DNA from: Alphaproteobacteria bacterium 46_93_T64
GTDB taxonomy: Bacteria; Pseudomonadota; Alphaproteobacteria; Sneathiellales; Sneathiellaceae
Assembly (NCBI GenBank): GCA_002163135.1
Contig: MAAN01000018.1
Span: 1-64,000 of the forward strand
DNA: 64,000 nt
Direction of reading: 5' to 3'
Positions 1 to 64,000 of this stretch are shown one piece after another; the stretch's first letter is position 1, and each line of letters begins with the position of its first letter. The translations under genes were made by a program, and so were the position numbers. The notes below the pieces were generated by a model that worked only from the letters and a program-made list of their open reading frames with translations, had not been told where the DNA came from and ran no database searches.

Positions 1-70
1 AATCCTCTTTTAAAAACCTTCAAATTACCTGTAGAGTTCAATTAACTAAAAATATCTTGAGGGTGTTGTC

Positions 71-610
71 ATGAATAAACTTCTACAAGGCGCTACAGCC
101 ACATTTTTAGTAGTGGTCCTGTCTGGCAGCGTTCAAGCCGAAGAATCCAAACGCTTTAAACTAAACGGCAAAATGAAAGCGATGGGGATTGAGAAAATCT
201 ACGATGATGAAACCCTCACCCCAAAACAGATTGTAACCTGTTTGGAAAGCTCAGAAAAACTTGAAGCATTCAGCACAGACTTGCATGCAAGGGTGGAAAA
301 ATTCCCCGCAAAATTATCCAACATATCTGCCCTAAGTGGTCAGATAGAGGCTGAACAAACCTATCTCGACAAAAATCCGACAAAAGAAATTAATGATGAC
401 GCCAAAATGGCAGAACGAAACAAGCGGGTAGCCGAGTTTAACGCCATGGTTTCAAAGTATAACCAGATCACCGAAGCCTACAGCAAAGAAACCGGTAACT
501 ATACTGCGGACAATACGAGTTTTACCCTGGAACGTGCCTTTTTTAAAGAAGCCTGCGCAGGGAAACAGTATTTCGCAGAAGATATGAACGCCGTCACATC
601 TAACCAATAA
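71..610 (+). CDS. Secreted hypothetical protein
   Basis: 179-residue protein that I do not recognise. It starts with a clear Sec-type signal peptide (residues 1-23, short basic start, hydrophobic core, cleavage likely after SVQA), so the mature protein should be periplasmic or exported. The mature part is hydrophilic, rich in Lys/Glu/Ala, probably helical, with only two cysteines (a TCLES motif around residue 57 and EACAG near residue 162) that could form a disulfide. The ATG is preceded by a good ribosome site (GAGGGTG). It stands alone at the window edge and its left neighbour is not visible. No enzymatic motif is evident. Confidence 0.75.
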   Translation: MNKLLQGATATFLVVVLSGSVQAEESKRFKLNGKMKAMGIEKIYDDETLTPKQIVTCLESSEKLEAFSTDLHARVEKFPAKLSNISALSGQIEAEQTYLDKNPTKEINDDAKMAERNKRVAEFNAMVSKYNQITEAYSKETGNYTADNTSFTLERAFFKEACAGKQYFAEDMNAVTSNQ

Positions 611-685
611 TTCCAAGATTCCGGTGGGCTTCGTGCATTTTATGAACTAATTAGGGGCAATCTTCAAATATAAGCAGTTTGCCCA

Positions 686-1501
686 ATGCCTATCCGTAAA
701 AAATATCAGTTTGAAAATGTCGAAGGCGTTCGTGTCGGACGGCTTAATTCAGGTGTGAATACCACTTTCATCGTTTATCGCATTGGCGACACCTTGATTG
801 ACGCGGGTCCCATTAATCAATGGCGCGCCGTTAAAGGCTTCGTTTCCGAAAAACCGATCCGGCAACTGCTTCTAACCCATCATCATGAAGATCACAGCAG
901 CAACGCTGCAAGCATCGCAAAGCTTGCCAATATTGTCCCCTTCGCTCCGGAACTTTCGCAAAAGAAGCTGAGGGAGGGTTATAAAACCCCTATCTTGCAA
1001 AAGCTGATTTGGGGTAATCCACAGCCCGTGATAACCCAAACAATGCCGGACGAACTGTTTCTGGAAGACGGAACAAAACTTGTCCCAATTCATACGCCCG
1101 GACACGCAAAAGACCTACATTGCTTTTTCCTTCCGGAGAAACGCTGGCTATTTTCAGGCGACCTCTATATTTCGAAATCCCTTCGCTATATGCGATCTGA
1201 CGAAAATCTGGCGCAATTACTCGATAGTATCAGATCGGTTCTTAAGTTGGATTTTGAAGTTTTGTTTTGCCCACACCGTGGTATTTTGGAAGATGGTAAG
1301 CAAGCGCTGACGGCAAAGCTAGAGAACATCCTGACCCTATGCCGGAAAGCACAAGATCTGAAAGCAAGCGGCACAGAAACACCGCAAATCGTTGTCGAAC
1401 TTTTGGGCCCTGAAGATATGATGGCCCGCATGACAGGAAACAACTTCTCCAAACGAAATATGATTGAAGAAGCGCTCAAAGTTACCGATTTTTCAGCCTA
1501 A
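686..1501 (+). CDS. MBL-fold metallo-hydrolase
   Basis: 271-residue soluble metallo-beta-lactamase-fold protein. The zinc site signature HHHEDH is at residues 65-70, followed by the downstream metal ligands in HTPGH (about 138), SGD (about 157) and PHRG (about 197), so the complete dinuclear metal set appears present. The layout resembles glyoxalase-II/LACTB2-type hydrolases; the substrate cannot be read from sequence. Its TAA stop overlaps the stop codon of the convergent GFA gene by four bases, leaving no room for a terminator between them. Confidence 0.85.
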   Translation: MPIRKKYQFENVEGVRVGRLNSGVNTTFIVYRIGDTLIDAGPINQWRAVKGFVSEKPIRQLLLTHHHEDHSSNAASIAKLANIVPFAPELSQKKLREGYKTPILQKLIWGNPQPVITQTMPDELFLEDGTKLVPIHTPGHAKDLHCFFLPEKRWLFSGDLYISKSLRYMRSDENLAQLLDSIRSVLKLDFEVLFCPHRGILEDGKQALTAKLENILTLCRKAQDLKASGTETPQIVVELLGPEDMMARMTGNNFSKRNMIEEALKVTDFSA

Positions 1502-1911
1502 CTGCCTTTCGGGTAGGTGTCATGCCCGATAATACTGGCATCTGGCGTGTAGTAGCTCTTTCGTTCTCCCATGAAGACGTGTGAGGATACAGGCAGTTTG
1601 ATATCTTCATCGAAACTGCCCATCAGGATACTTGTTGTGTCCCGGCCATGCATCCGCCAGAAAAGGCTGCTCCCACAACTTGAGCAGAATCCACGCTCTG
1701 CATACTCCGATGACTTGAACCACTTTAGGCTACCGCTGTCTGATACGTGTAAATCTGTGGTATTCGCCGCAGTTGCTGCAAAATGATGTCCACTTGATTT
1801 CTGACACATGGTGCAATGGCACATGATGATTTCGCGAAGGGGGCCCGCAACTTCAAATTTTACGGCTCCGCACAAACAACTTCCTGCTTTAATTTTCTTA
1901 TCTTCGCTCAT
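1498..1911 (-). CDS. GFA family zinc protein
   Basis: 137-residue member of the GFA (glutathione-dependent formaldehyde-activating enzyme / CENP-V) family. Zinc-binding cysteines are visible as CLCGAVKFEV near the N terminus, CHCTMCQKSSG around residues 31-40, and GFCSSCGSSLFWR in the second half. The family name comes from one enzyme; most members, including this one, have no proven substrate, so a role in formaldehyde-glutathione chemistry is only a possibility. The gene is monocistronic and convergent with the MBL hydrolase, sharing stop-codon bases. Confidence 0.85.
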   Translation of the reverse strand: MSEDKKIKAGSCLCGAVKFEVAGPLREIIMCHCTMCQKSSGHHFAATAANTTDLHVSDSGSLKWFKSSEYAERGFCSSCGSSLFWRMHGRDTTSILMGSFDEDIKLPVSSHVFMGERKSYYTPDASIIGHDTYPKGS

Positions 1912-1986
1912 GATCGGCTCCTCCGTCGAGATATGTTGAGGGCGATCCTAAAGAATATTTTTGCCGGATGAAAGTACGTTAGAATC

Positions 1987-2014
1987 AAAAAAGCCCCGCC
2001 ATTACTGGCAGGGC
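1987..2014 (-). terminator. Rho-independent terminator of tRNA-Gly
   Basis: On the minus strand an 8-bp stem (GCCCTGCC / GGCGGGGC, one G-U pair) with a 6-nt loop is followed directly by six T residues. It lies 12 bases beyond the tRNA-Gly CCA end and so should end that transcript. Confidence 0.8.
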
Positions 2015-2025
2015 CTTTTGAAAAT

Positions 2026-2100
2026 TGGAGCGGGCGATGAGATTCGAACTCACGACATTCTCGTTGGCAACGAGATGCTCTACCACTGAGCTACGCCCGC
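2026..2100 (-). tRNA. tRNA-Gly (anticodon GCC)
   Basis: Cloverleaf read on the minus strand: 7-bp acceptor GCGGGCG/CGCCCGC, D-arm with GCTCAGTGGTAGAGC, anticodon stem TCTCG/CGAGA enclosing loop TTGCCAA (anticodon GCC), T-arm with GTTCGAATC, discriminator T and an encoded CCA end. 75 nt including CCA. Single tRNA unit with its own terminator. Confidence 0.95.
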
Positions 2101-2256
2101 TCATTTGCAACGTTGTTGCGAGCCGGGATAATAGGCATGTTCTTTTCGAAAGCAACCCTGTTTTTTAAAAAAATTCATTTTATTTTTCTTCATGGTCGAA
2201 AGCCTCGCTAAAAGCTATTCTCAAACGCCTATTTTATCTGTTGGAGGAATGCCAAT

Positions 2257-2748
2257 ATGGCTGCAACGCCAAATGATCTGTTTTCCAAACTGGACGCCTT
2301 GGGAATCACTTATAAAACGCACACCCATGCGCCTGTGTTTACCGTAGAGGAAGCTCAGAGCGTTGGGCGGGAGTTGGAAGGTGGTCACAGTAAAAACCTG
2401 TTTCTGAAAGACAAAAAAGGCGATGTCTATCTTCTTGTCTGTTTAGAAGATACTAAAGTTGACCTTAAAATGCTTCGAAAACAAATTGGGGCAAAGAACC
2501 TGAGTTTCGGTAAACCAGACCTGCTCATGGAGCTTCTTGGCGTAACACCAGGCTCCGTTACTCCCTTTTCACTCATCAACGATACGGACTGCAAAGTGAA
2601 GGTTTTGTTGGACGCACGCATGATGGAAGAAAAGTTTTTAAACTTCCACCCCTTGATAAATGACAAAACTACGCAAATTTCTATGGGTAACCTAAAAACG
2701 TTTATCGAAGATTGTGGCCATGACATATCTGTTTTGACCCTTGATTAA
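2257..2748 (+). CDS. Prolyl-tRNA editing protein (YbaK/ProX family)
   Basis: 163-residue stand-alone tRNA-editing domain of the YbaK/EbsC/PrdX superfamily, which hydrolyses wrongly charged aminoacyl-tRNAs; the PrdX/ProXp-ala branch clears Ala-tRNA(Pro). The segment GGHSKNLFLKDKKGD carries the conserved Lys region of the pocket, and TPGSVTPFSLIND matches the conserved GSVTPF turn of the PrdX group. A strong ribosome site (GGAGGA) precedes the ATG. Length fits the family. Substrate (Ala versus Cys) is inferred from the PrdX-like motifs, not proven. Confidence 0.87.
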   Translation: MAATPNDLFSKLDALGITYKTHTHAPVFTVEEAQSVGRELEGGHSKNLFLKDKKGDVYLLVCLEDTKVDLKMLRKQIGAKNLSFGKPDLLMELLGVTPGSVTPFSLINDTDCKVKVLLDARMMEEKFLNFHPLINDKTTQISMGNLKTFIEDCGHDISVLTLD

Positions 2749-2767
2749 CTATTTGGCCAACAAGTGA

Positions 2768-2791
2768 GCTATCTCCTTAACAAGAGATAGC
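2768..2791 (+). terminator. Hairpin after the editing-protein gene, possible terminator
   Basis: A perfect 8-bp inverted repeat (GCTATCTC / GAGATAGC, 8-nt loop) begins 20 bases after the stop codon. No T-run follows, so it may be a processing or Rho-assisted end rather than a classical intrinsic terminator. Confidence 0.35.
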
Positions 2792-2875
2792 AAAACTGTT
2801 ATTCACAGTGATAAATAACAGGGGCGATAAGGCCGCAATACTGGAAAAACAAAGCAAAGTTGGTATATTAAACCT

Positions 2876-3784
2876 ATGGATATGCAATTGGACACGGCAG
2901 CAACAGGCGGCTCAAACTGGGTTACGGATGGAACGAGTGAAAGTTTCAACAAAGATGTCGTGCAAGCAAGTTCAGAGCATCTGGTTATTGTGGATTTATG
3001 GGCCCCGTGGTGCGGCCCCTGCAAACAGCTGGGTCCCACGCTTGAAAAAGTAGTCAATAGCGCAGGCGGCGCTGTCACTATGGTCAAAATCGACATCGAC
3101 CAAAATCCTCAAATCGCACAGGCGCTTCGTGTACAAAGTATACCGGCTGTCTTTGCTTTTAAAAACGGCCAACCGGTCGATGGTTTTATGGGCGTTGTTC
3201 CAGAAAGCCAAATTAAGGAATTCATCGAAAAAAACATGGATGGCAGTATTGGGCCCTCTCCTGTTGAAGAAGCTATGGCGACCGGCCTTAAAGCTCTTGA
3301 AGCCGATAATATTGAAGTTGCTCTCACCGCTTTCGCCGAATTATTAGAAATTGATCCAGAGAATGTAGATGCCAAAGCACATTTGGCCCGCATCTATATC
3401 AAACTGGGTGAAACCGACGCTGCTCAAGCCCTGCTTGAAGAAGTGCAAGAGGAGCACAAAGACAACGCCAATGTCTCCGCGGCCGTTGCAGCCCTCTCTC
3501 TCGCCCTGAATGCGGCAGATGATGGTGAACTTGCGCCCCTTATGCAGCAGGTTGAAGCAAATCCAGATGATCTGGACACCCGGTTCGAACTTGCCAAAGG
3601 ACTTATTGGCAATGAGAAATACGAAGAAGGCGGTGCACAGCTTATCGAAATCATTAAACGTGAGCGTGAATGGAACGAAAACGCCGCACGTGAAGAGCTT
3701 TTGAAAATGTTTGAAGTTTTGGGACAGATGCATGATCTGACGAAAGATTTCCGTCGCCAGCTCTCTTCTGTATTATTCAAATGA
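2876..3784 (+). CDS. cnoX: Thioredoxin-TPR co-chaperone, CnoX/YbbN type
   Basis: 302-residue cytoplasmic protein with an N-terminal thioredoxin domain (about residues 20-125) and C-terminal TPR-like helical repeats (about 135-300). The active site WCGPC sits at residues 45-49, so both redox cysteines are kept, as in alphaproteobacterial CnoX rather than the E. coli form with a changed motif. Family members hold unfolding proteins during oxidative stress and hand them to GroEL. It overlaps the next gene by four bases (ATGA), the head of a four-gene unit. The upstream ribosome site is weak. Confidence 0.85.
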   Translation: MDMQLDTAATGGSNWVTDGTSESFNKDVVQASSEHLVIVDLWAPWCGPCKQLGPTLEKVVNSAGGAVTMVKIDIDQNPQIAQALRVQSIPAVFAFKNGQPVDGFMGVVPESQIKEFIEKNMDGSIGPSPVEEAMATGLKALEADNIEVALTAFAELLEIDPENVDAKAHLARIYIKLGETDAAQALLEEVQEEHKDNANVSAAVAALSLALNAADDGELAPLMQQVEANPDDLDTRFELAKGLIGNEKYEEGGAQLIEIIKREREWNENAAREELLKMFEVLGQMHDLTKDFRRQLSSVLFK

Positions 3785-4443
3785 GTGATCAGGGCATCAC
3801 ATCAGGATTGGAAGAACTTCCGGTAATCATCCCGGTATTTCCGCTGACCGGTGCCCTTTTGCTGACAACCGGGCAACTTCCCCTAAATATCTTTGAGCCC
3901 CGCTATCTGGACATGGTCCGTGATGCCATGGAAGGTCCCCGGGTTATCGGGATTGTCCAGCCTAAAGATCCAGATGATCCCTCCCACGAGCCAGCGCTTT
4001 ATACAATTGGATGCGCGGGCAAGATATGTGAATTCTCTGAACTTCCGGATGGTATGTACCAGATCACGCTAGAAGGTATGAGCCGATTTCGTATCATCGA
4101 GGAAGTCGCTGAACGGACGACAATCTACCGACAAGTAAAAGCCGATTACAAGCCGTTTAATCATGACCGCATCCCCTCCAACAGCGATCAAATAGATCGG
4201 CATGCCCTGCAAAGTGTGCTTAAAAACTTTCTGGAATTTGAGGATGAAGAGGCAGATTGGGAAGCACTTAATCACCTAGCCGATGATAACCTTATCAATT
4301 CGCTATCAATGATATGCCCTTTCTCTCCCGCTGAAAAACAAGCCTTACTTGAAGCTCAGGATGTGCCTGCACGCTCTAGTCTGCTCGTTAGTCTGCTGAG
4401 CATGATGATGCAGCAAGGCGAATTCAATAAAACCCTACAGTAA
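3781..4443 (+). CDS. Lon substrate-binding (LON) domain protein
   Basis: 220-residue protein made of a single Lon N-terminal substrate-binding domain (opening [20 protein letters not shown], then the [10 protein letters not shown] motif), with no ATPase or protease domain. Such stand-alone LON proteins are widespread in alphaproteobacteria; the function is not established, though substrate recognition or chaperone-like roles are suspected. The start codon overlaps the cnoX-like stop, so translation is probably coupled and a shared proteostasis role is plausible but inferred. Confidence 0.85.
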
Positions 4444-4459
4444 TCTCAGGAGTTCCATC

Positions 4460-4678
4460 GTGACAGATACGCCAAATGAGCGGGATACCAGCTCGGACAA
4501 ATCCCCTATTGATCCAAAACTTCTGGAGATACTGGTCTGCCCATTGACCAAGGGTCCCTTATCTTATGACCGGGAAAATTTTGAACTTATTAGTAAAAAG
4601 GCAAACCTTGCCTATCCAATTCGAAATGGCATCCCCATTATGCTGGTTGATGAAGCCCGTAAACTGGACTCCAAATAA
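4460..4678 (+). CDS. Trm112 family protein
   Basis: 72-residue small protein of the Trm112/YcaR family. It shows the [16 protein letters not shown] and the [12 protein letters not shown] motifs typical of the family. Eukaryotic Trm112 activates methyltransferases; the bacterial role is uncertain. Only one of the zinc cysteines is visible (VCPLT), as in many bacterial members. Start is GTG, supported by an AGGAG ribosome site nine bases upstream. Its stop shares one base with the following ATG (TAATG), indicating coupling. Confidence 0.85.
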
Positions 4679-5070
4679 TGACTGATTTATCGGGTGATAT
4701 TTATGAGACGGCTGGCCGGCCAAAACCGACCGAAGTACGCCTTAAATCCGAAGAGAAAAAGCTGCTTGTCACGTTTTCAGATGGGTACAAATTTGAATTT
4801 CCAGCTGAACTTCTCCGTGTCGAAAGTCCTTCAGCAGAAGTTCAGGGACACAACCCTTCCCAAAAGCAACTGATTGCAGGTCGCCGTCATGTCGGCATTA
4901 TGGGGATGGAGCCAGTTGGAAATTATGCCGTGCGCCTGAGTTTTGATGATCTGCATGACACTGGCCTCTTTTCATGGAGTTATCTGTACACGCTGGGCCT
5001 GACCCAAGATTCTGTTTGGGACAATTACGTTGCCAACCTGTCAGCAGCCGGTCTTAGCCGCGAGCCTTAA
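4678..5070 (+). CDS. DUF971 protein
   Basis: 130-residue protein consisting of the DUF971 / gamma-butyrobetaine-hydroxylase-like N-terminal domain (motifs PTEVRLKSEEKKLLVTF, FEFPAELLRVESPSAEVQGH, VGNYAVRLSFDDLHDTGLFSW). In full hydroxylases this zinc-type domain precedes the catalytic part; here it stands alone, as in many bacteria, where links to Fe-S protein assembly have been suggested. It is the last gene of the cnoX/LON/Trm112 unit and faces the UbiH-type gene with a nine-base gap. Confidence 0.85.
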   Translation: MTDLSGDIYETAGRPKPTEVRLKSEEKKLLVTFSDGYKFEFPAELLRVESPSAEVQGHNPSQKQLIAGRRHVGIMGMEPVGNYAVRLSFDDLHDTGLFSWSYLYTLGLTQDSVWDNYVANLSAAGLSREP

Positions 5071-5079
5071 ACCCCAAGC

Positions 5080-6309
5080 CTAGAGAGGTTTGCCGTCAAG
5101 CAAGCGCGGCAAGTCACCGACTGAGCCTCTGGCATGCTCCATAAAGAATCCCTTAAGGCGCGGCATTTTATTAACTGCGGCTAATCCAAGATCCCTCGCC
5201 AGTCGAACAGGCGGCAAGTCTATCATGAACAATTTGTTCAACCCGTCTGTAATGGCAAGCAACATCAACGAGTCAAAACGGCGCCAGCGTTGATATTTCT
5301 GCAAGTTGTTGTGTGTTCCGGGATCCAGTCCCAATCGCGCCGCATCTATAATGATCTCGGCAAGAGCCGCCACATCCCGCAGTCCTAGATTTAGTCCCTG
5401 CCCCGCAATGGGGTGCATGCCGTGGGCAGCGTCCCCGATCAAAGCGAGACGTTCGCCGATATAGTCGTCAGCCTGATGCAGATGAAGCGGATAACTCCAG
5501 CGCGGACCCACAATTTCAAGCTGACCCAAATAGTCCCCAAAGCGGCGGGACATCTCTGACAAAAAATCCTCATCGTTTAGCTTCATAATTTTAGCGGCAG
5601 TTTCTGTGCCCTCCGTCCAAACCAAAGAAGATCGGTTATTCGACATTGGCAGAATAGCAAACGGTCCTGGATTTAAAAATCTCTCCTGTGCGACACCGTT
5701 GTGTGGGCGTTCGTGTGCGACCGTGCAAACAATACCGGACTGGTGATACGACCAGCCAACTTTACCGATACCTGCAGCCTCACGGATTGGGGAACTACGG
5801 CCATCTGCCGCGACCAGCAACTGCGCTTTTATGATCGTTCCATCCTCAAGGGTTGCCGTAACGCCGTCCGCATTACGTTCAATTGTCTCGTAGCTCGCCG
5901 GCGCCATAAGGGATAGATTTTCAAGCTCTGAAACCCGTTTCAGCAATCCGATCCGCATATGCCTGTTTTCAACCATATGACCAAAAGGCTCGTCCCCTAA
6001 TTGACGGTGGTCATAATGCAGGAAAAATTTGGACGGCCCATCAGTAATACGGATATCCAACATCGGCTCTTTATCGGGTATAGTGTCCCAAACGCCGATA
6101 CCTTTAAACAGGTTGCGAGAGGCATGTGCAATGGCAGAGACCCGGCCGTCAAAGGTGTTTGCAACCAGTGCTTTGGGATCTTGACGCTCTAATACGACAA
6201 CATCAAGTCCAGCTGATGCCACAGCAATAGCAAGGGGCAGTCCGTTCAAGCCGCCGCCAACAACAAGAATATCCGTCGTAAGTGTGGTCGGGTTTTTAAC
6301 TGTCGCCAT
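5080..6309 (-). CDS. UbiH/UbiF/COQ6 family ubiquinone hydroxylase
   Basis: 409-residue flavin monooxygenase that hydroxylates the aromatic ring during ubiquinone synthesis. Motifs: the N-terminal dinucleotide fold VVGGGLNGLPLAIA, the middle DGRSSPIREAAGI segment, and the FAD site GDAAHGMHPIAGQGLNLGLRD. The family is clear, but whether it corresponds to UbiH, UbiF, UbiI or a broad-specificity UbiL/UbiM cannot be told here. I chose the ATG at 6309 with GGAACG upstream; an in-frame TTG at 6345 would add 12 residues and lies inside the divergent control region. Confidence 0.85.
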   Translation of the reverse strand: MATVKNPTTLTTDILVVGGGLNGLPLAIAVASAGLDVVVLERQDPKALVANTFDGRVSAIAHASRNLFKGIGVWDTIPDKEPMLDIRITDGPSKFFLHYDHRQLGDEPFGHMVENRHMRIGLLKRVSELENLSLMAPASYETIERNADGVTATLEDGTIIKAQLLVAADGRSSPIREAAGIGKVGWSYHQSGIVCTVAHERPHNGVAQERFLNPGPFAILPMSNNRSSLVWTEGTETAAKIMKLNDEDFLSEMSRRFGDYLGQLEIVGPRWSYPLHLHQADDYIGERLALIGDAAHGMHPIAGQGLNLGLRDVAALAEIIIDAARLGLDPGTHNNLQKYQRWRRFDSLMLLAITDGLNKLFMIDLPPVRLARDLGLAAVNKMPRLKGFFMEHARGSVGDLPRLLDGKPL

Positions 6310-6345
6310 TTTCGTTCCAACTCTGATTTGTTGCTCAACCCTCAA

Positions 6346-6357
6346 GTTAGCGCTAAC
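6346..6357. promoter_or_regulatory. 12-bp perfect palindrome in a divergent promoter
   Basis: GTTAGCGCTAAC is fully self-complementary and lies in the 56-bp gap between the ubiH-type and amidase start codons, nine bases before the amidase ATG. Such placement suits an operator, but a single palindrome without known protein partner is weak evidence. Confidence 0.3.
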
Positions 6358-6365
6358 CTATCAGA

Positions 6366-7730
6366 ATGACAAATGAATGGCACCAATTAACCGCTCTTGA
6401 ATTGGGCGAAGAAATACAACAGGGCACAATCGATCCGGTTGATTTGACAGAATATTATCTAGGTCGGATTAAAGAAAAAGATCCAGATAATGTGATTTAT
6501 GTTCGCCTCACCGAAGAGCGCGCCCTTCAAGAGGCAAAAGCCGCGTCCGTGCGTGCCAAATCCGGCGTTCGTAGAAGCGAGCTGGACGGGGTCCCTATAT
6601 CCTGGAAAGACCTCTTTGATACAGCTGGCGTGAAGACAGAGGCCGGAACTCAGCTGCTGGAGGGACGCGTCCCCGAACATGACGCAGAGTGCTTGCAACG
6701 CGCAACGCGTGCGGGACTTGTCTGTCTTGGCAAAACAAACATGCCCGATCTAGCCTTTTCTGGCCTTGGCAATAATCCGTGGACGGGGACAGGTAGCAAT
6801 CCCTTCGATACCGAACAAGACAGGGTCCCAGGCGGATCATCAGCAGGAGCCGCGCTTTCAGTTTATCACGGCCTTGCCGCCGCAGCTATTGGATCTGATA
6901 CAGCTGGCTCCGTTCGTATTCCTGCGGCTTGGTGCGGAATAACCGGTCTTAAAACAACGCATGGCCTAATTTCACTAGACGGTTCCGTCCCGCTTTCTCC
7001 GTCTCAAGATACCGTTGGGCCGCTCACCCGTGATATCGCCGATGCGAATGCCCTTACCGCCATACTATCGGGGCGAAAAGCTGCAGATTTGACGGGTGCC
7101 ACTTTGAAAGGCACGCGTATCCTACGGGCAACAACCGTCTTTGACGACTTAGTGGACCCTGAAATCAATGAAGCCCTGAAAGCAGCGTTGGAGAAATTAC
7201 GCGCTGCTGGCGCTGAAATTGTTGAGGGCGAAGTGCCCGCATTTAAGGATGTACTGGAGTCCTGCAACGAGAACGGCTATCCCGGAATGCTCGAAGGCTA
7301 TGCAATATGGGGCGATCAAATTCGCGAAACGCCGGATCGGATCTTTTCTTCCATCGGCAACCGCTTTCTGGCCGGTGAGAAATTTGGCGCGGCCAATGCA
7401 TTGAAACTAGAATTTGCTTTAAAGAAGTTCAAAGTGGATTATTTGAAGCAGACCGCCGGTTTTGACTTGGTCGTGGGCGCAACGCAGCCATCCATCCCCC
7501 CCTTACTTGATAAACTTTATGCGGATGAGTCTTATTATTTGGACATGGCTCTTATGTCTATCAGCCTAACCAGATTGGGAAATTTGTTGGGTCTTTGCGC
7601 AACCACATTGCCTGCAGGCATGGCGCTCGGCTTTCCGGTTGGTATGATGCTCATGGCACCGGGTTTTGAAGAAGGCAAATTACTGCGTTTGAGTTTTGCT
7701 GCTGAAAATGCACTTCGAGGCAAATCCTGA
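6366..7730 (+). CDS. Amidase-signature family amidase
   Basis: 454-residue amidase of the GatA/AmiC superfamily that hydrolyses amide bonds to acid and ammonia. The Lys-cisSer-Ser triad is visible: SWKDLFD (Lys about residue 78), GGSSAGAALS (about 157-166) and SDTAGSVRIP (nucleophile about 181). It is not next to gatB or gatC and lacks neighbours of tRNA amidation, so a catabolic amidase is more likely than GatA. It is divergent from ubiH and upstream of the P-II/ammonium transporter unit; nitrile hydratase elsewhere in the window would produce amides it might use, which is only inference. Confidence 0.87.
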   Translation: MTNEWHQLTALELGEEIQQGTIDPVDLTEYYLGRIKEKDPDNVIYVRLTEERALQEAKAASVRAKSGVRRSELDGVPISWKDLFDTAGVKTEAGTQLLEGRVPEHDAECLQRATRAGLVCLGKTNMPDLAFSGLGNNPWTGTGSNPFDTEQDRVPGGSSAGAALSVYHGLAAAAIGSDTAGSVRIPAAWCGITGLKTTHGLISLDGSVPLSPSQDTVGPLTRDIADANALTAILSGRKAADLTGATLKGTRILRATTVFDDLVDPEINEALKAALEKLRAAGAEIVEGEVPAFKDVLESCNENGYPGMLEGYAIWGDQIRETPDRIFSSIGNRFLAGEKFGAANALKLEFALKKFKVDYLKQTAGFDLVVGATQPSIPPLLDKLYADESYYLDMALMSISLTRLGNLLGLCATTLPAGMALGFPVGMMLMAPGFEEGKLLRLSFAAENALRGKS

Positions 7731-7791
7731 TTAAAAATTAGTCATTGCCTAAAATTTAATCAAAATCACTGACGCCAGACAACTTGGCGCT

Positions 7792-7806
7792 GCACAAATT
7801 TTGGGC
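7792..7806. promoter_or_regulatory. Possible NtrC-type enhancer half-palindrome
   Basis: GCAC-N7-GGGC matches the spacing and three quarters of the NtrC pattern GCAC-N7-GTGC. It is centred about 62 bp before the -24 GG of the glnK promoter. Weak by itself; the ammonium gene context is the main support. Confidence 0.3.
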
Positions 7807-7859
7807 GAACCATCTATAAACAATTGATATAAAACGAGTTTTTCTCACTTTACTGAAAC

Positions 7860-7875
7860 TGGCACGGCTCTTGTA
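7860..7875 (+). promoter_or_regulatory. Sigma-54-type -24/-12 promoter of glnK-amtB
   Basis: TGGCACGGCTCTTGTA has the GG, ten bases, then G spacing of sigma-54 promoters and a perfect TGGCACG -24 block; the -12 dinucleotide is GT instead of GC. It lies about 63 bases before the P-II start codon, and rpoN is encoded in this window. Confidence 0.75.
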
Positions 7876-7907
7876 ATAAAGAGCTCCATTAGGGCCAGTT
7901 GCCCTGA

Positions 7908-8276
<369 letters not shown>

Positions 8277-8287
8277 GAGAGTATCCC

Positions 8288-9604
8288 ATGCGTGATTTAC
8301 GAGTAAATAAAAAAGCCGTGGCAGTAACTGCTGCACTCATGGCACTTCTCCCGGGAGTAGCGAATGCTGCTGTTGAAGGGGAAACCGCCTTTATCTTGAA
8401 TTCATTTTCATTTTTGTTTAACGGCGCCCTTGTGATGTGGATGGCAGCAGGTTTTGCCATGCTCGAAGCAGGTCTAGTTCGCAAAAAGAACACGGCAACA
8501 ATTTGCCTTAAAAACATCGCCCTTTATTCCGTCGCAGGCCTTACCTTCTATCTGGTTGGCTACAACCTGATGTATTTGGACGTGACAGGTTTTATCGGAA
8601 GCTTCAGCCCATTCTGGTCAGCTGACGATGCAGACGCTCTTAAAGGAACGTTTGCAGATGGCGGATATTCTGCCTCATCTGACTGGTTCTTCCAGATGGT
8701 CTTTGTTGCGACTGCTGCGTCTATTGTATCGGGCGCTGTTGCTGAACGCATTAAACTCTGGCCTTTCCTTGCCTTTGTTTTCCTTCTAACTGCCATTATT
8801 TACCCAATTCAAGGTTCATGGGTATGGGGCGGTGGATGGCTCAGTGAAATGGGCTTCTCTGATTACGCTGGCTCTACTCTCGTCCATTCAGTAGGTGGCT
8901 GGGCAGCTCTAACAGGCGCAATTATCTTGGGCCCACGTAAAGGCAAATACAGTAAAGAAGGCCGCGTACAACCAATTCCAGGTGCAAACCTACCATTGGC
9001 GACCCTCGGCACATTTATCTTGTGGCTCGGCTGGTTCGGCTTCAACGGTGGCTCTGTTCTAGCTCTTGGCTCTGCTGAATCAGTTATTGAAATGGCGAAT
9101 GTTTTTGCCAATACAAACATGGCAGCCGTTGGTGGCGTCCTTGCAGCAATGGCAACAACTCAGATCCTCTACAAGAAAGTCGATCTGACAATGGCACTTA
9201 ACGGTGCGATCGCCGGTCTGGTCTCCATTACAGCTGAACCTGCTGATCCTACCATCGGCATGGCGATTGCCATCGGCGCAGTTGGCGGTGTTCTGGTTGT
9301 CTTTGCAGTACCGTTCTTCGATAAACTAAAAATTGACGATGTGGTTGGTGCGCTTTCGGCTCATCTAGTTGCCGGTATCTGGGGAACTCTTGCAGTTGTC
9401 CTCACGGATGCAGATGCAACACTAGCAGTTCAAGCAACAGGCATTATCGCCATTGGCGCCTTCGTCGTGATCACAAGCTCTATTCTTTGGTTGGCTCTGA
9501 AATACACAGTTGGTATTCGCGCAAGTGAAGAAGATGAGGCCAATGGGCTTGATAAAGCTGAATTGGGTCTGGAAGCATACCCAGAGTTCGGGCCTTCAAC
9601 CTAA
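8288..9604 (+). CDS. amtB: Ammonium transporter AmtB (first copy)
   Basis: 438-residue inner-membrane ammonium channel, a trimer with eleven membrane helices after a cleavable signal peptide (residues about 1-27, ending ANA). The twin histidines of the pore are present in LVHSVGGW and LSAHLVAG, and the GAVAERI motif and the GRVQPIPGANLPLATLG loop are conserved. Co-transcribed with glnK from a sigma-54-type promoter; P-II would block it when nitrogen is plentiful. It ends at a 10-bp-stem intrinsic terminator. Confidence 0.95.
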   Translation: MRDLRVNKKAVAVTAALMALLPGVANAAVEGETAFILNSFSFLFNGALVMWMAAGFAMLEAGLVRKKNTATICLKNIALYSVAGLTFYLVGYNLMYLDVTGFIGSFSPFWSADDADALKGTFADGGYSASSDWFFQMVFVATAASIVSGAVAERIKLWPFLAFVFLLTAIIYPIQGSWVWGGGWLSEMGFSDYAGSTLVHSVGGWAALTGAIILGPRKGKYSKEGRVQPIPGANLPLATLGTFILWLGWFGFNGGSVLALGSAESVIEMANVFANTNMAAVGGVLAAMATTQILYKKVDLTMALNGAIAGLVSITAEPADPTIGMAIAIGAVGGVLVVFAVPFFDKLKIDDVVGALSAHLVAGIWGTLAVVLTDADATLAVQATGIIAIGAFVVITSSILWLALKYTVGIRASEEDEANGLDKAELGLEAYPEFGPST

Positions 9605-9618
9605 TCCTTCCCGATACT

Positions 9619-9648
9619 AGCAGTCAGGGCTCCCTCGTACTGACTGCT
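9619..9648 (+). repeat. Nine-bp-stem hairpin after amtB
   Basis: AGCAGTCAG and CTGACTGCT form a perfect 9-bp stem around a 12-nt loop, 15 bases after the amtB stop. No T-run follows; it may protect the 3' end, with the T-rich terminator just beyond. Confidence 0.5.
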
Positions 9649-9658
9649 TAGTGAGAAG

Positions 9659-9715
9659 GCAATTGCTCAAATTTTGATCTCTGTTTGATCATTATTTGGG
9701 CAGTTGCTTTTTTTT
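9659..9715 (+). terminator. Rho-independent terminator of glnK-amtB
   Basis: GCAATTGCTC and GGGCAGTTGC pair over ten positions (two G-U pairs) and are followed by eight T residues. The long 29-nt loop is unusual but can fold internally. Confidence 0.65.
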
Positions 9716-9730
9716 GCATCGGTACCATGC
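9716..9730. promoter_or_regulatory. Possible NtrC-type enhancer before second amt
   Basis: GCAT-N7-ATGC is a 15-bp dyad with the same geometry as the NtrC pattern GCAC-N7-GTGC, with a symmetric one-base change in each arm. It is about 44 bp before the -24 GG. Low confidence without binding data. Confidence 0.3.
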
Positions 9731-9765
9731 TCTCAAACGCCTTAAAAAACGCCATTTTCCCAATC

Positions 9766-9781
9766 TGGCACGCTCCTTGAT
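9766..9781 (+). promoter_or_regulatory. Sigma-54-type -24/-12 promoter of second amt
   Basis: TGGCACGCTCCTTGAT repeats the perfect TGGCACG block and the GG-N10-G spacing seen before glnK; the -12 dinucleotide is GA. It lies about 64 bases before the ATG at 9845, nearly the same distance as in the glnK unit. Confidence 0.72.
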
Positions 9782-9844
9782 TAACTAGCATCAGATAAAC
9801 GCTGCAACAGACAGTGTAATGCAGTTAATTTGAGGGAAGAAAAT

Positions 9845-11074
9845 ATGGATACGGCAGTTACAGGAACGGATGTCCTGTTTATTCTTTTGGGCGCTATTAT
9901 GGTCTTTGCCATGCATGCCGGCTTTGCGTTTCTCGAGGTGGGGACAGTCCGGCGAAAAAATCAGGTTAACGCTCTGGTAAAAATTCTGGTGGATTTTGCC
10001 GTTTCGACGGTTTGTTATTTCCTCATCGGTTATGGCGTTGCTTACGGAGTTGATTTCTTTGTAAATGCTGCGGTGCTTTCTGGATCTGCACAGGCAGTGG
10101 GATATAGCTTTGCAAATAACGGCTATGATTTGGTCAAGTTTTTCTTCCTCCTCACATTTGCTGCAGCCATTCCTGCCATTATTTCCGGCGGTATCGCTGA
10201 ACGCGCAAAATTTTGGCCCCAACTTGCAGCCACTGCAGTCATAACCGCCCTTGCCTACCCATTTTTCGAAGGCATCATCTGGAATGGAAATTTTGGATTT
10301 CAGGAATTTCTTGAAGGTATGTTCGGCTACGGTTTCCATGACTTCGCAGGATCGATTGTGGTCCACGCAGTTGGCGGCTGGATCGCACTGGGTGCGGTTC
10401 TGTTCTTAGGCGCCAGAATTGGTCGCTATCGTAAAGACGGCCGGGTTATCGGTATCCCCCCTTCTAACATTCCCTTTCTGGCATTGGGGTCATGGATCCT
10501 CTGTATTGGCTGGTTCGGCTTTAACGTAATGAGTGCGCAGGCGATTGAAGGTATTTCTGGGCTAGTTGCCATGAATTCGCTCATGGCCATGGTCGGCGGT
10601 ATTCTCGCCTCCCTCGTCGTCGGGCGAAATGATCCCGGCTTTGTCCATAACGGTGCTTTAGCTGGACTTGTTGCAGTGTGTGCCGGCTCGGACATCATGC
10701 ACCCACTTGGAGCACTCGCAACCGGCGGTATTGCTGGGGCGCTATTCGTGTATGCCTTCACATATTGCCAAAACAAGCTCAAAATTGATGATGTTCTCGG
10801 CGTCTGGCCCTTGCATGGTCTCTGCGGTTTATGGGGCGGTATTGCTGCGGGCATCTTCGGTCTTGAAGCACTTGGCGGCCTTGGCGGTGTTAGCCTAACA
10901 GTACAAATCCTCGTAAGTCTACTGGGATGCGCTTACGCACTTATAGTGGGATTAATCCTCTACGGTGCCATGAAATTCACGATAGGTATCCGTCTGGACG
11001 AACAACAAGAATTTGAAGGTGCTGATCTCAGCATTCACAAAATCGGCGCCTATCCAGAAGAAGATCTGCGCTAG
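9845..11074 (+). CDS. Ammonium transporter, second Amt paralogue
   Basis: 409-residue Amt/MEP/Rh-family inner-membrane channel, clearly a different subfamily from the preceding AmtB: no signal peptide, it starts directly with a membrane helix (DVLFILLGAIMVF). Pore histidines are kept in VVHAVGGW and PLHGLCGLWGG, and GGIAERAKFW corresponds to the conserved AER motif. No P-II gene accompanies it. Start at ATG 9845 behind GAGGGAAG; a TTG at 9830 is less likely. Transcribed from its own sigma-54-like promoter, so probably induced at low nitrogen. Confidence 0.93.
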   Translation: MDTAVTGTDVLFILLGAIMVFAMHAGFAFLEVGTVRRKNQVNALVKILVDFAVSTVCYFLIGYGVAYGVDFFVNAAVLSGSAQAVGYSFANNGYDLVKFFFLLTFAAAIPAIISGGIAERAKFWPQLAATAVITALAYPFFEGIIWNGNFGFQEFLEGMFGYGFHDFAGSIVVHAVGGWIALGAVLFLGARIGRYRKDGRVIGIPPSNIPFLALGSWILCIGWFGFNVMSAQAIEGISGLVAMNSLMAMVGGILASLVVGRNDPGFVHNGALAGLVAVCAGSDIMHPLGALATGGIAGALFVYAFTYCQNKLKIDDVLGVWPLHGLCGLWGGIAAGIFGLEALGGLGGVSLTVQILVSLLGCAYALIVGLILYGAMKFTIGIRLDEQQEFEGADLSIHKIGAYPEEDLR

Positions 11075-11082
11075 AACCACAC

Positions 11083-11126
11083 CCTTCCAAATGACGTATC
11101 ACTTTTGTGTTACCTCATTTGGAAGG
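11083..11126 (+). terminator. Long hairpin after second amt
   Basis: CCTTCCAAATGA and TCATTTGGAAGG form a perfect 12-bp stem, with partly complementary bases inside the 20-nt loop, starting nine bases after the stop codon. No T-run follows, so it may be an mRNA end or stabiliser rather than a classic terminator. Confidence 0.55.
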
Positions 11127-11384
11127 ATTGTTCCAAATAAAGGTCCATAATTAGTCCTAATATAGAACAGAGCATGAATCTGTCTAAATGTGGTGTGATT
11201 CGTAAAATTTTACTAAAAATTAACCAATAACGAAACGTCAGAAAACTCCCCTATTTACCCAAAACATAATATATGTATTTGTTTTGTTCCTGTGCAAGAA
11301 ACATGCAAAATACCCAAAACAGGGTGCAAAAAAGATAAATCCATGCCAATAAACTAGTCAGGAACACCTAACTCCTTTCAATTG
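11127..11384. other. AT-rich intergenic region
   Basis: About 260 bases between the amt hairpin and the aminotransferase gene. AT-rich with several A/T tracts; presumably holds the aminotransferase-ftsK promoter. I see no ORF, RNA gene or clear operator. Confidence 0.4.
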
Positions 11385-12587
11385 ATGGCCAGATCCGAAA
11401 TGAACCCAGATTTATCCGACCTCAGGAACTCACCTTTTATCGCTCTGCGTGAGCTTCTCGACCCATTGGTACCTGCACCGGGCCTTGAGCCCCTTTCCCT
11501 GACCATCGGCGAGCCGCAAAACCAACCTCCCCAGTTGATGAAAGATGTTTTAGCGGCTAACGATCATTTATACGGAAAATATCCACCAGGGAACGGCACG
11601 CCGGAACTGCACGAGGCGATCTGTAATTGGCTAGCCCGGAGATATGGTCTGCCAGATGGAATGATAGATCCAGATCGACATATCACTCCGGCAAACGGTA
11701 CAAAAGAAGCGCTATATATGCTCGCGCAGATCATTGTGGATCGTTCCAAAGGCGATAAAAAACCAACTATTTTGATCCCTAATCCCTATTACCACGTCTA
11801 TCATGCCGCCGCTGTCATGGCTGGCGCAGAACCTGTATTTCTAAATGCAACACAGGAAAATAATTTCTTTCCGGATTTGGATGCTATTGGCGAAGATATT
11901 CTGGAGCGATGTACTGCATTTTATCTTTGCAGCCCGTCCAATCCACAAGGGACAGTCGCTGGCTCAAGTTACATGCAACATGCCCTTGAATTGGCTCGAA
12001 AGTATGACTTCACCTTGATTATGGATGAGTGCTATACGGAAATTTACGATACAGAGAAACCGTCCGGAATTCTTGAAGTTTGTAAAAATTTGGGCGGCAG
12101 TCTGGACAATGTGGTGTCTTTTCACTCCCTCTCCAAACGCTCAAGCGCTGCGGGATTACGATCAGGATTTATGGTCGGAGATGAAAAACTAACGAAACCG
12201 CTTCTAAATTTGCGTAACTTTGCAGGTGCGGCGTCTCCCTTGCCCGTATATGCCGCGTCTGCTGCGCTTTGGAATGATGACGACCACGTCGCAGAAAACC
12301 GCGATCGGTATCGCACGAATATCGATATCGCTCAGAAACATCTTGGAAACCGCTTTGATTTTTACCGCCCGAGTGGAGGTTTTTTCCTCTGGTTAAATGT
12401 TGGAGACGGTGTGGAAGTCACAAAAAAGTTGTGGACAGAGGCCGCAATTCGGGTCCTTCCAGGCGAATTTTTAAGCGGAACTGACGCCTCCGGTGTGAAT
12501 CCAGGGAAACCCTATATCCGCGTTGCACTGGTATTTGATCCGGAAATGATGGAAGAGGCTTTGACCCGCATTGCCGATAGCTTATAG
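11385..12587 (+). CDS. Class I/II PLP aminotransferase, DapC-like
   Basis: 400-residue fold-type I aminotransferase. The PLP lysine is in SLSKRSSAAGLRSGF (Lys about residue 249), with CSPSNPQGT and MDECYTEIY upstream as in the aspartate aminotransferase family. The opening MNPDLSDLRNSPFIAL and LSLTIGEPQ resemble N-succinyldiaminopimelate aminotransferase DapC (lysine and peptidoglycan precursor synthesis), which I favour but cannot prove. Starts at ATG 11385 or ATG 11400; the family-like N terminus begins at the second, and neither has a strong ribosome site. Nine bases before ftsK. Confidence 0.8.
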   Translation: MARSEMNPDLSDLRNSPFIALRELLDPLVPAPGLEPLSLTIGEPQNQPPQLMKDVLAANDHLYGKYPPGNGTPELHEAICNWLARRYGLPDGMIDPDRHITPANGTKEALYMLAQIIVDRSKGDKKPTILIPNPYYHVYHAAAVMAGAEPVFLNATQENNFFPDLDAIGEDILERCTAFYLCSPSNPQGTVAGSSYMQHALELARKYDFTLIMDECYTEIYDTEKPSGILEVCKNLGGSLDNVVSFHSLSKRSSAAGLRSGFMVGDEKLTKPLLNLRNFAGAASPLPVYAASAALWNDDDHVAENRDRYRTNIDIAQKHLGNRFDFYRPSGGFFLWLNVGDGVEVTKKLWTEAAIRVLPGEFLSGTDASGVNPGKPYIRVALVFDPEMMEEALTRIADSL

Positions 12588-12596
12588 AATAAGATT

Positions 12597-15005
12597 ATGA
12601 ATTTTAGAGATTCCGGATCAAAGTCTATTTCCTTGTTGCCAAGTGGCAGTACAGAATTTCTGTACCGTTTGGCGTTTAAAGTTGGTGGTTTTACCCTATT
12701 CGCGCTCGCCGTGCTGGGTAGCATTGCCCTGATCACCTATTCTGTAAACGATCCCAATTTTAACCACGCAACACAAACACCCGCCTCCAACCTGCTTGGT
12801 ACAGCCGGCGCTCATGTCGCTGATCTGCTGCTTCAAACCATCGGACTGGCTTCCATTACATTGCTTTTGGGGCTGGTTGCATGGGCTTGGCGTATCAGTA
12901 CGCGACGCGGCCTTCGGTGGGGGTGGGTTCATATTGCGATCCTGCCTTTTGCCATTTCCTTTGCAGCATCCGTAATTTCATCAATCCCTGTTGCCGACAG
13001 CTGGCCGCTTAATGCAGGGTATGGCGGTATTGTTGGTGAAGTTATTTACAACAACCTGATGGTGCTCGGTCAAAAGATGGGGATCAGTATTCCATCAATT
13101 GCGCTGTCATCTGTTTTAGGTGTTATTTCTGTTGTTTTGCTAGTTCTAGCTTATGCGCTGCCGCTCGACGAATGGCTTGCAATGGGACGTGGCGTCATGA
13201 CTGGCGGAAAAGCTGTTTACGGATTTTCAATAGGGTTAAAGGGTCTTAAATATCGCAGCCGCGGCGAAGATCATGAAGAAGATGCCCTCATCCTTGGCGG
13301 CACGGACCCAGAACAAGTAACGGCAAAGAAAATTAAGAAGCGTAAAAAATCAAAAGCGACTGCTAAAACCGAAGTCGATCTTCATAAAGAACCTACAATT
13401 GAAGCCCGCACGACGCCTGTTAAAGCCAGCAAGCGAGTTGCCGCAGAAAAACAAACGGCGCTGGACTTAGGTCCTTCCGATATTTATCAACTACCGCCCC
13501 TCAGTCTACTGTCGCAGGCAGATCCCAAGGTGGTCAATAAACCACTTAGCGAAGAAGCACTGCAAAATAATGCTCGGCTTCTTGAAGGCGTGTTGGATGA
13601 TTACGGTATTAAGGGTGATATTATTCGGGTGCGCCCGGGTCCGGTTGTCACTTTATACGAATTAGAACCCGCACCGGGCCTTAAAAGCTCCCGTGTGATA
13701 GGGCTTGCGGATGACATTGCCCGCTCCATGAGCGCCATTTCAACCCGTATTGCTGTTATCCCCGGTCGCAATGCAATTGGCATTGAACTTCCGAACCAGC
13801 GGCGTGAGACTGTATTTCTTCGCGATTTACTTTCCACGGCGACCTATGAAAGTACGACCTCCAAACTTACGCTAGCCCTTGGTAAAGATATTGGCGGCGA
13901 TCCAGTGGTTACAGACCTTGCGCGCATGCCCCACTTGCTAATTGCCGGGACAACAGGTTCAGGTAAATCTGTGGCTGTGAATACCATGATTTTAAGCCTG
14001 CTTTATCGCCTTCCACCGTCAGAATGTCGCTTTATCATGATTGACCCAAAGATGCTGGAGCTTTCCGTTTATGACGGAATTCCGCATCTGCTTGCTCCTG
14101 TTGTAACCGAGGCCCATAAGGCGGTTGCCGCTCTTAAATGGGCGGTAAAGGAAATGGAAAACCGGTACCGCAAGATGGCGGAACTTGGGGTTCGGAATAT
14201 CGATGGCTATAATCAACGTATCCGCGATGCCGCTAAACGGGGCGAAGAAATTAAGCGCACCGTTCAGACCGGTTTTAACGAAAGCACCGGCGAGCCGATT
14301 TTTGAAGAACGCGCACTGGATACAGATCCCCTACCCATGATCGTCATTATTGTCGACGAAATGGCGGATTTGATGATCGTTGCGGGTAAAGAAATCGAAG
14401 GCACCATACAACGACTTGCCCAAATGGCGCGGGCAGCTGGCCTGCATGTTGTTATGGCGACGCAGCGTCCCTCTGTTGACGTGATTACCGGCACCATCAA
14501 AGCAAACTTTCCCACCCGTATCAGTTTTCAGGTAACGTCCAAAATCGACAGTCGCACGGTTCTTGGTGAACAAGGCGCTGAACAATTGCTCGGGCAAGGT
14601 GACATGCTCTTCATGCCGGGGGCGGGGCGGATGCAACGTGTTCATGGCCCGTTTGTTTCTGACGAAGAAGTTGAAAAGGTCGTTGCTTTCTTGAAAGAAC
14701 AAGGCAAACCCAACTACGTCGATGATGTCACAGAAGACAATGAGTCCGAAATTAACAATATGATGTCCGGCGGCGCCAGCGGCGGCGGGGGATCAAACAT
14801 TGACGCCCTGTACGATCAGGCTGTTGCCCTTGTGTGTAGGGAGCGTAAAGCCTCCACCAGTTTTGTACAGAGGCATTTACAAATCGGTTATAATCGGGCC
14901 GCCCGCATCATTGATGAAATGGAAAAAGAGGGCGTGATCAGTTCAGCAAACCACGTGGGCAAACGCGAGGTGTTGGCACGGGATATTGAGGATCCTTACA
15001 AATAG
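12597..15005 (+). CDS. ftsK: DNA translocase FtsK
   Basis: 802-residue septal DNA pump that moves chromosome dimers to the divisome for XerCD resolution. Four hydrophobic helices lie within residues about 25-200, a short charged Lys-rich linker (about 240-290) follows, then the RecA-like motor with Walker A GTTGSGKS at about 449-456 and the Walker B run MIVIIVDEMADLM. The C-terminal winged-helix gamma domain (about 735-790, YNRAARIIDEME) for KOPS recognition is present. Linker is short compared with E. coli FtsK, as usual in alphaproteobacteria. Confidence 0.95.
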   Translation: MNFRDSGSKSISLLPSGSTEFLYRLAFKVGGFTLFALAVLGSIALITYSVNDPNFNHATQTPASNLLGTAGAHVADLLLQTIGLASITLLLGLVAWAWRISTRRGLRWGWVHIAILPFAISFAASVISSIPVADSWPLNAGYGGIVGEVIYNNLMVLGQKMGISIPSIALSSVLGVISVVLLVLAYALPLDEWLAMGRGVMTGGKAVYGFSIGLKGLKYRSRGEDHEEDALILGGTDPEQVTAKKIKKRKKSKATAKTEVDLHKEPTIEARTTPVKASKRVAAEKQTALDLGPSDIYQLPPLSLLSQADPKVVNKPLSEEALQNNARLLEGVLDDYGIKGDIIRVRPGPVVTLYELEPAPGLKSSRVIGLADDIARSMSAISTRIAVIPGRNAIGIELPNQRRETVFLRDLLSTATYESTTSKLTLALGKDIGGDPVVTDLARMPHLLIAGTTGSGKSVAVNTMILSLLYRLPPSECRFIMIDPKMLELSVYDGIPHLLAPVVTEAHKAVAALKWAVKEMENRYRKMAELGVRNIDGYNQRIRDAAKRGEEIKRTVQTGFNESTGEPIFEERALDTDPLPMIVIIVDEMADLMIVAGKEIEGTIQRLAQMARAAGLHVVMATQRPSVDVITGTIKANFPTRISFQVTSKIDSRTVLGEQGAEQLLGQGDMLFMPGAGRMQRVHGPFVSDEEVEKVVAFLKEQGKPNYVDDVTEDNESEINNMMSGGASGGGGSNIDALYDQAVALVCRERKASTSFVQRHLQIGYNRAARIIDEMEKEGVISSANHVGKREVLARDIEDPYK

Positions 15006-15105
15006 GATCCGACTGCCCCTGTTTCGCCGCCTTTCTTTAATATTGTACAAAAGTAACTACGTGTACTTGTGTCCAACCCGAGTAGCCAACAACGGATTTT
15101 TGACT

Positions 15106-15723
15106 ATGTGCCCACAATTTAAGGCCTTCATCGCAGTATTATTTTCCTACACTCTGCTGATGTCTGCAAACATAAGCGCAGCACCGCTTTCCAATGAAGA
15201 CCGCGAAGACATTGCACGGGTTGAAGCCTATTTGAACAAAATAACTTCCCTGAAAGCAAGATTCCTCCAAGTCAATTCAGAAGGAAATATAGCTGAAGGC
15301 GATGTCCTGATTAATCGTCCGGGGCGCGCGCGCTTTGAATATGAACCACCTGCTCAAATTCTCGTTGTGGCCGACGGAACCTGGCTGGTTTTTCACGATA
15401 AAGAATTGGACGAAACAACTCGTATTCCGCTCTCTTCTACGCCCATTTCTGTCCTTTTGGAAGAAGATGTCAAATTGCGCGGTGATGTGACTGTGACTTC
15501 TGTGGAAAAGGATGCGGGTATCCTTCGGATCAATATTATCGATACGGAAGAACCCGATGAGGGCGGCATTACTCTGGTTTTCACCCTATATCCCTTTGAC
15601 CTCCGCAAATGGCTCATCACGGACCCCCAAGGGAGTACAACAAGCGTTAGCCTCAGCGATGTAGTGCGGGGTATGAAATTCAAACCCGAACTCTTCAACT
15701 TATTTGACCCTTCTTACGACTAG
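15106..15723 (+). CDS. lolA: Outer-membrane lipoprotein carrier LolA
   Basis: 205-residue periplasmic chaperone that shuttles lipoproteins from LolCDE to the outer membrane. Signal peptide about residues 1-26 ending ISAA; the mature protein shows the LolA-like YLNKITSLKARFLQV and GRARFEYEPPAQILVVADGTWLVFHD segments. The open frame extends back into ftsK, but the ATG at 15106 gives the proper signal peptide; its ribosome site is weak (ACGGA). Located downstream of ftsK, an order also seen in other proteobacteria. Confidence 0.87.
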   Translation: MCPQFKAFIAVLFSYTLLMSANISAAPLSNEDREDIARVEAYLNKITSLKARFLQVNSEGNIAEGDVLINRPGRARFEYEPPAQILVVADGTWLVFHDKELDETTRIPLSSTPISVLLEEDVKLRGDVTVTSVEKDAGILRINIIDTEEPDEGGITLVFTLYPFDLRKWLITDPQGSTTSVSLSDVVRGMKFKPELFNLFDPSYD

Positions 15724-15790
15724 ATCGTACACATCAAGCAAAAAACATGCTAAAAGTACACTTCTAATCAGTTAGCAAAAAACGGGTTCC

Positions 15791-16384
15791 ATGGATCAAG
15801 ATTTCGACGAGTTTGATGATATTCCTGATATCGAAGAATATCCGACCCTACGCTCTGTCGTGCGGTTCAATAAATTGCTGCCATCCGTAAACTGGTTTCG
15901 CTCGGTAGGTTTGCCGATGGGAGCTGGAACCTTGGATACAGCACAAGAGTATGTAGAAATGCTTGGCTTTCCGGGGACGTTTGTTGCCCCTGTGGAAAAC
16001 TGGGAAGAAGCTGCATATGCGGCCGCAAATCCTGATTGGAATTCCAGTTGGTGGGAAACCGAAGAGCAAATGCGGGTGAGCCTGACCTCAGAAGCGTTGG
16101 AGATCCTCACAGAGGATGATCTTACAATGGCACTTACCCATATTTCTGCAACCGCGACTCCGTCCATTCAGAACGCGGCGGAAAGCCTCGCTGAAGAACA
16201 GGGTATTGAAGATGAAGAATTAATTCGCGCCGCCATTGGATCTGCTGTTCAGACGTGTCATCAGGCTGCCCTTGTGCTGGCTGCTGGACAAGAAGACCCC
16301 CATCCTTTTGCCCTCAAGTACAAATTGTTTGAGTTGGGGCGCTGGCCCATTGCTATAACAGGCAGCAGCTTCAATATTTTCTAA
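15791..16384 (+). CDS. Hypothetical protein between lolA and xth
   Basis: 197-residue protein I do not recognise. The N terminus is very acidic (MDQDFDEFDDIPDIEEY), followed by a Trp-rich middle (NWEEAAYAAANPDWNSSWWETEEQ) and an alpha-helical Ala-rich second half. No signal peptide or membrane helix, so cytoplasmic. It sits 67 bases after lolA and 25 bases before xth in the same direction and may be cotranscribed. The sequence looks like a genuine protein in base usage and ATG placement. Confidence 0.75.
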   Translation: MDQDFDEFDDIPDIEEYPTLRSVVRFNKLLPSVNWFRSVGLPMGAGTLDTAQEYVEMLGFPGTFVAPVENWEEAAYAAANPDWNSSWWETEEQMRVSLTSEALEILTEDDLTMALTHISATATPSIQNAAESLAEEQGIEDEELIRAAIGSAVQTCHQAALVLAAGQEDPHPFALKYKLFELGRWPIAITGSSFNIF

Positions 16385-16409
16385 TTCATTTCGATAACGG
16401 AACAAATTT

Positions 16410-17207
16410 ATGCGTCTTGTTACCTGGAACATCAACTCTGTTCGTGCACGCCTTGATCATGTGGAACATTTTGTCCAAACTCATGATCCAGATGTCATCT
16501 GCTTTCAGGAAACCAAAGTAACGGATAATGAGTTTCCATTAAAATTCTTTGAAAAACAAGGATTTAGCCATTACGAAATCGCAGGCCAAAAAAGCTATAA
16601 TGGTGTCGCTGTTTTTTCAAAAACTCCGATCGAACGCCTGGAAGCCCCGCTCTGGTGCGGCAAGGACGACAAGCGCCATTTGGCGGTTCGCATGCAAGAC
16701 GGGACAGTGATCCACAATTTCTATATCCCAGCGGGTGGAGATATTCCGGATACGGAACAAAATGAAAAATTCGCCTATAAACTGTCTTTCATGAAAGAAG
16801 TGAGCGCTTGGTTTGCCGATATGAAAGCCGCTGACAATCGATTTATTCTAGTGGGTGATCTGAACGTTGCTCCCCTTGAAAGCGATGTATGGAGCCATAA
16901 AAAACTCTTAAAAGTCGTCAGCCATACTCCGATTGAAGTGGAACATATGGATGAAATGATGGCATCCCATGACTGGATCGATGCCATGCGCCATTTTGTA
17001 CCGGAACCAGAGCCTATGTATAGCTGGTGGAGCTATCGGGCTCGCGACTGGCGCACATCAAATAAGGGGCGCCGTCTCGATCATGTCTGGGTCACCCCAG
17101 CTTTGATACCAACGCTTAAAGCCATGAAAATTGATCTGGATGCCCGGGGCCGCGAAAAACCCTCGGATCACGCTCCGGTTATTATGGATTTTGATTTAAG
17201 TAAGTAA
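16410..17207 (+). CDS. xth: Exodeoxyribonuclease III
   Basis: 265-residue AP endonuclease / 3'-5' exonuclease for base-excision repair. The exonuclease-endonuclease-phosphatase fold is intact: TWNINSVRARL at the start, QETKV (metal-binding Glu about residue 34), YNGVAVFSK, the LVGDLNVAP active-site Asp/Asn, RRLDHVWVT and the terminal SDHAPVIMDF histidine. Length is standard. A terminator hairpin overlapping the end of the convergent diguanylate cyclase follows. Confidence 0.94.
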   Translation: MRLVTWNINSVRARLDHVEHFVQTHDPDVICFQETKVTDNEFPLKFFEKQGFSHYEIAGQKSYNGVAVFSKTPIERLEAPLWCGKDDKRHLAVRMQDGTVIHNFYIPAGGDIPDTEQNEKFAYKLSFMKEVSAWFADMKAADNRFILVGDLNVAPLESDVWSHKKLLKVVSHTPIEVEHMDEMMASHDWIDAMRHFVPEPEPMYSWWSYRARDWRTSNKGRRLDHVWVTPALIPTLKAMKIDLDARGREKPSDHAPVIMDFDLSK

Positions 17208-17216
17208 GACAAGAGC

Positions 17217-17248
17217 ATAGTCCCGCTATTTATTTTCGGGACTATTTT
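17217..17248 (+). terminator. Terminator of xth, overlapping the opposing gene
   Basis: ATAGTCCCG and CGGGACTAT form a 9-bp stem with an 11-nt loop, followed by TTTTCTTT. On the minus strand the same bases encode the last residues (NSPENK and stop) of the diguanylate cyclase. Confidence 0.7.
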
Positions 17249-18350
17249 CTTTCCCTTCAAATTGCCAGTGATGATGCCCATCCTGATGAGCGCGTTGCTT
17301 CGCCTCGTACATCATCTGATCCGCTTTCGCGATTAATTCTTCCGGCTCTTCAAAGAACGTTGGGCCAACTTGAATAATGCCCATGCTAAACGTAACCGGA
17401 TATTTGCTCCGCCGGTCAAAATGATGGGTTAGGCGGCTAATGGGCACTGCAATTTCAGCAAGTGACGTTCTTGGCATGATGATACAAAATTCATCCCCGC
17501 CATACCGCGCCGGAATATCTACCGCTCTAGTTACAGATAGAAGTGTTTTACCGACTTGCGCCAGCACCTCGTCCCCTGCTTGGTGCCCATGTAAATCATT
17601 GACTGATTTAAAGTTATTCAAATCCATGTATATAACGACGAACGATAGTTTGTGACGCTCTGCCACCTGACACTCTCTTTTTAGATAGTCATATAATGCA
17701 CGCCTGTTATGAAGGCCGGTAACACTGTCCTTTTGCGTTTTATCATGAAGTCTCGCAAACATATTGTCCAATTTGATACCGACTTGGGAGGCATATTTTT
17801 CAACTTCACGGGTGGCGCCTTGCATCTCCGTTAAATAGGCTTGGACATAGGCATCAAAAATAAGTTCCGCGTCAAATAACAAGATCTTATGCAGCGCATT
17901 TTTGACAAACTTGGCATCCTCGCCAAAACCGGCATTGTCAATTTCGGTATCCAAAATCTGCTGAAGGTAAGCGTGGGTTTTCATATAGAGTTTCGGGCGA
18001 ACATCCAATCGCTTGTGAACTTTTCCTATTCGAAGGCGCGTATTGACATAATCGGTGCCATACTCTCCGTCAAAAATACTTCTAACGTACTCAGTCATGT
18101 ATTTCTTAAGGCGCCGCAGTGTATCCACATCACCGATTATCTCGGCGATTTCCGGGTCACTCAACTGATACGAATAAAAATCTTCTATAAGTTCGGGCAA
18201 ACGCTTTGTGACAGCTTCCTTGGCGGATTTTATTCGAAACAGATCACTATCGGTGAAATCTATTAAGTGTAGACGGCGAGCAATTTCTCGACCCGAAAAA
18301 CCCATCTGGTCAATTAGTGATTTTTCAGCCGAGGATATTTTAGCTCCCAT
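17226..18350 (-). CDS. Globin-coupled sensor diguanylate cyclase
   Basis: 374-residue predicted oxygen- or NO-responsive cyclic-di-GMP synthase. N-terminal half (about 20-170) is a globin-coupled sensor domain; RIGKVHKRLDVRPKLY carries the likely proximal heme histidine. The C-terminal half is a GGDEF domain with intact YGGDEF active site (about 279-284) and an RAVD inhibitory I-site five residues upstream, so it should be active and product-inhibited. ATG at 18350 has GGCGGAAG upstream; an ATG at 18377 would add nine residues. No phosphodiesterase is nearby. Confidence 0.87.
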   Translation of the reverse strand: MGAKISSAEKSLIDQMGFSGREIARRLHLIDFTDSDLFRIKSAKEAVTKRLPELIEDFYSYQLSDPEIAEIIGDVDTLRRLKKYMTEYVRSIFDGEYGTDYVNTRLRIGKVHKRLDVRPKLYMKTHAYLQQILDTEIDNAGFGEDAKFVKNALHKILLFDAELIFDAYVQAYLTEMQGATREVEKYASQVGIKLDNMFARLHDKTQKDSVTGLHNRRALYDYLKRECQVAERHKLSFVVIYMDLNNFKSVNDLHGHQAGDEVLAQVGKTLLSVTRAVDIPARYGGDEFCIIMPRTSLAEIAVPISRLTHHFDRRSKYPVTFSMGIIQVGPTFFEEPEELIAKADQMMYEAKQRAHQDGHHHWQFEGKENSPENK

Positions 18351-18427
18351 ACCACACTTCCGCCTACTCGAATTCATCCCAATATGGCCCAGAGAGTTGA
18401 ATAAACACTTAAAACCACCGGGATCCT

Positions 18428-19066
18428 TTAGGCTGGAAGCGTCAAACCTTCACCTGGATTAAAAGCTTGGCCATTTCTGCCAACAAGGGATCCTGTCAGT
18501 TCTCCATTTGAAAAATTCACTGCAAAAGAGCTGCCTTTAGCCTCGTTCGCAACATTTCTCACCCAATTATGATAGGATTCCATCATGCCCGATCTCTCAT
18601 CAGCACCGCGCATCGCCATTTCTACAGCTTTACCGATATGAGAAATTATAGATCCATTATGTGCAAATATAAGTGCACTCCTAAGCTCTTGATCTGCCTC
18701 TTCACCATTTAGCGATTCTTCAATCTGTGAAATTAAAGGATGATCTCCCTCGACGTTGATTTTCCCATCCGGTTGCACTTCAATTTGGACATCTGTATTT
18801 TCAGGTATTCCAAGACGTGCCATGAGATCTTTGAGTGCCACCTCAGCCTTTTGCATGTGAACAGCTGGATCAAGTGACAATCTTGGAAACTCTGAGAGAA
18901 GCTTCTTCGCTCCCTCTGCAGCCGGAGACAAAGTAACCAACACGGCATCGCCTTCAGTAGCGCTCGGTTGAGTTTGCGCGCTTCTTACAGCTTGATCCCC
19001 TGTATTATATACGGTCGGACTTCTTGTCGGGTAAAGCATTCCCACATTATGGGTGGAAGTAATCAT
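18428..19066 (-). CDS. Unknown protein, tandem paralogue A
   Basis: 212-residue protein of a family I do not recognise, clearly paralogous to the gene just upstream. Shared features: start MI-ST-N, a variable Ser/Thr/Pro/Gln-rich N-terminal stretch, VTLSPAAEGAK about residue 45, a middle helix with DLMARLGIPENTDVQIEV, and a nearly identical C terminus ending FNPGEGLTLPA. No signal peptide or membrane helix. ATG 19066 is chosen because GGAGAG precedes it and the paralogue starts alike. Only 61 bases separate the two genes. Confidence 0.72.
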   Translation of the reverse strand: MITSTHNVGMLYPTRSPTVYNTGDQAVRSAQTQPSATEGDAVLVTLSPAAEGAKKLLSEFPRLSLDPAVHMQKAEVALKDLMARLGIPENTDVQIEVQPDGKINVEGDHPLISQIEESLNGEEADQELRSALIFAHNGSIISHIGKAVEMAMRGADERSGMMESYHNWVRNVANEAKGSSFAVNFSNGELTGSLVGRNGQAFNPGEGLTLPA

Positions 19067-19127
19067 GACACTCTCCATATTTCACATGCAATTTGCAATG
19101 ACACAGTTTCGTTGAGCCACTGAACCT

Positions 19128-19763
19128 TTAGGCTGGAAGCGTCAAACCGTCACCTGGATTAAAAGCTTGGCCGTTTCTGCCAACAAGTGATCCTGTCAGT
19201 TCTCCATTTGAAAAATTCACTGCAAAAGAGCTGTTTTTGACCTCATTCGCAACATTTTTTACCCAACCATAATAGGTTTCCATCATGCTGGGGTTCGCAT
19301 CAGCGCCGCGCGATGCCATTTCTGCGGCTTTACCAATATGCGTTATAACCGATCCGTTATGGGCACCGATGAGCGCATTTCTAAGATCGCGCGAGCCTTC
19401 TTCTCCGCTATTGAGGCCTTCTTCAATTTTGTACATTAGCGGGTGATCACCTTCAACGCTGATCGTCCCATCATTCCGAACTTCGATTTCGATATCTGTA
19501 TCTGCCGACATACCCAAACGCGACATGAGCTCCTTAAGCTCTACTTCTGCTCGTTGCATATGAACGGCTGGATCCATTGTGAGTTCTGAGGCTAGGGAGC
19601 TTAACGTTTTTGCGCTTTCTGCGGCGGGCGACAGCGTAACTGTTACTGCATCGCCATACGCCGAGCTCGCCTGAGGTTGAGTTGGTATAGGTTTTGTTGC
19701 TTGCCCAGTTGAGGCATAGGCTGCCGGATAAATCGAAACATTATTATTGGTAGAATTAATCAT
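19128..19763 (-). CDS. Unknown protein, tandem paralogue B
   Basis: 211-residue sister of the downstream gene, about two-thirds identical in protein. Variable N terminus (YASTGQATKPIPTQPQASSAYGDA), then VTLSPAAESAKTL, the helical ELKELMSRLGMSADTDIEIEV segment, the GDHPLMYKIEEGLNSGEE segment and the shared C terminus FNPGDGLTLPA. Cytoplasmic by sequence unless exported by a non-Sec route. ATG 19763 with ACGGAG upstream. Function unknown; neighbours are a c-di-GMP synthase and a methyltransferase, giving no firm hint. Confidence 0.72.
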   Translation of the reverse strand: MINSTNNNVSIYPAAYASTGQATKPIPTQPQASSAYGDAVTVTLSPAAESAKTLSSLASELTMDPAVHMQRAEVELKELMSRLGMSADTDIEIEVRNDGTISVEGDHPLMYKIEEGLNSGEEGSRDLRNALIGAHNGSVITHIGKAAEMASRGADANPSMMETYYGWVKNVANEVKNSSFAVNFSNGELTGSLVGRNGQAFNPGDGLTLPA

Positions 19764-19882
19764 GGCATTCTCCGTGTTTTTACACGAAAGAAGCAAAAAT
19801 CATACCACTTTTAGGTTCGCAGAAAGCCTACGTTCTGTACTTAATCATTCGAAATTCTGACAGGAAAATATTACCGCCCCGG

Positions 19883-20371
19883 TTAATTTTTCCGGTAAAT
19901 ATGGTAGCGTCCTTCAGCAACTCCATCAGGGAGCGGGCACGCCGTCCAATTGTCCATGTCAAAGGGTTGGTCACTGGCAATTAGCGCCCCTTCTTGTAAA
20001 AGGCCGTTCAAATACTCACCCATTTTTCGAGCCAATGCCACACTGGAAGCCTTATCCCCTGTTCCAATATCGCAATGCGCAAATTTTGCGAGCCCGCCAA
20101 TACGGGACAACGCAACGGGCAAGGTTTCAAGTATGTCTCCGAGGATCATATGGTGGTCATCGGGAATACAATCTGGATGCGCTTTTACATGGCGATCAAA
20201 GACATAGATATCACTTGCATTAAACAAAGACCTTAAATGATCATAAGTACGGCCGTTCCCCAAACCAAACTCCAATACCGGGCCGTTTTTACCCTCAAGG
20301 AGCTCCGCAGCTGTGTTCAGGCAGTCACGTTGTGCAGACATTCTGCGAATAAAACTGTTAAGACGGCTCAT
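19883..20371 (-). CDS. Class I SAM-dependent methyltransferase
   Basis: 162-residue small methyltransferase-like protein. The SAM-binding motif I is seen as VLEFGLGNGRTYDHL (about residues 31-45), followed by an acidic strand end YVFDRHVKAHPD and DILETL. It overlaps the 3' end of queG by 14 bases and is transcribed in the same direction downstream of it. Short for a full methyltransferase, with little sequence after the core, so the substrate is unknown. Similar class I methyltransferases occur beside queG in related bacteria as far as I recall. Confidence 0.75.
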   Translation of the reverse strand: MSRLNSFIRRMSAQRDCLNTAAELLEGKNGPVLEFGLGNGRTYDHLRSLFNASDIYVFDRHVKAHPDCIPDDHHMILGDILETLPVALSRIGGLAKFAHCDIGTGDKASSVALARKMGEYLNGLLQEGALIASDQPFDMDNWTACPLPDGVAEGRYHIYRKN

Positions 20372-21509
20372 TTTTCATTTCTTTCATCGACAGGTTCCAT
20401 TCGGCCTGTACAGCGGGGTCGTTTTCATTCTCACAGTATTTTTCAAACAAACGCAAATACTCTTGTTTCCCAATAATTTGTCCAAGCGCCCAAACAGCCG
20501 CCAGACGTACAATCGGAGAAGAGTCTTCTAGCAGTATTTCAATTTTTCCCATATGGGATTTATCTTTTGTATTTCCAAGTGCGATCAAGACATTTCGAAT
20601 AAATCTATTGCGCCCAAGACGTTTAACCGGAGTTTGAGCAAAGAAAACGCGAAATTCAGCATCTTGTAATTCTACTAATTGCGCAAGAAGTGGCGCGTTC
20701 AGCTCCTCTTTTGGCATAATCGCCATTTCACTGGAAATTTGAGCGTATTTATTCCAAGGGCATGCCGCAAGACAATCATCACAGCCATAAATACGATTTT
20801 CAATTGCTGATCTAAATTCACGCGGGATATGCGACCGCGTCTCAATTGTCAGATATGAAATACATCTTGAGGCGTTTAATTTATACGGAGCCTCAAACGC
20901 CTGCGTAGGACAGGCATCCAGACACGCTGTACAACTGCCACAACCGCCCTTTGCCGGCGGATCAGGGTCTATTTCCAATGTCGATAGTATTACGCCCAGA
21001 AAAAGCCAAGACCCGAAGTCCCGGCTCAATAAATTGGTGTGTTTTCCTTGCCAACCAACGCCAGCCGCAGCGGCAAGTGGTTTCTCCATCACTGGTGCCG
21101 TATCAACAAATACTTTTACATCCCCGCCGAAAGTCTGAACCATATGACGGGCGATGGCTTTAAGCCGTTTCTTGATCACATCATGATAGTCTTTGCGCCG
21201 TGCATAAACAGAAATAATGCCGTGATCCGGCTGGTCTGCCAACATTCGAGGATCTGTATCTGGCCCATAATTCAACGCGAGCACGACTGCCGAATTAGCT
21301 TCTGGCCATAAAGTCTTGGGGTTTTGCCGCCATGATTTACGGGCTTCAAGCCAATCCATATCCCCATGATGATTTTTATCCAAAAATTCATCTAAATACT
21401 TCCCGGGCTCCGGTCCGAAATCAGCCCCTGTCACGCGAGCAACATCGAACCCTTGTTCCTGTGCAAACCGAACCAGTTCTTCCTTTTGCAGTTGCGTTAA
21501 ACACGCCAT
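20358..21509 (-). CDS. queG: Epoxyqueuosine reductase QueG
   Basis: 383-residue cobalamin- and Fe-S-dependent enzyme that makes queuosine from epoxyqueuosine in tRNA. Two [4Fe-4S] clusters are encoded by CGSCTACLDACPTQAF and YGCDDCLAACPWNK; the N-terminal reductase domain (GWQGKHTNLLSRDFGSWLFLG) and a C-terminal HEAT-like repeat (VRLAAVWALGQI) complete the family layout. Lies 12 bases downstream of the GST start-to-stop unit and overlaps the methyltransferase gene. Confidence 0.93.
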   Translation of the reverse strand: MACLTQLQKEELVRFAQEQGFDVARVTGADFGPEPGKYLDEFLDKNHHGDMDWLEARKSWRQNPKTLWPEANSAVVLALNYGPDTDPRMLADQPDHGIISVYARRKDYHDVIKKRLKAIARHMVQTFGGDVKVFVDTAPVMEKPLAAAAGVGWQGKHTNLLSRDFGSWLFLGVILSTLEIDPDPPAKGGCGSCTACLDACPTQAFEAPYKLNASRCISYLTIETRSHIPREFRSAIENRIYGCDDCLAACPWNKYAQISSEMAIMPKEELNAPLLAQLVELQDAEFRVFFAQTPVKRLGRNRFIRNVLIALGNTKDKSHMGKIEILLEDSSPIVRLAAVWALGQIIGKQEYLRLFEKYCENENDPAVQAEWNLSMKEMKNEPS

Positions 21510-21521
21510 GGCAAAAACTTT

Positions 21522-22190
21522 CTAGAAATCAAGGTCCGCGTAATGCTTGGGCGCAGGCATTCCGGGTAAATTGTCAGCAAGTAATGAGCGATAAGTCGGC
21601 CGAGATTTAATCCGGGAATACCAGACTTTAGCTGCCGGATGTTGATCCCACGGAACATCCCCTAAATAATCAACAGAGGAAATCTGTGCTGCCGCTGCAA
21701 TATCTGCAAGGCTAAACTCTTCTCCGGCAAGCCAGCTCCGCCGTTCTGTGAGATAGGCAATATAGTCCAGATGGTAGTGAATATTGTGGTGGCCGGCTCG
21801 AATGGCAGCGGTATTTGGTGTCCCCGTCCTCATTAATCTTTTGAGGATTTTTTCCTCTACCAGATTATCTGTGACTTCTGTTTGGAATTTACGGTCAAAC
21901 CACGCCACTAGACGTCTGGTTTCAGCGCGTTCTACCGGATCTTTTGGTAGCAAAGGAATATCTTGATAAACCTCTTCCAAATACTCCACAATTGCCTGAC
22001 TTTCAGCCACCACCGTTCCGTTTTCGTCTTTCAAAACAGGAACTTCCGAAGCTGGGTTCATAATAAGCAGCTCGTCGCGGCTCTCCCACGGCTTTTCAAT
22101 AACTAGATCATAATTAAGTTCCTTCTCGTTTAGAACGAGACGGACTTTTCGGCAAGCTGGCAAGATCCAGAAGTGATAGAGTGTACGCAT
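21522..22190 (-). CDS. Glutathione S-transferase family protein
   Basis: 222-residue two-domain GST: N-terminal thioredoxin-like fold (RTLYHFWILPACRKVRLVLNEK, then PASEVPVLKDENGTVVAESQAIVEYLEE with the conserved Pro-Val cis turn and the Glu-Ser glutathione contact) and a helical C-terminal domain (SLADIAAAAQISSVDYLG). The ILPACRK position holds a Cys rather than a Tyr/Ser. Start placed at ATG 22190; a GTG at 22208 behind GGAG is an alternative. Substrate unknown. In line with queG. Confidence 0.85.
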   Translation of the reverse strand: MRTLYHFWILPACRKVRLVLNEKELNYDLVIEKPWESRDELLIMNPASEVPVLKDENGTVVAESQAIVEYLEEVYQDIPLLPKDPVERAETRRLVAWFDRKFQTEVTDNLVEEKILKRLMRTGTPNTAAIRAGHHNIHYHLDYIAYLTERRSWLAGEEFSLADIAAAAQISSVDYLGDVPWDQHPAAKVWYSRIKSRPTYRSLLADNLPGMPAPKHYADLDF

Positions 22191-22263
22191 GGGGCTAGCA
22201 TACCCCACGCATCTCCATAGGAGAATAGTTTCCTCAAAAATTTTGGGAGTAATTATGTATTAA

Positions 22264-22536
22264 TCAATGGACTTCACGGGCACGAAGACCTTCACTTTTC
22301 TTTAGAAGCCGTGCGCATTCCTGTTCTACCCGGTCAAACATTTCGGCCACATGCAATTTTCCAGCAACATCCAACCGCTTCACTTCCCCTTTTACTACGT
22401 CCGGAGCCTTTTCCCCATAAAGCAGAATAAATCTGCGGGCGGCCCACATAACATCCACCCGATCAATAATGGGATCATCGAAACGGTCCAGATTTTCTTG
22501 AGAGGCTAAGGAAATGGTGATGGGTAAATTTTGCAT
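22264..22536 (-). CDS. Small hypothetical protein
   Basis: 90-residue soluble protein of unknown function. Contains DVMWAARRFILLYGEKAPDVVKGEVKRLD and a helical MFDRVEQECARLLKKSE tail; the pattern suggests a short all-alpha protein. No signal peptide. The ATG has a good GGAG site ten bases upstream. It is 55 bases or more before the GST and may lead the GST-queG-methyltransferase unit. Confidence 0.7.
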   Translation of the reverse strand: MQNLPITISLASQENLDRFDDPIIDRVDVMWAARRFILLYGEKAPDVVKGEVKRLDVAGKLHVAEMFDRVEQECARLLKKSEGLRAREVH

Positions 22537-22718
22537 GACGCTTTCTCCAAATTTAATCTACCCTTACAAAAGCAAGGAGCGGGCCAATTTTCGAAGTCTG
22601 TTGCAAATAAATTATTCTCCTGATTTTTCCGTTGCTTAACTGCTCTTGAGAAATTTCATAGATACACAAATGCCGCCGGAGTTTTTCCCCAGCGGCAAAT
22701 TTTACCGGATCAAAATGC

Positions 22719-22747
22719 AAAAAAAGCCGGTGATTTGCATCACCGGC
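22719..22747 (-). terminator. Rho-independent terminator of gltD-gltB
   Basis: On the minus strand GCCGGTGA / TCACCGGC forms an 8-bp stem with a 6-nt loop, followed by seven T residues, 12 bases after the gltB stop codon. Confidence 0.9.
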
Positions 22748-22759
22748 TTCCTTGGGAAA

Positions 22760-25700
22760 TCACGCGGTTTCCCGCGCTTTATCATCCGACAGGGGATGTT
22801 CCAATTTACCAATCATTTCCTTAGGACAGATCTGCCAGAAATGACCACGCTCCATCTCCCAATGTGCGAGCAAACGCTCTGCCATGGGGGATCCTGTTTT
22901 ATTATGATGCTCTTGGATAAGTGCGCGAAGATCATCATCCCAGTAACTGGAGTCCAGTCGCTGATAAACCACAGTTTCATCGTTGATATTTGTTGGCAAA
23001 TCGTCATTTTCATCATAGATAAATGCCATACCACCGGTCATACCTGCGCCGAAGTTGCTGCCAACACCGCCCAGAATAACAACCTTACCGCCGGTCATAT
23101 ATTCACAGCCATTTGTGCCGCAGCCCTCAATGACGGAAATCGCACCGGAATTTCGAACAGCATAACGCTCACCAGCTTGGCCAGCCGCGAACAAATAACC
23201 GGATGTCGCACCGTACAGAACTGTGTTTCCGATAATGGTGTTTTCGTTCCATGTTATAGGGCTCGAGGTCATAGGCCGGACAACAATAGTGCCGCCAGAA
23301 AGGCCCTTACCGCAGTAATCATTTGCATCACCAAGCACTTCAAGTTTCAAGCCCTGCACAGAGAATGCACCAAGTGATTGACCTGCTGATCCCCGAAGAC
23401 GAACCGTAATATGGCCAGGCTCAAGACCTGTCATGCCAAAGGTGCGAACGATGTGTGACGACAATTTCGTCCCGATCGCCCGGTGTGTATTTCGTATGCT
23501 GTAAGCCAGCTGACGTTTTTCTCCGCCGCTGTTAAACACACTGGCTGCATCCATAATCATACGAGCATCAAGCGTTTCTGGAACTGGAACCGGCCCCACG
23601 TTCGTGCACACCCGTGGATTGTCACCGGCATCTGCTTCAGCAAGAAGCGGGTTCAGGTCCAAATCGTCAAGATGCGCAGCACCGCGACTAACTTGCGTTA
23701 GAAGGTTACTACGGCCAACAATTTCTTCCAAAGAACGGTACCCAAGGGATGCAAGGATCTCGCGCACTTCTTCGGCAAGGAAACTAAAGAGATTGACCAC
23801 TTTATCGGCCGTTCCCTCGTATTTCTTGATCAGATCTTCATCTTGAGTACAGATACCAACCGGACAGGTGTTGGAGTGACATTGGCGAACCAAAATACAG
23901 CCAAGCGCAACCAGTGCCCCTGTTCCAAGACCATATTCTTCACCACCCATCAAGGCACTGATAACGATATCACGGCCCGTTTTCATACCACCGTCCACGC
24001 GAAGTAGAACGGAATGACGCAATTTGTTGAGAGTGAGAACCTGATTAACTTCAGGTAAACCCATTTCCCACGGTACACCTGCATATTTGACAGATGTTTG
24101 TGGGCTTGCACCTGTACCGCCGGAATTACCGGAGATCATGATCACGTCGGCTTTCGCCTTCGCAACACCAGCCGCAACCGTCCCGATGCCAGCTTCAGCA
24201 ACCAGCTTCACACAAACACGCGCTTCAGGATTGATCTGTTTCAGATCGTAAATCAGCTGCGCTAAATCTTCGATGGAATAGATGTCATGATGCGGCGGCG
24301 GTGAAATCAATGTCACGCCCGGAGTAGAGTTCCGAAGTTTCGCGATCATTTCAGAAACCTTAAAGCCCGGAAGCTGACCACCCTCACCCGGTTTTGCACC
24401 TTGCGCGACTTTAATCTCAATCTCTTCACAGTTCGTGAGATATTCAGCTGTCACACCAAAACGGCCAGACGCCACTTGTTTGATAGCTGAGTTCGCATTG
24501 TCGCCATTTGGACGTGGTGTAAATCGGCTTACATCTTCGCCGCCTTCACCGCTGTCTGATTTCGCGCCAATACGGTTCATGGCAATGGCAAGTGTCTCAT
24601 GGGCTTCTTTGGAAAGCGCACCAAGGCTCATGGCACCGGTCACAAAACGTTTGCGAATTTCAGTGATGCTTTCAACTTCATCAATTGAAATCGGGCTACG
24701 GTCTGATTTGAAATCCAGAAGATCGCGTAGATTGACCGGCGGTAATGCCCGCTGGCCTTCACTATATTTGCGATAAAGCGAATAACTGTCTTTTTCCACA
24801 GCCGTTTGTAGAATGTGGATCAACTCACCGTCAAAGGAATGAACTTCACCTTTTGCTCGGTTGCGATACAAACCGCCAATTGGCAGCGCGATCACGTCTT
24901 CTTTAAAGGCTTTGTTATGTTGCTCAAGTAGCGTGTGCTGAACTCCCGGCAAACCAATACCGGACAAACGGGATGGCATTCCGGGGAAAAACTCTGCAAC
25001 AAGTGCACGGGACAAGCCCAGCGCTTCGAAGTTGTAACCACCACGATAGGAACTGAGGACAGAGATGCCCATCTTGGACATAACTTTAAGAAGTCCCTGA
25101 TCCACCGCTTTCTTGGCATTGGCAAGGCAGGTTTTAAGATCCAGTCCCGCAAACAAGTTCCGATCGAACCTATCCGCGACAGCTTCTTGTAGAAGGTAAG
25201 GGTTGATAGTCGTCGCGCCGACACCGATTAGAACAGCGAAATACTGAACATCAAGGCATTCGGCAGAACGGATGTTGATGGAGGTAAAGGTACGGAGCCC
25301 TTCGTTCACCAAATGCGTATGAATGCCGCCTGCTGCCAGAATGCTTGGGATTGGCGCGCGGTCAGCACTCGTGTTCATATCACTCAATATCAAATGCGCG
25401 CAGCCACCGCGAACAGCATTTTCAGCCTCTTCACGAATACGGCGCAAGCCGTTTGATAGAGCATCCGGGCCGTCATTACCACCAAAGGTACAATCGATAA
25501 CCTGACAACTATCACCCATGTAACGCTGCATGGCTTCAAGTTCACCATTGGTCAGGATTGGGCTTTCCAAAGAAAGGATCTCTGCCTGACTAGGGTCTTC
25601 GTCCAGAATGTTATTGAGGTTACCAAGACGCGTTTTGAGAGTCATGACGCTGCGTTCCCGCAAACTGTCAATTGGCGGGTTGGTAACCTGACTGAAACGT

Positions 25701-27307
25701 TGGCGGAAATAGTGGTGTAATCCGCGATATTTTTCGGACAAAACGGCAAGCGGCGTATCATCGCCCATGGAGCCGATCGCTTCTTTGCCCTCTTCCGCCA
25801 TGGGTTGCAGGATTAGTTCAAGATCTTCAAGGCTCCAACCAGCGCACATTTGGCGTTGACGCAGCTCTTTGCGATCAAACTTACGGCTTTCATCCACATC
25901 TTTGAGTGTGTCTTCAAGATGGACGACATTTTCAATCCATTTTTCAAACGGTTGGGCATTTGCCATTTTGTCTTTCAGATCGTTCGAGAAGTAGAATTTT
26001 CCTTTTTTAAGGTCCACTCCGATCATCTCGCCCGGGCCAACGCGGCCTTTACGAATAACTTTGTTTTCGCTTACAGGTACCATTCCGGTTTCTGAGCCAA
26101 CAACCAGTAATCCATCTGTCGTAAGTGTGAAACGAAGTGGGCGCAAACCATTACGGTCAAGACCCGCAATTACCCAGCGGCCGTCCGTCGCACAGATCGC
26201 AGCAGGACCGTCCCATGGCTCCATTACAGAGTTACAATAGGCATAAAGCGCTTTGTGTTTTTCCGGCATGGAAGGCGTGTTCGACCAGCTTTCCGGAATA
26301 AGGAGTGTTTTGGACATTGGGGCACTTCGACCCGCACGCACGAGCACTTCAAACACGGCGTCCAGCGCCGCACTATCGGAGCTACCGGCTTGTACAATCG
26401 GTTTCACATCGTCGGAGCGATCCCCAAAGGTACTGTGCGCCATCCGGATTTCATGGCTTTTCATCCAATTGATGTTGCCGCGAATGGTGTTGATCTCACC
26501 GTTATGGGCCAGAACGCGGAAGGGCTGCGCCAAGTGCCATGTTGGGAAGGTATTTGTAGAATAGCGTTGATGATAAATGGCAAAGTTGGAGACAAACCGC
26601 TCATCCAGCAAATCAGGGTAGAAGCTGGAAAGCTGTTCAGCCAAGAACATGCCTTTATAAATGATGGAGCGGCAAGAAAGTGTGCAGATGTAAAATCCGC
26701 TGATATGCGCTTGCAAAACAGCTTTTTCGATACGGCGGCGAATAATGTATAGCTCGCGCTCAAACGTATCGTCATCAACACCGCGGTTATTGGCGATCAT
26801 GATCTGTTCGATTTCAGGGCGCGTCGCATTGGCTTTTTCGCCAATAATGCTCGCATTCACTGGAACCTGACGCCAACCATAAATGTAATAGCCAAATCTC
26901 AGTACTTCAGATTCAACAATAGTCCGGCAGGTTTCCTGTGCTTCAAAATCTGTACGCGGTAAGAAGATCATACCAACGGCCAATTTTCCGTCCAATGGCT
27001 CATGACCTGTACGAGCAATATGTTCTTTAAAGAAATCTTGCGGGATCTGTACGTGGATACCACAACCGTCACCGGTTTTACCGTCCGCATCCACGGCACC
27101 GCGATGCCAGACTGCTTTCAGGGCATCAATGCCAGCTTCGACAACCGAACGTCTCGGGGCGCCATCAATGGCTGCCACAAGGCCAACACCGCAGTTATCA
27201 TGCTCTTCCGAAGGATCATACATCCCGTTTTTAGCAAGGTGAGCTGCGTTTTCTGTCCAGGATTTAACGAATTCTTCGCCGGACATTTCTGGGGAGTTCT
27301 TTTTCAT
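22760..27307 (-). CDS. gltB: Glutamate synthase (NADPH) large subunit
   Basis: 1515-residue alpha subunit of GOGAT, which transfers the glutamine amide to 2-oxoglutarate. The Ntn glutaminase nucleophile is Cys39 (HDNCGVGLVAA), meaning a 38-residue propeptide is removed. Central and FMN-binding TIM-barrel domains follow (GEGGEDVSRF, SGNSGGTGASPQTSVKYAG), the 3Fe-4S motif CILVRQCHSNTCPVGIC, then the GXGXG beta-helix (GTNGCEYMTGGKVVILGG). It lies 21 bases downstream of gltD and pairs with it. Ribosome site GAGGTAG. Confidence 0.96.
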   Translation of the reverse strand: MKKNSPEMSGEEFVKSWTENAAHLAKNGMYDPSEEHDNCGVGLVAAIDGAPRRSVVEAGIDALKAVWHRGAVDADGKTGDGCGIHVQIPQDFFKEHIARTGHEPLDGKLAVGMIFLPRTDFEAQETCRTIVESEVLRFGYYIYGWRQVPVNASIIGEKANATRPEIEQIMIANNRGVDDDTFERELYIIRRRIEKAVLQAHISGFYICTLSCRSIIYKGMFLAEQLSSFYPDLLDERFVSNFAIYHQRYSTNTFPTWHLAQPFRVLAHNGEINTIRGNINWMKSHEIRMAHSTFGDRSDDVKPIVQAGSSDSAALDAVFEVLVRAGRSAPMSKTLLIPESWSNTPSMPEKHKALYAYCNSVMEPWDGPAAICATDGRWVIAGLDRNGLRPLRFTLTTDGLLVVGSETGMVPVSENKVIRKGRVGPGEMIGVDLKKGKFYFSNDLKDKMANAQPFEKWIENVVHLEDTLKDVDESRKFDRKELRQRQMCAGWSLEDLELILQPMAEEGKEAIGSMGDDTPLAVLSEKYRGLHHYFRQRFSQVTNPPIDSLRERSVMTLKTRLGNLNNILDEDPSQAEILSLESPILTNGELEAMQRYMGDSCQVIDCTFGGNDGPDALSNGLRRIREEAENAVRGGCAHLILSDMNTSADRAPIPSILAAGGIHTHLVNEGLRTFTSINIRSAECLDVQYFAVLIGVGATTINPYLLQEAVADRFDRNLFAGLDLKTCLANAKKAVDQGLLKVMSKMGISVLSSYRGGYNFEALGLSRALVAEFFPGMPSRLSGIGLPGVQHTLLEQHNKAFKEDVIALPIGGLYRNRAKGEVHSFDGELIHILQTAVEKDSYSLYRKYSEGQRALPPVNLRDLLDFKSDRSPISIDEVESITEIRKRFVTGAMSLGALSKEAHETLAIAMNRIGAKSDSGEGGEDVSRFTPRPNGDNANSAIKQVASGRFGVTAEYLTNCEEIEIKVAQGAKPGEGGQLPGFKVSEMIAKLRNSTPGVTLISPPPHHDIYSIEDLAQLIYDLKQINPEARVCVKLVAEAGIGTVAAGVAKAKADVIMISGNSGGTGASPQTSVKYAGVPWEMGLPEVNQVLTLNKLRHSVLLRVDGGMKTGRDIVISALMGGEEYGLGTGALVALGCILVRQCHSNTCPVGICTQDEDLIKKYEGTADKVVNLFSFLAEEVREILASLGYRSLEEIVGRSNLLTQVSRGAAHLDDLDLNPLLAEADAGDNPRVCTNVGPVPVPETLDARMIMDAASVFNSGGEKRQLAYSIRNTHRAIGTKLSSHIVRTFGMTGLEPGHITVRLRGSAGQSLGAFSVQGLKLEVLGDANDYCGKGLSGGTIVVRPMTSSPITWNENTIIGNTVLYGATSGYLFAAGQAGERYAVRNSGAISVIEGCGTNGCEYMTGGKVVILGGVGSNFGAGMTGGMAFIYDENDDLPTNINDETVVYQRLDSSYWDDDLRALIQEHHNKTGSPMAERLLAHWEMERGHFWQICPKEMIGKLEHPLSDDKARETA

Positions 27308-27328
27308 GTTTCTACCTCTACCTTAACC

Positions 27329-28762
27329 TTAAGACGCTTTGGACTGCTGCACTGCGTTTTTTAGATAAACATCAATGGATACCGCAGCATCCTGTCCGTC
27401 GCGAATGGCCCAAACAACAAGTGATGCACCGCGCACGATGTCGCCAATGGCATAGACACCGTCCATGTTTGTCATTTTGGTGAATGGGTTGACCTGAATG
27501 GTGCCCCAGCGCGAAACTTCCAGCGCAGGTTCCTCAAACAGAGTTGGAATATCTTCAGGATCAAAGCCGAGCGCCTTAATGGCAAGGTCACACGGAATAT
27601 TATATTCAGAGCCGTCCAGCTCAACCGGTACCTGACGACCTGTTGAGTCTGCAATACCAAGATGCATCTGGATCGCTTTGACGCCTGTCACTGTGCCGTC
27701 GCCCAAGAAAGCCTTTGGGGCTGACAGCCATACAAATTCAACACCTTCTTCTTCGGCGTTGCGGGTTTCGCGCAATGAACCCGGCATATTTTTGCGATCC
27801 CGACGATAGAGGCATTTCACGGATTTTGCACCTTGGCGAACAGCTGTCCGCACACAGTCCATGGCCGTATCACCACCGCCGATGACGACAACGTTTTTGC
27901 CCTTCGCGTTCAACTCGCCACTGTCAAACGCCGCAACTTCATCGCCGAGGCCTTTTCTGTTGGATGCTGTTAGATAATCAAGCGCCGGTACAATGCCGTC
28001 AACGCCACTTCCCGGAAGAGAAATATCACGCGCTTTATAAACACCCGTTGCAATCACCACCGCGTCGTGTTTGGCGCGAAGCTCAGCAAGAGTAGCATCC
28101 CGGCCAAGTTCAAAATTCAAATGGAAAGTCACACCGCCATCGGCCAATAATTTGGCGCGGCGTTCAACCACATCTTTTTCCAGTTTAAAACTTGGAATTC
28201 CATAAACAAGCAACCCGCCCACACGATCGTAACGATCGTAAACATGGACCTGATAGCCTTTTTTCCGCAGCTCATCTGCCGCCGCCATGCCGCCAGGGCC
28301 CGCACCAATTACGGCGATTGACTGATCAAGTTCAACCATTGGGGCATTGGGTTTCACCCAACCATTTTCCCACGCCGTATCTGTGATGTATTTCTCAACG
28401 GCACCGATGGTTACAGAATCGAAGCCTTTTTCAATAACACAAGAGCCTTCACACAGGCGATCCTGCGGGCAAATGCGGCCACAAATTTCAGGCAATGTAT
28501 TAGTAGATTGGCTCAGCTCATACGCTTCTTCCAAGCGGCCACTTGCCGTCAGGCTCAACCAGTCAGGAATATTGTTTTGAACAGGGCAATGCACCTGACA
28601 GAAAGGAATACCGCACTGTGAACAGCGGCTAGCTTGCTCGGCGGCTTTATCGGGCGAGAATTCTTCATAAATTTCCTGAAAATCCTCACGTCGCAATTCA
28701 GCTTCGCGTTTGGCTGGCATCTGCTTTTCAAGCGATACAAATTTCAACATATTCTTTGACAT
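27329..28762 (-). CDS. gltD: Glutamate synthase (NADPH) small subunit
   Basis: 477-residue beta subunit that takes electrons from NADPH and passes them through FAD and [4Fe-4S] clusters to GltB. N-terminal iron-sulfur region CSQCGIPFCQVHCPVQNNIPDW, then the FAD fold GAGPGGMAAADELRKKGY and the NADPH fold VIGGGDTAMDCVRTA, ending MDGVYAIGDIVRGASLV. First gene of the unit, so order is gltD-gltB, reversed from E. coli gltBD. ATG supported by AGGGAC. Confidence 0.95.
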   Translation of the reverse strand: MSKNMLKFVSLEKQMPAKREAELRREDFQEIYEEFSPDKAAEQASRCSQCGIPFCQVHCPVQNNIPDWLSLTASGRLEEAYELSQSTNTLPEICGRICPQDRLCEGSCVIEKGFDSVTIGAVEKYITDTAWENGWVKPNAPMVELDQSIAVIGAGPGGMAAADELRKKGYQVHVYDRYDRVGGLLVYGIPSFKLEKDVVERRAKLLADGGVTFHLNFELGRDATLAELRAKHDAVVIATGVYKARDISLPGSGVDGIVPALDYLTASNRKGLGDEVAAFDSGELNAKGKNVVVIGGGDTAMDCVRTAVRQGAKSVKCLYRRDRKNMPGSLRETRNAEEEGVEFVWLSAPKAFLGDGTVTGVKAIQMHLGIADSTGRQVPVELDGSEYNIPCDLAIKALGFDPEDIPTLFEEPALEVSRWGTIQVNPFTKMTNMDGVYAIGDIVRGASLVVWAIRDGQDAAVSIDVYLKNAVQQSKAS

Positions 28763-29154
28763 ACAGCGTCCCTAACTCAGCCCCGAAAGATGGCGGGGAG
28801 TATTTTCTCAGTTACTTACAAGTAATCGTTTTTTGCGGCTAAAGGGGCGGCGCATAAAGGCTACCTCCTTTTTTGACAGTTTGTAGAACCATCGGCCAAA
28901 TTCTTATTCCGCAGCGTCTAAACTTCCGCGGGACGCTTGTTCTACCTTACAAACGCATAATTGACCAGCGGAAAAGCGAAAATTAGTCAACAACTGTGAC
29001 CTATTATTTACGGATGGCTCTAAGTTTGTCGAAAATTGTTTGATTTTTGTCGCATTATGACCAACATTTAGTCCCATATCGGACCTTTGTTGAAGGTGAA
29101 AAGGATCAACCCTCCTCAGATTCGGTAAAACCGACCAAAGTAGTCCCTTAAACA
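28763..29154. other. Long leader/promoter region of gltD
   Basis: About 390 bases upstream of gltD up to the NDUFA9-like gene's terminator. It must hold the gltDB promoter. I looked on the minus strand for a -24/-12 sigma-54 site or GCAC-N7-GTGC and found none. A partial palindrome ACTTACAAGT occurs near 28813. No convincing ORF. Confidence 0.4.
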
Positions 29155-29193
29155 CAAAAAAACCGGCGGGACAAATCAATGCCCAGCCGGTTT
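29155..29193 (-). terminator. Terminator of the NDUFA9-like gene
   Basis: Minus-strand stem ACCGGC(T)GGG / CCC GCCGGT with a 12-nt loop followed by seven T residues, 24 bases past the stop codon at 29217. Confidence 0.85.
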
Positions 29194-29216
29194 GGTATTT
29201 TCTATGTGGTTTTAGA

Positions 29217-30167
29217 TCACGCGTGAAGTTCGCTGTAACCGCCGCCTTTTTGGAAACGGGTCAAATGCTGTAGGCACGCCGGAGCAAATGTCTTCGGCAA
29301 TATTCCAAGTTCCGCAAATCCAGAACATTCGCCGCTCAACACGTTATCGGATTTAAGCAGACGGACCTGATCTGTCGTCAGCATTGGCTTACCGGGATAA
29401 AGCCCCATAAAGAAGCCCATCATGTTCATCAATCCTTCTGGCATTGGCAGAACGATAGAAGACTGCTTAGTCACTTTTTCAATAATCTCGATGATATCAG
29501 AAAGCGCCAAAGCGTCGGGGCCGCCAAATTCCCAGACCTTACCTTGATAGTCCGAGTTTAGGACAATCTTGGCAATGGCCTCCGCCAGATCCTCAACAGA
29601 GACAGGCTGCATCAGGTTTTTACCGCCGTCCAGAAGCGGCATGACTGGTGAGATGCTGCTAAGGGCCGCAAATTTGTTTGTAAAATTATCATCTGCGCCA
29701 AACACAACAGAAGGACGAATGATTGTCGCACCTTCGAAAGCTGCCAATACGGCGGTTTCGCCAACAGCTTTTGTATGCGCGTACTTTGAGGCACTTTTCG
29801 CATCAGCGCCGAGCGCCGACATATGAACCAGTTGCGAGGCACCCGCAGCTTTCGCGGTAGCGGCAACACGGGCCGCGCCATCTTCATGCACTGCGTTAAA
29901 TTTCTGGGCGCCCGCCTCATACAAAAGACCAACCAGATTAATAACAATGTCAGCCCCGGCAACGGCGCGCTCTACTGATGCCTGATTTCGAATGTTTGCC
30001 TGAACGCCAACAACCTGGCCCACATTTCCTTGCGTCATAAGCCTTGCAGCTTTTTCAGTATCGCGAACGGCTAAGCGGATCTGGTGCCCTTCAGCAGCTA
30101 ACCGGCCAACAAGATGGTGCCCAATAAAACCGGAGCCGCCAAAGATGGTAATCAGACGTGTGGACAT
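29217..30167 (-). CDS. Complex I NDUFA9 subunit family / NAD(P)H-binding protein
   Basis: 316-residue atypical short-chain dehydrogenase. N-terminal Rossmann motif FGGSGFIGHHLV, followed by VQANIRNQASV and VINLVGLLYE, and the KAVGETAV region where classic SDRs have YxxxK. This matches the NDUFA9-like family; in alphaproteobacteria and mitochondria the protein is an accessory subunit of respiratory complex I at the matrix/cytoplasmic arm. No nuo genes are in the window. Monocistronic with its own terminator. Confidence 0.87.
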   Translation of the reverse strand: MSTRLITIFGGSGFIGHHLVGRLAAEGHQIRLAVRDTEKAARLMTQGNVGQVVGVQANIRNQASVERAVAGADIVINLVGLLYEAGAQKFNAVHEDGAARVAATAKAAGASQLVHMSALGADAKSASKYAHTKAVGETAVLAAFEGATIIRPSVVFGADDNFTNKFAALSSISPVMPLLDGGKNLMQPVSVEDLAEAIAKIVLNSDYQGKVWEFGGPDALALSDIIEIIEKVTKQSSIVLPMPEGLMNMMGFFMGLYPGKPMLTTDQVRLLKSDNVLSGECSGFAELGILPKTFAPACLQHLTRFQKGGGYSELHA

Positions 30168-30347
30168 TTTCTAAACCCTCTCTTTTGCAAAGAAACCGCG
30201 ATCTGTTTGCGGTACATGTGCTTTTGATACAGCTATTTAGCGGGATCTGAGCCCCACGCCAAGATAAAAGCACAGTAAATGGTAAAAGTTTCTAAAAGTT
30301 TGTTGACATGCAACGCTGCAGTTTATATCAGAAGGCCTCGTTAAGTT

Positions 30348-30434
30348 GCCCAGATGGCGGAATTGGTAGACGCGCTAGCTTCAGGTGCTAGTTTCTGTAT
30401 GGAAGTGGAGGTTCGAGTCCTCTTCTGGGCACCA
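30348..30434 (+). tRNA. tRNA-Leu (anticodon CAG)
   Basis: Class II tRNA with acceptor GCCCAGA/TCTGGGC, anticodon stem CTAGC/GCTAG around TTCAGGT (anticodon CAG), an extended variable arm (TTTCTGTATGGAAGT region), T-loop GTTCGAGTC, discriminator A and encoded CCA. 87 nt including CCA. Confidence 0.95.
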
Positions 30435-30828
30435 ACTTAACTTTCCCCCGCATATTCTTGAAACAAAATCGACAAGAAACCTGCGCGCGCCAGTCCCACG
30501 CATCCTGCCTTTGCATAGGTAACAGCATATCTTCAAAGCATATGGGTTGAAGGCTGAACTTGAAGGTCGAATACTTGATACAATTCAGGGCCGCTCACAT
30601 GACATTGACGGCAAAAGGTACCGAGGAGATGGAATACTGCATGCCAGAGCAACAGTAATTTAGAAGTTTCCTAAGTATATATTGGACTAATAGCAAAGGA
30701 TGGGAGAAATCCTCAAAACCCCACTGAGCCTAGGCTTACCATTCCAATGCCGGCTTACGGGAACGATAGCGGACATTAATATTATTTCAGCCTATCGTCC
30801 GCTATTGACCCAAGCCTGACATTTTTTG
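30435..30828. other. Gene-poor stretch after tRNA-Leu
   Basis: About 390 bases with no credible ORF. No direct repeat of the tRNA-Leu 3' end was seen, so no sign of an integrated element. Contains an inverted repeat at 30766-30805 described separately. May be the decayed remains of a former gene, but nothing recognisable survives. Confidence 0.4.
30766..30805. repeat. Inverted repeat, possible intergenic repeat element
   Basis: ATAGCGGAC and GTCCGCTAT form a perfect 9-bp inverted repeat around a 22-nt AT-rich spacer. A second overlapping pair (CGATAG / CTATCG) lies inside, allowing an alternative fold. No T-run. Could be a small dispersed repeat; only one copy is in this window. Confidence 0.4.
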
Positions 30829-30854
30829 CAAAAAAACGACCCCGAAGGGCCGCT
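30829..30854 (-). terminator. Terminator of the VPLPA-CTERM gene
   Basis: Minus-strand stem GCGGCCC / GGGTCGT around a TTCG tetraloop, followed by a T-run, 24 bases past the stop codon at 30879. Confidence 0.75.
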
Positions 30855-30878
30855 TTTGAAACTCATATGCTATAAGCG

Positions 30879-31532
30879 TTAGACTGTGTCATTTGTTTTA
30901 CGTTTTTTGCGCCAGCCTATGAAGCTCATGACGGCGAGACCCACGCCGTATAAGGGTAACGCTGCTGGGAGGGGGACAGCTGAAATGGAGCTTTCGACAG
31001 TAAATGTCATTGTATAGCCTACGCCACCGCCGTTGTTCATCCCAAATGCACCATTCCCAATGAGCATGTTATATATGCCTGGGCCGCGCGTGAAAGGCGC
31101 CGCACTAAAAGTCTGAGGGCCGGACGCACCATCACCCATAGAAATCTCGAAAATGGTTGGTGTAGTTGTGTTTTCTTCCAATCCCCATACCGGACCTGGG
31201 GACCCAAACCAAGCATTAGATGCGTTTGCATTTGTACCAAAATCAATACTTGCACCGACAAGAGTTTGGTTCGCACTAATCACGATGTGGAAGGCGTCGG
31301 AGGAATCGTCGTCGCCTCCTGTAAAGATAGATCCATGGAAAACATTCGCACCATTTAAAAGTGAAAAATCACCAACGCCACCAATATTGTCGTAATCACC
31401 ACCGGCTTCGGTGCCTGTCGCTTCATCATAACTACCGCTATAGGCCACAGACAGGGCATGAGCCTGTGTGGTAAATGCTGCCGCTGAAACAATAGCAATA
31501 AAAATTCGTATTATCGATTGTCTTATAGTCAC
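30879..31532 (-). CDS. VPLPA-CTERM surface-sorted protein
   Basis: 217-residue exported protein of unknown binding function. Sec signal peptide (about residues 1-28, ending AHA), an extended beta-rich Gly/Asn/Asp-rich body (GTNANASNAWFGSPG), and a C-terminal sorting tail: VPLPAALPLYG, a hydrophobic helix, then the basic end WRKKRK. This tripartite tail is the VPLPA type of PEP-CTERM signal, processed by exosortase. No exosortase or EPS genes are in the window. GTG 31532 behind GGGGGGA is preferred over TTG 31547. Confidence 0.82.
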   Translation of the reverse strand: MTIRQSIIRIFIAIVSAAAFTTQAHALSVAYSGSYDEATGTEAGGDYDNIGGVGDFSLLNGANVFHGSIFTGGDDDSSDAFHIVISANQTLVGASIDFGTNANASNAWFGSPGPVWGLEENTTTPTIFEISMGDGASGPQTFSAAPFTRGPGIYNMLIGNGAFGMNNGGGVGYTMTFTVESSISAVPLPAALPLYGVGLAVMSFIGWRKKRKTNDTV

Positions 31533-31638
31533 CCTGATTCCCCCCAAAGTAGTTGGCCTAGAAGCTTTACTTTATTAGTATTACGTGTTTTAGCAAATCA
31601 AATTTCTTTCACCGGCGCATTTTGTGAAAGAATACGTT

Positions 31639-31678
31639 TAGGCCACCATTTTCCAATTATCCTTCAAGTAGTGGCCTA
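31639..31678. repeat. Inverted repeat upstream of the VPLPA gene
   Basis: TAGGCCAC and GTGGCCTA, 8-bp perfect arms separated by 24 bases, about 110 bases upstream of the VPLPA-CTERM start and downstream of the small ORF. May be a weak terminator or a binding site; neither is supported further. Confidence 0.3.
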
Positions 31679-31805
31679 CCGTAGGACGATCTGATCACAG
31701 TTGGGTTAAGGCTTAAGGCTAGAGCTCAATTGAACGAGCAGTCCTCACTAATCAGTTTTTTGTAGCGACTTTACGAGAGGATATATGTTTGTGCGCTCTT
31801 GCAAT

Positions 31806-31979
31806 TCATGCCCCTCTGTCCCCGTCCAAGTTCATTTTTATTACCCTGTATAGGGCAGCATGAATGCCCACCCTGCGGATTGATATTTCTTGCCATTTAT
31901 GGCTGCCGCTAGTGAGAAAGATAGTTGTGTCGCCGTGTTCTTCGCAGCCATTGAATAAAGTCTTCCGATCTGCGCTCAT
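31806..31979 (-). CDS. Small hypothetical ORF (57 aa)
   Basis: Short open frame whose ATG at 31979 has a near-perfect Shine-Dalgarno (GGGAGG, four bases before the start), the best evidence it is translated. The product is basic, contains one Cys, a TTIFLTSGSHKWQEISIRRVGIH core and no signal peptide or membrane helix. It lies downstream of the hybrid histidine kinase on the same strand, 77 bases away. The open frame extends upstream to 32003 but with poorer signals. Function unknown. Confidence 0.45.
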   Translation of the reverse strand: MSADRKTLFNGCEEHGDTTIFLTSGSHKWQEISIRRVGIHAALYRVIKMNLDGDRGA

Positions 31980-32056
31980 AAGACCTCCCATGATTTGGAA
32001 CATTTCACCACAAGCAAACAGTGGGTTTCATCATCGCTTTCAATTCGTTCAAATAA

Positions 32057-34786
32057 TTAGACATGTTGAGGCTTCCATTGTCGGTTGGCGGCCAGTATGT
32101 CGGCTAATTGTTTCTCCGTGAAAGGTTTTGTAAGCACATCATTTATCCCGGCTTCTTTAAACTGGGCGTGACGCTCGGCGAATGCTTCCGCGGTTAATCC
32201 AACAATTGAGATATTTTTACCTATTGCCGTTTTTCTAATCTCTCTTGCGGCTTCAATTCCGTTCATTTCAGGCATGTGGATATCCATGAGGATTAGATCT
32301 GCCCAATCCTCCTTTGCTGCCTCAACAGCTAATTTGCCATTTTTCACATGTTTCACCGAATGGCCAAATTTTTCCAGAAAAGCCTTGGCAATCATTGCAT
32401 TCACATCATTGTCTTCCGCAAGTATGACGTTGATGGAGGTTATTTCTTGAAAGGCAGTCTCTTTTCTTCCAACGGATACGTCATTTACGTTTTCATTTAT
32501 GGCGGCTTCAAACGGGATATGGAGATTGAACTTCGTGCCAGCACCAATTTCGCTGTCGACTTTGATGGTACCGCCCATTAACTCGGTGAGCTGTTCGACA
32601 ATGGTCAATCCCAGTCCAGTTCCCCCATATTTTCGGGTGGTCGAGCTATCTTCCTGCGTAAAAGACTCAAAAATAACGTCAAGTCGATCTTGAGAGATTC
32701 CAATACCAGTGTCCTCAACAGACATGTGTATTAAATGCTCTTTTGCGTCTTGCATCAAGCCGCGTGTATCGCCCACATCTTCTGCAGTTTCGATTGTCAG
32801 GGTAATCTGACCAGCCTCTGTAAATTTGATCGCATTACTCAGCAAATTCCACAATATTTGTCGCAATCTGACGGGATCACCTACCACTGCTAAATCAGCT
32901 ATAGAGCTGTCACTCACAACTAGCTTTAGCCCTTTGTCATCGGCAAGACTTTGAAACGGACTGGTTATTGTTGAAATCAAGTCGTTCAATGAAAAAGCTT
33001 TTTCTTCAAGCTCGAGTTTTCCAGCCTCAATTTTGCTCATATCAAGTACATCGCTGATGATAGAGAGCAGCGTCTGACCGGATGAGAGAATTATATCCAC
33101 CTTTTGATGTTGATCTTCGTCTAGATGGGTGTGCTTCAACAATTGCGCCAATCCCAGTACGCCGTTCAGGGGAGTTCTTATCTCGTGGCTCATAGTTGAT
33201 AGAAACTCTGATTTGGCAATGTTAGCCGCCTCGGCTCGAGCTAACGCCAGATGAAAATCTGTAACATCGCGACCGGTCGCCTGGATTTCCGTTATATTTC
33301 CGTCGTCATCAAAATATGCGTGGTTGATCCATTCAAACGTTCTTGTTCCTCCAATGCCATATTTGGTTTGATTTACAGTGGTGAAAGTTGGGGCATCTTG
33401 ACTTAGATGTAATAAATTATCTTTTATCTTTTTGTGCTCATTTCGGGGAACGTTATCATAAAGTGACGTACCAATAAGTTCACTTTGATCTTTTCCGATG
33501 GAATCCGCATAAGACTTATTAATAAAACTAAAAATGCCATTTGGTAAGAAGCGGCAAATGAAATCGGTTTGTGATTGAACAAGGTGATCGAGTTTACCCT
33601 CGCTCAATCGCAAGTCGGCCTCAATTCGCTTTCGTTCTGTAATATCGGTGCGAAGAGCAATATATTGGAAAGGCTTTCCTGACGCATCGGCAAATGGAAT
33701 AATTGTCGCATTCACCCAATAATGCGCACCGGTCTTGGAAATGTTTTCTATCTCGCCGCGCCAAACCGACCCGTTTGCCATAGTTTTCCATATATTATTG
33801 TAAAACTCGGGGGTCTGTTCTTCTGAAAAAAACACATGGTGTTCATTTCCGATAAGTTCGTTCCTAGTGTAACCACTTATGTCGCAATATTTATCGTTTA
33901 CATGTGTGATGTGACGTTCTGCATCAACGATACTTACGATTGCGTGCTCATCCAGAGATAGTTTTTGGAAGTCGAGTTCTCGGTTTTTGTTAGCAAGAGT
34001 AGACTGCTCTCTTTGAGAAATATATCGGCTGAGATATACGAAAATAACGACTAACGCACTTTCAAGAACAATCAGCGATACAATCAAGGCGATCAACCTG
34101 TTGCTTTGGATAATTTTTTCTTGCACTTGAATTGCTGTACGGGTGTCTAGTTTGACGAAAAATCTTTGGATTGGATCCATTATGCTGGCTTTTGAACGGT
34201 GATATTCCGGCCCATGTAGAATTCTAAGGGCCATATCACGATTACTCTCGTTTTCTACTCGGTGCTGTTCATCCGCTTCCTTCAAATTGCCCTTGATGGC
34301 CCGCATTGCCATATTTTCAAGCGCAACCAAGGCATCTGATCGATCCTGCGCTTCTTGCAATAATGCCAGCTCTTCCTTGGTAATCCCTTGTTTGATCATC
34401 ATTTGCCTAAGTGGCTGCGCCCTTTCACGGTCGACCGATCGATCATGGGCAGCAAAAAAATCCCAATATATTTGGTTGTAGTTTTTGGGGCGCGGTTGTT
34501 CTCCGTTTCGGATTGCCAATACTTCTTGAAACTGGTTTTTAAATATTTCGTTACGCGTTGCTGCATAAGTGCGAACCATGCGGGTCAAATCGTCAGAGCT
34601 TTGTCGTAGTTCGTCAGCAAGCAGGTAAGATTGATATCGATTGTTAGCGCTTTCACCAATAGACGTCGCAACCCCATTAAGTATGTATGAGGAAACTATA
34701 AAGAGAAACAGGGTCACGAAACTAGCAAGCAAAACCGCTGAGCGCCAAGTCTTCAGTGTTGGAGTTGCTGTGTTTCCGTTAATCAT
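32057..34786 (-). CDS. Hybrid sensor histidine kinase with two PAS domains
   Basis: 909-residue membrane kinase. Order: membrane helix about 18-38, a ~190-residue helical periplasmic sensor, second membrane helix about 228-250, PAS-PAC about 270-385, PAS about 395-510, HisKA with phospho-His in STMSHEIRTPLNG (about 532), HATPase with NAIKFTEAG, DTGIGIS and GGTGLGLTI, and a C-terminal receiver domain with phospho-Asp in LILMDIHMPEMNG (about 833). No HPt or response regulator is adjacent, so an orphan whose signal and target are unknown. Confidence 0.93.
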   Translation of the reverse strand: MINGNTATPTLKTWRSAVLLASFVTLFLFIVSSYILNGVATSIGESANNRYQSYLLADELRQSSDDLTRMVRTYAATRNEIFKNQFQEVLAIRNGEQPRPKNYNQIYWDFFAAHDRSVDRERAQPLRQMMIKQGITKEELALLQEAQDRSDALVALENMAMRAIKGNLKEADEQHRVENESNRDMALRILHGPEYHRSKASIMDPIQRFFVKLDTRTAIQVQEKIIQSNRLIALIVSLIVLESALVVIFVYLSRYISQREQSTLANKNRELDFQKLSLDEHAIVSIVDAERHITHVNDKYCDISGYTRNELIGNEHHVFFSEEQTPEFYNNIWKTMANGSVWRGEIENISKTGAHYWVNATIIPFADASGKPFQYIALRTDITERKRIEADLRLSEGKLDHLVQSQTDFICRFLPNGIFSFINKSYADSIGKDQSELIGTSLYDNVPRNEHKKIKDNLLHLSQDAPTFTTVNQTKYGIGGTRTFEWINHAYFDDDGNITEIQATGRDVTDFHLALARAEAANIAKSEFLSTMSHEIRTPLNGVLGLAQLLKHTHLDEDQHQKVDIILSSGQTLLSIISDVLDMSKIEAGKLELEEKAFSLNDLISTITSPFQSLADDKGLKLVVSDSSIADLAVVGDPVRLRQILWNLLSNAIKFTEAGQITLTIETAEDVGDTRGLMQDAKEHLIHMSVEDTGIGISQDRLDVIFESFTQEDSSTTRKYGGTGLGLTIVEQLTELMGGTIKVDSEIGAGTKFNLHIPFEAAINENVNDVSVGRKETAFQEITSINVILAEDNDVNAMIAKAFLEKFGHSVKHVKNGKLAVEAAKEDWADLILMDIHMPEMNGIEAAREIRKTAIGKNISIVGLTAEAFAERHAQFKEAGINDVLTKPFTEKQLADILAANRQWKPQHV

Positions 34787-35301
34787 GAGTTCTTGTTCCC
34801 GTGATCGCTTTAAGAATATAAACCCTGTAAGAGTGAGCTGGCTTAGCTACCCATTTCTGGCCCTGAATATGACGGCGCACCCTTGAAGGTAGAGTAAATC
34901 TATACTAGAAAAGGAAACATTGTATTACCAAAACAGCATGTACTGGTGAATTTTTGCATATTATCGTTTCAAATAGTTTCAGTTGATCTAAAGCCAACTC
35001 ACAAGGTGGAACCAATAAAATTGACGAACGGATCCGAAGTAATTTTTTGGATTTCTAGAAAATGTTAAGATGTTGATTTATTTTAATATTTTTACTTAAA
35101 CTCAAACCTTAACGCCTGATCATTTTCTCCCGTCGGCCTTACAGGAGACGTTTTAATTCTTTGTCTTAATGCGTCCGATCTGCACGTATAGCGATTTATT
35201 AATCAGAATATAAACATGATTTGATTATGTTAACATCTTCGTTGGATGATATAAGGCGAATTGTCTTAGCGCTGAAACTGTTATTCAGTAGGAGGTTGCT
35301 C
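34787..35301. other. AT-rich intergenic region, no gene seen
   Basis: About 515 bases between the start of the kinase gene and the end of the YigZ-type gene, so it should hold the kinase promoter. AT-rich with A/T tracts near 34920-35110. A weak TCTCC/GGAGA hairpin with TTTT occurs near 35127-35155. No credible ORF or RNA gene recognised. Confidence 0.4.
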
Positions 35302-35655
35302 TCAGGCCATATGCTCAAAATAGTAGCGCACAGAATCTTGCACGCGCCGGAACCTGTCACCGCCGAGTTTTACGCCGCCGTACCAGCGGGTGACGATCAC
35401 CATATGATCGGTAAGATTAGCCCCTTCGAGCATTTGCAAGATGATCCGGCCAGCGCCGCCCTCCCCGTCATCATTTTTAATGGGGCCATTTTCTGACAAA
35501 ATCACCGCCCACGTATTATGGGTCGCTTTGGCAAATTTCTTTTCTTTTTTGAGAAGTTTAAGTGCTGCCACTGCCTCTTTTTTACTGCTGACCTTGGCCC
35601 CCGAAACCGCGTATTTCGATCCTCGATCGGTGAGGATATTGGTAAAAGTTTCCAT
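35302..35655 (-). CDS. YigZ/IMPACT family protein, single-domain form
   Basis: 117-residue protein matching the UPF0029/Impact N-terminal domain: KATHNTWAVIL, NDDGEGGAGRIILQ and VIVTRWYGGVKLGGDRF, the hallmark WYGG-LG motif. Full YigZ proteins have about 200 residues with a second C-terminal domain, missing here. Eukaryotic IMPACT regulates Gcn2; the bacterial role is uncertain. Start set at ATG 35655 where homology begins; the ribosome site is poor, and an upstream TTG at 35679 is in frame. Confidence 0.8.
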   Translation of the reverse strand: METFTNILTDRGSKYAVSGAKVSSKKEAVAALKLLKKEKKFAKATHNTWAVILSENGPIKNDDGEGGAGRIILQMLEGANLTDHMVIVTRWYGGVKLGGDRFRRVQDSVRYYFEHMA

Positions 35656-35830
35656 TCTTGAAGGCCCACAAAAATTCAATGCTCTGTTATCTATAACGCA
35701 CCTGACACCTAGACTATCTGGTTGACGGCAAATTCACAGTACATTTCTTGAAGGACACCAGCCTCTTCTTTGTTGATATCTGGGGCGTCTCTCCTTAGAT
35801 TGGCGATATATGCCAATACAGGAGTCATTA

Positions 35831-36445
35831 ATGACCGTTTATCTTCATCATCACGATCTTCCAGACGATATTGATCTGGGCGACCAAATTGCTATTGATT
35901 CCGAGACTATGGGGCTTAACCCGCATCGGGACCGGCTTTGTCTTGTGCAGTTGTCTGCGGGGGACGGGGATGCACATTTGGTGAAGTTTGATGGCAAGAC
36001 TTATGACGCGCCGAACCTTGCGCGCCAACTTAGCGATCCGAGCCGCACAAAACTGTTTCATTTTGGCCGCTTTGACATTGCGGTTTTGAAAAAATATCTG
36101 GGCGTCACTTGCGATCCTGTTTATTGCACGAAAATCGCGTCTCGCCTTGTCCGAACATATACGGACCGTCACGGCCTTAAGAACCTGTGTCAGGAACTGA
36201 TTAGCGTTGATATTTCAAAACAACAGCAAAGTTCAGACTGGGGCGCCCCGGAACTCACCAAAGCACAGCAGGATTATGCAGCCTCAGACGTGTTGTACTT
36301 GCACCAACTTCGCGAAAAACTGGATGTGATGCTGGCACGCGAAGGACGCACGGAACTTGCGGCGGAATGCTTCAAGTTTTTACCCGTTCGCGCCGAGTTG
36401 GATTTGGTTGGATGGGACGAGACAGACATCTTCGCCCACTCCTGA
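35831..36445 (+). CDS. rnd: Ribonuclease D (exonuclease domain only)
   Basis: 204-residue DEDDy 3'-5' exoribonuclease. Motifs ExoI IDSETMGL, ExoII FHFGRFDI and ExoIII YAASDVLYL are complete, so the catalytic acids and tyrosine are present. The HRDC domains of classical RNase D are absent, as in many alphaproteobacterial versions of about 200 residues. ATG 35831 follows AGGAG; an in-frame ATG 21 bases upstream is inferior. Likely trims tRNA or other small RNAs. Confidence 0.88.
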   Translation: MTVYLHHHDLPDDIDLGDQIAIDSETMGLNPHRDRLCLVQLSAGDGDAHLVKFDGKTYDAPNLARQLSDPSRTKLFHFGRFDIAVLKKYLGVTCDPVYCTKIASRLVRTYTDRHGLKNLCQELISVDISKQQQSSDWGAPELTKAQQDYAASDVLYLHQLREKLDVMLAREGRTELAAECFKFLPVRAELDLVGWDETDIFAHS

Positions 36446-36588
36446 TCCTAAAGATGTAGGACCCGGAACCGATGTTTCGGGTCACTCCTTTACTGCGCAG
36501 ACATCTCGCCCTATCTCTTATTTTGGCTGGGGCCTTGTTAAAAGCGCCGCATTTTCATATATTTCAGCCAGTTAGAAATCTATAGGGC

Positions 36589-36606
36589 CAGATCGGTTTA
36601 ACCGAT
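36589..36606. promoter_or_regulatory. Dyad upstream of kdsD
   Basis: ATCGGT-TTA-ACCGAT is a perfect 6-bp dyad 29 bases before the kdsD ATG. The surrounding CAGATCGGTTTAACCG closely resembles a sequence at 41386-41402 before hpf, which may hint at a shared regulator. Confidence 0.3.
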
Positions 36607-36634
36607 ATATGGGCCCATGGAACAGTAGGCGCTT

Positions 36635-37648
36635 ATGACAATTTCCAGTGACGCACCCAGCAACACCTCAAATGCCGATCATGATGGCAATTTGGATTTG
36701 ATCGCGGCACGGCGTGTTTTACAAATTGAGGCTGATGCAATTTTGCAAATGCAGCGCTCCCTCAATGGGGATTTCATCAAAGCCCTCGATTTAATTTCCG
36801 CATCTAAGGGCCGCGTTGTTATTTCCGGCATGGGAAAAAGCGGCCATATTGGTAAGAAAATCGCCGCCACGCTGGCCTCTACCGGCACACCATCGCATTT
36901 CGTCCACCCTGGGGAAGCCAGTCACGGCGACCTTGGAATGATTACGCCTGATGACGTTGTAATGTGCCTGTCCAATTCCGGTGGCACGAAAGAACTCTCG
37001 GATATCATTGCCTATACAAGACGCTTTGACATCCCCCTTATCGCCATTGTGGGCAAGGCTGACAGCACGCTAGCCCGAAGAAGCGATGTGGCGCTGATTT
37101 TACCAGACGCACCAGAAGCCTGCTCCATTGGTTTGGCGCCAACAACCTCAACCACACTGACACTAGCGCTTGGGGATGCACTTGCGGTGGCCTTGCTGGA
37201 GCGAAAAGGTTTTTCCGCCGATGAATTTCACGTGTTTCATCCGGGCGGAAAGCTTGGTGGATCTCTGGTGAAAGTCAGCGACCTTATGCATACAGGTGAT
37301 GAAGTCCCGCTTATTGGTGAACACGCTCCTATGGAAACTGTCCTTTTGGAAATGACCAACAAGGGTTTTGGCTCCGTAGGCATCGTCAGCGAAAATGGTA
37401 CCTTGGCCGGTATTATTACTGATGGAGACCTACGCCGGCACATGGGCAGCGATTTGTTTTCTAAAAAAGCCGCAGATGTGATGACCCCGGCCCCGCAAAC
37501 CATTACGCCCCGCTCCCTCGCAGCGGAGGCCTTGTCGCAGATGAATAGTAAGGGCATCAACGGTATTACTTGCCTGATGGTTGCCGAAGAAGGAACGCCG
37601 GTCGGTATATTGAGCGTTCATGATTGCCTCCGCGCTGGTGTGATGTAG
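36635..37648 (+). CDS. kdsD: Arabinose-5-phosphate isomerase (KpsF/GutQ)
   Basis: 337-residue sugar-phosphate isomerase that converts ribulose-5-phosphate to arabinose-5-phosphate, first step of Kdo for lipopolysaccharide. N-terminal SIS domain (about 45-180, GRVVISGMGKSGHIGKKIAATLAS, SNSGGTKELSD) followed by two CBS domains (about 215-335, DLMHTGDEVPLIGE and DVMTPAPQTI). GlmS-like HVFHPGGKLG motif precedes the CBS part. It leads the lptC-lptA-lptB-rpoN gene run. Confidence 0.93.
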   Translation: MTISSDAPSNTSNADHDGNLDLIAARRVLQIEADAILQMQRSLNGDFIKALDLISASKGRVVISGMGKSGHIGKKIAATLASTGTPSHFVHPGEASHGDLGMITPDDVVMCLSNSGGTKELSDIIAYTRRFDIPLIAIVGKADSTLARRSDVALILPDAPEACSIGLAPTTSTTLTLALGDALAVALLERKGFSADEFHVFHPGGKLGGSLVKVSDLMHTGDEVPLIGEHAPMETVLLEMTNKGFGSVGIVSENGTLAGIITDGDLRRHMGSDLFSKKAADVMTPAPQTITPRSLAAEALSQMNSKGINGITCLMVAEEGTPVGILSVHDCLRAGVM

Positions 37649-37652
37649 TCCA

Positions 37653-38342
37653 ATGGACAACTCCCAAAATAAATCTGGCTCAAACGCTCCCAATCAAGGC
37701 GATAGAAAAACCGCGGGCAGCTTTATCGGTGGGCATCAAGCAGATTTTGAACGACACCTAAAAAGCACAGGTCGCTATACCCGTTTCGTCTCCGTTATGA
37801 AATTTACGTTACCCACACTCGCGATTATTCTTGTGGGGATCGCGTTTCTGATACCCGCAATGGATAAAGAGCCAGATACCATCAGCCTTGAATATCTGAG
37901 TATATCTGAAAGCGATCAGAAGCTGACCATGACCAAGCCGCGTTTTCTATCCAGTGATAAAGGTAATCAGCAATTTATGGTGACTGCTGAAAGTGCGACG
38001 CAAGAAAGTATTAGCTCCCGAAAAATCGAACTCACCCAAATGCAGGCTGATATTACCCTCAAAAATGGACATTGGTTGTCTGTAACCGCCCCCAAAGGCT
38101 GGCTTGATCCGGATACAGAAACACTGGATCTTGTGGGCGGAGTGGAAATATTTTCGGACGATGGCAATCAGTTTTCTGCTAAAAGTGCCCGTGTAAAACT
38201 TAAAGAACGCCGATTTATGAGCCCCGACGGCCTTACTGGCCATGGCCCGCTTGGAGAAATTTCCGCTGACAGCTTTGTTGCCAATCAAGTAGCAGGTACG
38301 CTAAGATTTGAAGGCAATGTAAAAATGACCCTGTACCCATAA
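37653..38342 (+). CDS. lptC: LPS export protein LptC
   Basis: 229-residue bitopic inner-membrane protein of the Lpt bridge. A cytoplasmic N terminus of about 48 residues, one membrane helix (FTLPTLAIILVGIAFLIPA, about 51-69) and a periplasmic beta-jellyroll OstA-like domain (DITLKNGHWLSVTAPKGWLD, FSAKSARVKLKERRF). It receives LPS from LptBFG and passes it to LptA. Four bases after kdsD and 16 before lptA, so one operon. Confidence 0.88.
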   Translation: MDNSQNKSGSNAPNQGDRKTAGSFIGGHQADFERHLKSTGRYTRFVSVMKFTLPTLAIILVGIAFLIPAMDKEPDTISLEYLSISESDQKLTMTKPRFLSSDKGNQQFMVTAESATQESISSRKIELTQMQADITLKNGHWLSVTAPKGWLDPDTETLDLVGGVEIFSDDGNQFSAKSARVKLKERRFMSPDGLTGHGPLGEISADSFVANQVAGTLRFEGNVKMTLYP

Positions 38343-38358
38343 GGTTTCTAAACTGATT

Positions 38359-38922
38359 ATGACACCAACAAGAGCCCTTTATACGAATTGCCTGATGGCC
38401 CTTCTATCCGCATCAATAATGTTGGGTGGCACGAACGCCCTTGCACAATCCGCCTTGTCAAATGGCAGCTTCGACACAGACCAACCCATTGAAATAATGG
38501 CAGATTCTTTGGAAGTACAGCAAGATCAACAGATCGCTACCTTTGCCGGAAACGTTCAAGTGCTACAAGGTGAAATCCGACTAAAAGCAGAACGTTTAGT
38601 GGTCTATTATTCAGATAATAAAACGGCAACGGCGAGTACTGATTCAGGGGAGGCCCCAAAAATTCGAAAAATCGATGTACAGGGAAATGTCTTCCTTTCT
38701 AGCCCTCGCGAGACTGCAAAAGGCGATAAAGGCACCTATGATGTGTTGAATAAACAAATTAATTTGCATGGAAATGTGGTATTAACTCAAGGTCAGAACG
38801 TTCTTCGCGGAGACAAAATGGTTCTGGATCTCGTTTCAGGAAAAAGCCGTATCATCGGATCTGGAGCGGGTAATAGCAGCGGCCGAGTTCGCGGTATATT
38901 TGTACCGCAAAAGAAAAACTAG
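38359..38922 (+). CDS. lptA: LPS transport protein LptA
   Basis: 187-residue periplasmic protein forming the LPS bridge. Signal peptide of about 29 residues ([14 protein letters not shown]), then the OstA/LptA beta-jellyroll ([63 protein letters not shown]). Standard length. It ends 19 bases before the lptB ATG. Confidence 0.9.
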
Positions 38923-38941
38923 TCAGGATTACCGGGGCACT

Positions 38942-39715
38942 ATGACGCAAATACAGGAAACAGGGGATAACGGTCCTCGGCTGATCGCCGAAAACACCGG
39001 ACTATCCGCCCAAAACATTGGGAAATCCTTTAAGAAACGCCCTGTTTTACGGGGTGTGGACGTCACTGTTCATCGGGGGGAGGCTGTTGGCCTTCTGGGT
39101 CCAAATGGGGCCGGTAAAACAACTTGCTTCTACATTCTGTCAGGTTTGTTGGGTGCCGATTATGGCACGGTTACTTTGGATGGGATGGATGTTACCCATC
39201 TGCCCATGTACCGCCGAGCTCGTTTGGGGATCGGGTATTTGCCGCAAGAAGCTTCTATTTTTCGCGGCCTGAACGTGGAACAAAATATCCGCTCCGTCTT
39301 GGAACTTATCGAGCCGATCCGGGAGAAACGCGAGAATATGCTCGAAGAGCTTCTCGCTGAATTCTCCATCAGTCATTTACGCCGCACTCCCGCAATCGCG
39401 TTATCTGGCGGAGAACGCCGCCGTGTCGAAATTGCACGGGCGCTGGCTGGAAAACCCAGTTATGTCATGCTGGACGAGCCTTTCGCCGGAATTGATCCTA
39501 TCGCTGTGGGTGATATTCGTGACTTAATCTCACATTTGAAAGAGCGCGGCATTGGCGTCTTGATTACAGAACATAACGTTCGCGAAACTCTGGAAATCAT
39601 CGACAGGGCATACATTCTTAACGATGGCCATGTGATAATGGAGGGCAGCCCGTCCGAGATTGTCGAAGATGAAGGTGTAAGACGCGTATATTTAGGAGAC
39701 CGCTTTAACCTTTAG
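38942..39715 (+). CDS. lptB: LPS export ABC ATPase LptB
   Basis: 257-residue cytoplasmic ATPase that powers LPS extraction with LptFG. Walker [11 protein letters not shown]-loop [10 protein letters not shown], signature [15 protein letters not shown], Walker [13 protein letters not shown] and switch histidine ITEHNVRET are all present. N terminus has a roughly 25-residue extension before the core. ATG 38942 chosen (GGGG upstream); the open frame begins earlier inside lptA. Confidence 0.95.
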
Positions 39716-39760
39716 TACAGAATTTACACTCTACTGTATAAGAGGTAACCGGGAGAGATT

Positions 39761-41317
39761 ATGGCTTTAGCGCCCAGACTGGACATACGGCAAAGTCAAC
39801 AACTTGTAATGACGCCGCAATTGCAACAAGCGATTAAGCTGTTGCAACTTTCCAATCTGGATCTTGCAACGTTTGTTGAGCAAGAACTCGAAAAAAATCC
39901 CCTTCTAGAACGCGGCGATGCAGATCTAAATACAGATGCACCGGCAGACGTAGTAAGAGAGGATGCAGACGCTTTTGGTGCTGAAACACCAGATACAGAG
40001 GGTTTGGCCGATCTGTCCCTGAACGACGCGACTGCACTTCCCGAAACAAAAGACAGTCCGCTAGATACAGATTATGACAATCTGTATAATAACGATAGTA
40101 ACACCGATCTACCTGACAATGCTTCAGCTGCGACCGAACAGGGCACTTCAGATTATCTGAACGGCCCCATTGGATCCGGCGGCGGCGTTTCGGGGTCCGA
40201 TTATTCCTTCGAAGACGGCCTCACGGACGATATTTCTCTCCAAGATCATCTAACCGCGCAGTTACAGATCCTAAATTTGCCGGCTGCGACAAAATTCATT
40301 GCCGCCTATTTGATTGATCTCGTTTCCGAAGCTGGATATTTCACTGATAATCCACACGAGATAAGCCAGACCCTTAATTGCGAAGTTGAGATGGTAACGA
40401 ATACTCTTGATATTCTCAGAGAATTTGAACCTGCCGGGGTTTTTGCCTACGATCTCGCTGATTGTCTTGGCTTGCAATTAAAGGAAAAGGATCGTCTTGA
40501 TCCAGTTATGCAGACTTTTCTGGATAATCTGGAATTGCTTGCAGCGCGAGACATCAAGACTTTGATGTCAAGATGCGGGGTGGACCGCGAAGACGTGACG
40601 GATATGATTTCTGAAATCAGAGATCTGGATCCAAAACCTGGCCTTCAGTTTGGCAGTGATGTTGCGGCAACACTTATACCTGATGTTTTCATTACTCAGA
40701 ACCCGGATCAAAGCTGGAATATTGAGTTAAACAGCGAAACCTTGCCCAAAGTCCTTGTAAACAACCGCTACTATACACAGATCACTAGTAAGACGCACAA
40801 GAAGCAGGAACGCGAGTTCATTTCAGAGTGCTTAAACACCGCCAACTGGCTCGTAAAATCGTTGGACCAGCGGGCCAATACTATCTTGAAAGTGGCGCGT
40901 GAACTTGTCCGTCAACAAGAGATGTTTTTTATTCACGGGATTGCCCATTTGAAACCCTTGAACCTGAAGGCAATAGCCGACGCCATTGAAATGCATGAAA
41001 GCACCGTTAGTCGTGTAACCGCTAACAAGTATATGGCAACACCCCGCGGCACATTTGAGCTGAAATATTTCTTCACTTCAGCCATCAATTCCACAGCCGG
41101 TGGCGACCAGCATGCAGCAGAATCGGTGAAACACAAGCTCAAGCAGCTGGTTGACGGCGAGAAACCAAATGCTATTCTCTCAGATGATAAGATTGTAATG
41201 CTCATGAAACACGAGGGCATTGACATTGCTCGGCGGACCGTCGCCAAATATCGCGATGCATTGAAAATCCCGTCGTCCGTCCAGCGAAGGAGACAAAAGA
41301 AACTGCTTACCACCTAA
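39761..41317 (+). CDS. rpoN: RNA polymerase sigma-54 factor
   Basis: 518-residue sigma factor for -24/-12 promoters. Region I (QSQQLVMTPQLQQAIKLLQLSNL) contacts activators, an acidic Region II (about 50-160) is long and Asp-rich, Region III binds core polymerase and the -12 element, and the RpoN box ARRTVAKYRD is at about 490-499. Its targets in this window are probably the glnK-amtB and second amt promoters. Follows lptB by 45 bases. Confidence 0.96.
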   Translation: MALAPRLDIRQSQQLVMTPQLQQAIKLLQLSNLDLATFVEQELEKNPLLERGDADLNTDAPADVVREDADAFGAETPDTEGLADLSLNDATALPETKDSPLDTDYDNLYNNDSNTDLPDNASAATEQGTSDYLNGPIGSGGGVSGSDYSFEDGLTDDISLQDHLTAQLQILNLPAATKFIAAYLIDLVSEAGYFTDNPHEISQTLNCEVEMVTNTLDILREFEPAGVFAYDLADCLGLQLKEKDRLDPVMQTFLDNLELLAARDIKTLMSRCGVDREDVTDMISEIRDLDPKPGLQFGSDVAATLIPDVFITQNPDQSWNIELNSETLPKVLVNNRYYTQITSKTHKKQEREFISECLNTANWLVKSLDQRANTILKVARELVRQQEMFFIHGIAHLKPLNLKAIADAIEMHESTVSRVTANKYMATPRGTFELKYFFTSAINSTAGGDQHAAESVKHKLKQLVDGEKPNAILSDDKIVMLMKHEGIDIARRTVAKYRDALKIPSSVQRRRQKKLLTT

Positions 41318-41385
41318 TATGAAGGAGTTCGGAAAATGGAACCACCACAGCAGGGTATACTTAAAAACCAATCTCTAGACTGAAA

Positions 41386-41402
41386 CAGATCGGTCTAAAC
41401 CG
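41386..41402. promoter_or_regulatory. Motif shared with the kdsD upstream region
   Basis: CAGATCGGTCTAAACCG, 82 bases before the hpf ATG, differs from the kdsD-upstream sequence at 36589-36604 by one substitution and one inserted base. Two copies only; regulatory meaning is unproven. Confidence 0.25.
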
Positions 41403-41483
41403 CGGTCGCAGAAACTAAACGCGTAGTCTAATAATTATTTTCAGCGGCTGTCTTAAGTAAACTTTTAAGAATTGGGTCAAAAT

Positions 41484-42062
41484 ATGCATGTGATTGTCAA
41501 AGGTAAACAGGTTGATGTTGGAACTGCACTTACTGAATATGTAGAGGATAATCTGAATGAACGAGTTTCCAAATATTTTGACAATGCCATCAATGCTGAA
41601 GTAACCCTCAGCAAACGAGGGCATGATTTCCACATAGAATGCACTGTACACTTGGGGTCTGGTATTACGGTTGTCGCTTCCGCAAACCACGTGGACGCCC
41701 ATGCGTGCTTCGATATAGCGTGCGAACGCATTGACAAACAACTCAGAAGATATAAAAGACGCTTGAAAGACCACCACGGCAAGGATCGTGTGAGGGCAAA
41801 ACAAATTATAGCTGCCCAAGCATATATCCTCGCACCGGAACCGGATGAACCAGAGGCTGACCTCCCGACGAACGGGGAATGGCAACCAATGATCATTGCA
41901 GAGAGCAATGAAGACATTCCTGATTGTTCCGTAGGTGAGGCTGTAATGCGTATGGATTTGGCAAACTTGCCAGCAATGATGTTCCACAATTCTGGAACGA
42001 AAGGACTTAATGTTGTTTATCGGCGATCAGATGGTAATATTGGCTGGATTGATCCGAAATAG
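41484..42062 (+). CDS. hpf: Ribosome hibernation promoting factor, long form
   Basis: 192-residue HPF/RaiA protein that pairs ribosomes in stationary phase. N-terminal ribosome-binding domain (MHVIVKGKQVDVGTALTEY to about residue 105) plus a C-terminal dimerisation domain (about 130-190, NVVYRRSDGNIGWIDP). The long form makes 100S dimers without RMF. Start ATG 41484, with an upstream TTG less likely. Placed between rpoN and ptsN as in many proteobacteria. Confidence 0.92.
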   Translation: MHVIVKGKQVDVGTALTEYVEDNLNERVSKYFDNAINAEVTLSKRGHDFHIECTVHLGSGITVVASANHVDAHACFDIACERIDKQLRRYKRRLKDHHGKDRVRAKQIIAAQAYILAPEPDEPEADLPTNGEWQPMIIAESNEDIPDCSVGEAVMRMDLANLPAMMFHNSGTKGLNVVYRRSDGNIGWIDPK

Positions 42063-42125
42063 GACATAACGGCTGTTATCGGGGGATTGTCCTCATATTC
42101 GCGTTAAACAACTAGTTAGAGATTC

Positions 42126-42584
42126 ATGGATATAGTTGACTTGATCAGCCCTGATACTGTTTTTGCTGACATAAAAGCGACCAGTAAAAAACAGGCATTG
42201 CAGGAATTATCCCGCCGGGCCGCCGCTGCCACTAATTGTGATGAGCGGGAGATCCTTAAGGTGTTGATTGAACGTGAACGTCTTGGCACAACAGGTGTCG
42301 GACAAGGAATTGCAATCCCCCATGGAAAATTAAAATCCCTGAATAGTATTCAGGGGTTTTTTGCCCGCCTTGACACTGGCATTAATTACGATGCCATGGA
42401 TGATATGCCGGTAGACCTGATTTTTCTTCTGCTGGCCCCTGAGGAAGGGGGAGCTGATCATCTAAAGGCACTTGCAAGGGTCTCTAGAACATTGCGAAAT
42501 ACAGAGCGGTGCGCGCGTTTACGCGGTACTGCAAATGCTGATGCAATTTTCGCTGTCCTGACAGATGATAATATGGCAGCTTGA
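42126..42584 (+). CDS. ptsN: PTS-Ntr EIIA component PtsN
   Basis: 152-residue nitrogen-related phosphotransferase EIIA protein. The phosphorylated histidine is His66 in IAIPHGKL; RLGTTGVGQG upstream and PVDLIFLLLAPEEGGADHLKALA downstream match the family. It links phosphate flow to nitrogen and potassium regulation and often interacts with stringent response enzymes. Unusually, codons 70-78 form a strong intrinsic-terminator sequence (see separate entry). Confidence 0.93.
   Translation: MDIVDLISPDTVFADIKATSKKQALQELSRRAAAATNCDEREILKVLIERERLGTTGVGQGIAIPHGKLKSLNSIQGFFARLDTGINYDAMDDMPVDLIFLLLAPEEGGADHLKALARVSRTLRNTERCARLRGTANADAIFAVLTDDNMAA
42332..42362 (+). terminator. Terminator-like hairpin inside ptsN
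   Basis: Within the coding sequence, CCCTGAAT / ATTCAGGG (8 bp, 3-nt loop), extendable with AAAA/TTTT pairs, is followed by six T residues. It encodes KSLNSIQGFF. Shape is that of a full Rho-independent terminator; it could limit ptsN expression or make a short RNA. Confidence 0.6.
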
Positions 42585-42674
42585 ATTAATGCGATCGAAA
42601 TTGGTCAATAGATTGAAAGCCCGAGTTCGCATTAATATTTCAAGATAAATAGGTCCAACAACAATAGGTCTAGA

Positions 42675-43694
42675 ATGAAGTTTGTTTCAACTTGTCTATT
42701 GGTATTTTCGTTTCTTGTTTTCGGCCTAACGACTGCGATCCGCGCAGAAGGCGCACGCGTGCCCGTTCTCGACCTTCCCCTAAAGTGTACCATCGGCGTT
42801 GACTGCTTTTTGCAGCATTTCATGGACGCCAAACCCGGAAAAGCAGCTGCGGATTATACATGCGGCTCCCTTAGCTATAACAATCATCGCGGGACAGATA
42901 TACGGATCCAGACGCTAGCTCAAATGGAAAAGGGGGTTCCGGTAATTGCAGCAGAAGAGGGAACAGTCACAGGCATCCGACGGGGGGTTAAGGATCAATA
43001 TTACAGCGATTATTCCAAGAAAAAGAAAAAAGAAATATATAATATTGGCCTTGGAAATGTCGTGGTCCTTGATCACGGAGGCAAATGGACCACCTTCTAC
43101 GCCCATATGCAAAAGGGTTCGATCAAAGTTTATAAAGGGCAGCGGGTCCAAAAAGGCGAGGTTCTAGGATATGTGGGTATGTCTGGTCTTACGGATTTCC
43201 CTCATCTCCATTTTGAACTTCGTCATAAAAACAAACGTATAGATCCGTTTACAGGCCTTGAGAAAAACGAAAAATGTGGCAATTTCAAAAAGAACTACTG
43301 GAGCGATAATATCAGCTCCCAGTTGACCTATACGCCGACTTTCTTTGTTAATATAGGCTTTTCAGAAACACGTCCTTCCGGAAGACGGGATCTTGAAACC
43401 GGCAAGAAAAATCAAGATGAATTTGGGCCAATGGCGCCAACTCTGTTTTTCTGGAGTTATTATATCGGAAGCCGTAAGGGCGATAAAATTTCTTTGAAGC
43501 TATTTGATCCTGCTGGGAAAATTATCGGCAAACATATTACGAAACCCATGGGTAAGCATCAAATCAGCAGAAACCTTTTTATTGGGGTTAAAAAACCGGC
43601 AACGGGCTGGAAAAATGGAATCTACCGCGGAGAAGTTGCGATTTTGAGAGGCGACGAGCGCCTCACAAATAGTGCGAGCATTACCCAAAGATAG
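42675..43694 (+). CDS. M23 family metallopeptidase
   Basis: 339-residue exported peptidoglycan endopeptidase-like protein. Signal peptide of about 24 residues (ending IRA). LytM/M23 zinc motifs: NNHRGTDI (His and Asp ligands, about 73-80) and HLHFELR (about 176-182), both intact. A C-terminal extension of about 140 residues (after FTGLEKNEKC) has no recognised domain. Residues about 110-125 contain a Lys-rich insert. Probably acts in the periplasm in cell-wall remodelling. Confidence 0.88.
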   Translation: MKFVSTCLLVFSFLVFGLTTAIRAEGARVPVLDLPLKCTIGVDCFLQHFMDAKPGKAAADYTCGSLSYNNHRGTDIRIQTLAQMEKGVPVIAAEEGTVTGIRRGVKDQYYSDYSKKKKKEIYNIGLGNVVVLDHGGKWTTFYAHMQKGSIKVYKGQRVQKGEVLGYVGMSGLTDFPHLHFELRHKNKRIDPFTGLEKNEKCGNFKKNYWSDNISSQLTYTPTFFVNIGFSETRPSGRRDLETGKKNQDEFGPMAPTLFFWSYYIGSRKGDKISLKLFDPAGKIIGKHITKPMGKHQISRNLFIGVKKPATGWKNGIYRGEVAILRGDERLTNSASITQR

Positions 43695-43738
43695 TCAGCG
43701 AAGAGCGACTAAAGCAGCCGCTCTTAAAACGCACTGTA

Positions 43739-43957
43739 TTAGCTAACCAGAAACGCTTCCAAATCATTTTGGCGAGCAATTACCAACGCAACTTCTGCGC
43801 TGTCTTCTTCTCCAAGACGTTGGCCGTCAGCAGAATAAATGGCGTAAATGGTTTCGCCTTCTTCTTGCACTTTACGTACATATGCCGTGTCCATAGACCC
43901 CAGAACTGCAAGCGCCGCCGGACTGATTTGGCGAAGTGTCGCTTCCTGATACTGCAT
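43739..43957 (-). CDS. DUF1150 protein
   Basis: 72-residue small protein of the alphaproteobacterial DUF1150 family (QISPAALAVLGSMDTAYVRKV, AIYSADGQRLG). It always tends to sit next to an Hsp20 gene, as here, 41 bases downstream of hsp20 in the same direction. Function unknown, presumably linked with heat-shock or small chaperone activity. ATG 43957 chosen behind AGGAG. Confidence 0.85.
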   Translation of the reverse strand: MQYQEATLRQISPAALAVLGSMDTAYVRKVQEEGETIYAIYSADGQRLGEEDSAEVALVIARQNDLEAFLVS

Positions 43958-43998
43958 TACATAACTCCTGTTGTACAAAGTTCTATCAGAACCGGCAC

Positions 43999-44457
43999 TT
44001 AATCGACATTATTGGGTGAGCTGATTGTTTTGATGTTCTGCCCGCTACCCTTCATATTTATTTCGATCTGCTTAACGTCCTTCTTCTGTATCGGAAGTAG
44101 CAAATCTATGTGAAGCAATCCGTTGTCCATCTCTGCTCCGGCAACTGTCACTCCCTCAGCCAGTACAAATTTGCGCTGGAACTGACGGGCAGCAATGCCT
44201 CTGTGCAGATAAATACGACCCGCATCTTCACTCTGCTTACCATGAATGATAAGTTGATTTTGTTCCAGCGTAATCTGCAGATCTTCTTTAAAAAATCCTG
44301 CGACAGCCAGTGTTATACGAATATCCGCATCAGAGACCTGTTCGATATTGTATGGGGGATAGCCTTCACCGTTTGATTTTGCCAGCTGATCCAGCATATG
44401 TTCGAAACGATCAAAGCCCAGCAGCAGGGGGCTGTTAAACACAGACATTGTTGACAC
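43999..44457 (-). CDS. Hsp20 family small heat-shock protein
   Basis: 152-residue ATP-independent holdase of the IbpA/HspH type. N-terminal SPLLLGFDRFEHMLDQLAK, alpha-crystallin domain with YNIEQVSDADIRITLAVAGF and YLHRGIAARQFQRKFVLAEGV, and MDNGLLHIDLLLPI; short C-terminal tail. The GTG at 44457 is preferred because GGAG lies at suitable distance, whereas ATG 44448 has none. A candidate heat-shock promoter lies about 90-120 bases upstream. Precedes DUF1150. Confidence 0.88.
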   Translation of the reverse strand: MSTMSVFNSPLLLGFDRFEHMLDQLAKSNGEGYPPYNIEQVSDADIRITLAVAGFFKEDLQITLEQNQLIIHGKQSEDAGRIYLHRGIAARQFQRKFVLAEGVTVAGAEMDNGLLHIDLLLPIQKKDVKQIEINMKGSGQNIKTISSPNNVD

Positions 44458-44545
44458 GACGCATTCTCCTCATCCGAGCGAGTTTAGTTTTAGGTCCGCA
44501 ATTGGCACCTTCTAGCGAGCCCAGTATGGCGCTCACCTTTCATTT

Positions 44546-44575
44546 AATGTAGGTTGCCTTGGTACTCTCATCAAG
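44546..44575 (-). promoter_or_regulatory. Possible sigma-32-type promoter of hsp20
   Basis: Minus strand reads CTTGATG, 15 bases, CCTACATT, close to the heat-shock pattern CTTGAAA-N(11-17)-CCCCATNT, about 90 bases before the hsp20 start. Supported mainly by the small heat-shock gene it faces. Confidence 0.4.
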
Positions 44576-44657
44576 GCTGCAGTTCACAAGTTTAACATTT
44601 TGTGATGTGCCAATGCTAAAAACCAAGAATTTATAAGAAAAGACACGGAGCATTTTC

Positions 44658-46169
44658 ATGACCTTTGACCCCCACAAAGAATCGCTAAAAGTTGGTATCG
44701 TCGGCGCTGGCGCCATGGGCCGCGGAATTGCACAGGTTTCCGTAACCGGCGGCATGCAGGCCGTTATATTCGACACAAAAGAGGGGTCTGCAAAAGAAGC
44801 CTGTTCCTTCATCGAAGACATGATTGACAGAGCCGTGAGCAAAGGGCGCCTGCAAGCAGAAGAGGGAGAGGCGTCCAAAGGCCGCCTTTCCGTTGCAAAT
44901 ACACTGGGAGACTTCAAAGACTGTGATCTGGTTGTCGAAGCAATCGTCGAAAATATCGATATTAAGCAATCGGTTTTCAAACAAATTGAGGAAGCCGTCT
45001 CGGACGACACCATAATCGCGTCAAACACATCGAGTATTCGGATCTCCTCGATTGCCTCAGCTTGTAAAAACAAAAACCGGATAGCGGGTCTGCATTTCTT
45101 CAATCCTGTTCCGCTGATGAAACTTGTGGAGGTGATCAATGGCACCGAAACCAGCAAAGAGACAACAGACGCGCTCTGTGTCATCGGTAAACGTATGGGC
45201 CGTGTACCAGTCGTCGTAAAAGACGCTCCAGGATTTCTCGTAAACCTTGGAGGGCGCGCCTATACAACAGAGGCCCTACGTATTGTCTCTGAGGGTGTTG
45301 CGGAACCCCATGAAGTGGATGCCATCATGAGAGATGCTTGTGGCTTTCGTATGGGACCGTTTGAGCTGGCCGATCTAACCGGTATCGACGTCAACTTCCC
45401 CGTCAGTCAAATAATTTATGAAGGCTATTTTCACGATAAACGGCTGGCCACAGCACCGCTACATGAAAGCATGATGGAGGCTGGCCGCCTTGGGCGTAAA
45501 ACCAAAGCTGGTTTTTACGAGTATGATGAAAACGGGGAAATCATTCGACCAGCACCTGCCGACGTTCCGAATGTGGAGCCTGCCAAACGGGCTTATTTAC
45601 CCGAACCGGTTCCAGCCCTTGAACCGCTCCTTCGCGATCTAGGGATAAGCATACTCGCGGTAGATGATGGCGTGTCGCCAATTTTGGCCGCTCCGGTAGG
45701 AGAAGATTGCACGAGCCTTGCCCTCCGATTAAAACTGGATGCGAAAAGGCTTGTTGCAATTGATATGCTCACTGGAGTGCATCTACATGCAACAGTGATG
45801 GCGGCCCCAGGTGCAAATGATGAAACGGTTGATAGTGTTATGGCGGCCTTGCGAAAAGTCACCAACTCCGTGACCCGCATCAAAGATTGTCCCGGCTTTA
45901 TTGCGCAACGTATCCGGGCCATGGTGGCAAATCTAGGCTGTGAAATGGCCCAAATTGGCGTTGCAACACCGGAGGATATCGATAAGGGGATGAAGCTGGG
46001 GCTGAATTACCCGCTAGGGTCAATTGAGCTTGCGGAATATATGGGCACAAAAAACACCCATACGATTTTGGAACAGCTTCAACGCATTACTGGCGAGGAA
46101 CGTTATCGTCCAAGTCAGTGGCTTCGCCGCCGCGCACTTCTGAACCTACCGATCCATACGGCTGACTAA
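44658..46169 (+). CDS. 3-hydroxyacyl-CoA dehydrogenase, PaaH-like
   Basis: 503-residue NAD-dependent dehydrogenase without an enoyl-hydratase domain. Rossmann motif GAGAMGRGIA (about 11-20), catalytic His-Glu region NTSSIRISSIAS and GLHFFNPVPLMKLVEV, followed by two 3HCDH C-terminal domains (about 190-285 and 405-495). This double-domain layout of about 500 residues is that of PaaH/PaaC (phenylacetate pathway) but no paa genes are close, so the substrate is open. Ends at a strong bidirectional terminator. Confidence 0.88.
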   Translation: MTFDPHKESLKVGIVGAGAMGRGIAQVSVTGGMQAVIFDTKEGSAKEACSFIEDMIDRAVSKGRLQAEEGEASKGRLSVANTLGDFKDCDLVVEAIVENIDIKQSVFKQIEEAVSDDTIIASNTSSIRISSIASACKNKNRIAGLHFFNPVPLMKLVEVINGTETSKETTDALCVIGKRMGRVPVVVKDAPGFLVNLGGRAYTTEALRIVSEGVAEPHEVDAIMRDACGFRMGPFELADLTGIDVNFPVSQIIYEGYFHDKRLATAPLHESMMEAGRLGRKTKAGFYEYDENGEIIRPAPADVPNVEPAKRAYLPEPVPALEPLLRDLGISILAVDDGVSPILAAPVGEDCTSLALRLKLDAKRLVAIDMLTGVHLHATVMAAPGANDETVDSVMAALRKVTNSVTRIKDCPGFIAQRIRAMVANLGCEMAQIGVATPEDIDKGMKLGLNYPLGSIELAEYMGTKNTHTILEQLQRITGEERYRPSQWLRRRALLNLPIHTAD

Positions 46170-46202
46170 AGTTAAAGGGCACCCAATGGTGCCCTTTAAC
46201 TT
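46169..46202. terminator. Bidirectional terminator between convergent genes
   Basis: AAGTTAAAGGGCACC / GGTGCCCTTTAACTT, a perfect 15-bp stem with a CAAT loop, A- and T-rich flanks on both sides. It serves the dehydrogenase (+) and the small gene at 46205 (-). Confidence 0.85.
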
Positions 46203-46204
46203 AA

Positions 46205-46480
46205 TTAATTAGCGTTTCCGGCGTCATGTTCAGCCTTTTGGGCTGCCATCTCTGCCATTTGGTGAAGGGCCCCAGCAAGCGCAGCAGATCCCCCAAGGCT
46301 GGTTTCCATGGCTTGCATAAGTGTTGCCACGATACCTGCATTAAAAAAATCACGTTCCAAGCCCGCTTCGGTGCAATCTTGCAGCGCTTTGTCCAAATGC
46401 TCAGTGATAATTTTTGCTGCTTTATCCAGGTTTTGCTGAATTTCAATCTCTGGCATGCCAGCTGTCGGTGTATCTTGCAC
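46205..46480 (-). CDS. Small hypothetical protein after the nitrile hydratase operon
   Basis: 91-residue all-helical acidic protein (EIQQNLDKAAKIITEHLDKAL, AALAGALHQMAEMAAQKAEHD) with no signal peptide or known motif. Same strand as the nitrile hydratase genes and 73 bases downstream of the accessory gene, with the shared terminator following, so likely the last gene of the operon. Start is GTG at 46480 with a weak GGATAAG site; ATG 46456 is an alternative. One cysteine. Confidence 0.65.
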   Translation of the reverse strand: MQDTPTAGMPEIEIQQNLDKAAKIITEHLDKALQDCTEAGLERDFFNAGIVATLMQAMETSLGGSAALAGALHQMAEMAAQKAEHDAGNAN

Positions 46481-46553
46481 AATCTTATCCGTTCAATAGG
46501 GAAGGTTGAAACAGACATAGTGCCTCTTCCGTCTTTTCGCAAAGAAAAACAGG

Positions 46554-46910
46554 TTATGAGCCGAGTTCTACGGGCTTTCCGTGTTCAGTATGCTCGTTTG
46601 CATGGCGCCATTCTTCTTTTCGGGATTTTTGAACCTCAGTACTCAATATATCTTTATCTGCCAGAATTTTCTCCAGCGCAGCCAACCAGCAAAGATAATA
46701 ATTCTCATTCCCGCAGCCCCGGCCCTCTTTTGTGGCTGTTGCGATTTCCGCGCCAAATGTATCGGCCCAATCTCTCCAGCTGAAATGTCCAGCCTCTGAC
46801 ATTTGTACTGTCATTGCAAAAGCCTGCGCTTGCCATGGCTCGTCAAATACCGGACCTTCGGCATCATGAGGAATAGGCATGTCCAGCAAAGCAGCGTTCA
46901 TTTCGCTCAA
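46554..46910 (-). CDS. Nitrile hydratase accessory protein
   Basis: About 118-residue protein of the nitrile hydratase accessory/activator family, related to the beta-subunit N-terminal region (PVFDEPWQAQAFAMTVQMSEAGHFSWRDWADTFG, ENYYLCWLAALEKIL). Such proteins escort cobalt into the alpha subunit or help maturation. The best start is TTG at 46910, which has GGAGG seven bases upstream and overlaps the nthB stop (TTGA); ATG 46901 or 46937 are alternatives. Part of a nthA-nthB-accessory operon. Confidence 0.85.
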   Translation of the reverse strand: MSEMNAALLDMPIPHDAEGPVFDEPWQAQAFAMTVQMSEAGHFSWRDWADTFGAEIATATKEGRGCGNENYYLCWLAALEKILADKDILSTEVQKSRKEEWRHANEHTEHGKPVELGS

Positions 46911-47572
46911 GATAATGCCTCCAGATGATCGTCCCATAAATCTATGTATATGAAATCACCGTCAGTGCCATCATCTCCCCAAAGCTCAACAGATGAAAAA
47001 CGCACGTTATACAGATGTTGCGAACTTTCAGATCCATGGGCAGAAGCATCTGCAAAAACGTGCAGACCATAATCCTCCATGATTTCACCAACTTTTCCTC
47101 TGGCATATCTTGGAAGACGGGTGTGGCCCGCAGGATGAATGTTGCGACCCCGAACAGTCTCCCCAACTTTAAAAGTCGCAGTTTTGCCCTTGTCACGTGT
47201 ATAGGTGGCGCCCTTACTCATGACAATATCTACAGCTTCTGGCGGCAAGAGCGGTTTATGTGACACTGTCACCGGCTGCGCTGAAAGTGTACCGTTCATT
47301 TCGCCTTCACTAATCACACCTTTTTCCGTCAATATTCGGACAAGTCCATCCAGCCATATCTGATAATAGCTGCTCGACATATACTCAGATGGTTTCATGC
47401 GTTCGCGAGCATGCCGGGATTCGTCAATATTGCGTAATTTGGTGGGTCCAATGGCATTATTAATGGCGAAAACCCGTTTTTCCCAGTCTGCATGGAATTT
47501 TGGATCGTTTTCGTTTTCCATCTCAACCGGACCCATGCCATGCATGCCCCCCATATCGTGTACACCGTCCAT
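46907..47572 (-). CDS. nthB: Nitrile hydratase beta subunit
   Basis: 221-residue beta subunit. [17 protein letters not shown] is the typical start, followed by the helical HADWEKRVFAINNA region, SYYQIWLDGLVRILTE, and the C-terminal barrel TFKVGETVRGRNIHPAGHTRLPRYARGK. It forms the alpha-beta enzyme that hydrates nitriles to amides. Its ATG overlaps the nthA stop by one base (TAATG), so translation is tightly coupled. Confidence 0.93.
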   Translation of the reverse strand: MDGVHDMGGMHGMGPVEMENENDPKFHADWEKRVFAINNAIGPTKLRNIDESRHARERMKPSEYMSSSYYQIWLDGLVRILTEKGVISEGEMNGTLSAQPVTVSHKPLLPPEAVDIVMSKGATYTRDKGKTATFKVGETVRGRNIHPAGHTRLPRYARGKVGEIMEDYGLHVFADASAHGSESSQHLYNVRFSSVELWGDDGTDGDFIYIDLWDDHLEALS

Positions 47573-48192
47573 TAGCGTGCTCCCGCGTCTGAAACATCCA
47601 GCGCCCGCGTCACACCAATCATGCTATCGCGGCTAACGAGATCAGCAAGTGCGTCTTCGCTCATGCCTTCCGTGCCCTTTGGCCGTTGCGGGATGACGAG
47701 ATATCTCGTTTCTGCCGTACTGTCCCAAACACGAACTTCAACATCTGAAGCAATGTCTGTTCCAAATTCTTGCAGGACTTTCCGCGGTTCACGAACAACG
47801 CGGGATCGATAGGGTGCCGATTTATACCAAACCGGCGGTAAGCCCAAAACCGGCCACGGATAACAGGAACACAAAGTGCAAACCACGACATTATGGATAG
47901 AATCTGAATTCTCTTTCGCAAGTAATTCTTCACCCTGTGCGCCAGAATATCCAAGTTCTGCAATCGCCGCAGACGCATCCGCAAGCAACCGTGCCTTATA
48001 ATCAGGATCGCACCACGCACGTGCGATGACTGCGGCACCGTTTCGGGGTCCCACTTTATTTTCATAGCGATCCACTAGCGCATCCAATGTTGCTGGATCC
48101 ACCAGGCCTTTTTCGACCAATAGAGATTCCAGTGTTTTGGCCCGCAGCGCCGTATCGGATAAGGGTTCGCTGTGTTTGTGATTATGGCCCAT
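47572..48192 (-). CDS. nthA: Nitrile hydratase alpha subunit, cobalt type
   Basis: 206-residue catalytic subunit. The metal-binding claw is VCTLCSCY with Cys105, Cys108, Ser109 and Cys110; a Thr in the third place marks the non-corrin cobalt type, whereas Ser marks the iron type. Two of these cysteines are normally oxidised after translation. The His-rich N terminus MGHNHKH might bind metal. ATG 48192 is preceded by GGAG; the frame extends to 48237. First gene of the operon, divergent from a lipoprotein gene. Confidence 0.93.
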
Positions 48193-48247
48193 GATTTTTG
48201 CTCCAAGTTTGGAAAAGGCTGATCTGTCTGCAATCATGAAACAATTA

Positions 48248-48260
48248 GCACTTTATGTGC
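48248..48260. promoter_or_regulatory. Small dyad in the nthA divergent region
   Basis: GCAC-TTTAT-GTGC is a 4-bp-arm dyad with 5-bp spacer about 56 bases upstream of nthA. Short arms, so weak; recorded as a possible operator. Confidence 0.2.
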
Positions 48261-48339
48261 AAGTGGAATGCGATTGAATTGTGGAAAGAAGTGGGACTAT
48301 GATTGAAAACCAACCGCCACATCTCAAAGGATATTTATT

Positions 48340-48900
48340 ATGAGCCGGATATTGATGAGTTTCTTCATCGCAATTTTGGTTTCTGGCTGCATGTCTCCAA
48401 AAGGAGCAACGCTCGCTGATAAAAGACAATCCGTGCAAACCATGCGCGTGAATACACTGAACGATCTTTACAAAATAAATCCCTATGCAAAAAACAAAAT
48501 AAATCAAGCCAATGGGCATGCCGTCTTTAGCAATTTGGGCTTTAACCTTCTATGGCTGTCAACCGCAAGCGGTTGGGGTGTTGTCAAAGGCTATAAAGGC
48601 GGTAAAGACGTTTACATGAATATGTACAGTGCGGGCGTTGGTCTTGGTTTGGGCGTCAAAGATTTTCGGGGAGTATTCGTGTTTTCGAGCAAAGATGCCC
48701 TCAATCAGTTCGTAGAAGAGGGCTGGGATGCTGGGGTTCAGGCGGACGCCGTTGCCAAATCTGACGACAAAGGAGATGGCTGGGGCGGCGCTATTGCCGT
48801 TGCACCGGGTGTCCACCTTTATCAGATCACGCGTCAGGGGCTTGCGCTGCAAGCAACAATTCAAGGTACGAAATTCTGGAAAGATAGCGACTTAAACTAG
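48340..48900 (+). CDS. SYLF/Ysc84 domain lipoprotein
   Basis: 186-residue predicted lipoprotein: signal peptide with lipobox LVSGC (acylated Cys17), then a SYLF (lipid-binding, Ysc84-like) domain (about 70-180, GHAVFSNLGFNLLWLSTASGWGVV, YSAGVGLGLGVKDFRGVFVF, VAPGVHLYQITRQGLALQATI). In eukaryotes this domain binds phosphoinositides; the bacterial role is unclear, probably periplasmic membrane association. Divergent from the nitrile hydratase operon and 15 bases upstream of the C45 gene. Confidence 0.83.
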   Translation: MSRILMSFFIAILVSGCMSPKGATLADKRQSVQTMRVNTLNDLYKINPYAKNKINQANGHAVFSNLGFNLLWLSTASGWGVVKGYKGGKDVYMNMYSAGVGLGLGVKDFRGVFVFSSKDALNQFVEEGWDAGVQADAVAKSDDKGDGWGGAIAVAPGVHLYQITRQGLALQATIQGTKFWKDSDLN

Positions 48901-48915
48901 GAACTTATAACTTCG

Positions 48916-49980
48916 ATGAAACTTAAAACCATTACCGCGTCTGGCGATCCCTATTCCATAGGTTTTACACTTGGGCAAGCCACCGCCGAAACTGTTCACA
49001 CCATTACCGTTCACACAGATGAGTTTGTAGAAACCGAACGGAAATGGCAGGGATCGGCATATCTTGAAACAATGATAAGCGCGTCCCGTCAGGTTTTCCC
49101 GGAATATATCCGCGAACTTGAAGGTATGTCTGATGGTACAGGGATATCATTTGAGCGTGCGTTCTTATGGAACTGCCGCGGTGATTTAGTTTGGGGAGAT
49201 GATATATCCCCCGCCCTCGCCGCAGATCTTAGCGAAGGCTGCACCACTTTAATTATTCCGGGTACAAATGACGGACCTGATATTATTTCCCATAACGAAG
49301 ATGGGACTGCTGATTTTCATGGCTCTTGCACCTGGGTGAAGGTCAAGCCCGATAACGGACCAGGGTTCGAGAGTTTTCTTTATCCGGGCATGATCCCCGG
49401 CCACACAATGGGGTTTAACTACGCAGGTATTGTCCAAACTATCAACAATATCCGGGTGCATGATTTAAAACCCGGTCTACCCCGCCATTTTATTTGCAGA
49501 GCTATCCTTGATTGTACTTCAATGGATGACGCGTTGGCGCTTCTAGAACGCTCAGATCGCGCCTCTGGTTTTCATCATAATCTGGGATCCGCAAAAGAAG
49601 GGCGTCTTGTCTCGGTTGAGGCTCCGGCCAGCGATTGCCTGATTAAAGAAGTTACTGGTAACGCGTCTGCGCATGCCAATCACCTCATCTCAGAGAAACT
49701 TAAAGACAAGCCCCAATCCATAACAACATCGTCAACTGTACGTCAGCTTCGTGCGGATGAACTACTTAGTGAGAACACCCTTGAAGAAAAAGGCCCAACC
49801 GGCATTTTGTTCGACATTAAACCCGGTTCAGAAATTCTGCGCTCGCCTGTTGATGGGGGTGACGATTATGGCAAGACCCTCGCCACTGGTGTTTTTGAAA
49901 TGACCCGCGAAAGCGTGTCTGTAAGCGTGCATGACGGTCCTGAAAATTTGAATATCTATCAATACTCTCATAGGCTCTAA
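48916..49980 (+). CDS. C45 family autoproteolytic acyltransferase/hydrolase
   Basis: 354-residue member of the C45 peptidase / isopenicillin-N-type acyltransferase family of Ntn hydrolases. The expected self-cleavage and nucleophile is Cys109 in SEGCTTLII; the preceding NCRGDLVWGDD and following SHNEDGTADFHGSCTWV match the family. The enzyme would split into two chains. Substrate could be an acyl-amide, amino-acid conjugate or lactam; none is proven. It follows the SYLF gene by 15 bases. Confidence 0.85.
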   Translation: MKLKTITASGDPYSIGFTLGQATAETVHTITVHTDEFVETERKWQGSAYLETMISASRQVFPEYIRELEGMSDGTGISFERAFLWNCRGDLVWGDDISPALAADLSEGCTTLIIPGTNDGPDIISHNEDGTADFHGSCTWVKVKPDNGPGFESFLYPGMIPGHTMGFNYAGIVQTINNIRVHDLKPGLPRHFICRAILDCTSMDDALALLERSDRASGFHHNLGSAKEGRLVSVEAPASDCLIKEVTGNASAHANHLISEKLKDKPQSITTSSTVRQLRADELLSENTLEEKGPTGILFDIKPGSEILRSPVDGGDDYGKTLATGVFEMTRESVSVSVHDGPENLNIYQYSHRL

Positions 49981-50098
49981 CGAATTCAAATGTATTCGGG
50001 CCAAGAAAAAACATATCGATATCTGAATTCATTTATCGAACAAACAAGTTCTGCGTAAAGTAATTTGAATAAGAAAACATTGGTTGAGGAATAAGTGT

Positions 50099-50863
50099 AT
50101 GTCAAAAGTTGCTATTGTTACTGGATCTGCCCGTGGAATTGGGCTTGCGACGGCAAAAAAATTCCTGACAGAGGGCTGGAAAGTTGCATTGCTGGACATT
50201 GATGCAGAAACACTAGCTGACTCGCATCAAAATCTAGATCAGGCAGAAAATACCATAACAATTGTCTGTGATATTTCCATTCCTGAACAAGTCTCGACCG
50301 CTATCGCCCAAGTAACTGACACATTTGGCAGAATTGATGCCTTGGTCAACAACGCCGGAATAGCCATCTTCAAACCGGTTATGGAAACCACGTTTGAGGA
50401 TTGGAACAAGGTTTTATCGGTGAATTTAAGCGGTGCTTTTCTCTGCTCGAAAGCCTGCGTGCCGGCAATGCTCGAAAGCGGCGGCGGTAGTATCGTCAAT
50501 ATCGCTTCAATTTCCGGCGGCCGTGCATCCACATTGCGTGTCGCCTATGGAACCAGTAAAGCAGGCCTCCTGCAACTTACTAAACAGTTAGCAGCCGAAC
50601 TTGGAAACATGGGAATACGTGTTAATGCCGTCTCTCCGGGCCCCGTCGACACAGCGATGGCGAAAAAGGTTCACACGGCAGATATTCGCGCGGAATACCA
50701 CGATTCCATTCCATTGGCACGCTATGGTACTGAAGAAGAGCTCGCCGAAGCGATCTACTATCTAAGCAGCGATAAAGCCAGTTATATCAATGGTGTAGAG
50801 CTGAACGTAGACGGCGGATTTGACGCCACCGGTATTGGACTTGTTAGCTTAAGAACTGACTAA
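50099..50863 (+). CDS. Short-chain dehydrogenase/reductase
   Basis: 254-residue classical SDR. NAD(P) motif TGSARGIGLA at the N terminus, NNAGIA, the catalytic Ser in VNIASISGG and the YGTSKAG tyrosine-lysine pair, then SPGPVDT and the C-terminal NVDGGF. All catalytic residues are intact. Substrate unknown; 3-oxoacyl or sugar alcohol reductions are common for this group. ATG 50099 with GAGGA; the TTG 50084 start is less likely. Follows the C45 gene by 118 bases. Confidence 0.88.
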   Translation: MSKVAIVTGSARGIGLATAKKFLTEGWKVALLDIDAETLADSHQNLDQAENTITIVCDISIPEQVSTAIAQVTDTFGRIDALVNNAGIAIFKPVMETTFEDWNKVLSVNLSGAFLCSKACVPAMLESGGGSIVNIASISGGRASTLRVAYGTSKAGLLQLTKQLAAELGNMGIRVNAVSPGPVDTAMAKKVHTADIRAEYHDSIPLARYGTEEELAEAIYYLSSDKASYINGVELNVDGGFDATGIGLVSLRTD

Positions 50864-51244
50864 GCCGAATTTGAAGGTATTCTTTGGGGCTGCATTGTTC
50901 CATGACAGCTTGGTCTATGTTTTAACCAAAGGAGCCCAGCCGGGTCATCTTTCCAGTGTTAATCGCTTCGTAGCAAGCTGTATTTCAATCTCAAAGGCTC
51001 AACGGTAACGTAGTTTTTCAGTTCCTTTCTGCTTTCTTGCGTCTTAAGATTATTCGGATAGATTGACTAATGTCAGATAGCTTCAATTCATAAACTCAGC
51101 CAATGTGAGATTGAATACTCACCAAATTCTACTGAAGTGATGTAATGACAAAATCAACCTATTTTGGGCTGTTGAAAATAAGCAAATAGTTATAGTATTG
51201 AGGCAAGATTATTTTTCACTTTTCATCCTTTTGGAACTCAGTAA
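50864..51244. other. Intergenic region, nothing recognised
   Basis: About 380 bases between the SDR and methyltransferase genes, AT-rich towards the right end. I find no ORF, tRNA, terminator with T-run or repeat. Confidence 0.4.
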
Positions 51245-51976
51245 ATGACAACCTGTGCCGTTTGCAACACCGAGAAAACTATAGATCTTGTTCAGCAAAA
51301 CAATTTCTTTTGGCAGAAATGTGAAGAATGTAATTACGCCTTTCTACTACCTGATTATAAGGTTGAGGATGATTTAGATGTCCTGTCTACCGATCGCGGT
51401 AACGCTTATATCGATTTTTATGGAAAAAAATTCAAAAGCAAAATGAAACGAGCCCGGAAGCGGGCCACATCCATTAAAAAGCACGCAAAGGGCAAGCAGG
51501 TCCTTGATGTAGGATGCAACCTTGGATATTTCGTTGAAGCCTGCCGAGAACTGAATATGCAAGCTCTCGGTGTTGAGGTTAGTCAACCCGTTGTAGATCA
51601 GGCAAAACAATATTTTCCCAAATCGGAATTTATTTGTGATTTTCTTGAGAATATTGATTTTGAAGACCGACGCTTTGATGTTGTCTACACATCTGAAGTC
51701 ATTGAACATGTTCCCGACGTTAATGGTTTTATGTCGTGCATCGCAAAAAACATGAACAAGGGCGGGGTGCTGTACCTGACCACGCCAGAACTTAAAAGGT
51801 ATAAGAGTAATTCAGAAACTGATGGCTGGGAAAATCTACATGCTCCTAACCACCGACAATATTTTTCTAAAGATAATATGGTCAGTTTTCTTGAAAAACA
51901 TGGCTTTGAGAATATTAAATTTGTCCGTAATTGGAATTTCAAAACAGGAATAAAACTATTAGCATTCAAAAAATAG
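51245..51976 (+). CDS. Class I SAM-dependent methyltransferase with zinc ribbon
   Basis: 243-residue methyltransferase. It starts with a CxxC zinc-ribbon-like segment (CAVCNTEKTIDLV, then CEECNYAFL), and the SAM fold follows: motif I VLDVGCNLGYFVEACREL (about 82-99), LGVEVSQPVVDQA, and the post-motif DVVYTSEVIEHV and GGVLYLTTPE. This architecture is common in sugar or surface polysaccharide methyltransferases. It is AT-richer than neighbours and stands alone, which would fit horizontal acquisition. Confidence 0.85.
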   Translation: MTTCAVCNTEKTIDLVQQNNFFWQKCEECNYAFLLPDYKVEDDLDVLSTDRGNAYIDFYGKKFKSKMKRARKRATSIKKHAKGKQVLDVGCNLGYFVEACRELNMQALGVEVSQPVVDQAKQYFPKSEFICDFLENIDFEDRRFDVVYTSEVIEHVPDVNGFMSCIAKNMNKGGVLYLTTPELKRYKSNSETDGWENLHAPNHRQYFSKDNMVSFLEKHGFENIKFVRNWNFKTGIKLLAFKK

Positions 51977-52037
51977 CTAAAGCCTTGGAATTTTCCGTAT
52001 ACTGGTGTTAAATCCTTAAAAAGAAATTGGGGAAATC

Positions 52038-52688
52038 ATGACACTGACAGCACATCTCTATTGGTCATTTCGAAGCCCGTATTCCTATCTTGGGACCCGA
52101 CAATACTGTGAAATTGCGGATACCTATGACGTGGATATCAAGGTAAAACCTGTTTATCCCATCGCGATCCGGACACCGGAATTTTTCACTAAAATCAATC
52201 CACAATGGATTGCCTATCTTATGCGGGACTGCCATCGTATCGCAGATTATCGCGGCATGACGTTTAAATGGCCAAGCCCCGACCCTGTTGTGATGGATAA
52301 TGTGAAACTCGCCATCTCGGACACCCAACCCTACATTTACCGCCTCACCCGTTTGGGCGTAGAAGCTGCAAAACGCGGCAAAGGTTTGCCGTTCCTCAAT
52401 GAAGTTAGTCAGATGATATTTGATGGAAAAACTGTAAACTGGCATGAGGGCGACCATATGGCCAATGCAGCCGCTCGTGCAGGACTAGATCTTGCCGATA
52501 TGGAAGCCACAATTGAAGGCAACGAGCAGGCCTATGATGATATAATCGCGGAAAATCAGGCTGAACTGGATGCTTCAGGCCACTGGGGTGTGCCGACTTT
52601 AGTATTTGAAGGCGAGCCGTTTTTTGGTCAGGACCGAATTGATATGGCCATATGGCGCATGAAACAAAACGGGTTACAGGACAGATAG
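52038..52688 (+). CDS. 2-hydroxychromene-2-carboxylate isomerase / DsbA-like protein
   Basis: 216-residue thioredoxin-fold protein of the HCCA isomerase/GST-kappa group. The opening LYWSFRSPYSYL carries the Ser that replaces the DsbA CxxC motif, and WGVPTLVFEGEPFFGQDRID is the cis-Pro and C-terminal signature. Typical reaction is glutathione-dependent isomerisation of chromene carboxylates in naphthalene degradation, but most members have unknown substrates. No aromatic catabolic operon is nearby. Confidence 0.85.
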   Translation: MTLTAHLYWSFRSPYSYLGTRQYCEIADTYDVDIKVKPVYPIAIRTPEFFTKINPQWIAYLMRDCHRIADYRGMTFKWPSPDPVVMDNVKLAISDTQPYIYRLTRLGVEAAKRGKGLPFLNEVSQMIFDGKTVNWHEGDHMANAAARAGLDLADMEATIEGNEQAYDDIIAENQAELDASGHWGVPTLVFEGEPFFGQDRIDMAIWRMKQNGLQDR

Positions 52689-52917
52689 TTAATACTTACA
52701 ATGGGAGCAATATTAGATATTTTTTTCTAAAAGGTAGGCTTATTAGTTCAACAAACCCATTTTCGGTAAAGAATATGCAACGGAAGACTCACTTTCGCTG
52801 TAGATACTGCCTTACTAGCCTTTTTCCAGTGCTTTCAACTATCTTTAATTCAGACCGCCAGAAACGAGAAATGGCTGCCATTCGGTGGCCATTATTTGTC
52901 ACGTCGACGGCATGCAG

Positions 52918-54045
52918 CTAATTGATGTCTGCCCACCAATTTTCTGAGTGAAAAGGCACACCTGAGGTTACAATTTCGCCAACGCGCGGTGTCACTAGGT
53001 CGATATTCAATTCTTTTGCGGCGCGGACCGCTCGGATTACCGGTTCCTGCCAATCATGGAAGGCCATATTGAAGGTTGCCCAGTGAACAGGAAGCATCCT
53101 TTTTCCCCGGACATCAACGAATGACTGCACGGCATGTTCCGGATCCATATGAATATCAATCCATGAGTTCCCCGGACCATAGGCACCGATTTTGATGACT
53201 GCCAGATCAAAGGGTCCGTATTTCTCTCCGATATTTTTGAAGTGATCGGAATATCCCGTGTCACCACTATAGAAAATCCGGTGGTCTGCCCCAATGACTG
53301 TCCAGGAAGACCACAAAGTTTCTTTATAATCGAACAGTTCTCTGCCGGAATAATGACGGGCAGGCGTGCTGACAATTTCCAATCCCGGCAAGCGGGCATT
53401 TTGCCACCAGTCAAGCTCAACAATTTGATCTGCGGGAACATCCCATGCATCCAGATGGGCCCCAATGCCCAGTGGCACGAAGAAACGGCTGCCTGTCTTT
53501 GCCAGATGCTGGACAGTCTTCATGTCGAGATGGTCGTAATGATCATGAGAAATGAGGACTGCATCTATTCTGGGAAGATCCTCAAGCGCGATCGGCGACG
53601 GGTGAAATCTTTTTGGACCAAACCAGTCAATGGGCGCCGCATAGTCCGACAGAATAGGGTCGATCAACACTCTCTTTCCATCAAGCTCCAGGTAAACTGT
53701 GGCGTGGCCAAGCCAAATTGCTCTGAGGCCTGCAGCGGGCGTGGACGTCAGTATTTCCGGATCAACCGTCGTCACGGGAATTGCCGCGGGTGGGACGCGA
53801 ACTTGATCGCCGGAAAATTGTTCGACGATATAATTCCAATAATTACCTGACGCTGCAGCGCGCTGAGGAACTGTGTTGCGAAACGTTCCATTTTCCTGAT
53901 GGGTCGACGCCATCACCCTATCAAGGCGATCTCCCGAAACATTCCCGCCAAAAAACGCACAGCCCTGAAGAAGAAGCAAGCCTTCGGCAAGCACAGTCAC
54001 CAGTATGGCAAGCACTTTTAGATATTTTTTTGTTTTAGGACTCAT
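52918..54045 (-). CDS. MBL-fold lipoprotein (NAPE-PLD/UlaG-like)
   Basis: 375-residue metallo-beta-lactamase-fold hydrolase with a lipoprotein signal: hydrophobic helix then LLQGC (acylated Cys about 29). Metal ligands: SHDHYDHLD, ARHYSGRE, YSGDTGYSDHF and PVHWATFNMAFHDW, the set of the UlaG/NAPE-PLD branch. Probably membrane-anchored facing the periplasm. ATG 54045 is preferred; the frame reaches 54114 and includes ATG 54084. Function uncertain: phosphodiesterase or lipid-amidase type. Confidence 0.83.
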   Translation of the reverse strand: MSPKTKKYLKVLAILVTVLAEGLLLLQGCAFFGGNVSGDRLDRVMASTHQENGTFRNTVPQRAAASGNYWNYIVEQFSGDQVRVPPAAIPVTTVDPEILTSTPAAGLRAIWLGHATVYLELDGKRVLIDPILSDYAAPIDWFGPKRFHPSPIALEDLPRIDAVLISHDHYDHLDMKTVQHLAKTGSRFFVPLGIGAHLDAWDVPADQIVELDWWQNARLPGLEIVSTPARHYSGRELFDYKETLWSSWTVIGADHRIFYSGDTGYSDHFKNIGEKYGPFDLAVIKIGAYGPGNSWIDIHMDPEHAVQSFVDVRGKRMLPVHWATFNMAFHDWQEPVIRAVRAAKELNIDLVTPRVGEIVTSGVPFHSENWWADIN

Positions 54046-54159
54046 ACGGTGAAATTTCCCTATGCCCCACAGACTACTGCCCATGAGCCTATACATTCGT
54101 ATAATATAAAACAATAGTGGCGGTTATCGCAGATTGATTTCACCTAGTAGGTCACTTGA

Positions 54160-54196
54160 AAGAAATAAGGGCCTAGCTGTTTCCAGCTAAGCCCTT
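54160..54196 (-). terminator. Terminator of tRNA-Ala
   Basis: Minus strand: AAGGGCTTAGCTG / CAGCTAGGCCCTT is a 13-position stem with one mismatch and a GAAA loop, followed by ATTTCTT, ten bases beyond the tRNA. Confidence 0.7.
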
Positions 54197-54205
54197 AGAT
54201 AATTC

Positions 54206-54281
54206 TGGTGGAGCCAGACGGGATCGAACCGACGACCTCTTGAATGCCATCCAAGCGCTCTCCCAACTGAGCTATGGCCCC
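54206..54281 (-). tRNA. tRNA-Ala (anticodon GGC)
   Basis: Minus-strand cloverleaf: acceptor GGGGCCA / TGGCTCC (including one G-U), D-arm AGCTCAGTTGGGAGAGC, anticodon loop ATGGCAT (anticodon GGC) in stem CTTGG/TCAAG, T-arm GGTTCGATCC, discriminator A, encoded CCA. 76 nt. Confidence 0.94.
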
Positions 54282-54357
54282 ACAAATAGGGTGTTGTCAC
54301 CCTAGTGCGCGCAGAAACTATTCTGAAGCGCGTTCAATTTCAAGTCAAAAATTGAAG

Positions 54358-54381
54358 CGGGATCGTATTTCTACGATCCCG
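54358..54381 (-). terminator. Terminator of the FYDLN gene
   Basis: CGGGATCGTA / TACGATCCCG, a perfect 10-bp stem with a 4-nt loop, followed on the minus strand by CTTCAATTTTTG, 13 bases after the stop codon. Confidence 0.75.
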
Positions 54382-54393
54382 TATAATTCCTTA

Positions 54394-54726
54394 TTAGGAA
54401 AGTCCTTCTGAATCTGATGATTTACTCACGACAACACCAAGATCGCCATTTTCATCATCATCATCGTCTCGATCAGGCTCTTCCTCTTTCAAAATCGCCT
54501 CATCATCCAAAAGCTTATTCTTTTTCTCTTCGCTTTCTTCGACCACAGGTTTCACAACCCTTACCATAGCAGACTTTTTAGAAATAGTTCTGCCAGGTTT
54601 AAGAATTACAACAGGTACATGTGTTTTGCCACAACTCGGGCAAACAATCGGACTACGAAGCATATCGTAAAAAATTTTACTGCAAGAATTACAGGTATGC
54701 TTTGCACCCCATTCCGGTTTTGCCAT
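54394..54726 (-). CDS. FYDLN-acid (TIGR02300) protein
   Basis: 110-residue protein of the alphaproteobacterial TIGR02300/FYDLN-acid family. N-terminal zinc ribbon CNSCSKIFYDM and CPSCGK (four cysteines; here the FYDLN motif reads FYDML), then a basic stretch (RTISKKSAMVRVVKP) and a very acidic tail (EEEPDRDDDDDENG). Function unknown, suspected nucleic acid or ribosome partner. It lies divergent from aroA, an order shared across alphaproteobacteria. GGGAG ribosome site. Confidence 0.87.
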   Translation of the reverse strand: MAKPEWGAKHTCNSCSKIFYDMLRSPIVCPSCGKTHVPVVILKPGRTISKKSAMVRVVKPVVEESEEKKNKLLDDEAILKEEEPDRDDDDDENGDLGVVVSKSSDSEGLS

Positions 54727-54929
54727 ATTTGTTCTCCCGCCGAATTAGCGTCTAAAACTCAAATCAATTTTGCCCAATTGCCAGAATATAGATGCTCTGT
54801 CAAAAAAAATCTGACATCAGAGTACTAGGAATATGTGACAAATGATAAAAACCTTGTTAAAAAAAGAAATTATTTTTAACTCAAATTTCGGATCCGCCCC
54901 AAACATCAGGGCAGGATCAAAATAATCAA

Positions 54930-56282
54930 ATGACATCAGCATCAAATAATACCGGCGCAGTGACTTCCAATTCATGCGGCCCTCTACAGGGGCGCGTTCA
55001 CGTGCCGGGCGACAAATCTATCTCTCACAGATCCCTAATCCTTGGCGGGTTGGCGATCGGCCAAACACGTGTCACGGGACTGCTGGAGGGAGAAGATGTT
55101 CTCTGTACCGCAGAAGCCATGCGTCAGATGGGCGCAAACATAGAAAAAGTTAGCCCCGAAAACTGGGTGATCAACGGCGTTGGCGTTGGCGCACTTCAGG
55201 AACCTACGAAAGTTCTTGAAATGGGAAATTCCGGCACTGCCGCCCGCCTGCTTATGGGCGTTGTGGCCGGCGCGCCCTTCAACACATATTTTGCGGGCGA
55301 TACTTCCTTGCACAAGCGCCCCATGAAGCGGGTTGCAACACCGCTTACAAAAATGGGCGCGACGATTACATCCCGCAGCGGGGATCGTTTTCCGCTTTGT
55401 GTAACCGGTCACGACCTGATGCCAATTACTTACGAGCTGCCAGTGGCATCTGCGCAAGTGAAATCCTGTGTGCTGCTTGCGGGACTGGATACACCGGGCA
55501 TCACAACCGTGATCGAGCCGAAACCCACCCGTGATCACACCGAAAACATGTTACGTCACTTCGGCGCTGAAATTTCCGTTGTCACCGCTGCTGATGGCAG
55601 CCGGGTCATCAGCTATGAAGGCCAGCAAGAACTAACTGGTGCCGATATCATTGTTCCAGGTGATCCATCATCTGCCGCATTCTTGGCGGTTGCGGCGGCG
55701 ATTTTGCCAGGCTCTGACGTGACGATTGAAAATGTTGGTCTTAATCCGCTTCGCGATGGCCTGTTTGAAACATTGGGCGAAATGGGCGCTGATATTAAAA
55801 TCGAAAATATTCGCAACTCCGGCGGAGAACAAGTTGGTGATATTCGCGTGAAAGGTGGCTTGCTGAAAGGGATTGAAGTCCCACCAGAGCGCGCCATTTC
55901 AATGATTGATGAGTACCCGGTTCTTTTTGTAGCTGCCGCGTTCGCCCATGGCAGCACAGTTATGAAGGGACTTGAGGAACTCAGGGTCAAGGAGAGCGAC
56001 CGTATTGCAGTTATGGCAGCAGGCCTTAAAGCCTGTGGTGTTCAACTGGAAGAATTGGAAGATGGCCTAATAGTCCATGGCCGTGCGGTTCCGCCGAAAG
56101 GGGGAGCAACCGTTTCAACAGAACTTGATCATCGCATCGCCATGTCTTTTCTTATTTTGGGAATGGCATCTGAAAAAGGTGTGACGGTTGATGATGGCTC
56201 TGTCATGGAAACAAGCTTTCCGGGCTTTACCACCCTAATGAACAACCTTGGCGCCAATATCGGCAGAACAAACGCGCCATGA
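54930..56282 (+). CDS. aroA: 3-phosphoshikimate 1-carboxyvinyltransferase
   Basis: 450-residue EPSP synthase of the shikimate pathway, joining phosphoenolpyruvate to shikimate-3-phosphate. Motifs: [12 protein letters not shown] near the start, [14 protein letters not shown] in the PEP-binding region, [25 protein letters not shown] and [14 protein letters not shown]. Complete and of standard length. Its stop overlaps the cmk start by four bases (ATGA). Confidence 0.95.
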
Positions 56283-56905
56283 TTATTGCTGTGGATGGGC
56301 CAGTTGCGGCTGGCAAGGGCACACTTGCGAGGCGAATCGCTGACAAATATGGTTTCAAATATTTGGATACTGGTGCACTTTACCGAGCGGTTGGACTGTT
56401 ATTGCTGCAAAATAATCAAGATCCCAACAATCCAGATCTGGCACTACTTGCAGCACAAAATGTGAGTAAAATTGACCCATCCAACCCTGCGCTTCGGGAT
56501 GAGAAAACCGGAAATGCAGCGTCCATTGTTGCCGCAAATCAACGGGTAAGAACAGCCCTTTTGGAGTATCAGCGAGAAGTTGCCAAACATAAGCCAGGTG
56601 CGGTTTTGGATGGGCGGGACATAGGAACTGTTGTCTGCCCTGATGCCCCCGTAAAACTGTTTGTGACAGCAAGTGCAGAAGTGCGGGCACAGCGCCGGTT
56701 TGATGAGTTGGCTGCCAAAGGGCAAGAGGTCACTTTTGACGATGTTTTGAGTGATTTACGAGATCGTGACGCACGCGATCAGACGCGTAAATCCGCCCCA
56801 CTTGCAAAAGCTGACGACGCGCACTTGCTTGATACAACAAAATTGGATATAGAAGCGGCTCTTGAAGCTGCTTGCCAAATTATTGATGCGGATTTTCCGG
56901 GTTAA
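56279..56905 (+). CDS. cmk: Cytidylate kinase
   Basis: 208-residue nucleotide kinase phosphorylating CMP and dCMP. P-loop [15 protein letters not shown] at the N terminus, [12 protein letters not shown], the substrate motif [14 protein letters not shown] and the RDARDQTR lid segment. Translationally coupled with aroA and followed by rpsA, a widely conserved order. Confidence 0.94.
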
Positions 56906-57002
56906 TATTCGAGACGGTATTTTGCTAATAGCGGCTCCGCCCACGCAGGAGTCAAATTTCATGCGTTTTCCAAGCGTGCGACTTTAAAAACTGGAAAACA
57001 AG

Positions 57003-57035
57003 TGGCCATCGATCCACCGGGCAACCGGTTTGGCC
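57003..57035 (+). promoter_or_regulatory. Possible structured leader of rpsA
   Basis: TGGCCA...ACCGG-GCAA-CCGGT-T-TGGCC can fold as a hairpin with a GNRA-like GCAA loop and an outer GGCC pairing, 31 bases before the S1 start. S1 is known to regulate its own translation in E. coli; relevance here is inferred. Confidence 0.35.
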
Positions 57036-57065
57036 TGATAGGGGATCAAATGAGGAAATCTAAAT

Positions 57066-58778
57066 ATGTCTAATACTGATCTAGCCGAAGAAGGCATGCC
57101 AGCGTTCGAAGATTTTGCAGCAATGCTTGAAGAATCTTATGGCGCCAGCAATAGCCTCGAAGGCACTGTTATTAAAGGCACTGTCGTCAATATTGAAAAA
57201 GATCTCGCCATCATTGATGTTGGATTGAAATCTGAAGGCCGTGTTCCTTTGAAGGAATTTTCAGCCCCGGGTCAGGATTCTGACCTGAAAATTGGCGATA
57301 CTGTAGAAGTATTTCTTGAGCGTATCGAAAATTCTGCTGGTGAAGCTGTTCTGTCACGTGACAAAGCTCGCCGCGAAGAAGCATGGGAAAAACTCGAAGT
57401 TGCCTTTGGCGCCAATGAGCGTGTTGACGGTGTTATCTTCGGCCGTGTTAAAGGTGGTTTCACTGTTGACCTTTCCGGCGCTGTGGCATTCTTGCCAGGT
57501 AGCCAGGTAGACGTACGTCCAGTACGCGACATTGCACCACTTAAAGGTATCCCACAACCATTCCAGATCCTGAAAATGGATCGTCGCCGTGGCAACATCG
57601 TTGTTTCACGTCGTGCCGTTCTTGAAGAAAGCCGTGCGGAAGCCCGTGCCGAACTTATCGGAACATTGGAAGAAGGCCAAACACTTGAAGGTGTGGTCAA
57701 GAACATCACTGATTACGGTGCATTCGTTGATCTTGGCGGTGTTGATGGTCTCTTGCATGTTACTGACATTGCATGGCGTCGTGTGAACCATCCAACAGAA
57801 GCACTGACAATCGGTGAAACTGTTAAAGTTCAGGTTATCCGCCTCAACAAAGAAACTCAGCGTATCAGCCTCGGCATGAAACAGCTGCAAACAGATCCAT
57901 GGGATGCTCTTGAAGCTAAATACCCACTTAACGCCAAATTCTCTGGCCGCGTAACAAACATCACTGATTACGGTGCATTTGTTGAGCTGGAACCAGGTGT
58001 TGAAGGACTTGTTCACGTTTCAGAAATGAGCTGGACTAAGAAAAACGTACATCCAGGCAAAATCGTTTCAACTTCTCAGGAAGTAGAAGTGATGGTTCTG
58101 GAAGTGGACGAAAGCCGTCGTCGCATCAGCCTTGGTCTGAAACAGTGCCTGGACAACCCATGGGAAAGCTTTGCGGCTTCCACACCGGTTGGAACAGAAA
58201 TCAAAGGTGACGTTAAGAACATCACTGAATTTGGTCTGTTTATCGGTCTTGAAAATGATGTAGACGGCATGGTTCACATGTCTGACATCGACTGGAGCGA
58301 GCCTGGCGAAAAAGCTATTCAAAGCTACAGCAAAGGCGATGAAGTTTCTGCTAAAGTTCTGGACATTGACATCGAGAAAGAGCGTATCAGCCTCGGTATC
58401 AAACAGATGAGCGAAGATCCATTTGCTGGCGCAGCTGAAATGAAAAAAGGTGCGATTGTTACTTGTACCGTTACTGCAATTCAGGACGCCGGACTTGATG
58501 TTGAAATTTCTGAAGGCGTAACAGGCTTTATCCGTAAGGGTGACCTGAGCCGCGATCGTGCCGAGCAACGTTCAGACCGCTTTGCGGTTGGTGACAAGCT
58601 TGACGCGAGAATCACTTCAATCGACAACAAGACCCGCAAGGTCACATTGTCTATTAAAGCAAAAGAAGTTGCTGAAGAAAAAGAAGCCGTTGCACAATAC
58701 GGCTCTTCAGACGCAGGTGCTTCTCTTGGCGACATCCTCGGTGCTGCTATGCGCAAAGCCGAAGGTTCGGACGATTAA
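57066..58778 (+). CDS. rpsA: 30S ribosomal protein S1
   Basis: 570-residue mRNA-binding ribosomal protein with six S1 (OB-fold) repeats spread over about residues 35-545; the repeated VTNITDYGAFVELEPGVEGLVH and GDVKNITEFGLFIGLENDVDG types are visible, as are the RISLGMKQL ends of repeats. It brings mRNA to the 30S subunit. Acidic N terminus, Ala/Gly-rich tail. Codon use is more strongly biased than neighbours, as expected for a highly expressed gene. Its terminator appears to lie within the following sppA frame. Confidence 0.96.
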   Translation: MSNTDLAEEGMPAFEDFAAMLEESYGASNSLEGTVIKGTVVNIEKDLAIIDVGLKSEGRVPLKEFSAPGQDSDLKIGDTVEVFLERIENSAGEAVLSRDKARREEAWEKLEVAFGANERVDGVIFGRVKGGFTVDLSGAVAFLPGSQVDVRPVRDIAPLKGIPQPFQILKMDRRRGNIVVSRRAVLEESRAEARAELIGTLEEGQTLEGVVKNITDYGAFVDLGGVDGLLHVTDIAWRRVNHPTEALTIGETVKVQVIRLNKETQRISLGMKQLQTDPWDALEAKYPLNAKFSGRVTNITDYGAFVELEPGVEGLVHVSEMSWTKKNVHPGKIVSTSQEVEVMVLEVDESRRRISLGLKQCLDNPWESFAASTPVGTEIKGDVKNITEFGLFIGLENDVDGMVHMSDIDWSEPGEKAIQSYSKGDEVSAKVLDIDIEKERISLGIKQMSEDPFAGAAEMKKGAIVTCTVTAIQDAGLDVEISEGVTGFIRKGDLSRDRAEQRSDRFAVGDKLDARITSIDNKTRKVTLSIKAKEVAEEKEAVAQYGSSDAGASLGDILGAAMRKAEGSDD

Positions 58779-58831
58779 TCAAAAAAGGATCGGATATTTG
58801 GACATGAAATGTAAGCCTATTGGAAGACGCC

Positions 58832-59737
58832 ATGTCTGTTGATACCGATGCAATAATAGACAGGCGCCGTTTAAAACGGCGCCTGTTTTTTTGGCGCGCA
58901 GCAACCGTTCTGGTTGCCGTTGCCGCCCTCTCAATTCTATTTGCCAAATTTGGCCCCTCAAACGAGCAGGAGCATGTGGCCCGCTTGAATATCGACAATG
59001 TTATTGTTGAAAATGAACGGCGCCAGATAACAATCAATAAAATTCTCAAAAATGATCAGGCAAAAGCTCTGATCGTCTATATTAACAGCCCTGGCGGCTC
59101 CACATATGGCAGCGAACGCTTATTCAAAGCCCTGCGCCGCGTGGCAGAGAAAAAACCGGTTATTGCTGTTATCGGAACAATTGGCGCCTCTGGCGGATAT
59201 CTCACCGCCCTTGCCGGTGACCGTATCTTTGCTGGGGAAAGCTCGATTACAGGCTCCATCGGCGTCATAGTCCAACTAACTGAGTTTTCGACGTTAATGG
59301 AAACACTTGGCGTGAAAGCCGAGGCTATTACATCAGGTAAACTTAAAGGCGAGCCTTCCCCGTTCAAACCACTATCCGCAGGAGGCCGCCAAAACCTTCA
59401 GGATATGGTAAGCCAAACACACGAATGGTTTGTTGATTTGGTTGCAGACCGACGGCCTCTGTCACGGAAAGAAGCCGCTGTAATTGCAGATGGACGTGTC
59501 TTAATCGGTAAATCAGCACTGGGTGCTGGGCTTGTGGATGAGCTCGGCGGCTTGCTGGAAGCACGCGCTTGGCTGGAATCGAACCAGCAGATTCCCGCCT
59601 CTCTTCCTCTCATTACGGCTGATTACAGTGCCCCAAAAGGCCTATTACGGGATATTTTGCAAGGAATGTTGGGGAAAAGCGTTATATCTGAAAGACTTAC
59701 ACTTGACGGACTGGTCTCCCTTTGGCACCCTAATTGA
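58832..59737 (+). CDS. sppA: Signal peptide peptidase SppA (S49)
   Basis: 301-residue inner-membrane serine protease of family S49, which digests cleaved signal peptides. A basic cytoplasmic start DRRRLKRRLFFWR is followed by a membrane helix (about 23-41). The catalytic Ser is in GASGGYLTALAGDR (about 120) and the Lys in TSGKLKGEPSPF (about 170), a Ser-Lys dyad. The short length is that of the half-size SppA found in alphaproteobacteria. ATG 58832 follows GGAAGA; TTG 58820 is less likely. The 5' coding part contains a terminator-like hairpin. Confidence 0.92.
   Translation: MSVDTDAIIDRRRLKRRLFFWRAATVLVAVAALSILFAKFGPSNEQEHVARLNIDNVIVENERRQITINKILKNDQAKALIVYINSPGGSTYGSERLFKALRRVAEKKPVIAVIGTIGASGGYLTALAGDRIFAGESSITGSIGVIVQLTEFSTLMETLGVKAEAITSGKLKGEPSPFKPLSAGGRQNLQDMVSQTHEWFVDLVADRRPLSRKEAAVIADGRVLIGKSALGAGLVDELGGLLEARAWLESNQQIPASLPLITADYSAPKGLLRDILQGMLGKSVISERLTLDGLVSLWHPN
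58861..58892 (+). terminator. Intrinsic terminator inside the sppA start region
   Basis: CAGGCGCCGTT / AACGGCGCCTG is a perfect 11-bp GC-rich stem with a 3-nt loop, followed by seven T residues. It lies 82 bases after the rpsA stop and encodes SppA residues 11-20 (RRRLKRRLFF). It has every feature of the rpsA terminator while being translated as part of sppA. Confidence 0.8.
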
Positions 59738-59800
59738 AATAGATTTTATTAAACATGGATTGATCGCAGCAATCTAATAAAACATTGGGGGCATCTTAGG

Positions 59801-60088
59801 ATGATTAAGTCGGAGCTTATTGCACTTCTCGCAGAGAAAAATCCTCACCTGTTCTTGCGAGATGTGGAACGTATTGTAACTACCATTTTCGATGAAATTT
59901 CTGACGCCATGGCCCGCGGTGACCGGGTCGAACTTCGTGGTTTTGGCGCCTTTTCCACTAAAGAACGTGCCGCACGCGTTGGCCGCAACCCACGAACAGG
60001 CGAAGCCGTTCAGGTAGAAAAGAAATATGTACCCTATTTTAAATGCGGCAAAGAGCTGCGTGAGCGCCTGAATACAGGAAACGAATAA
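59801..60088 (+). CDS. ihfB: Integration host factor subunit beta
   Basis: 95-residue HU/IHF-family DNA-bending protein. Typical [15 protein letters not shown] start, helix pair, the beta-arm with [10 protein letters not shown] (Pro that intercalates into DNA), and the C-terminal helix [13 protein letters not shown]. With IHF-alpha it bends DNA, which helps sigma-54 activators loop to the promoter, so it ties functionally to the amt promoters in this window. Confidence 0.95.
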
Positions 60089-60124
60089 CCTTTTCAGGCT
60101 CTGAATAGAATAGAAGGAATTATA

Positions 60125-60484
60125 GTGAAGATCATTTCGTGGTCATTTATCGCCATTCTCGCGATTATTATTGTTACGCTCAGTATCAGCAATAAGGGCC
60201 CTGTCGCTTTTTCACTGTTTCCTCTTCCCTTTGAAATTGAAGTTCCGCTATTCACTCTCATTTTGGGGGGTGGTTTTATCGGTATATTGCTCGGCTCCAT
60301 TCGGACTTGGATCAGCGACGGCAAAACGCGCCAGGAAAACCGGGAAAACAAACAAGAGGTCCTTCGTTTGAAAGGGGAATTGGCGCGCCTTGAAAAAGAA
60401 CGCGCCGATCTGAATTCCTCAATTGGCGATGATGCGGATCATCTGTTGAAAATCACCGACACTAAGCACTCTTCAACGGCATAA
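60125..60484 (+). CDS. lapA: LapA family membrane protein (DUF1049)
   Basis: 119-residue membrane protein of the LapA/YciS type. Two hydrophobic helices (ISWSFIAILAIIIVTLSIS, about 3-22, and TLILGGGFIGILLGSI, about 41-56), then a charged coiled-coil (RQENRENKQEVLRLKGELARLEKERADL). E. coli LapA works with LapB in lipopolysaccharide homeostasis; lapB is not visible here. Start is GTG with GAAGGA upstream. The 3' end overlaps the opposing GST by 23 bases. Confidence 0.82.
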   Translation: MKIISWSFIAILAIIIVTLSISNKGPVAFSLFPLPFEIEVPLFTLILGGGFIGILLGSIRTWISDGKTRQENRENKQEVLRLKGELARLEKERADLNSSIGDDADHLLKITDTKHSSTA

Positions 60485-61241
60485 TCCGAGGCTTTTCGTT
60501 TGCTCTAAAACCAAGCTCTTCACCCCCGCCCAATTTTGCATCTGACCAATATTCTGCTTTCAACCGATCACAGTATCGGGTCAAATTAGGGAAGTTTTTC
60601 AATATTTCTTTCAGGGCATTAGCATCTTGCTGAAAGTAGATGTTTGCTAGTAGTCCATAAACGGATGCATCAACACTCGTTGGTTTTGCCCCAAGGAAAT
60701 AGGGTTTATCCCCAAGCATTTTAGAGAGTGCCTGTAGATCAGCTCTGCCTTTTGCGTAAATTTCCGACTCGCTATGACGGCTTATGCCCTGTGCATGCAC
60801 AGTTGCCGCCACTTGTTTTTGGATTTTCCCAGAAATCAGTTTACGTAGTAGCAAAGGTACCTCGCCGAACATTCTAGATTTGAAGGTTTGCCACCCTTTC
60901 GGATCAACCCAACGTGAGTACACCACTACAAAATACAAATGCTCTTCAGTTAGCCTGCGAATAAGTATGCTGTGGGCTTGCTGCTCATCACTTAATCCTC
61001 GGTCAAGATTAACCCCGAATTTTTTAGACAGCATCTCGATAATTATTTCAGAATCGCCAATTTCACGGCCATCTACAACAACAAACGGAATCTTTCCCTT
61101 GGGCCCCATTTTCCGGGTAACAAACTCAACATCGTAATCTAGGCCTGACATGCGAAGCCACATTTCCAGCTTAAGCCCGAACGAGCTGGGTTGCATGTCT
61201 AGAACAGGTGGAAATTGATATACTCTAATTGCAGTTGGCAT
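60462..61241 (-). CDS. GST-like protein (metaxin/Faxc type)
   Basis: 259-residue glutathione S-transferase-fold protein. N-terminal domain IRVYQFPPVLDMQPSSFGLKLEMWLRMSG and KGKIPFVVVDGREIGDSEIIIEML; helical C-terminal domain with DKPYFLGAKPTSVDASVYG, which is the metaxin/failed-axon-connections signature rather than the classical GST. Acts on unknown toxic or hydrophobic substrates. It is divergent from the YafY/WYL regulator, and a 20-bp dyad in the gap suggests direct control. Confidence 0.85.
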   Translation of the reverse strand: MPTAIRVYQFPPVLDMQPSSFGLKLEMWLRMSGLDYDVEFVTRKMGPKGKIPFVVVDGREIGDSEIIIEMLSKKFGVNLDRGLSDEQQAHSILIRRLTEEHLYFVVVYSRWVDPKGWQTFKSRMFGEVPLLLRKLISGKIQKQVAATVHAQGISRHSESEIYAKGRADLQALSKMLGDKPYFLGAKPTSVDASVYGLLANIYFQQDANALKEILKNFPNLTRYCDRLKAEYWSDAKLGGGEELGFRANEKPRIMPLKSA

Positions 61242-61290
61242 TGTCTAATCCTCATCATTAATCGTGATGAACACTTGATAGCAGCCCCCA

Positions 61291-61310
61291 ACTGACACCA
61301 TACTGTCAGT
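61291..61310. promoter_or_regulatory. Operator-like dyad between GST and WYL regulator
   Basis: ACTGACA-CCATAC-TGTCAGT, 7-bp perfect arms and 6-bp spacer, in the 101-bp gap between the divergent GST and YafY-type regulator genes. It lies 33 bases before the regulator ATG and 50 before the GST start, a typical place for an autoregulated divergent operator. Confidence 0.65.
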
Positions 61311-61342
61311 AGTGTTTATCGATTTCCAAAAAAGAAGATCAC

Positions 61343-62029
61343 ATGCGTCGCGCCGACCGATTATTTCAAATCATCCAGATACTTCAACGGAAATCCACCG
61401 TCGTTACTGCAGGTGCAATCTCGGAGGAGCTGGAGGTTTCCAGCCGCACGATTTATCGGGACATTCAAGATCTAATGAGCAATCAGGTGCCAATTCGGGG
61501 AGAGCGTGGCACAGGATATATGCTTGAAAAAGGCTATGACGTTCCGCCAATGATGTTTTCCGAAGAGGAAATTGACGCGGTGATGCTTGGGGTTGAGTGG
61601 GTACGAGCGAATGGAGACCCCGCGATGCAACGGGCCGCCGAAGACGTTATATCAAAAATTGGTGCTGTTCTTCCCAATGACAGACGCGCCCTCACACAAT
61701 CGCTAAGACATGTTATTCCCAAACGTGAGAACAAAACCGCAATTCATGTATCTATGCCAGAGGTTCGTCGTGCCATCCGTGATCAGGTAAAATCAAAAAC
61801 CGTCTATAAGACCCCTGACGGTACGTTAACAGATCGGATTTTAAGCCCGCTTATGATCGTATTCTTCGAAGATGTGCAGTTATTGGTTGCTTGGTGTGAT
61901 CTTCGAAATGATTTTCGCCACTTTCGCATGGATCGATTTGTTGAATTCGCTCCCTTAACTGAACAGTTTTCACAAAGGTTATTCAGCGAACTAGACAAAC
62001 ATTTACGTTCTGAAGGCCATAAAGAGTAG
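61343..62029 (+). CDS. YafY-type WYL-domain transcriptional regulator
   Basis: 228-residue regulator: N-terminal HTH_11 domain (RRADRLFQIIQILQRKSTVV, then SSRTIYRDIQDLM as the recognition helix), a short linker, and a C-terminal WYL-type ligand domain (about 140-225, SPLMIVFFEDVQLLVAWCDLRNDFRHFRMDRF). YafY-like proteins usually control the neighbouring divergent gene, here the GST. The WYL triplet itself is replaced by VAW. AAGAAG ribosome site. Confidence 0.88.
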   Translation: MRRADRLFQIIQILQRKSTVVTAGAISEELEVSSRTIYRDIQDLMSNQVPIRGERGTGYMLEKGYDVPPMMFSEEEIDAVMLGVEWVRANGDPAMQRAAEDVISKIGAVLPNDRRALTQSLRHVIPKRENKTAIHVSMPEVRRAIRDQVKSKTVYKTPDGTLTDRILSPLMIVFFEDVQLLVAWCDLRNDFRHFRMDRFVEFAPLTEQFSQRLFSELDKHLRSEGHKE

Positions 62030-62146
62030 AATAATATTTATAAATCCAAATTTTGACGTTTTCGCCTTCTATCACTTCACTTTCATGTCAAAAAAGCTAT
62101 TATCCACTGTTTTTATACGAAACTTATTTGAAAAAGGCCCGCTTCG

Positions 62147-62851
62147 ATGAGACTTGATCCGAAAAATCCTGTTTTTACAGCCATCGACAAGAACGATCTT
62201 GTCGCTGCTAAAAAGCTGGGCGAGGACTTAGGCTGTGTCTCTGGTGGTATAAAACTTGGGAAAGAGTTTTTCACAGCCCACGGGCCGAACGGGATACTGG
62301 AGGTTGTTGGCGAAAACACCCCGTTATTCCTAGATCTTAAGTTTCATGACATTCCGAACACTGTCGCAGGTGCCGTGCGCTCGGCGACGAAAGCCATGTC
62401 GCCTAATATGATGACAATCCATGCTAGCGGGGGCCCTGCCATGATCCGTGCTGCAAGTGACGCGGCTAGTGAATTCGAAGCCGCCCCATGGATCTTGGCA
62501 GTAACCGTTCTAACCAGTATGGATAATACAGATTTGGCGGCAACTGGCGTTAATGCTGAAACACAGGATCAAGTCTTACGTTTGGCCGCTTTGGCTCAGG
62601 CAAACGGCGCGACAGGTGTTATCTGCAGCCCGCTCGAGATTTCTGCTATCCGGGCCGAATGCGGTCAAGATTTTAAGCTCGTCGTTCCGGGCATTCGTCC
62701 TGCGGGCTCTGATCATGGTGACCAGAAGAGAGTTAAAACACCGGTTGAAGCGATGCAAGACGGTGCGGACTATCTGGTTATTGGTCGCCCTATCACAGGC
62801 GCAACAAACCCTGTTACGGCTGCAACTAACATAATTACGGATCTTGGCTGA
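62147..62851 (+). CDS. pyrF: Orotidine-5'-phosphate decarboxylase
   Basis: 234-residue TIM-barrel enzyme making UMP from OMP. The catalytic Asp-Lys-x-x-Asp block is FLDLKFHDIPNTV (about 62-74), with TAIDKNDLVAAK in the first strand and VPGIRPAGSDHGDQKR at the phosphate-binding end. Standard short prokaryotic form. trpF starts two bases after its stop, so the two are translationally linked. Confidence 0.94.
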   Translation: MRLDPKNPVFTAIDKNDLVAAKKLGEDLGCVSGGIKLGKEFFTAHGPNGILEVVGENTPLFLDLKFHDIPNTVAGAVRSATKAMSPNMMTIHASGGPAMIRAASDAASEFEAAPWILAVTVLTSMDNTDLAATGVNAETQDQVLRLAALAQANGATGVICSPLEISAIRAECGQDFKLVVPGIRPAGSDHGDQKRVKTPVEAMQDGADYLVIGRPITGATNPVTAATNIITDLG

Positions 62852-62852
62852 T

Positions 62853-63503
62853 ATGGCACGCACACAAGCTAAAATCTGCGGACTAAATGATGCTGCCTCG
62901 GTGGCTGCAGCTGTTGAAGGTGACGCAGCGTATATTGGCATGGTGTTTTTTGATGCCAGCCCCCGTGCGGTGAACGCTGAAACTGCAGCTGAGCTTGTAA
63001 AAAATGTACCTGACGCCGTTAAGGTTGTTGGCCTGTTTGTTGATCCGGATGATGCTTTTCTCTCTTCTGTTCTGGATAAAGTGGCGCTTGATCTTATCCA
63101 GCTACATGGCAGCGAAAGTCCGTCCAGAGTTGCCCATATCAAGAAACAGTTTTCGGTGCCAGTGATGAAAGCCCTTAAAATCGCTGAAAAAGCAGACTTA
63201 ACGGGCATAAAAGACTACGAAAACGTCGCAGACATGTTGCTGTTTGATGCAAAAGCTCCTAAAAACATGAAGGATGCTCTTCCCGGTGGGAACGGTCTTG
63301 TTTTTGACTGGCGCATGCTGATGAATATGTCCTTCAACCTGCCCTGGATGCTGGCCGGTGGATTGGACGCAACTAATGTGCAGGAGGCAGTTACTATCAG
63401 TGGCGCCCCTTGTGTGGACACTTCCTCAGGTGTGGAAATATCACCCGGCAATAAAGACGTAGCCGAGATATCGCGCTTTTTGAAAACTGTCCATGAAATA
63501 TAA
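62853..63503 (+). CDS. trpF: Phosphoribosylanthranilate isomerase
   Basis: 216-residue TIM-barrel enzyme of tryptophan synthesis. [23 protein letters not shown] with the catalytic Cys, [21 protein letters not shown] and the C-terminal [10 protein letters not shown] and VDTSSGVE phosphate-binding loops are visible. I use ATG 62853; the frame starts at TTG 62844 inside pyrF. Followed 26 bases later by trpB. Confidence 0.92.
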
Positions 63504-63529
63504 ACCAGACGCTTGAGAAGAAGTATTCT

Positions 63530-64000
63530 ATGACGAAAGTGAACACATATCGCTCCGGCCCGGATGATACAGGTCATTTTGGTATTTATGGCGGCCAGTT
63601 TGTTGCCGAAACCCTAATGCCACTTATTCTGGAACTTAACGATGCTTACGAAGCAGCCAAAAAAGATCCAGAGTTTGACGCTGAGCTTAAAAGCCTTCTC
63701 AAACATTATGTTGGTCGCGAAAGCCCTCTTTATTTTGCAGAACGGCTAACTGAACATTTTGGCGGTGCCAAGATCTATCTGAAGCGTGAAGATCTAAACC
63801 ATACGGGCGCCCACAAAATCAATAATTGCATGGGCCAGATCCTGCTTGCGCGCAGCATGGGTAAAAAACGGATCATTGCTGAAACTGGCGCGGGCCAACA
63901 CGGTGTTGCAACTGCTACGGTTGCTGCCCGTTTCGGACTGCCCTGCACCATCTATATGGGCGAGACAGATATCGAGCGGCAGAAACCAAATGTGTTCCGT
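63530..64000 (+). CDS. trpB: Tryptophan synthase beta subunit (partial, runs off the window)
   Basis: First 157 codons of trpB, in frame to the last base with no stop. Protein starts [18 protein letters not shown], then [32 protein letters not shown], and [16 protein letters not shown] with the PLP-binding Lys (about residue 87), [17 protein letters not shown] and [17 protein letters not shown]. About 250 more residues are expected beyond the edge. The ATG at 63530 follows GAGAAGAAG. pyrF-trpF-trpB order (usually with trpA next) is typical for alphaproteobacteria. Confidence 0.96.

Follow-up and report, generated by a model that had tools for sequence, protein, structure and literature searches.

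Does the hairpin that lies in the first codons of sppA, immediately downstream of rpsA, serve as the transcription terminator of rpsA, and if so, how can the same bases also specify the N-terminus of a signal peptide peptidase? We addressed this in a 64,000-nucleotide stretch of contig MAAN01000018.1 (the window) from Alphaproteobacteria bacterium 46_93_T64, whose genus was taken as Sneathiella (Sneathiellaceae, Alphaproteobacteria), and in sppA genes of related genomes.

The hairpin at the rpsA–sppA junction

The sequence CAGGCGCCGTT-TAA-AACGGCGCCTG (58861-58885) forms 11 perfect pairs and runs directly into T7, with 82 bases between it and the end of the rpsA stop codon (58778) (Table 1). 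A first-pass annotation had described this same combination of 11-bp stem, 3-nt loop, T7 and 82-base distance, and all of it was confirmed inside the true sppA frame. Its placement at codons 11-20 was nearly exact: the stem starts at the third base of codon 10 and finishes with codon 18, and the T7 reaches Trp21. The sppA ATG at 58832 is 29 nt ahead of the stem.

RNAfold added three weak outer pairs, giving 14 pairs over 58858-58888. The minimum free energy of the 66-nt segment was -27.8 kcal/mol against a shuffle mean of -15.9 (z -3.84), and one of 200 shuffles was as good. The hairpin thus has the stable, GC-rich perfect stem, 3-nt loop and immediate U-tract of a canonical intrinsic terminator, the tract being T7 in the window and weaker in some relatives; unlike a canonical terminator, it lies wholly within the next gene's coding sequence and is kept via synonymous codons. 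By the terminator score used throughout (a literature formula; positive meaning above 0), it ranked third among nine positive sites on both strands of the window and first on the plus strand, comparable to the best other sites there. A separate, ready-made hairpin scan returned the minus-strand reading of the sppA hairpin only, without the plus-strand one. Other strong terminator-like sites, at 1993-2014, 22726-22747 and 29163-29190 (minus strand), can be used as local comparisons.

The inverted repeat is unique in the genome at 0 mismatches, with two further places at 2 mismatches; origin from a repeat element was rejected because of this single exact copy. No Rfam family exceeded its gathering score in 58500-60000, where four weak sRNA matches fell below threshold.

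Table 1. Features of the rpsA–sppA–ihfB locus, in window coordinates
Feature	Coordinates	Strand	Basis
rpsA, ribosomal protein S1	57066..58778	+	NCBIfam NF004955, 1020 bits
rpsA–sppA spacer, 53 nt, without a terminator of its own	58779..58831	+	sequence
Shine-Dalgarno-like GGAAGA in the spacer	58822-58827	+	by eye
sppA, S49 signal peptide peptidase, 301 aa	58832..59737	+	TIGR00706 191 bits, PF01343
Putative terminator stem, 5' arm	58861..58871	+	third base of sppA codon 10 to codon 14
Putative terminator loop, TAA, 3 nt	58872..58874	+	sequence, RNAfold
Putative terminator stem, 3' arm	58875..58885	+	sppA codons 15-18
T7 U-tract	58886..58892	+	Phe19 TTT, Phe20 TTT, first T of Trp21
TTGACG-N17-CACCCT, probable ihfB promoter in last sppA codons	59703..59731	+	codon-frozen; not part of hairpin
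ihfB (IHF beta), gene after sppA	59801..60088	+	TIGR00988 149.6 bits

Silent-site conservation and compensating changes

An sppA orthologue was recovered from 20 of 24 Sneathiella genomes (G010, G013, G016 and G017 gave no match at the threshold). The arms CAGGCGCCG/CGGCGCCTG were kept base for base in all 20, with 58861-58869 and 58877-58885 invariant, and loss of the stem by synonymous change, for which close relatives were checked, was not seen. The arms were also identical in G024, from another genus of the same family, and in G025, from another family, whose SppA proteins are 54% and 56% identical to that of the window. Across these 22 genes, codons 11-18 read AGG CGC CGY NNN AAR CGG CGC CTG.

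Such uniformity is exceptional within the gene. Among the 20 genus genes, 110 columns hold an invariant amino acid with degenerate codons, and just 14 use a single codon. The stem arms account for five of these 14; the other nine lie at or beyond codon 249, eight of them within 282-297. Invariant Arg also fills five columns away from the hairpin, and each of those used at least four codons. The rare Arg codon AGG stood at codon 11 in 22/22 genes of families f1 and f2, 26/35 genes of family f10 and 1/103 other loci; elsewhere in the gene its share of Arg codons was 0.04-0.06.

The codons of the U-tract were chosen along with those of the stem. Phe20 was TTT in 19/20 f1/f2 genes and in 14/14 f10 genes with the hairpin, compared with 0/4 f10 genes without it and 5/27 others. 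Ser19 or Thr19 was TCT or ACT in 20 of 21 f1/f2 and f10 carriers, codons whose shares in the remainder of these genes were 0.10-0.13. This joint choice is our main reason for reading the element as a terminator and not just as any hairpin. The structure may instead be kept as RNA for another purpose, for example to protect an rpsA mRNA 3' end formed by Rho and trimming, or to slow the early translation of a membrane protein. L021, L098 and L099, with about 12 pairs and almost no U-tract, would suit that explanation; but U-tract codons accompany the stem in f1/f2 and f10, and 103 other sppA loci have no hairpin, so that we regard it as distinctly unlikely. Against the terminator reading, the tract is nearly absent in the two f106 genes (TCG CTC) and in L021 (TCG ATC). 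Of the 21 family members, 16 had a positive terminator score, while L012, L013, L015, L018 and L021 fell below 0, mainly because of weaker U-tracts.

Beyond the family, stems change in sequence and keep their pairing. In f10, where 35 of 40 genomes had an sppA match, an in-register stem of at least nine pairs was present in 24 of the 35 genes. The typical f10 stem, GACAGGCGGCG..CGCCGCCTG, has the C-G pair of codons 12/16 flipped to G-C, and the third-position pair of these codons is A-U in L176 and G-U in L168. L122, in G113 of another family, carries CAGCCGGCGCCTCAGGCGCCGGCTG and then ATTTTTTGG. In an alignment of 62 genes from five families (52 distinct rows), chosen regardless of hairpin, 89.9% of cells paired in this register, whereas slid registers reached 24.8-54.0%. 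None of 500 shuffles attained the covariation score of 0.161. Pair 12.3-16.3 was CG in 21 cases, GC in 19, and AU, GU and UA in one each, the sole U-A being in L169, a gene without a full stem. Five distinct sequences have U-A in place of A-U at the outermost pair, 10.2-19.1, by way of two amino-acid changes. Neither pairs changed on both sides (4 vs 3.1 in shuffles; 162/500 as high) nor further pair types (9 vs 6.7; 24/500) were in clear excess in this alignment, and in the RNA-strand test the bases of pair 13.3-15.3 did not depart from independence (p 0.24).

Taken by themselves, the arms could be a DNA palindrome, and a protein-bound operator would fit arms that repeat each other perfectly in inverted orientation, at a spacing that is constant throughout the genus. 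We nevertheless consider an operator very improbable: the lineages differ in their bases and yet retain the pairing (C-G, G-C, A-U), the T-tract is one-sided, and the genome holds no second perfect site, only the two places at 2 mismatches. Silent-site conservation and covariation indicate that the hairpin has been selected as a structure, and in several lineages it appears to be preserved by silent codon choices alongside the protein message.

Separation of the hairpin from the peptide, and its origins

The first-pass annotation stated that related SppA proteins share the basic patch before the membrane helix, and it does recur: variants close to DRRRLKRRL..WR were found at SppA N-termini across the class Alphaproteobacteria. 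Because any set of codons for RRRLKRRL is partly palindromic, the hairpin might be a by-product of peptide and codon bias. We redrew codons from each gene's own usage; stems in 21/21 family members had 10-12 pairs, compared with 3.2-4.4 expected (each p<=0.007). The 103 other loci had a mean stem of 3.5 observed and 3.0 expected, with 3/103 at p<0.05. Among the 23 of these with exact RRRLKRRL the stem was slightly above expectation (4.5 vs 3.8), with 2/23 at p<0.05 and a longest stem of 8. An identical peptide alone does not yield the hairpin. The randomisation of family members and control loci leaves the by-product explanation next to no probability, and contradicts it for the genus and for the 24/35 f10 genes with stems of at least nine pairs. 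The proposal that RNA and protein signals are co-selected stands insofar as they share codons, but the two are separable, since the patch is widespread and the RNA signal is an addition in a few lineages; the 103 other loci, including the 23 with identical RRRLKRRL, lack such a hairpin.

SppA was found at E<=1e-45 in 123 genomes, the low-scoring G390, G272, G091, G333, G288, G234, G144 and G406 being left out. We dropped L025, L109, L110, L112, L134, L152, L153 and L184-L187 as second copies of the same genome, L031 as the same contig as L008, and L029, L113, L136, L143 and L148 for unmappable N-termini. L035 and L041 have the same patch sequence and were both counted in the 103; L041 and L020 (a truncated gene) were left off the tree. 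The f10 genome G412 has two close sppA orthologues, on contigs C57 and C6, which its listed contamination of 9 may explain; the second copy is outside the counts.

On an SppA tree of 163 rows built with the hairpin residues excluded, 48 rows carry the hairpin; their distribution requires 10 changes of state and occupies four separate places, 47/159 inner branches of this quick tree being weak. Such scatter makes a repeated origin likely. CGN codons are self-complementary and AGG pairs into a Leu codon, which would put a palindrome within easy synonymous reach. Palindromes would in this way form readily in the Arg/Lys/Leu patch that precedes the membrane helix of SppA, and several lineages have probably gained the signal or rebuilt it.

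A terminator called in the rpsA–sppA spacer was found in none of the 21 family members, nor in G025. Of the 23 f10 genes whose embedded terminator scored >0, one also had an intergenic terminator; of the 12 with none embedded, L176 being placed among them at -0.5, just below the cut, eight did (raw Fisher p 1.6e-4). With phylogeny controlled, five pairs gave 0 the same way, 2.4 opposite and 2.6 with no difference, which is the right direction, with too few pairs to reach significance. L171 and L172 have weak embedded terminators at -9.8. In 78 other loci where rpsA was seen, 11 had an intergenic terminator only, one (L122) an embedded one and 66 neither, so that ending rpsA ahead of sppA is not a general need.

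Other hairpins were noted at these junctions. By eye, L165, L166, L168, L176, L177 and L022 have long, GC-rich hairpins right behind the rpsA stop codon, where a U-tract is slight or absent; these accompany or replace the embedded terminator and are possibly decayed terminators or 3' protectors. L071 and L091 have different strong hairpins with short T runs about 70 bases into sppA, beyond the conserved site, which may be further embedded signals or chance.

Proposed termination and readthrough, and a probable downstream promoter

We conclude from these comparative sequence data that the hairpin is most likely a constitutive intrinsic terminator of the rpsA unit, situated in sppA codons 10-21, and that sppA would then be expressed from readthrough. 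Polymerase leaving rpsA would form the GC-rich hairpin and U-tract, probably ahead of any ribosome, and most transcripts would end near 58886-58892, leaving a readthrough minority to carry sppA. Abundant S1 and a scarce membrane protease could in this way share one promoter. The earlier proposal of an rpsA terminator is supported insofar as the element looks like a selected terminator; on this reading it would stop most rpsA transcripts.

The first-pass annotation also saw an attenuation-like arrangement here, with sppA levels tied to readthrough or to sppA translation. In such a scheme, early sppA ribosomes close behind polymerase would melt the hairpin, so that sppA transcription reports its own translation, or S1-dependent initiation. 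The start codon, merely 29 nt before the stem, would favor this, and advancing ribosomes can suppress an in-frame terminator, as in a pyrL reporter (PMC5021804). In that reporter, however, the terminator still cut expression ~18-fold without the stall motif (PMC5021804), and by our estimate polymerase passes the sppA U-tract before a ribosome is at codon 10. A search for contiguous complements from the last 20 nt of rpsA to sppA codon 9 found no conserved antiterminator or other alternative pairing (1/22 sequences beat shuffles at 0.05), which leaves regulated attenuation unsupported, and no sensor or leader peptide was recognised in a systematic search of Rfam. On timing we think translation-coupled attenuation unlikely, although the sppA ribosome itself may act as the control.

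The constitutive terminator that we favor would reduce transcription of whatever lies beyond it. Such a loss should be tolerable, since ihfB apparently has a separate promoter within the sppA 3' end. Near the sppA stop codon, CTTACACTTGACGGACTGGTCTCCCTTTGGCACCCT is frozen at silent sites: in f1 and f2 its second Leu is CTT in 21/21 genes (expected 0.21) and its Pro CCT in 20/20 (expected 0.14). In 86 sppA genes, none of them from f1, f2 or f10, the same element has Leu CTT in 80/80 (expected 0.13), Asp GAC in 86/86 (0.63) and Pro CCT in 74/74 (0.10), and TTGACG-N17-CANCCT (window 59690-59731) is codon-frozen at the sppA 3' end across the sampled Alphaproteobacteria. An ihfB match was found in 98 of 115 genomes; 30 loci were examined, 11 with SppA upstream by tblastn. 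TTGACG-N16-18-xAxxxT occurred within 330 bases before ihfB in 11/11 loci with SppA, and a similar site in 11/19 without detectable SppA (0.16 expected from shuffles), a few of which may hold a diverged SppA end. Sites before ihfB even where SppA is not detectable point to an ihfB promoter, and the element in the last sppA codons is probably just that. This is consistent with enterobacteria, in which ihfB is co-transcribed with rpsA and also has its own promoter (PMC8942017). The enterobacterial unit places ihfB between rpsA and ycaI with no sppA intervening, and the accessible portion of that report mentions no embedded terminator (PMC8942017). A literature search on ihfB, sppA and promoter gave a Zymomonas omics paper as its sole match.

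It is conceivable, though doubtful, that sppA acts as a dual-coding node holding both the upstream gene's terminator and the downstream gene's promoter, with the protease made by readthrough only and S1-dependent initiation tuning that readthrough so that it reports S1 supply.

The E. coli pyrBI attenuator involves the pyrL leader peptide and senses UTP by a nucleotide-sensitive pause. The sppA hairpin shares with it a terminator hairpin in a translated frame, with which a ribosome could interfere (PMC5021804); unlike pyrL, it lies in the structural gene itself, and no sensor was found. RNA 3' ends within ORFs and 5'UTRs, some formed by predicted intrinsic terminators, are also described in E. 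coli, where internal ends are discussed either as premature or as giving rise to small RNAs (PMC7815308). Unlike these, the sppA hairpin would serve the upstream gene, and it shows codon-level covariation between families. Searches of the open literature for rpsA, sppA and terminator gave no match; for terminators within coding sequences, no equivalent was present among the matches listed (titles and abstract openings), and the accessible part of PMC12350095 holds nothing specific to embedded terminators. Intrinsic terminators and ORF-internal ends are already known (PMC7815308). Among the matches listed in our open-literature searches, none described a terminator that serves an upstream gene and is maintained through covarying synonymous codons in the gene after it.

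Searches for terminators usually concentrate on the gaps between genes, and silent sites often count as neutral. In sppA, a terminator appears to be written in synonymous codons, and the changes that separate lineages are compensatory. The locus is a natural test case for the sharing of bases between a protein message and an RNA message, and for the way in which adjacent genes reach different levels of expression. If the reading is correct, codon optimisation or methods based on silent-site rates would misread such genes.
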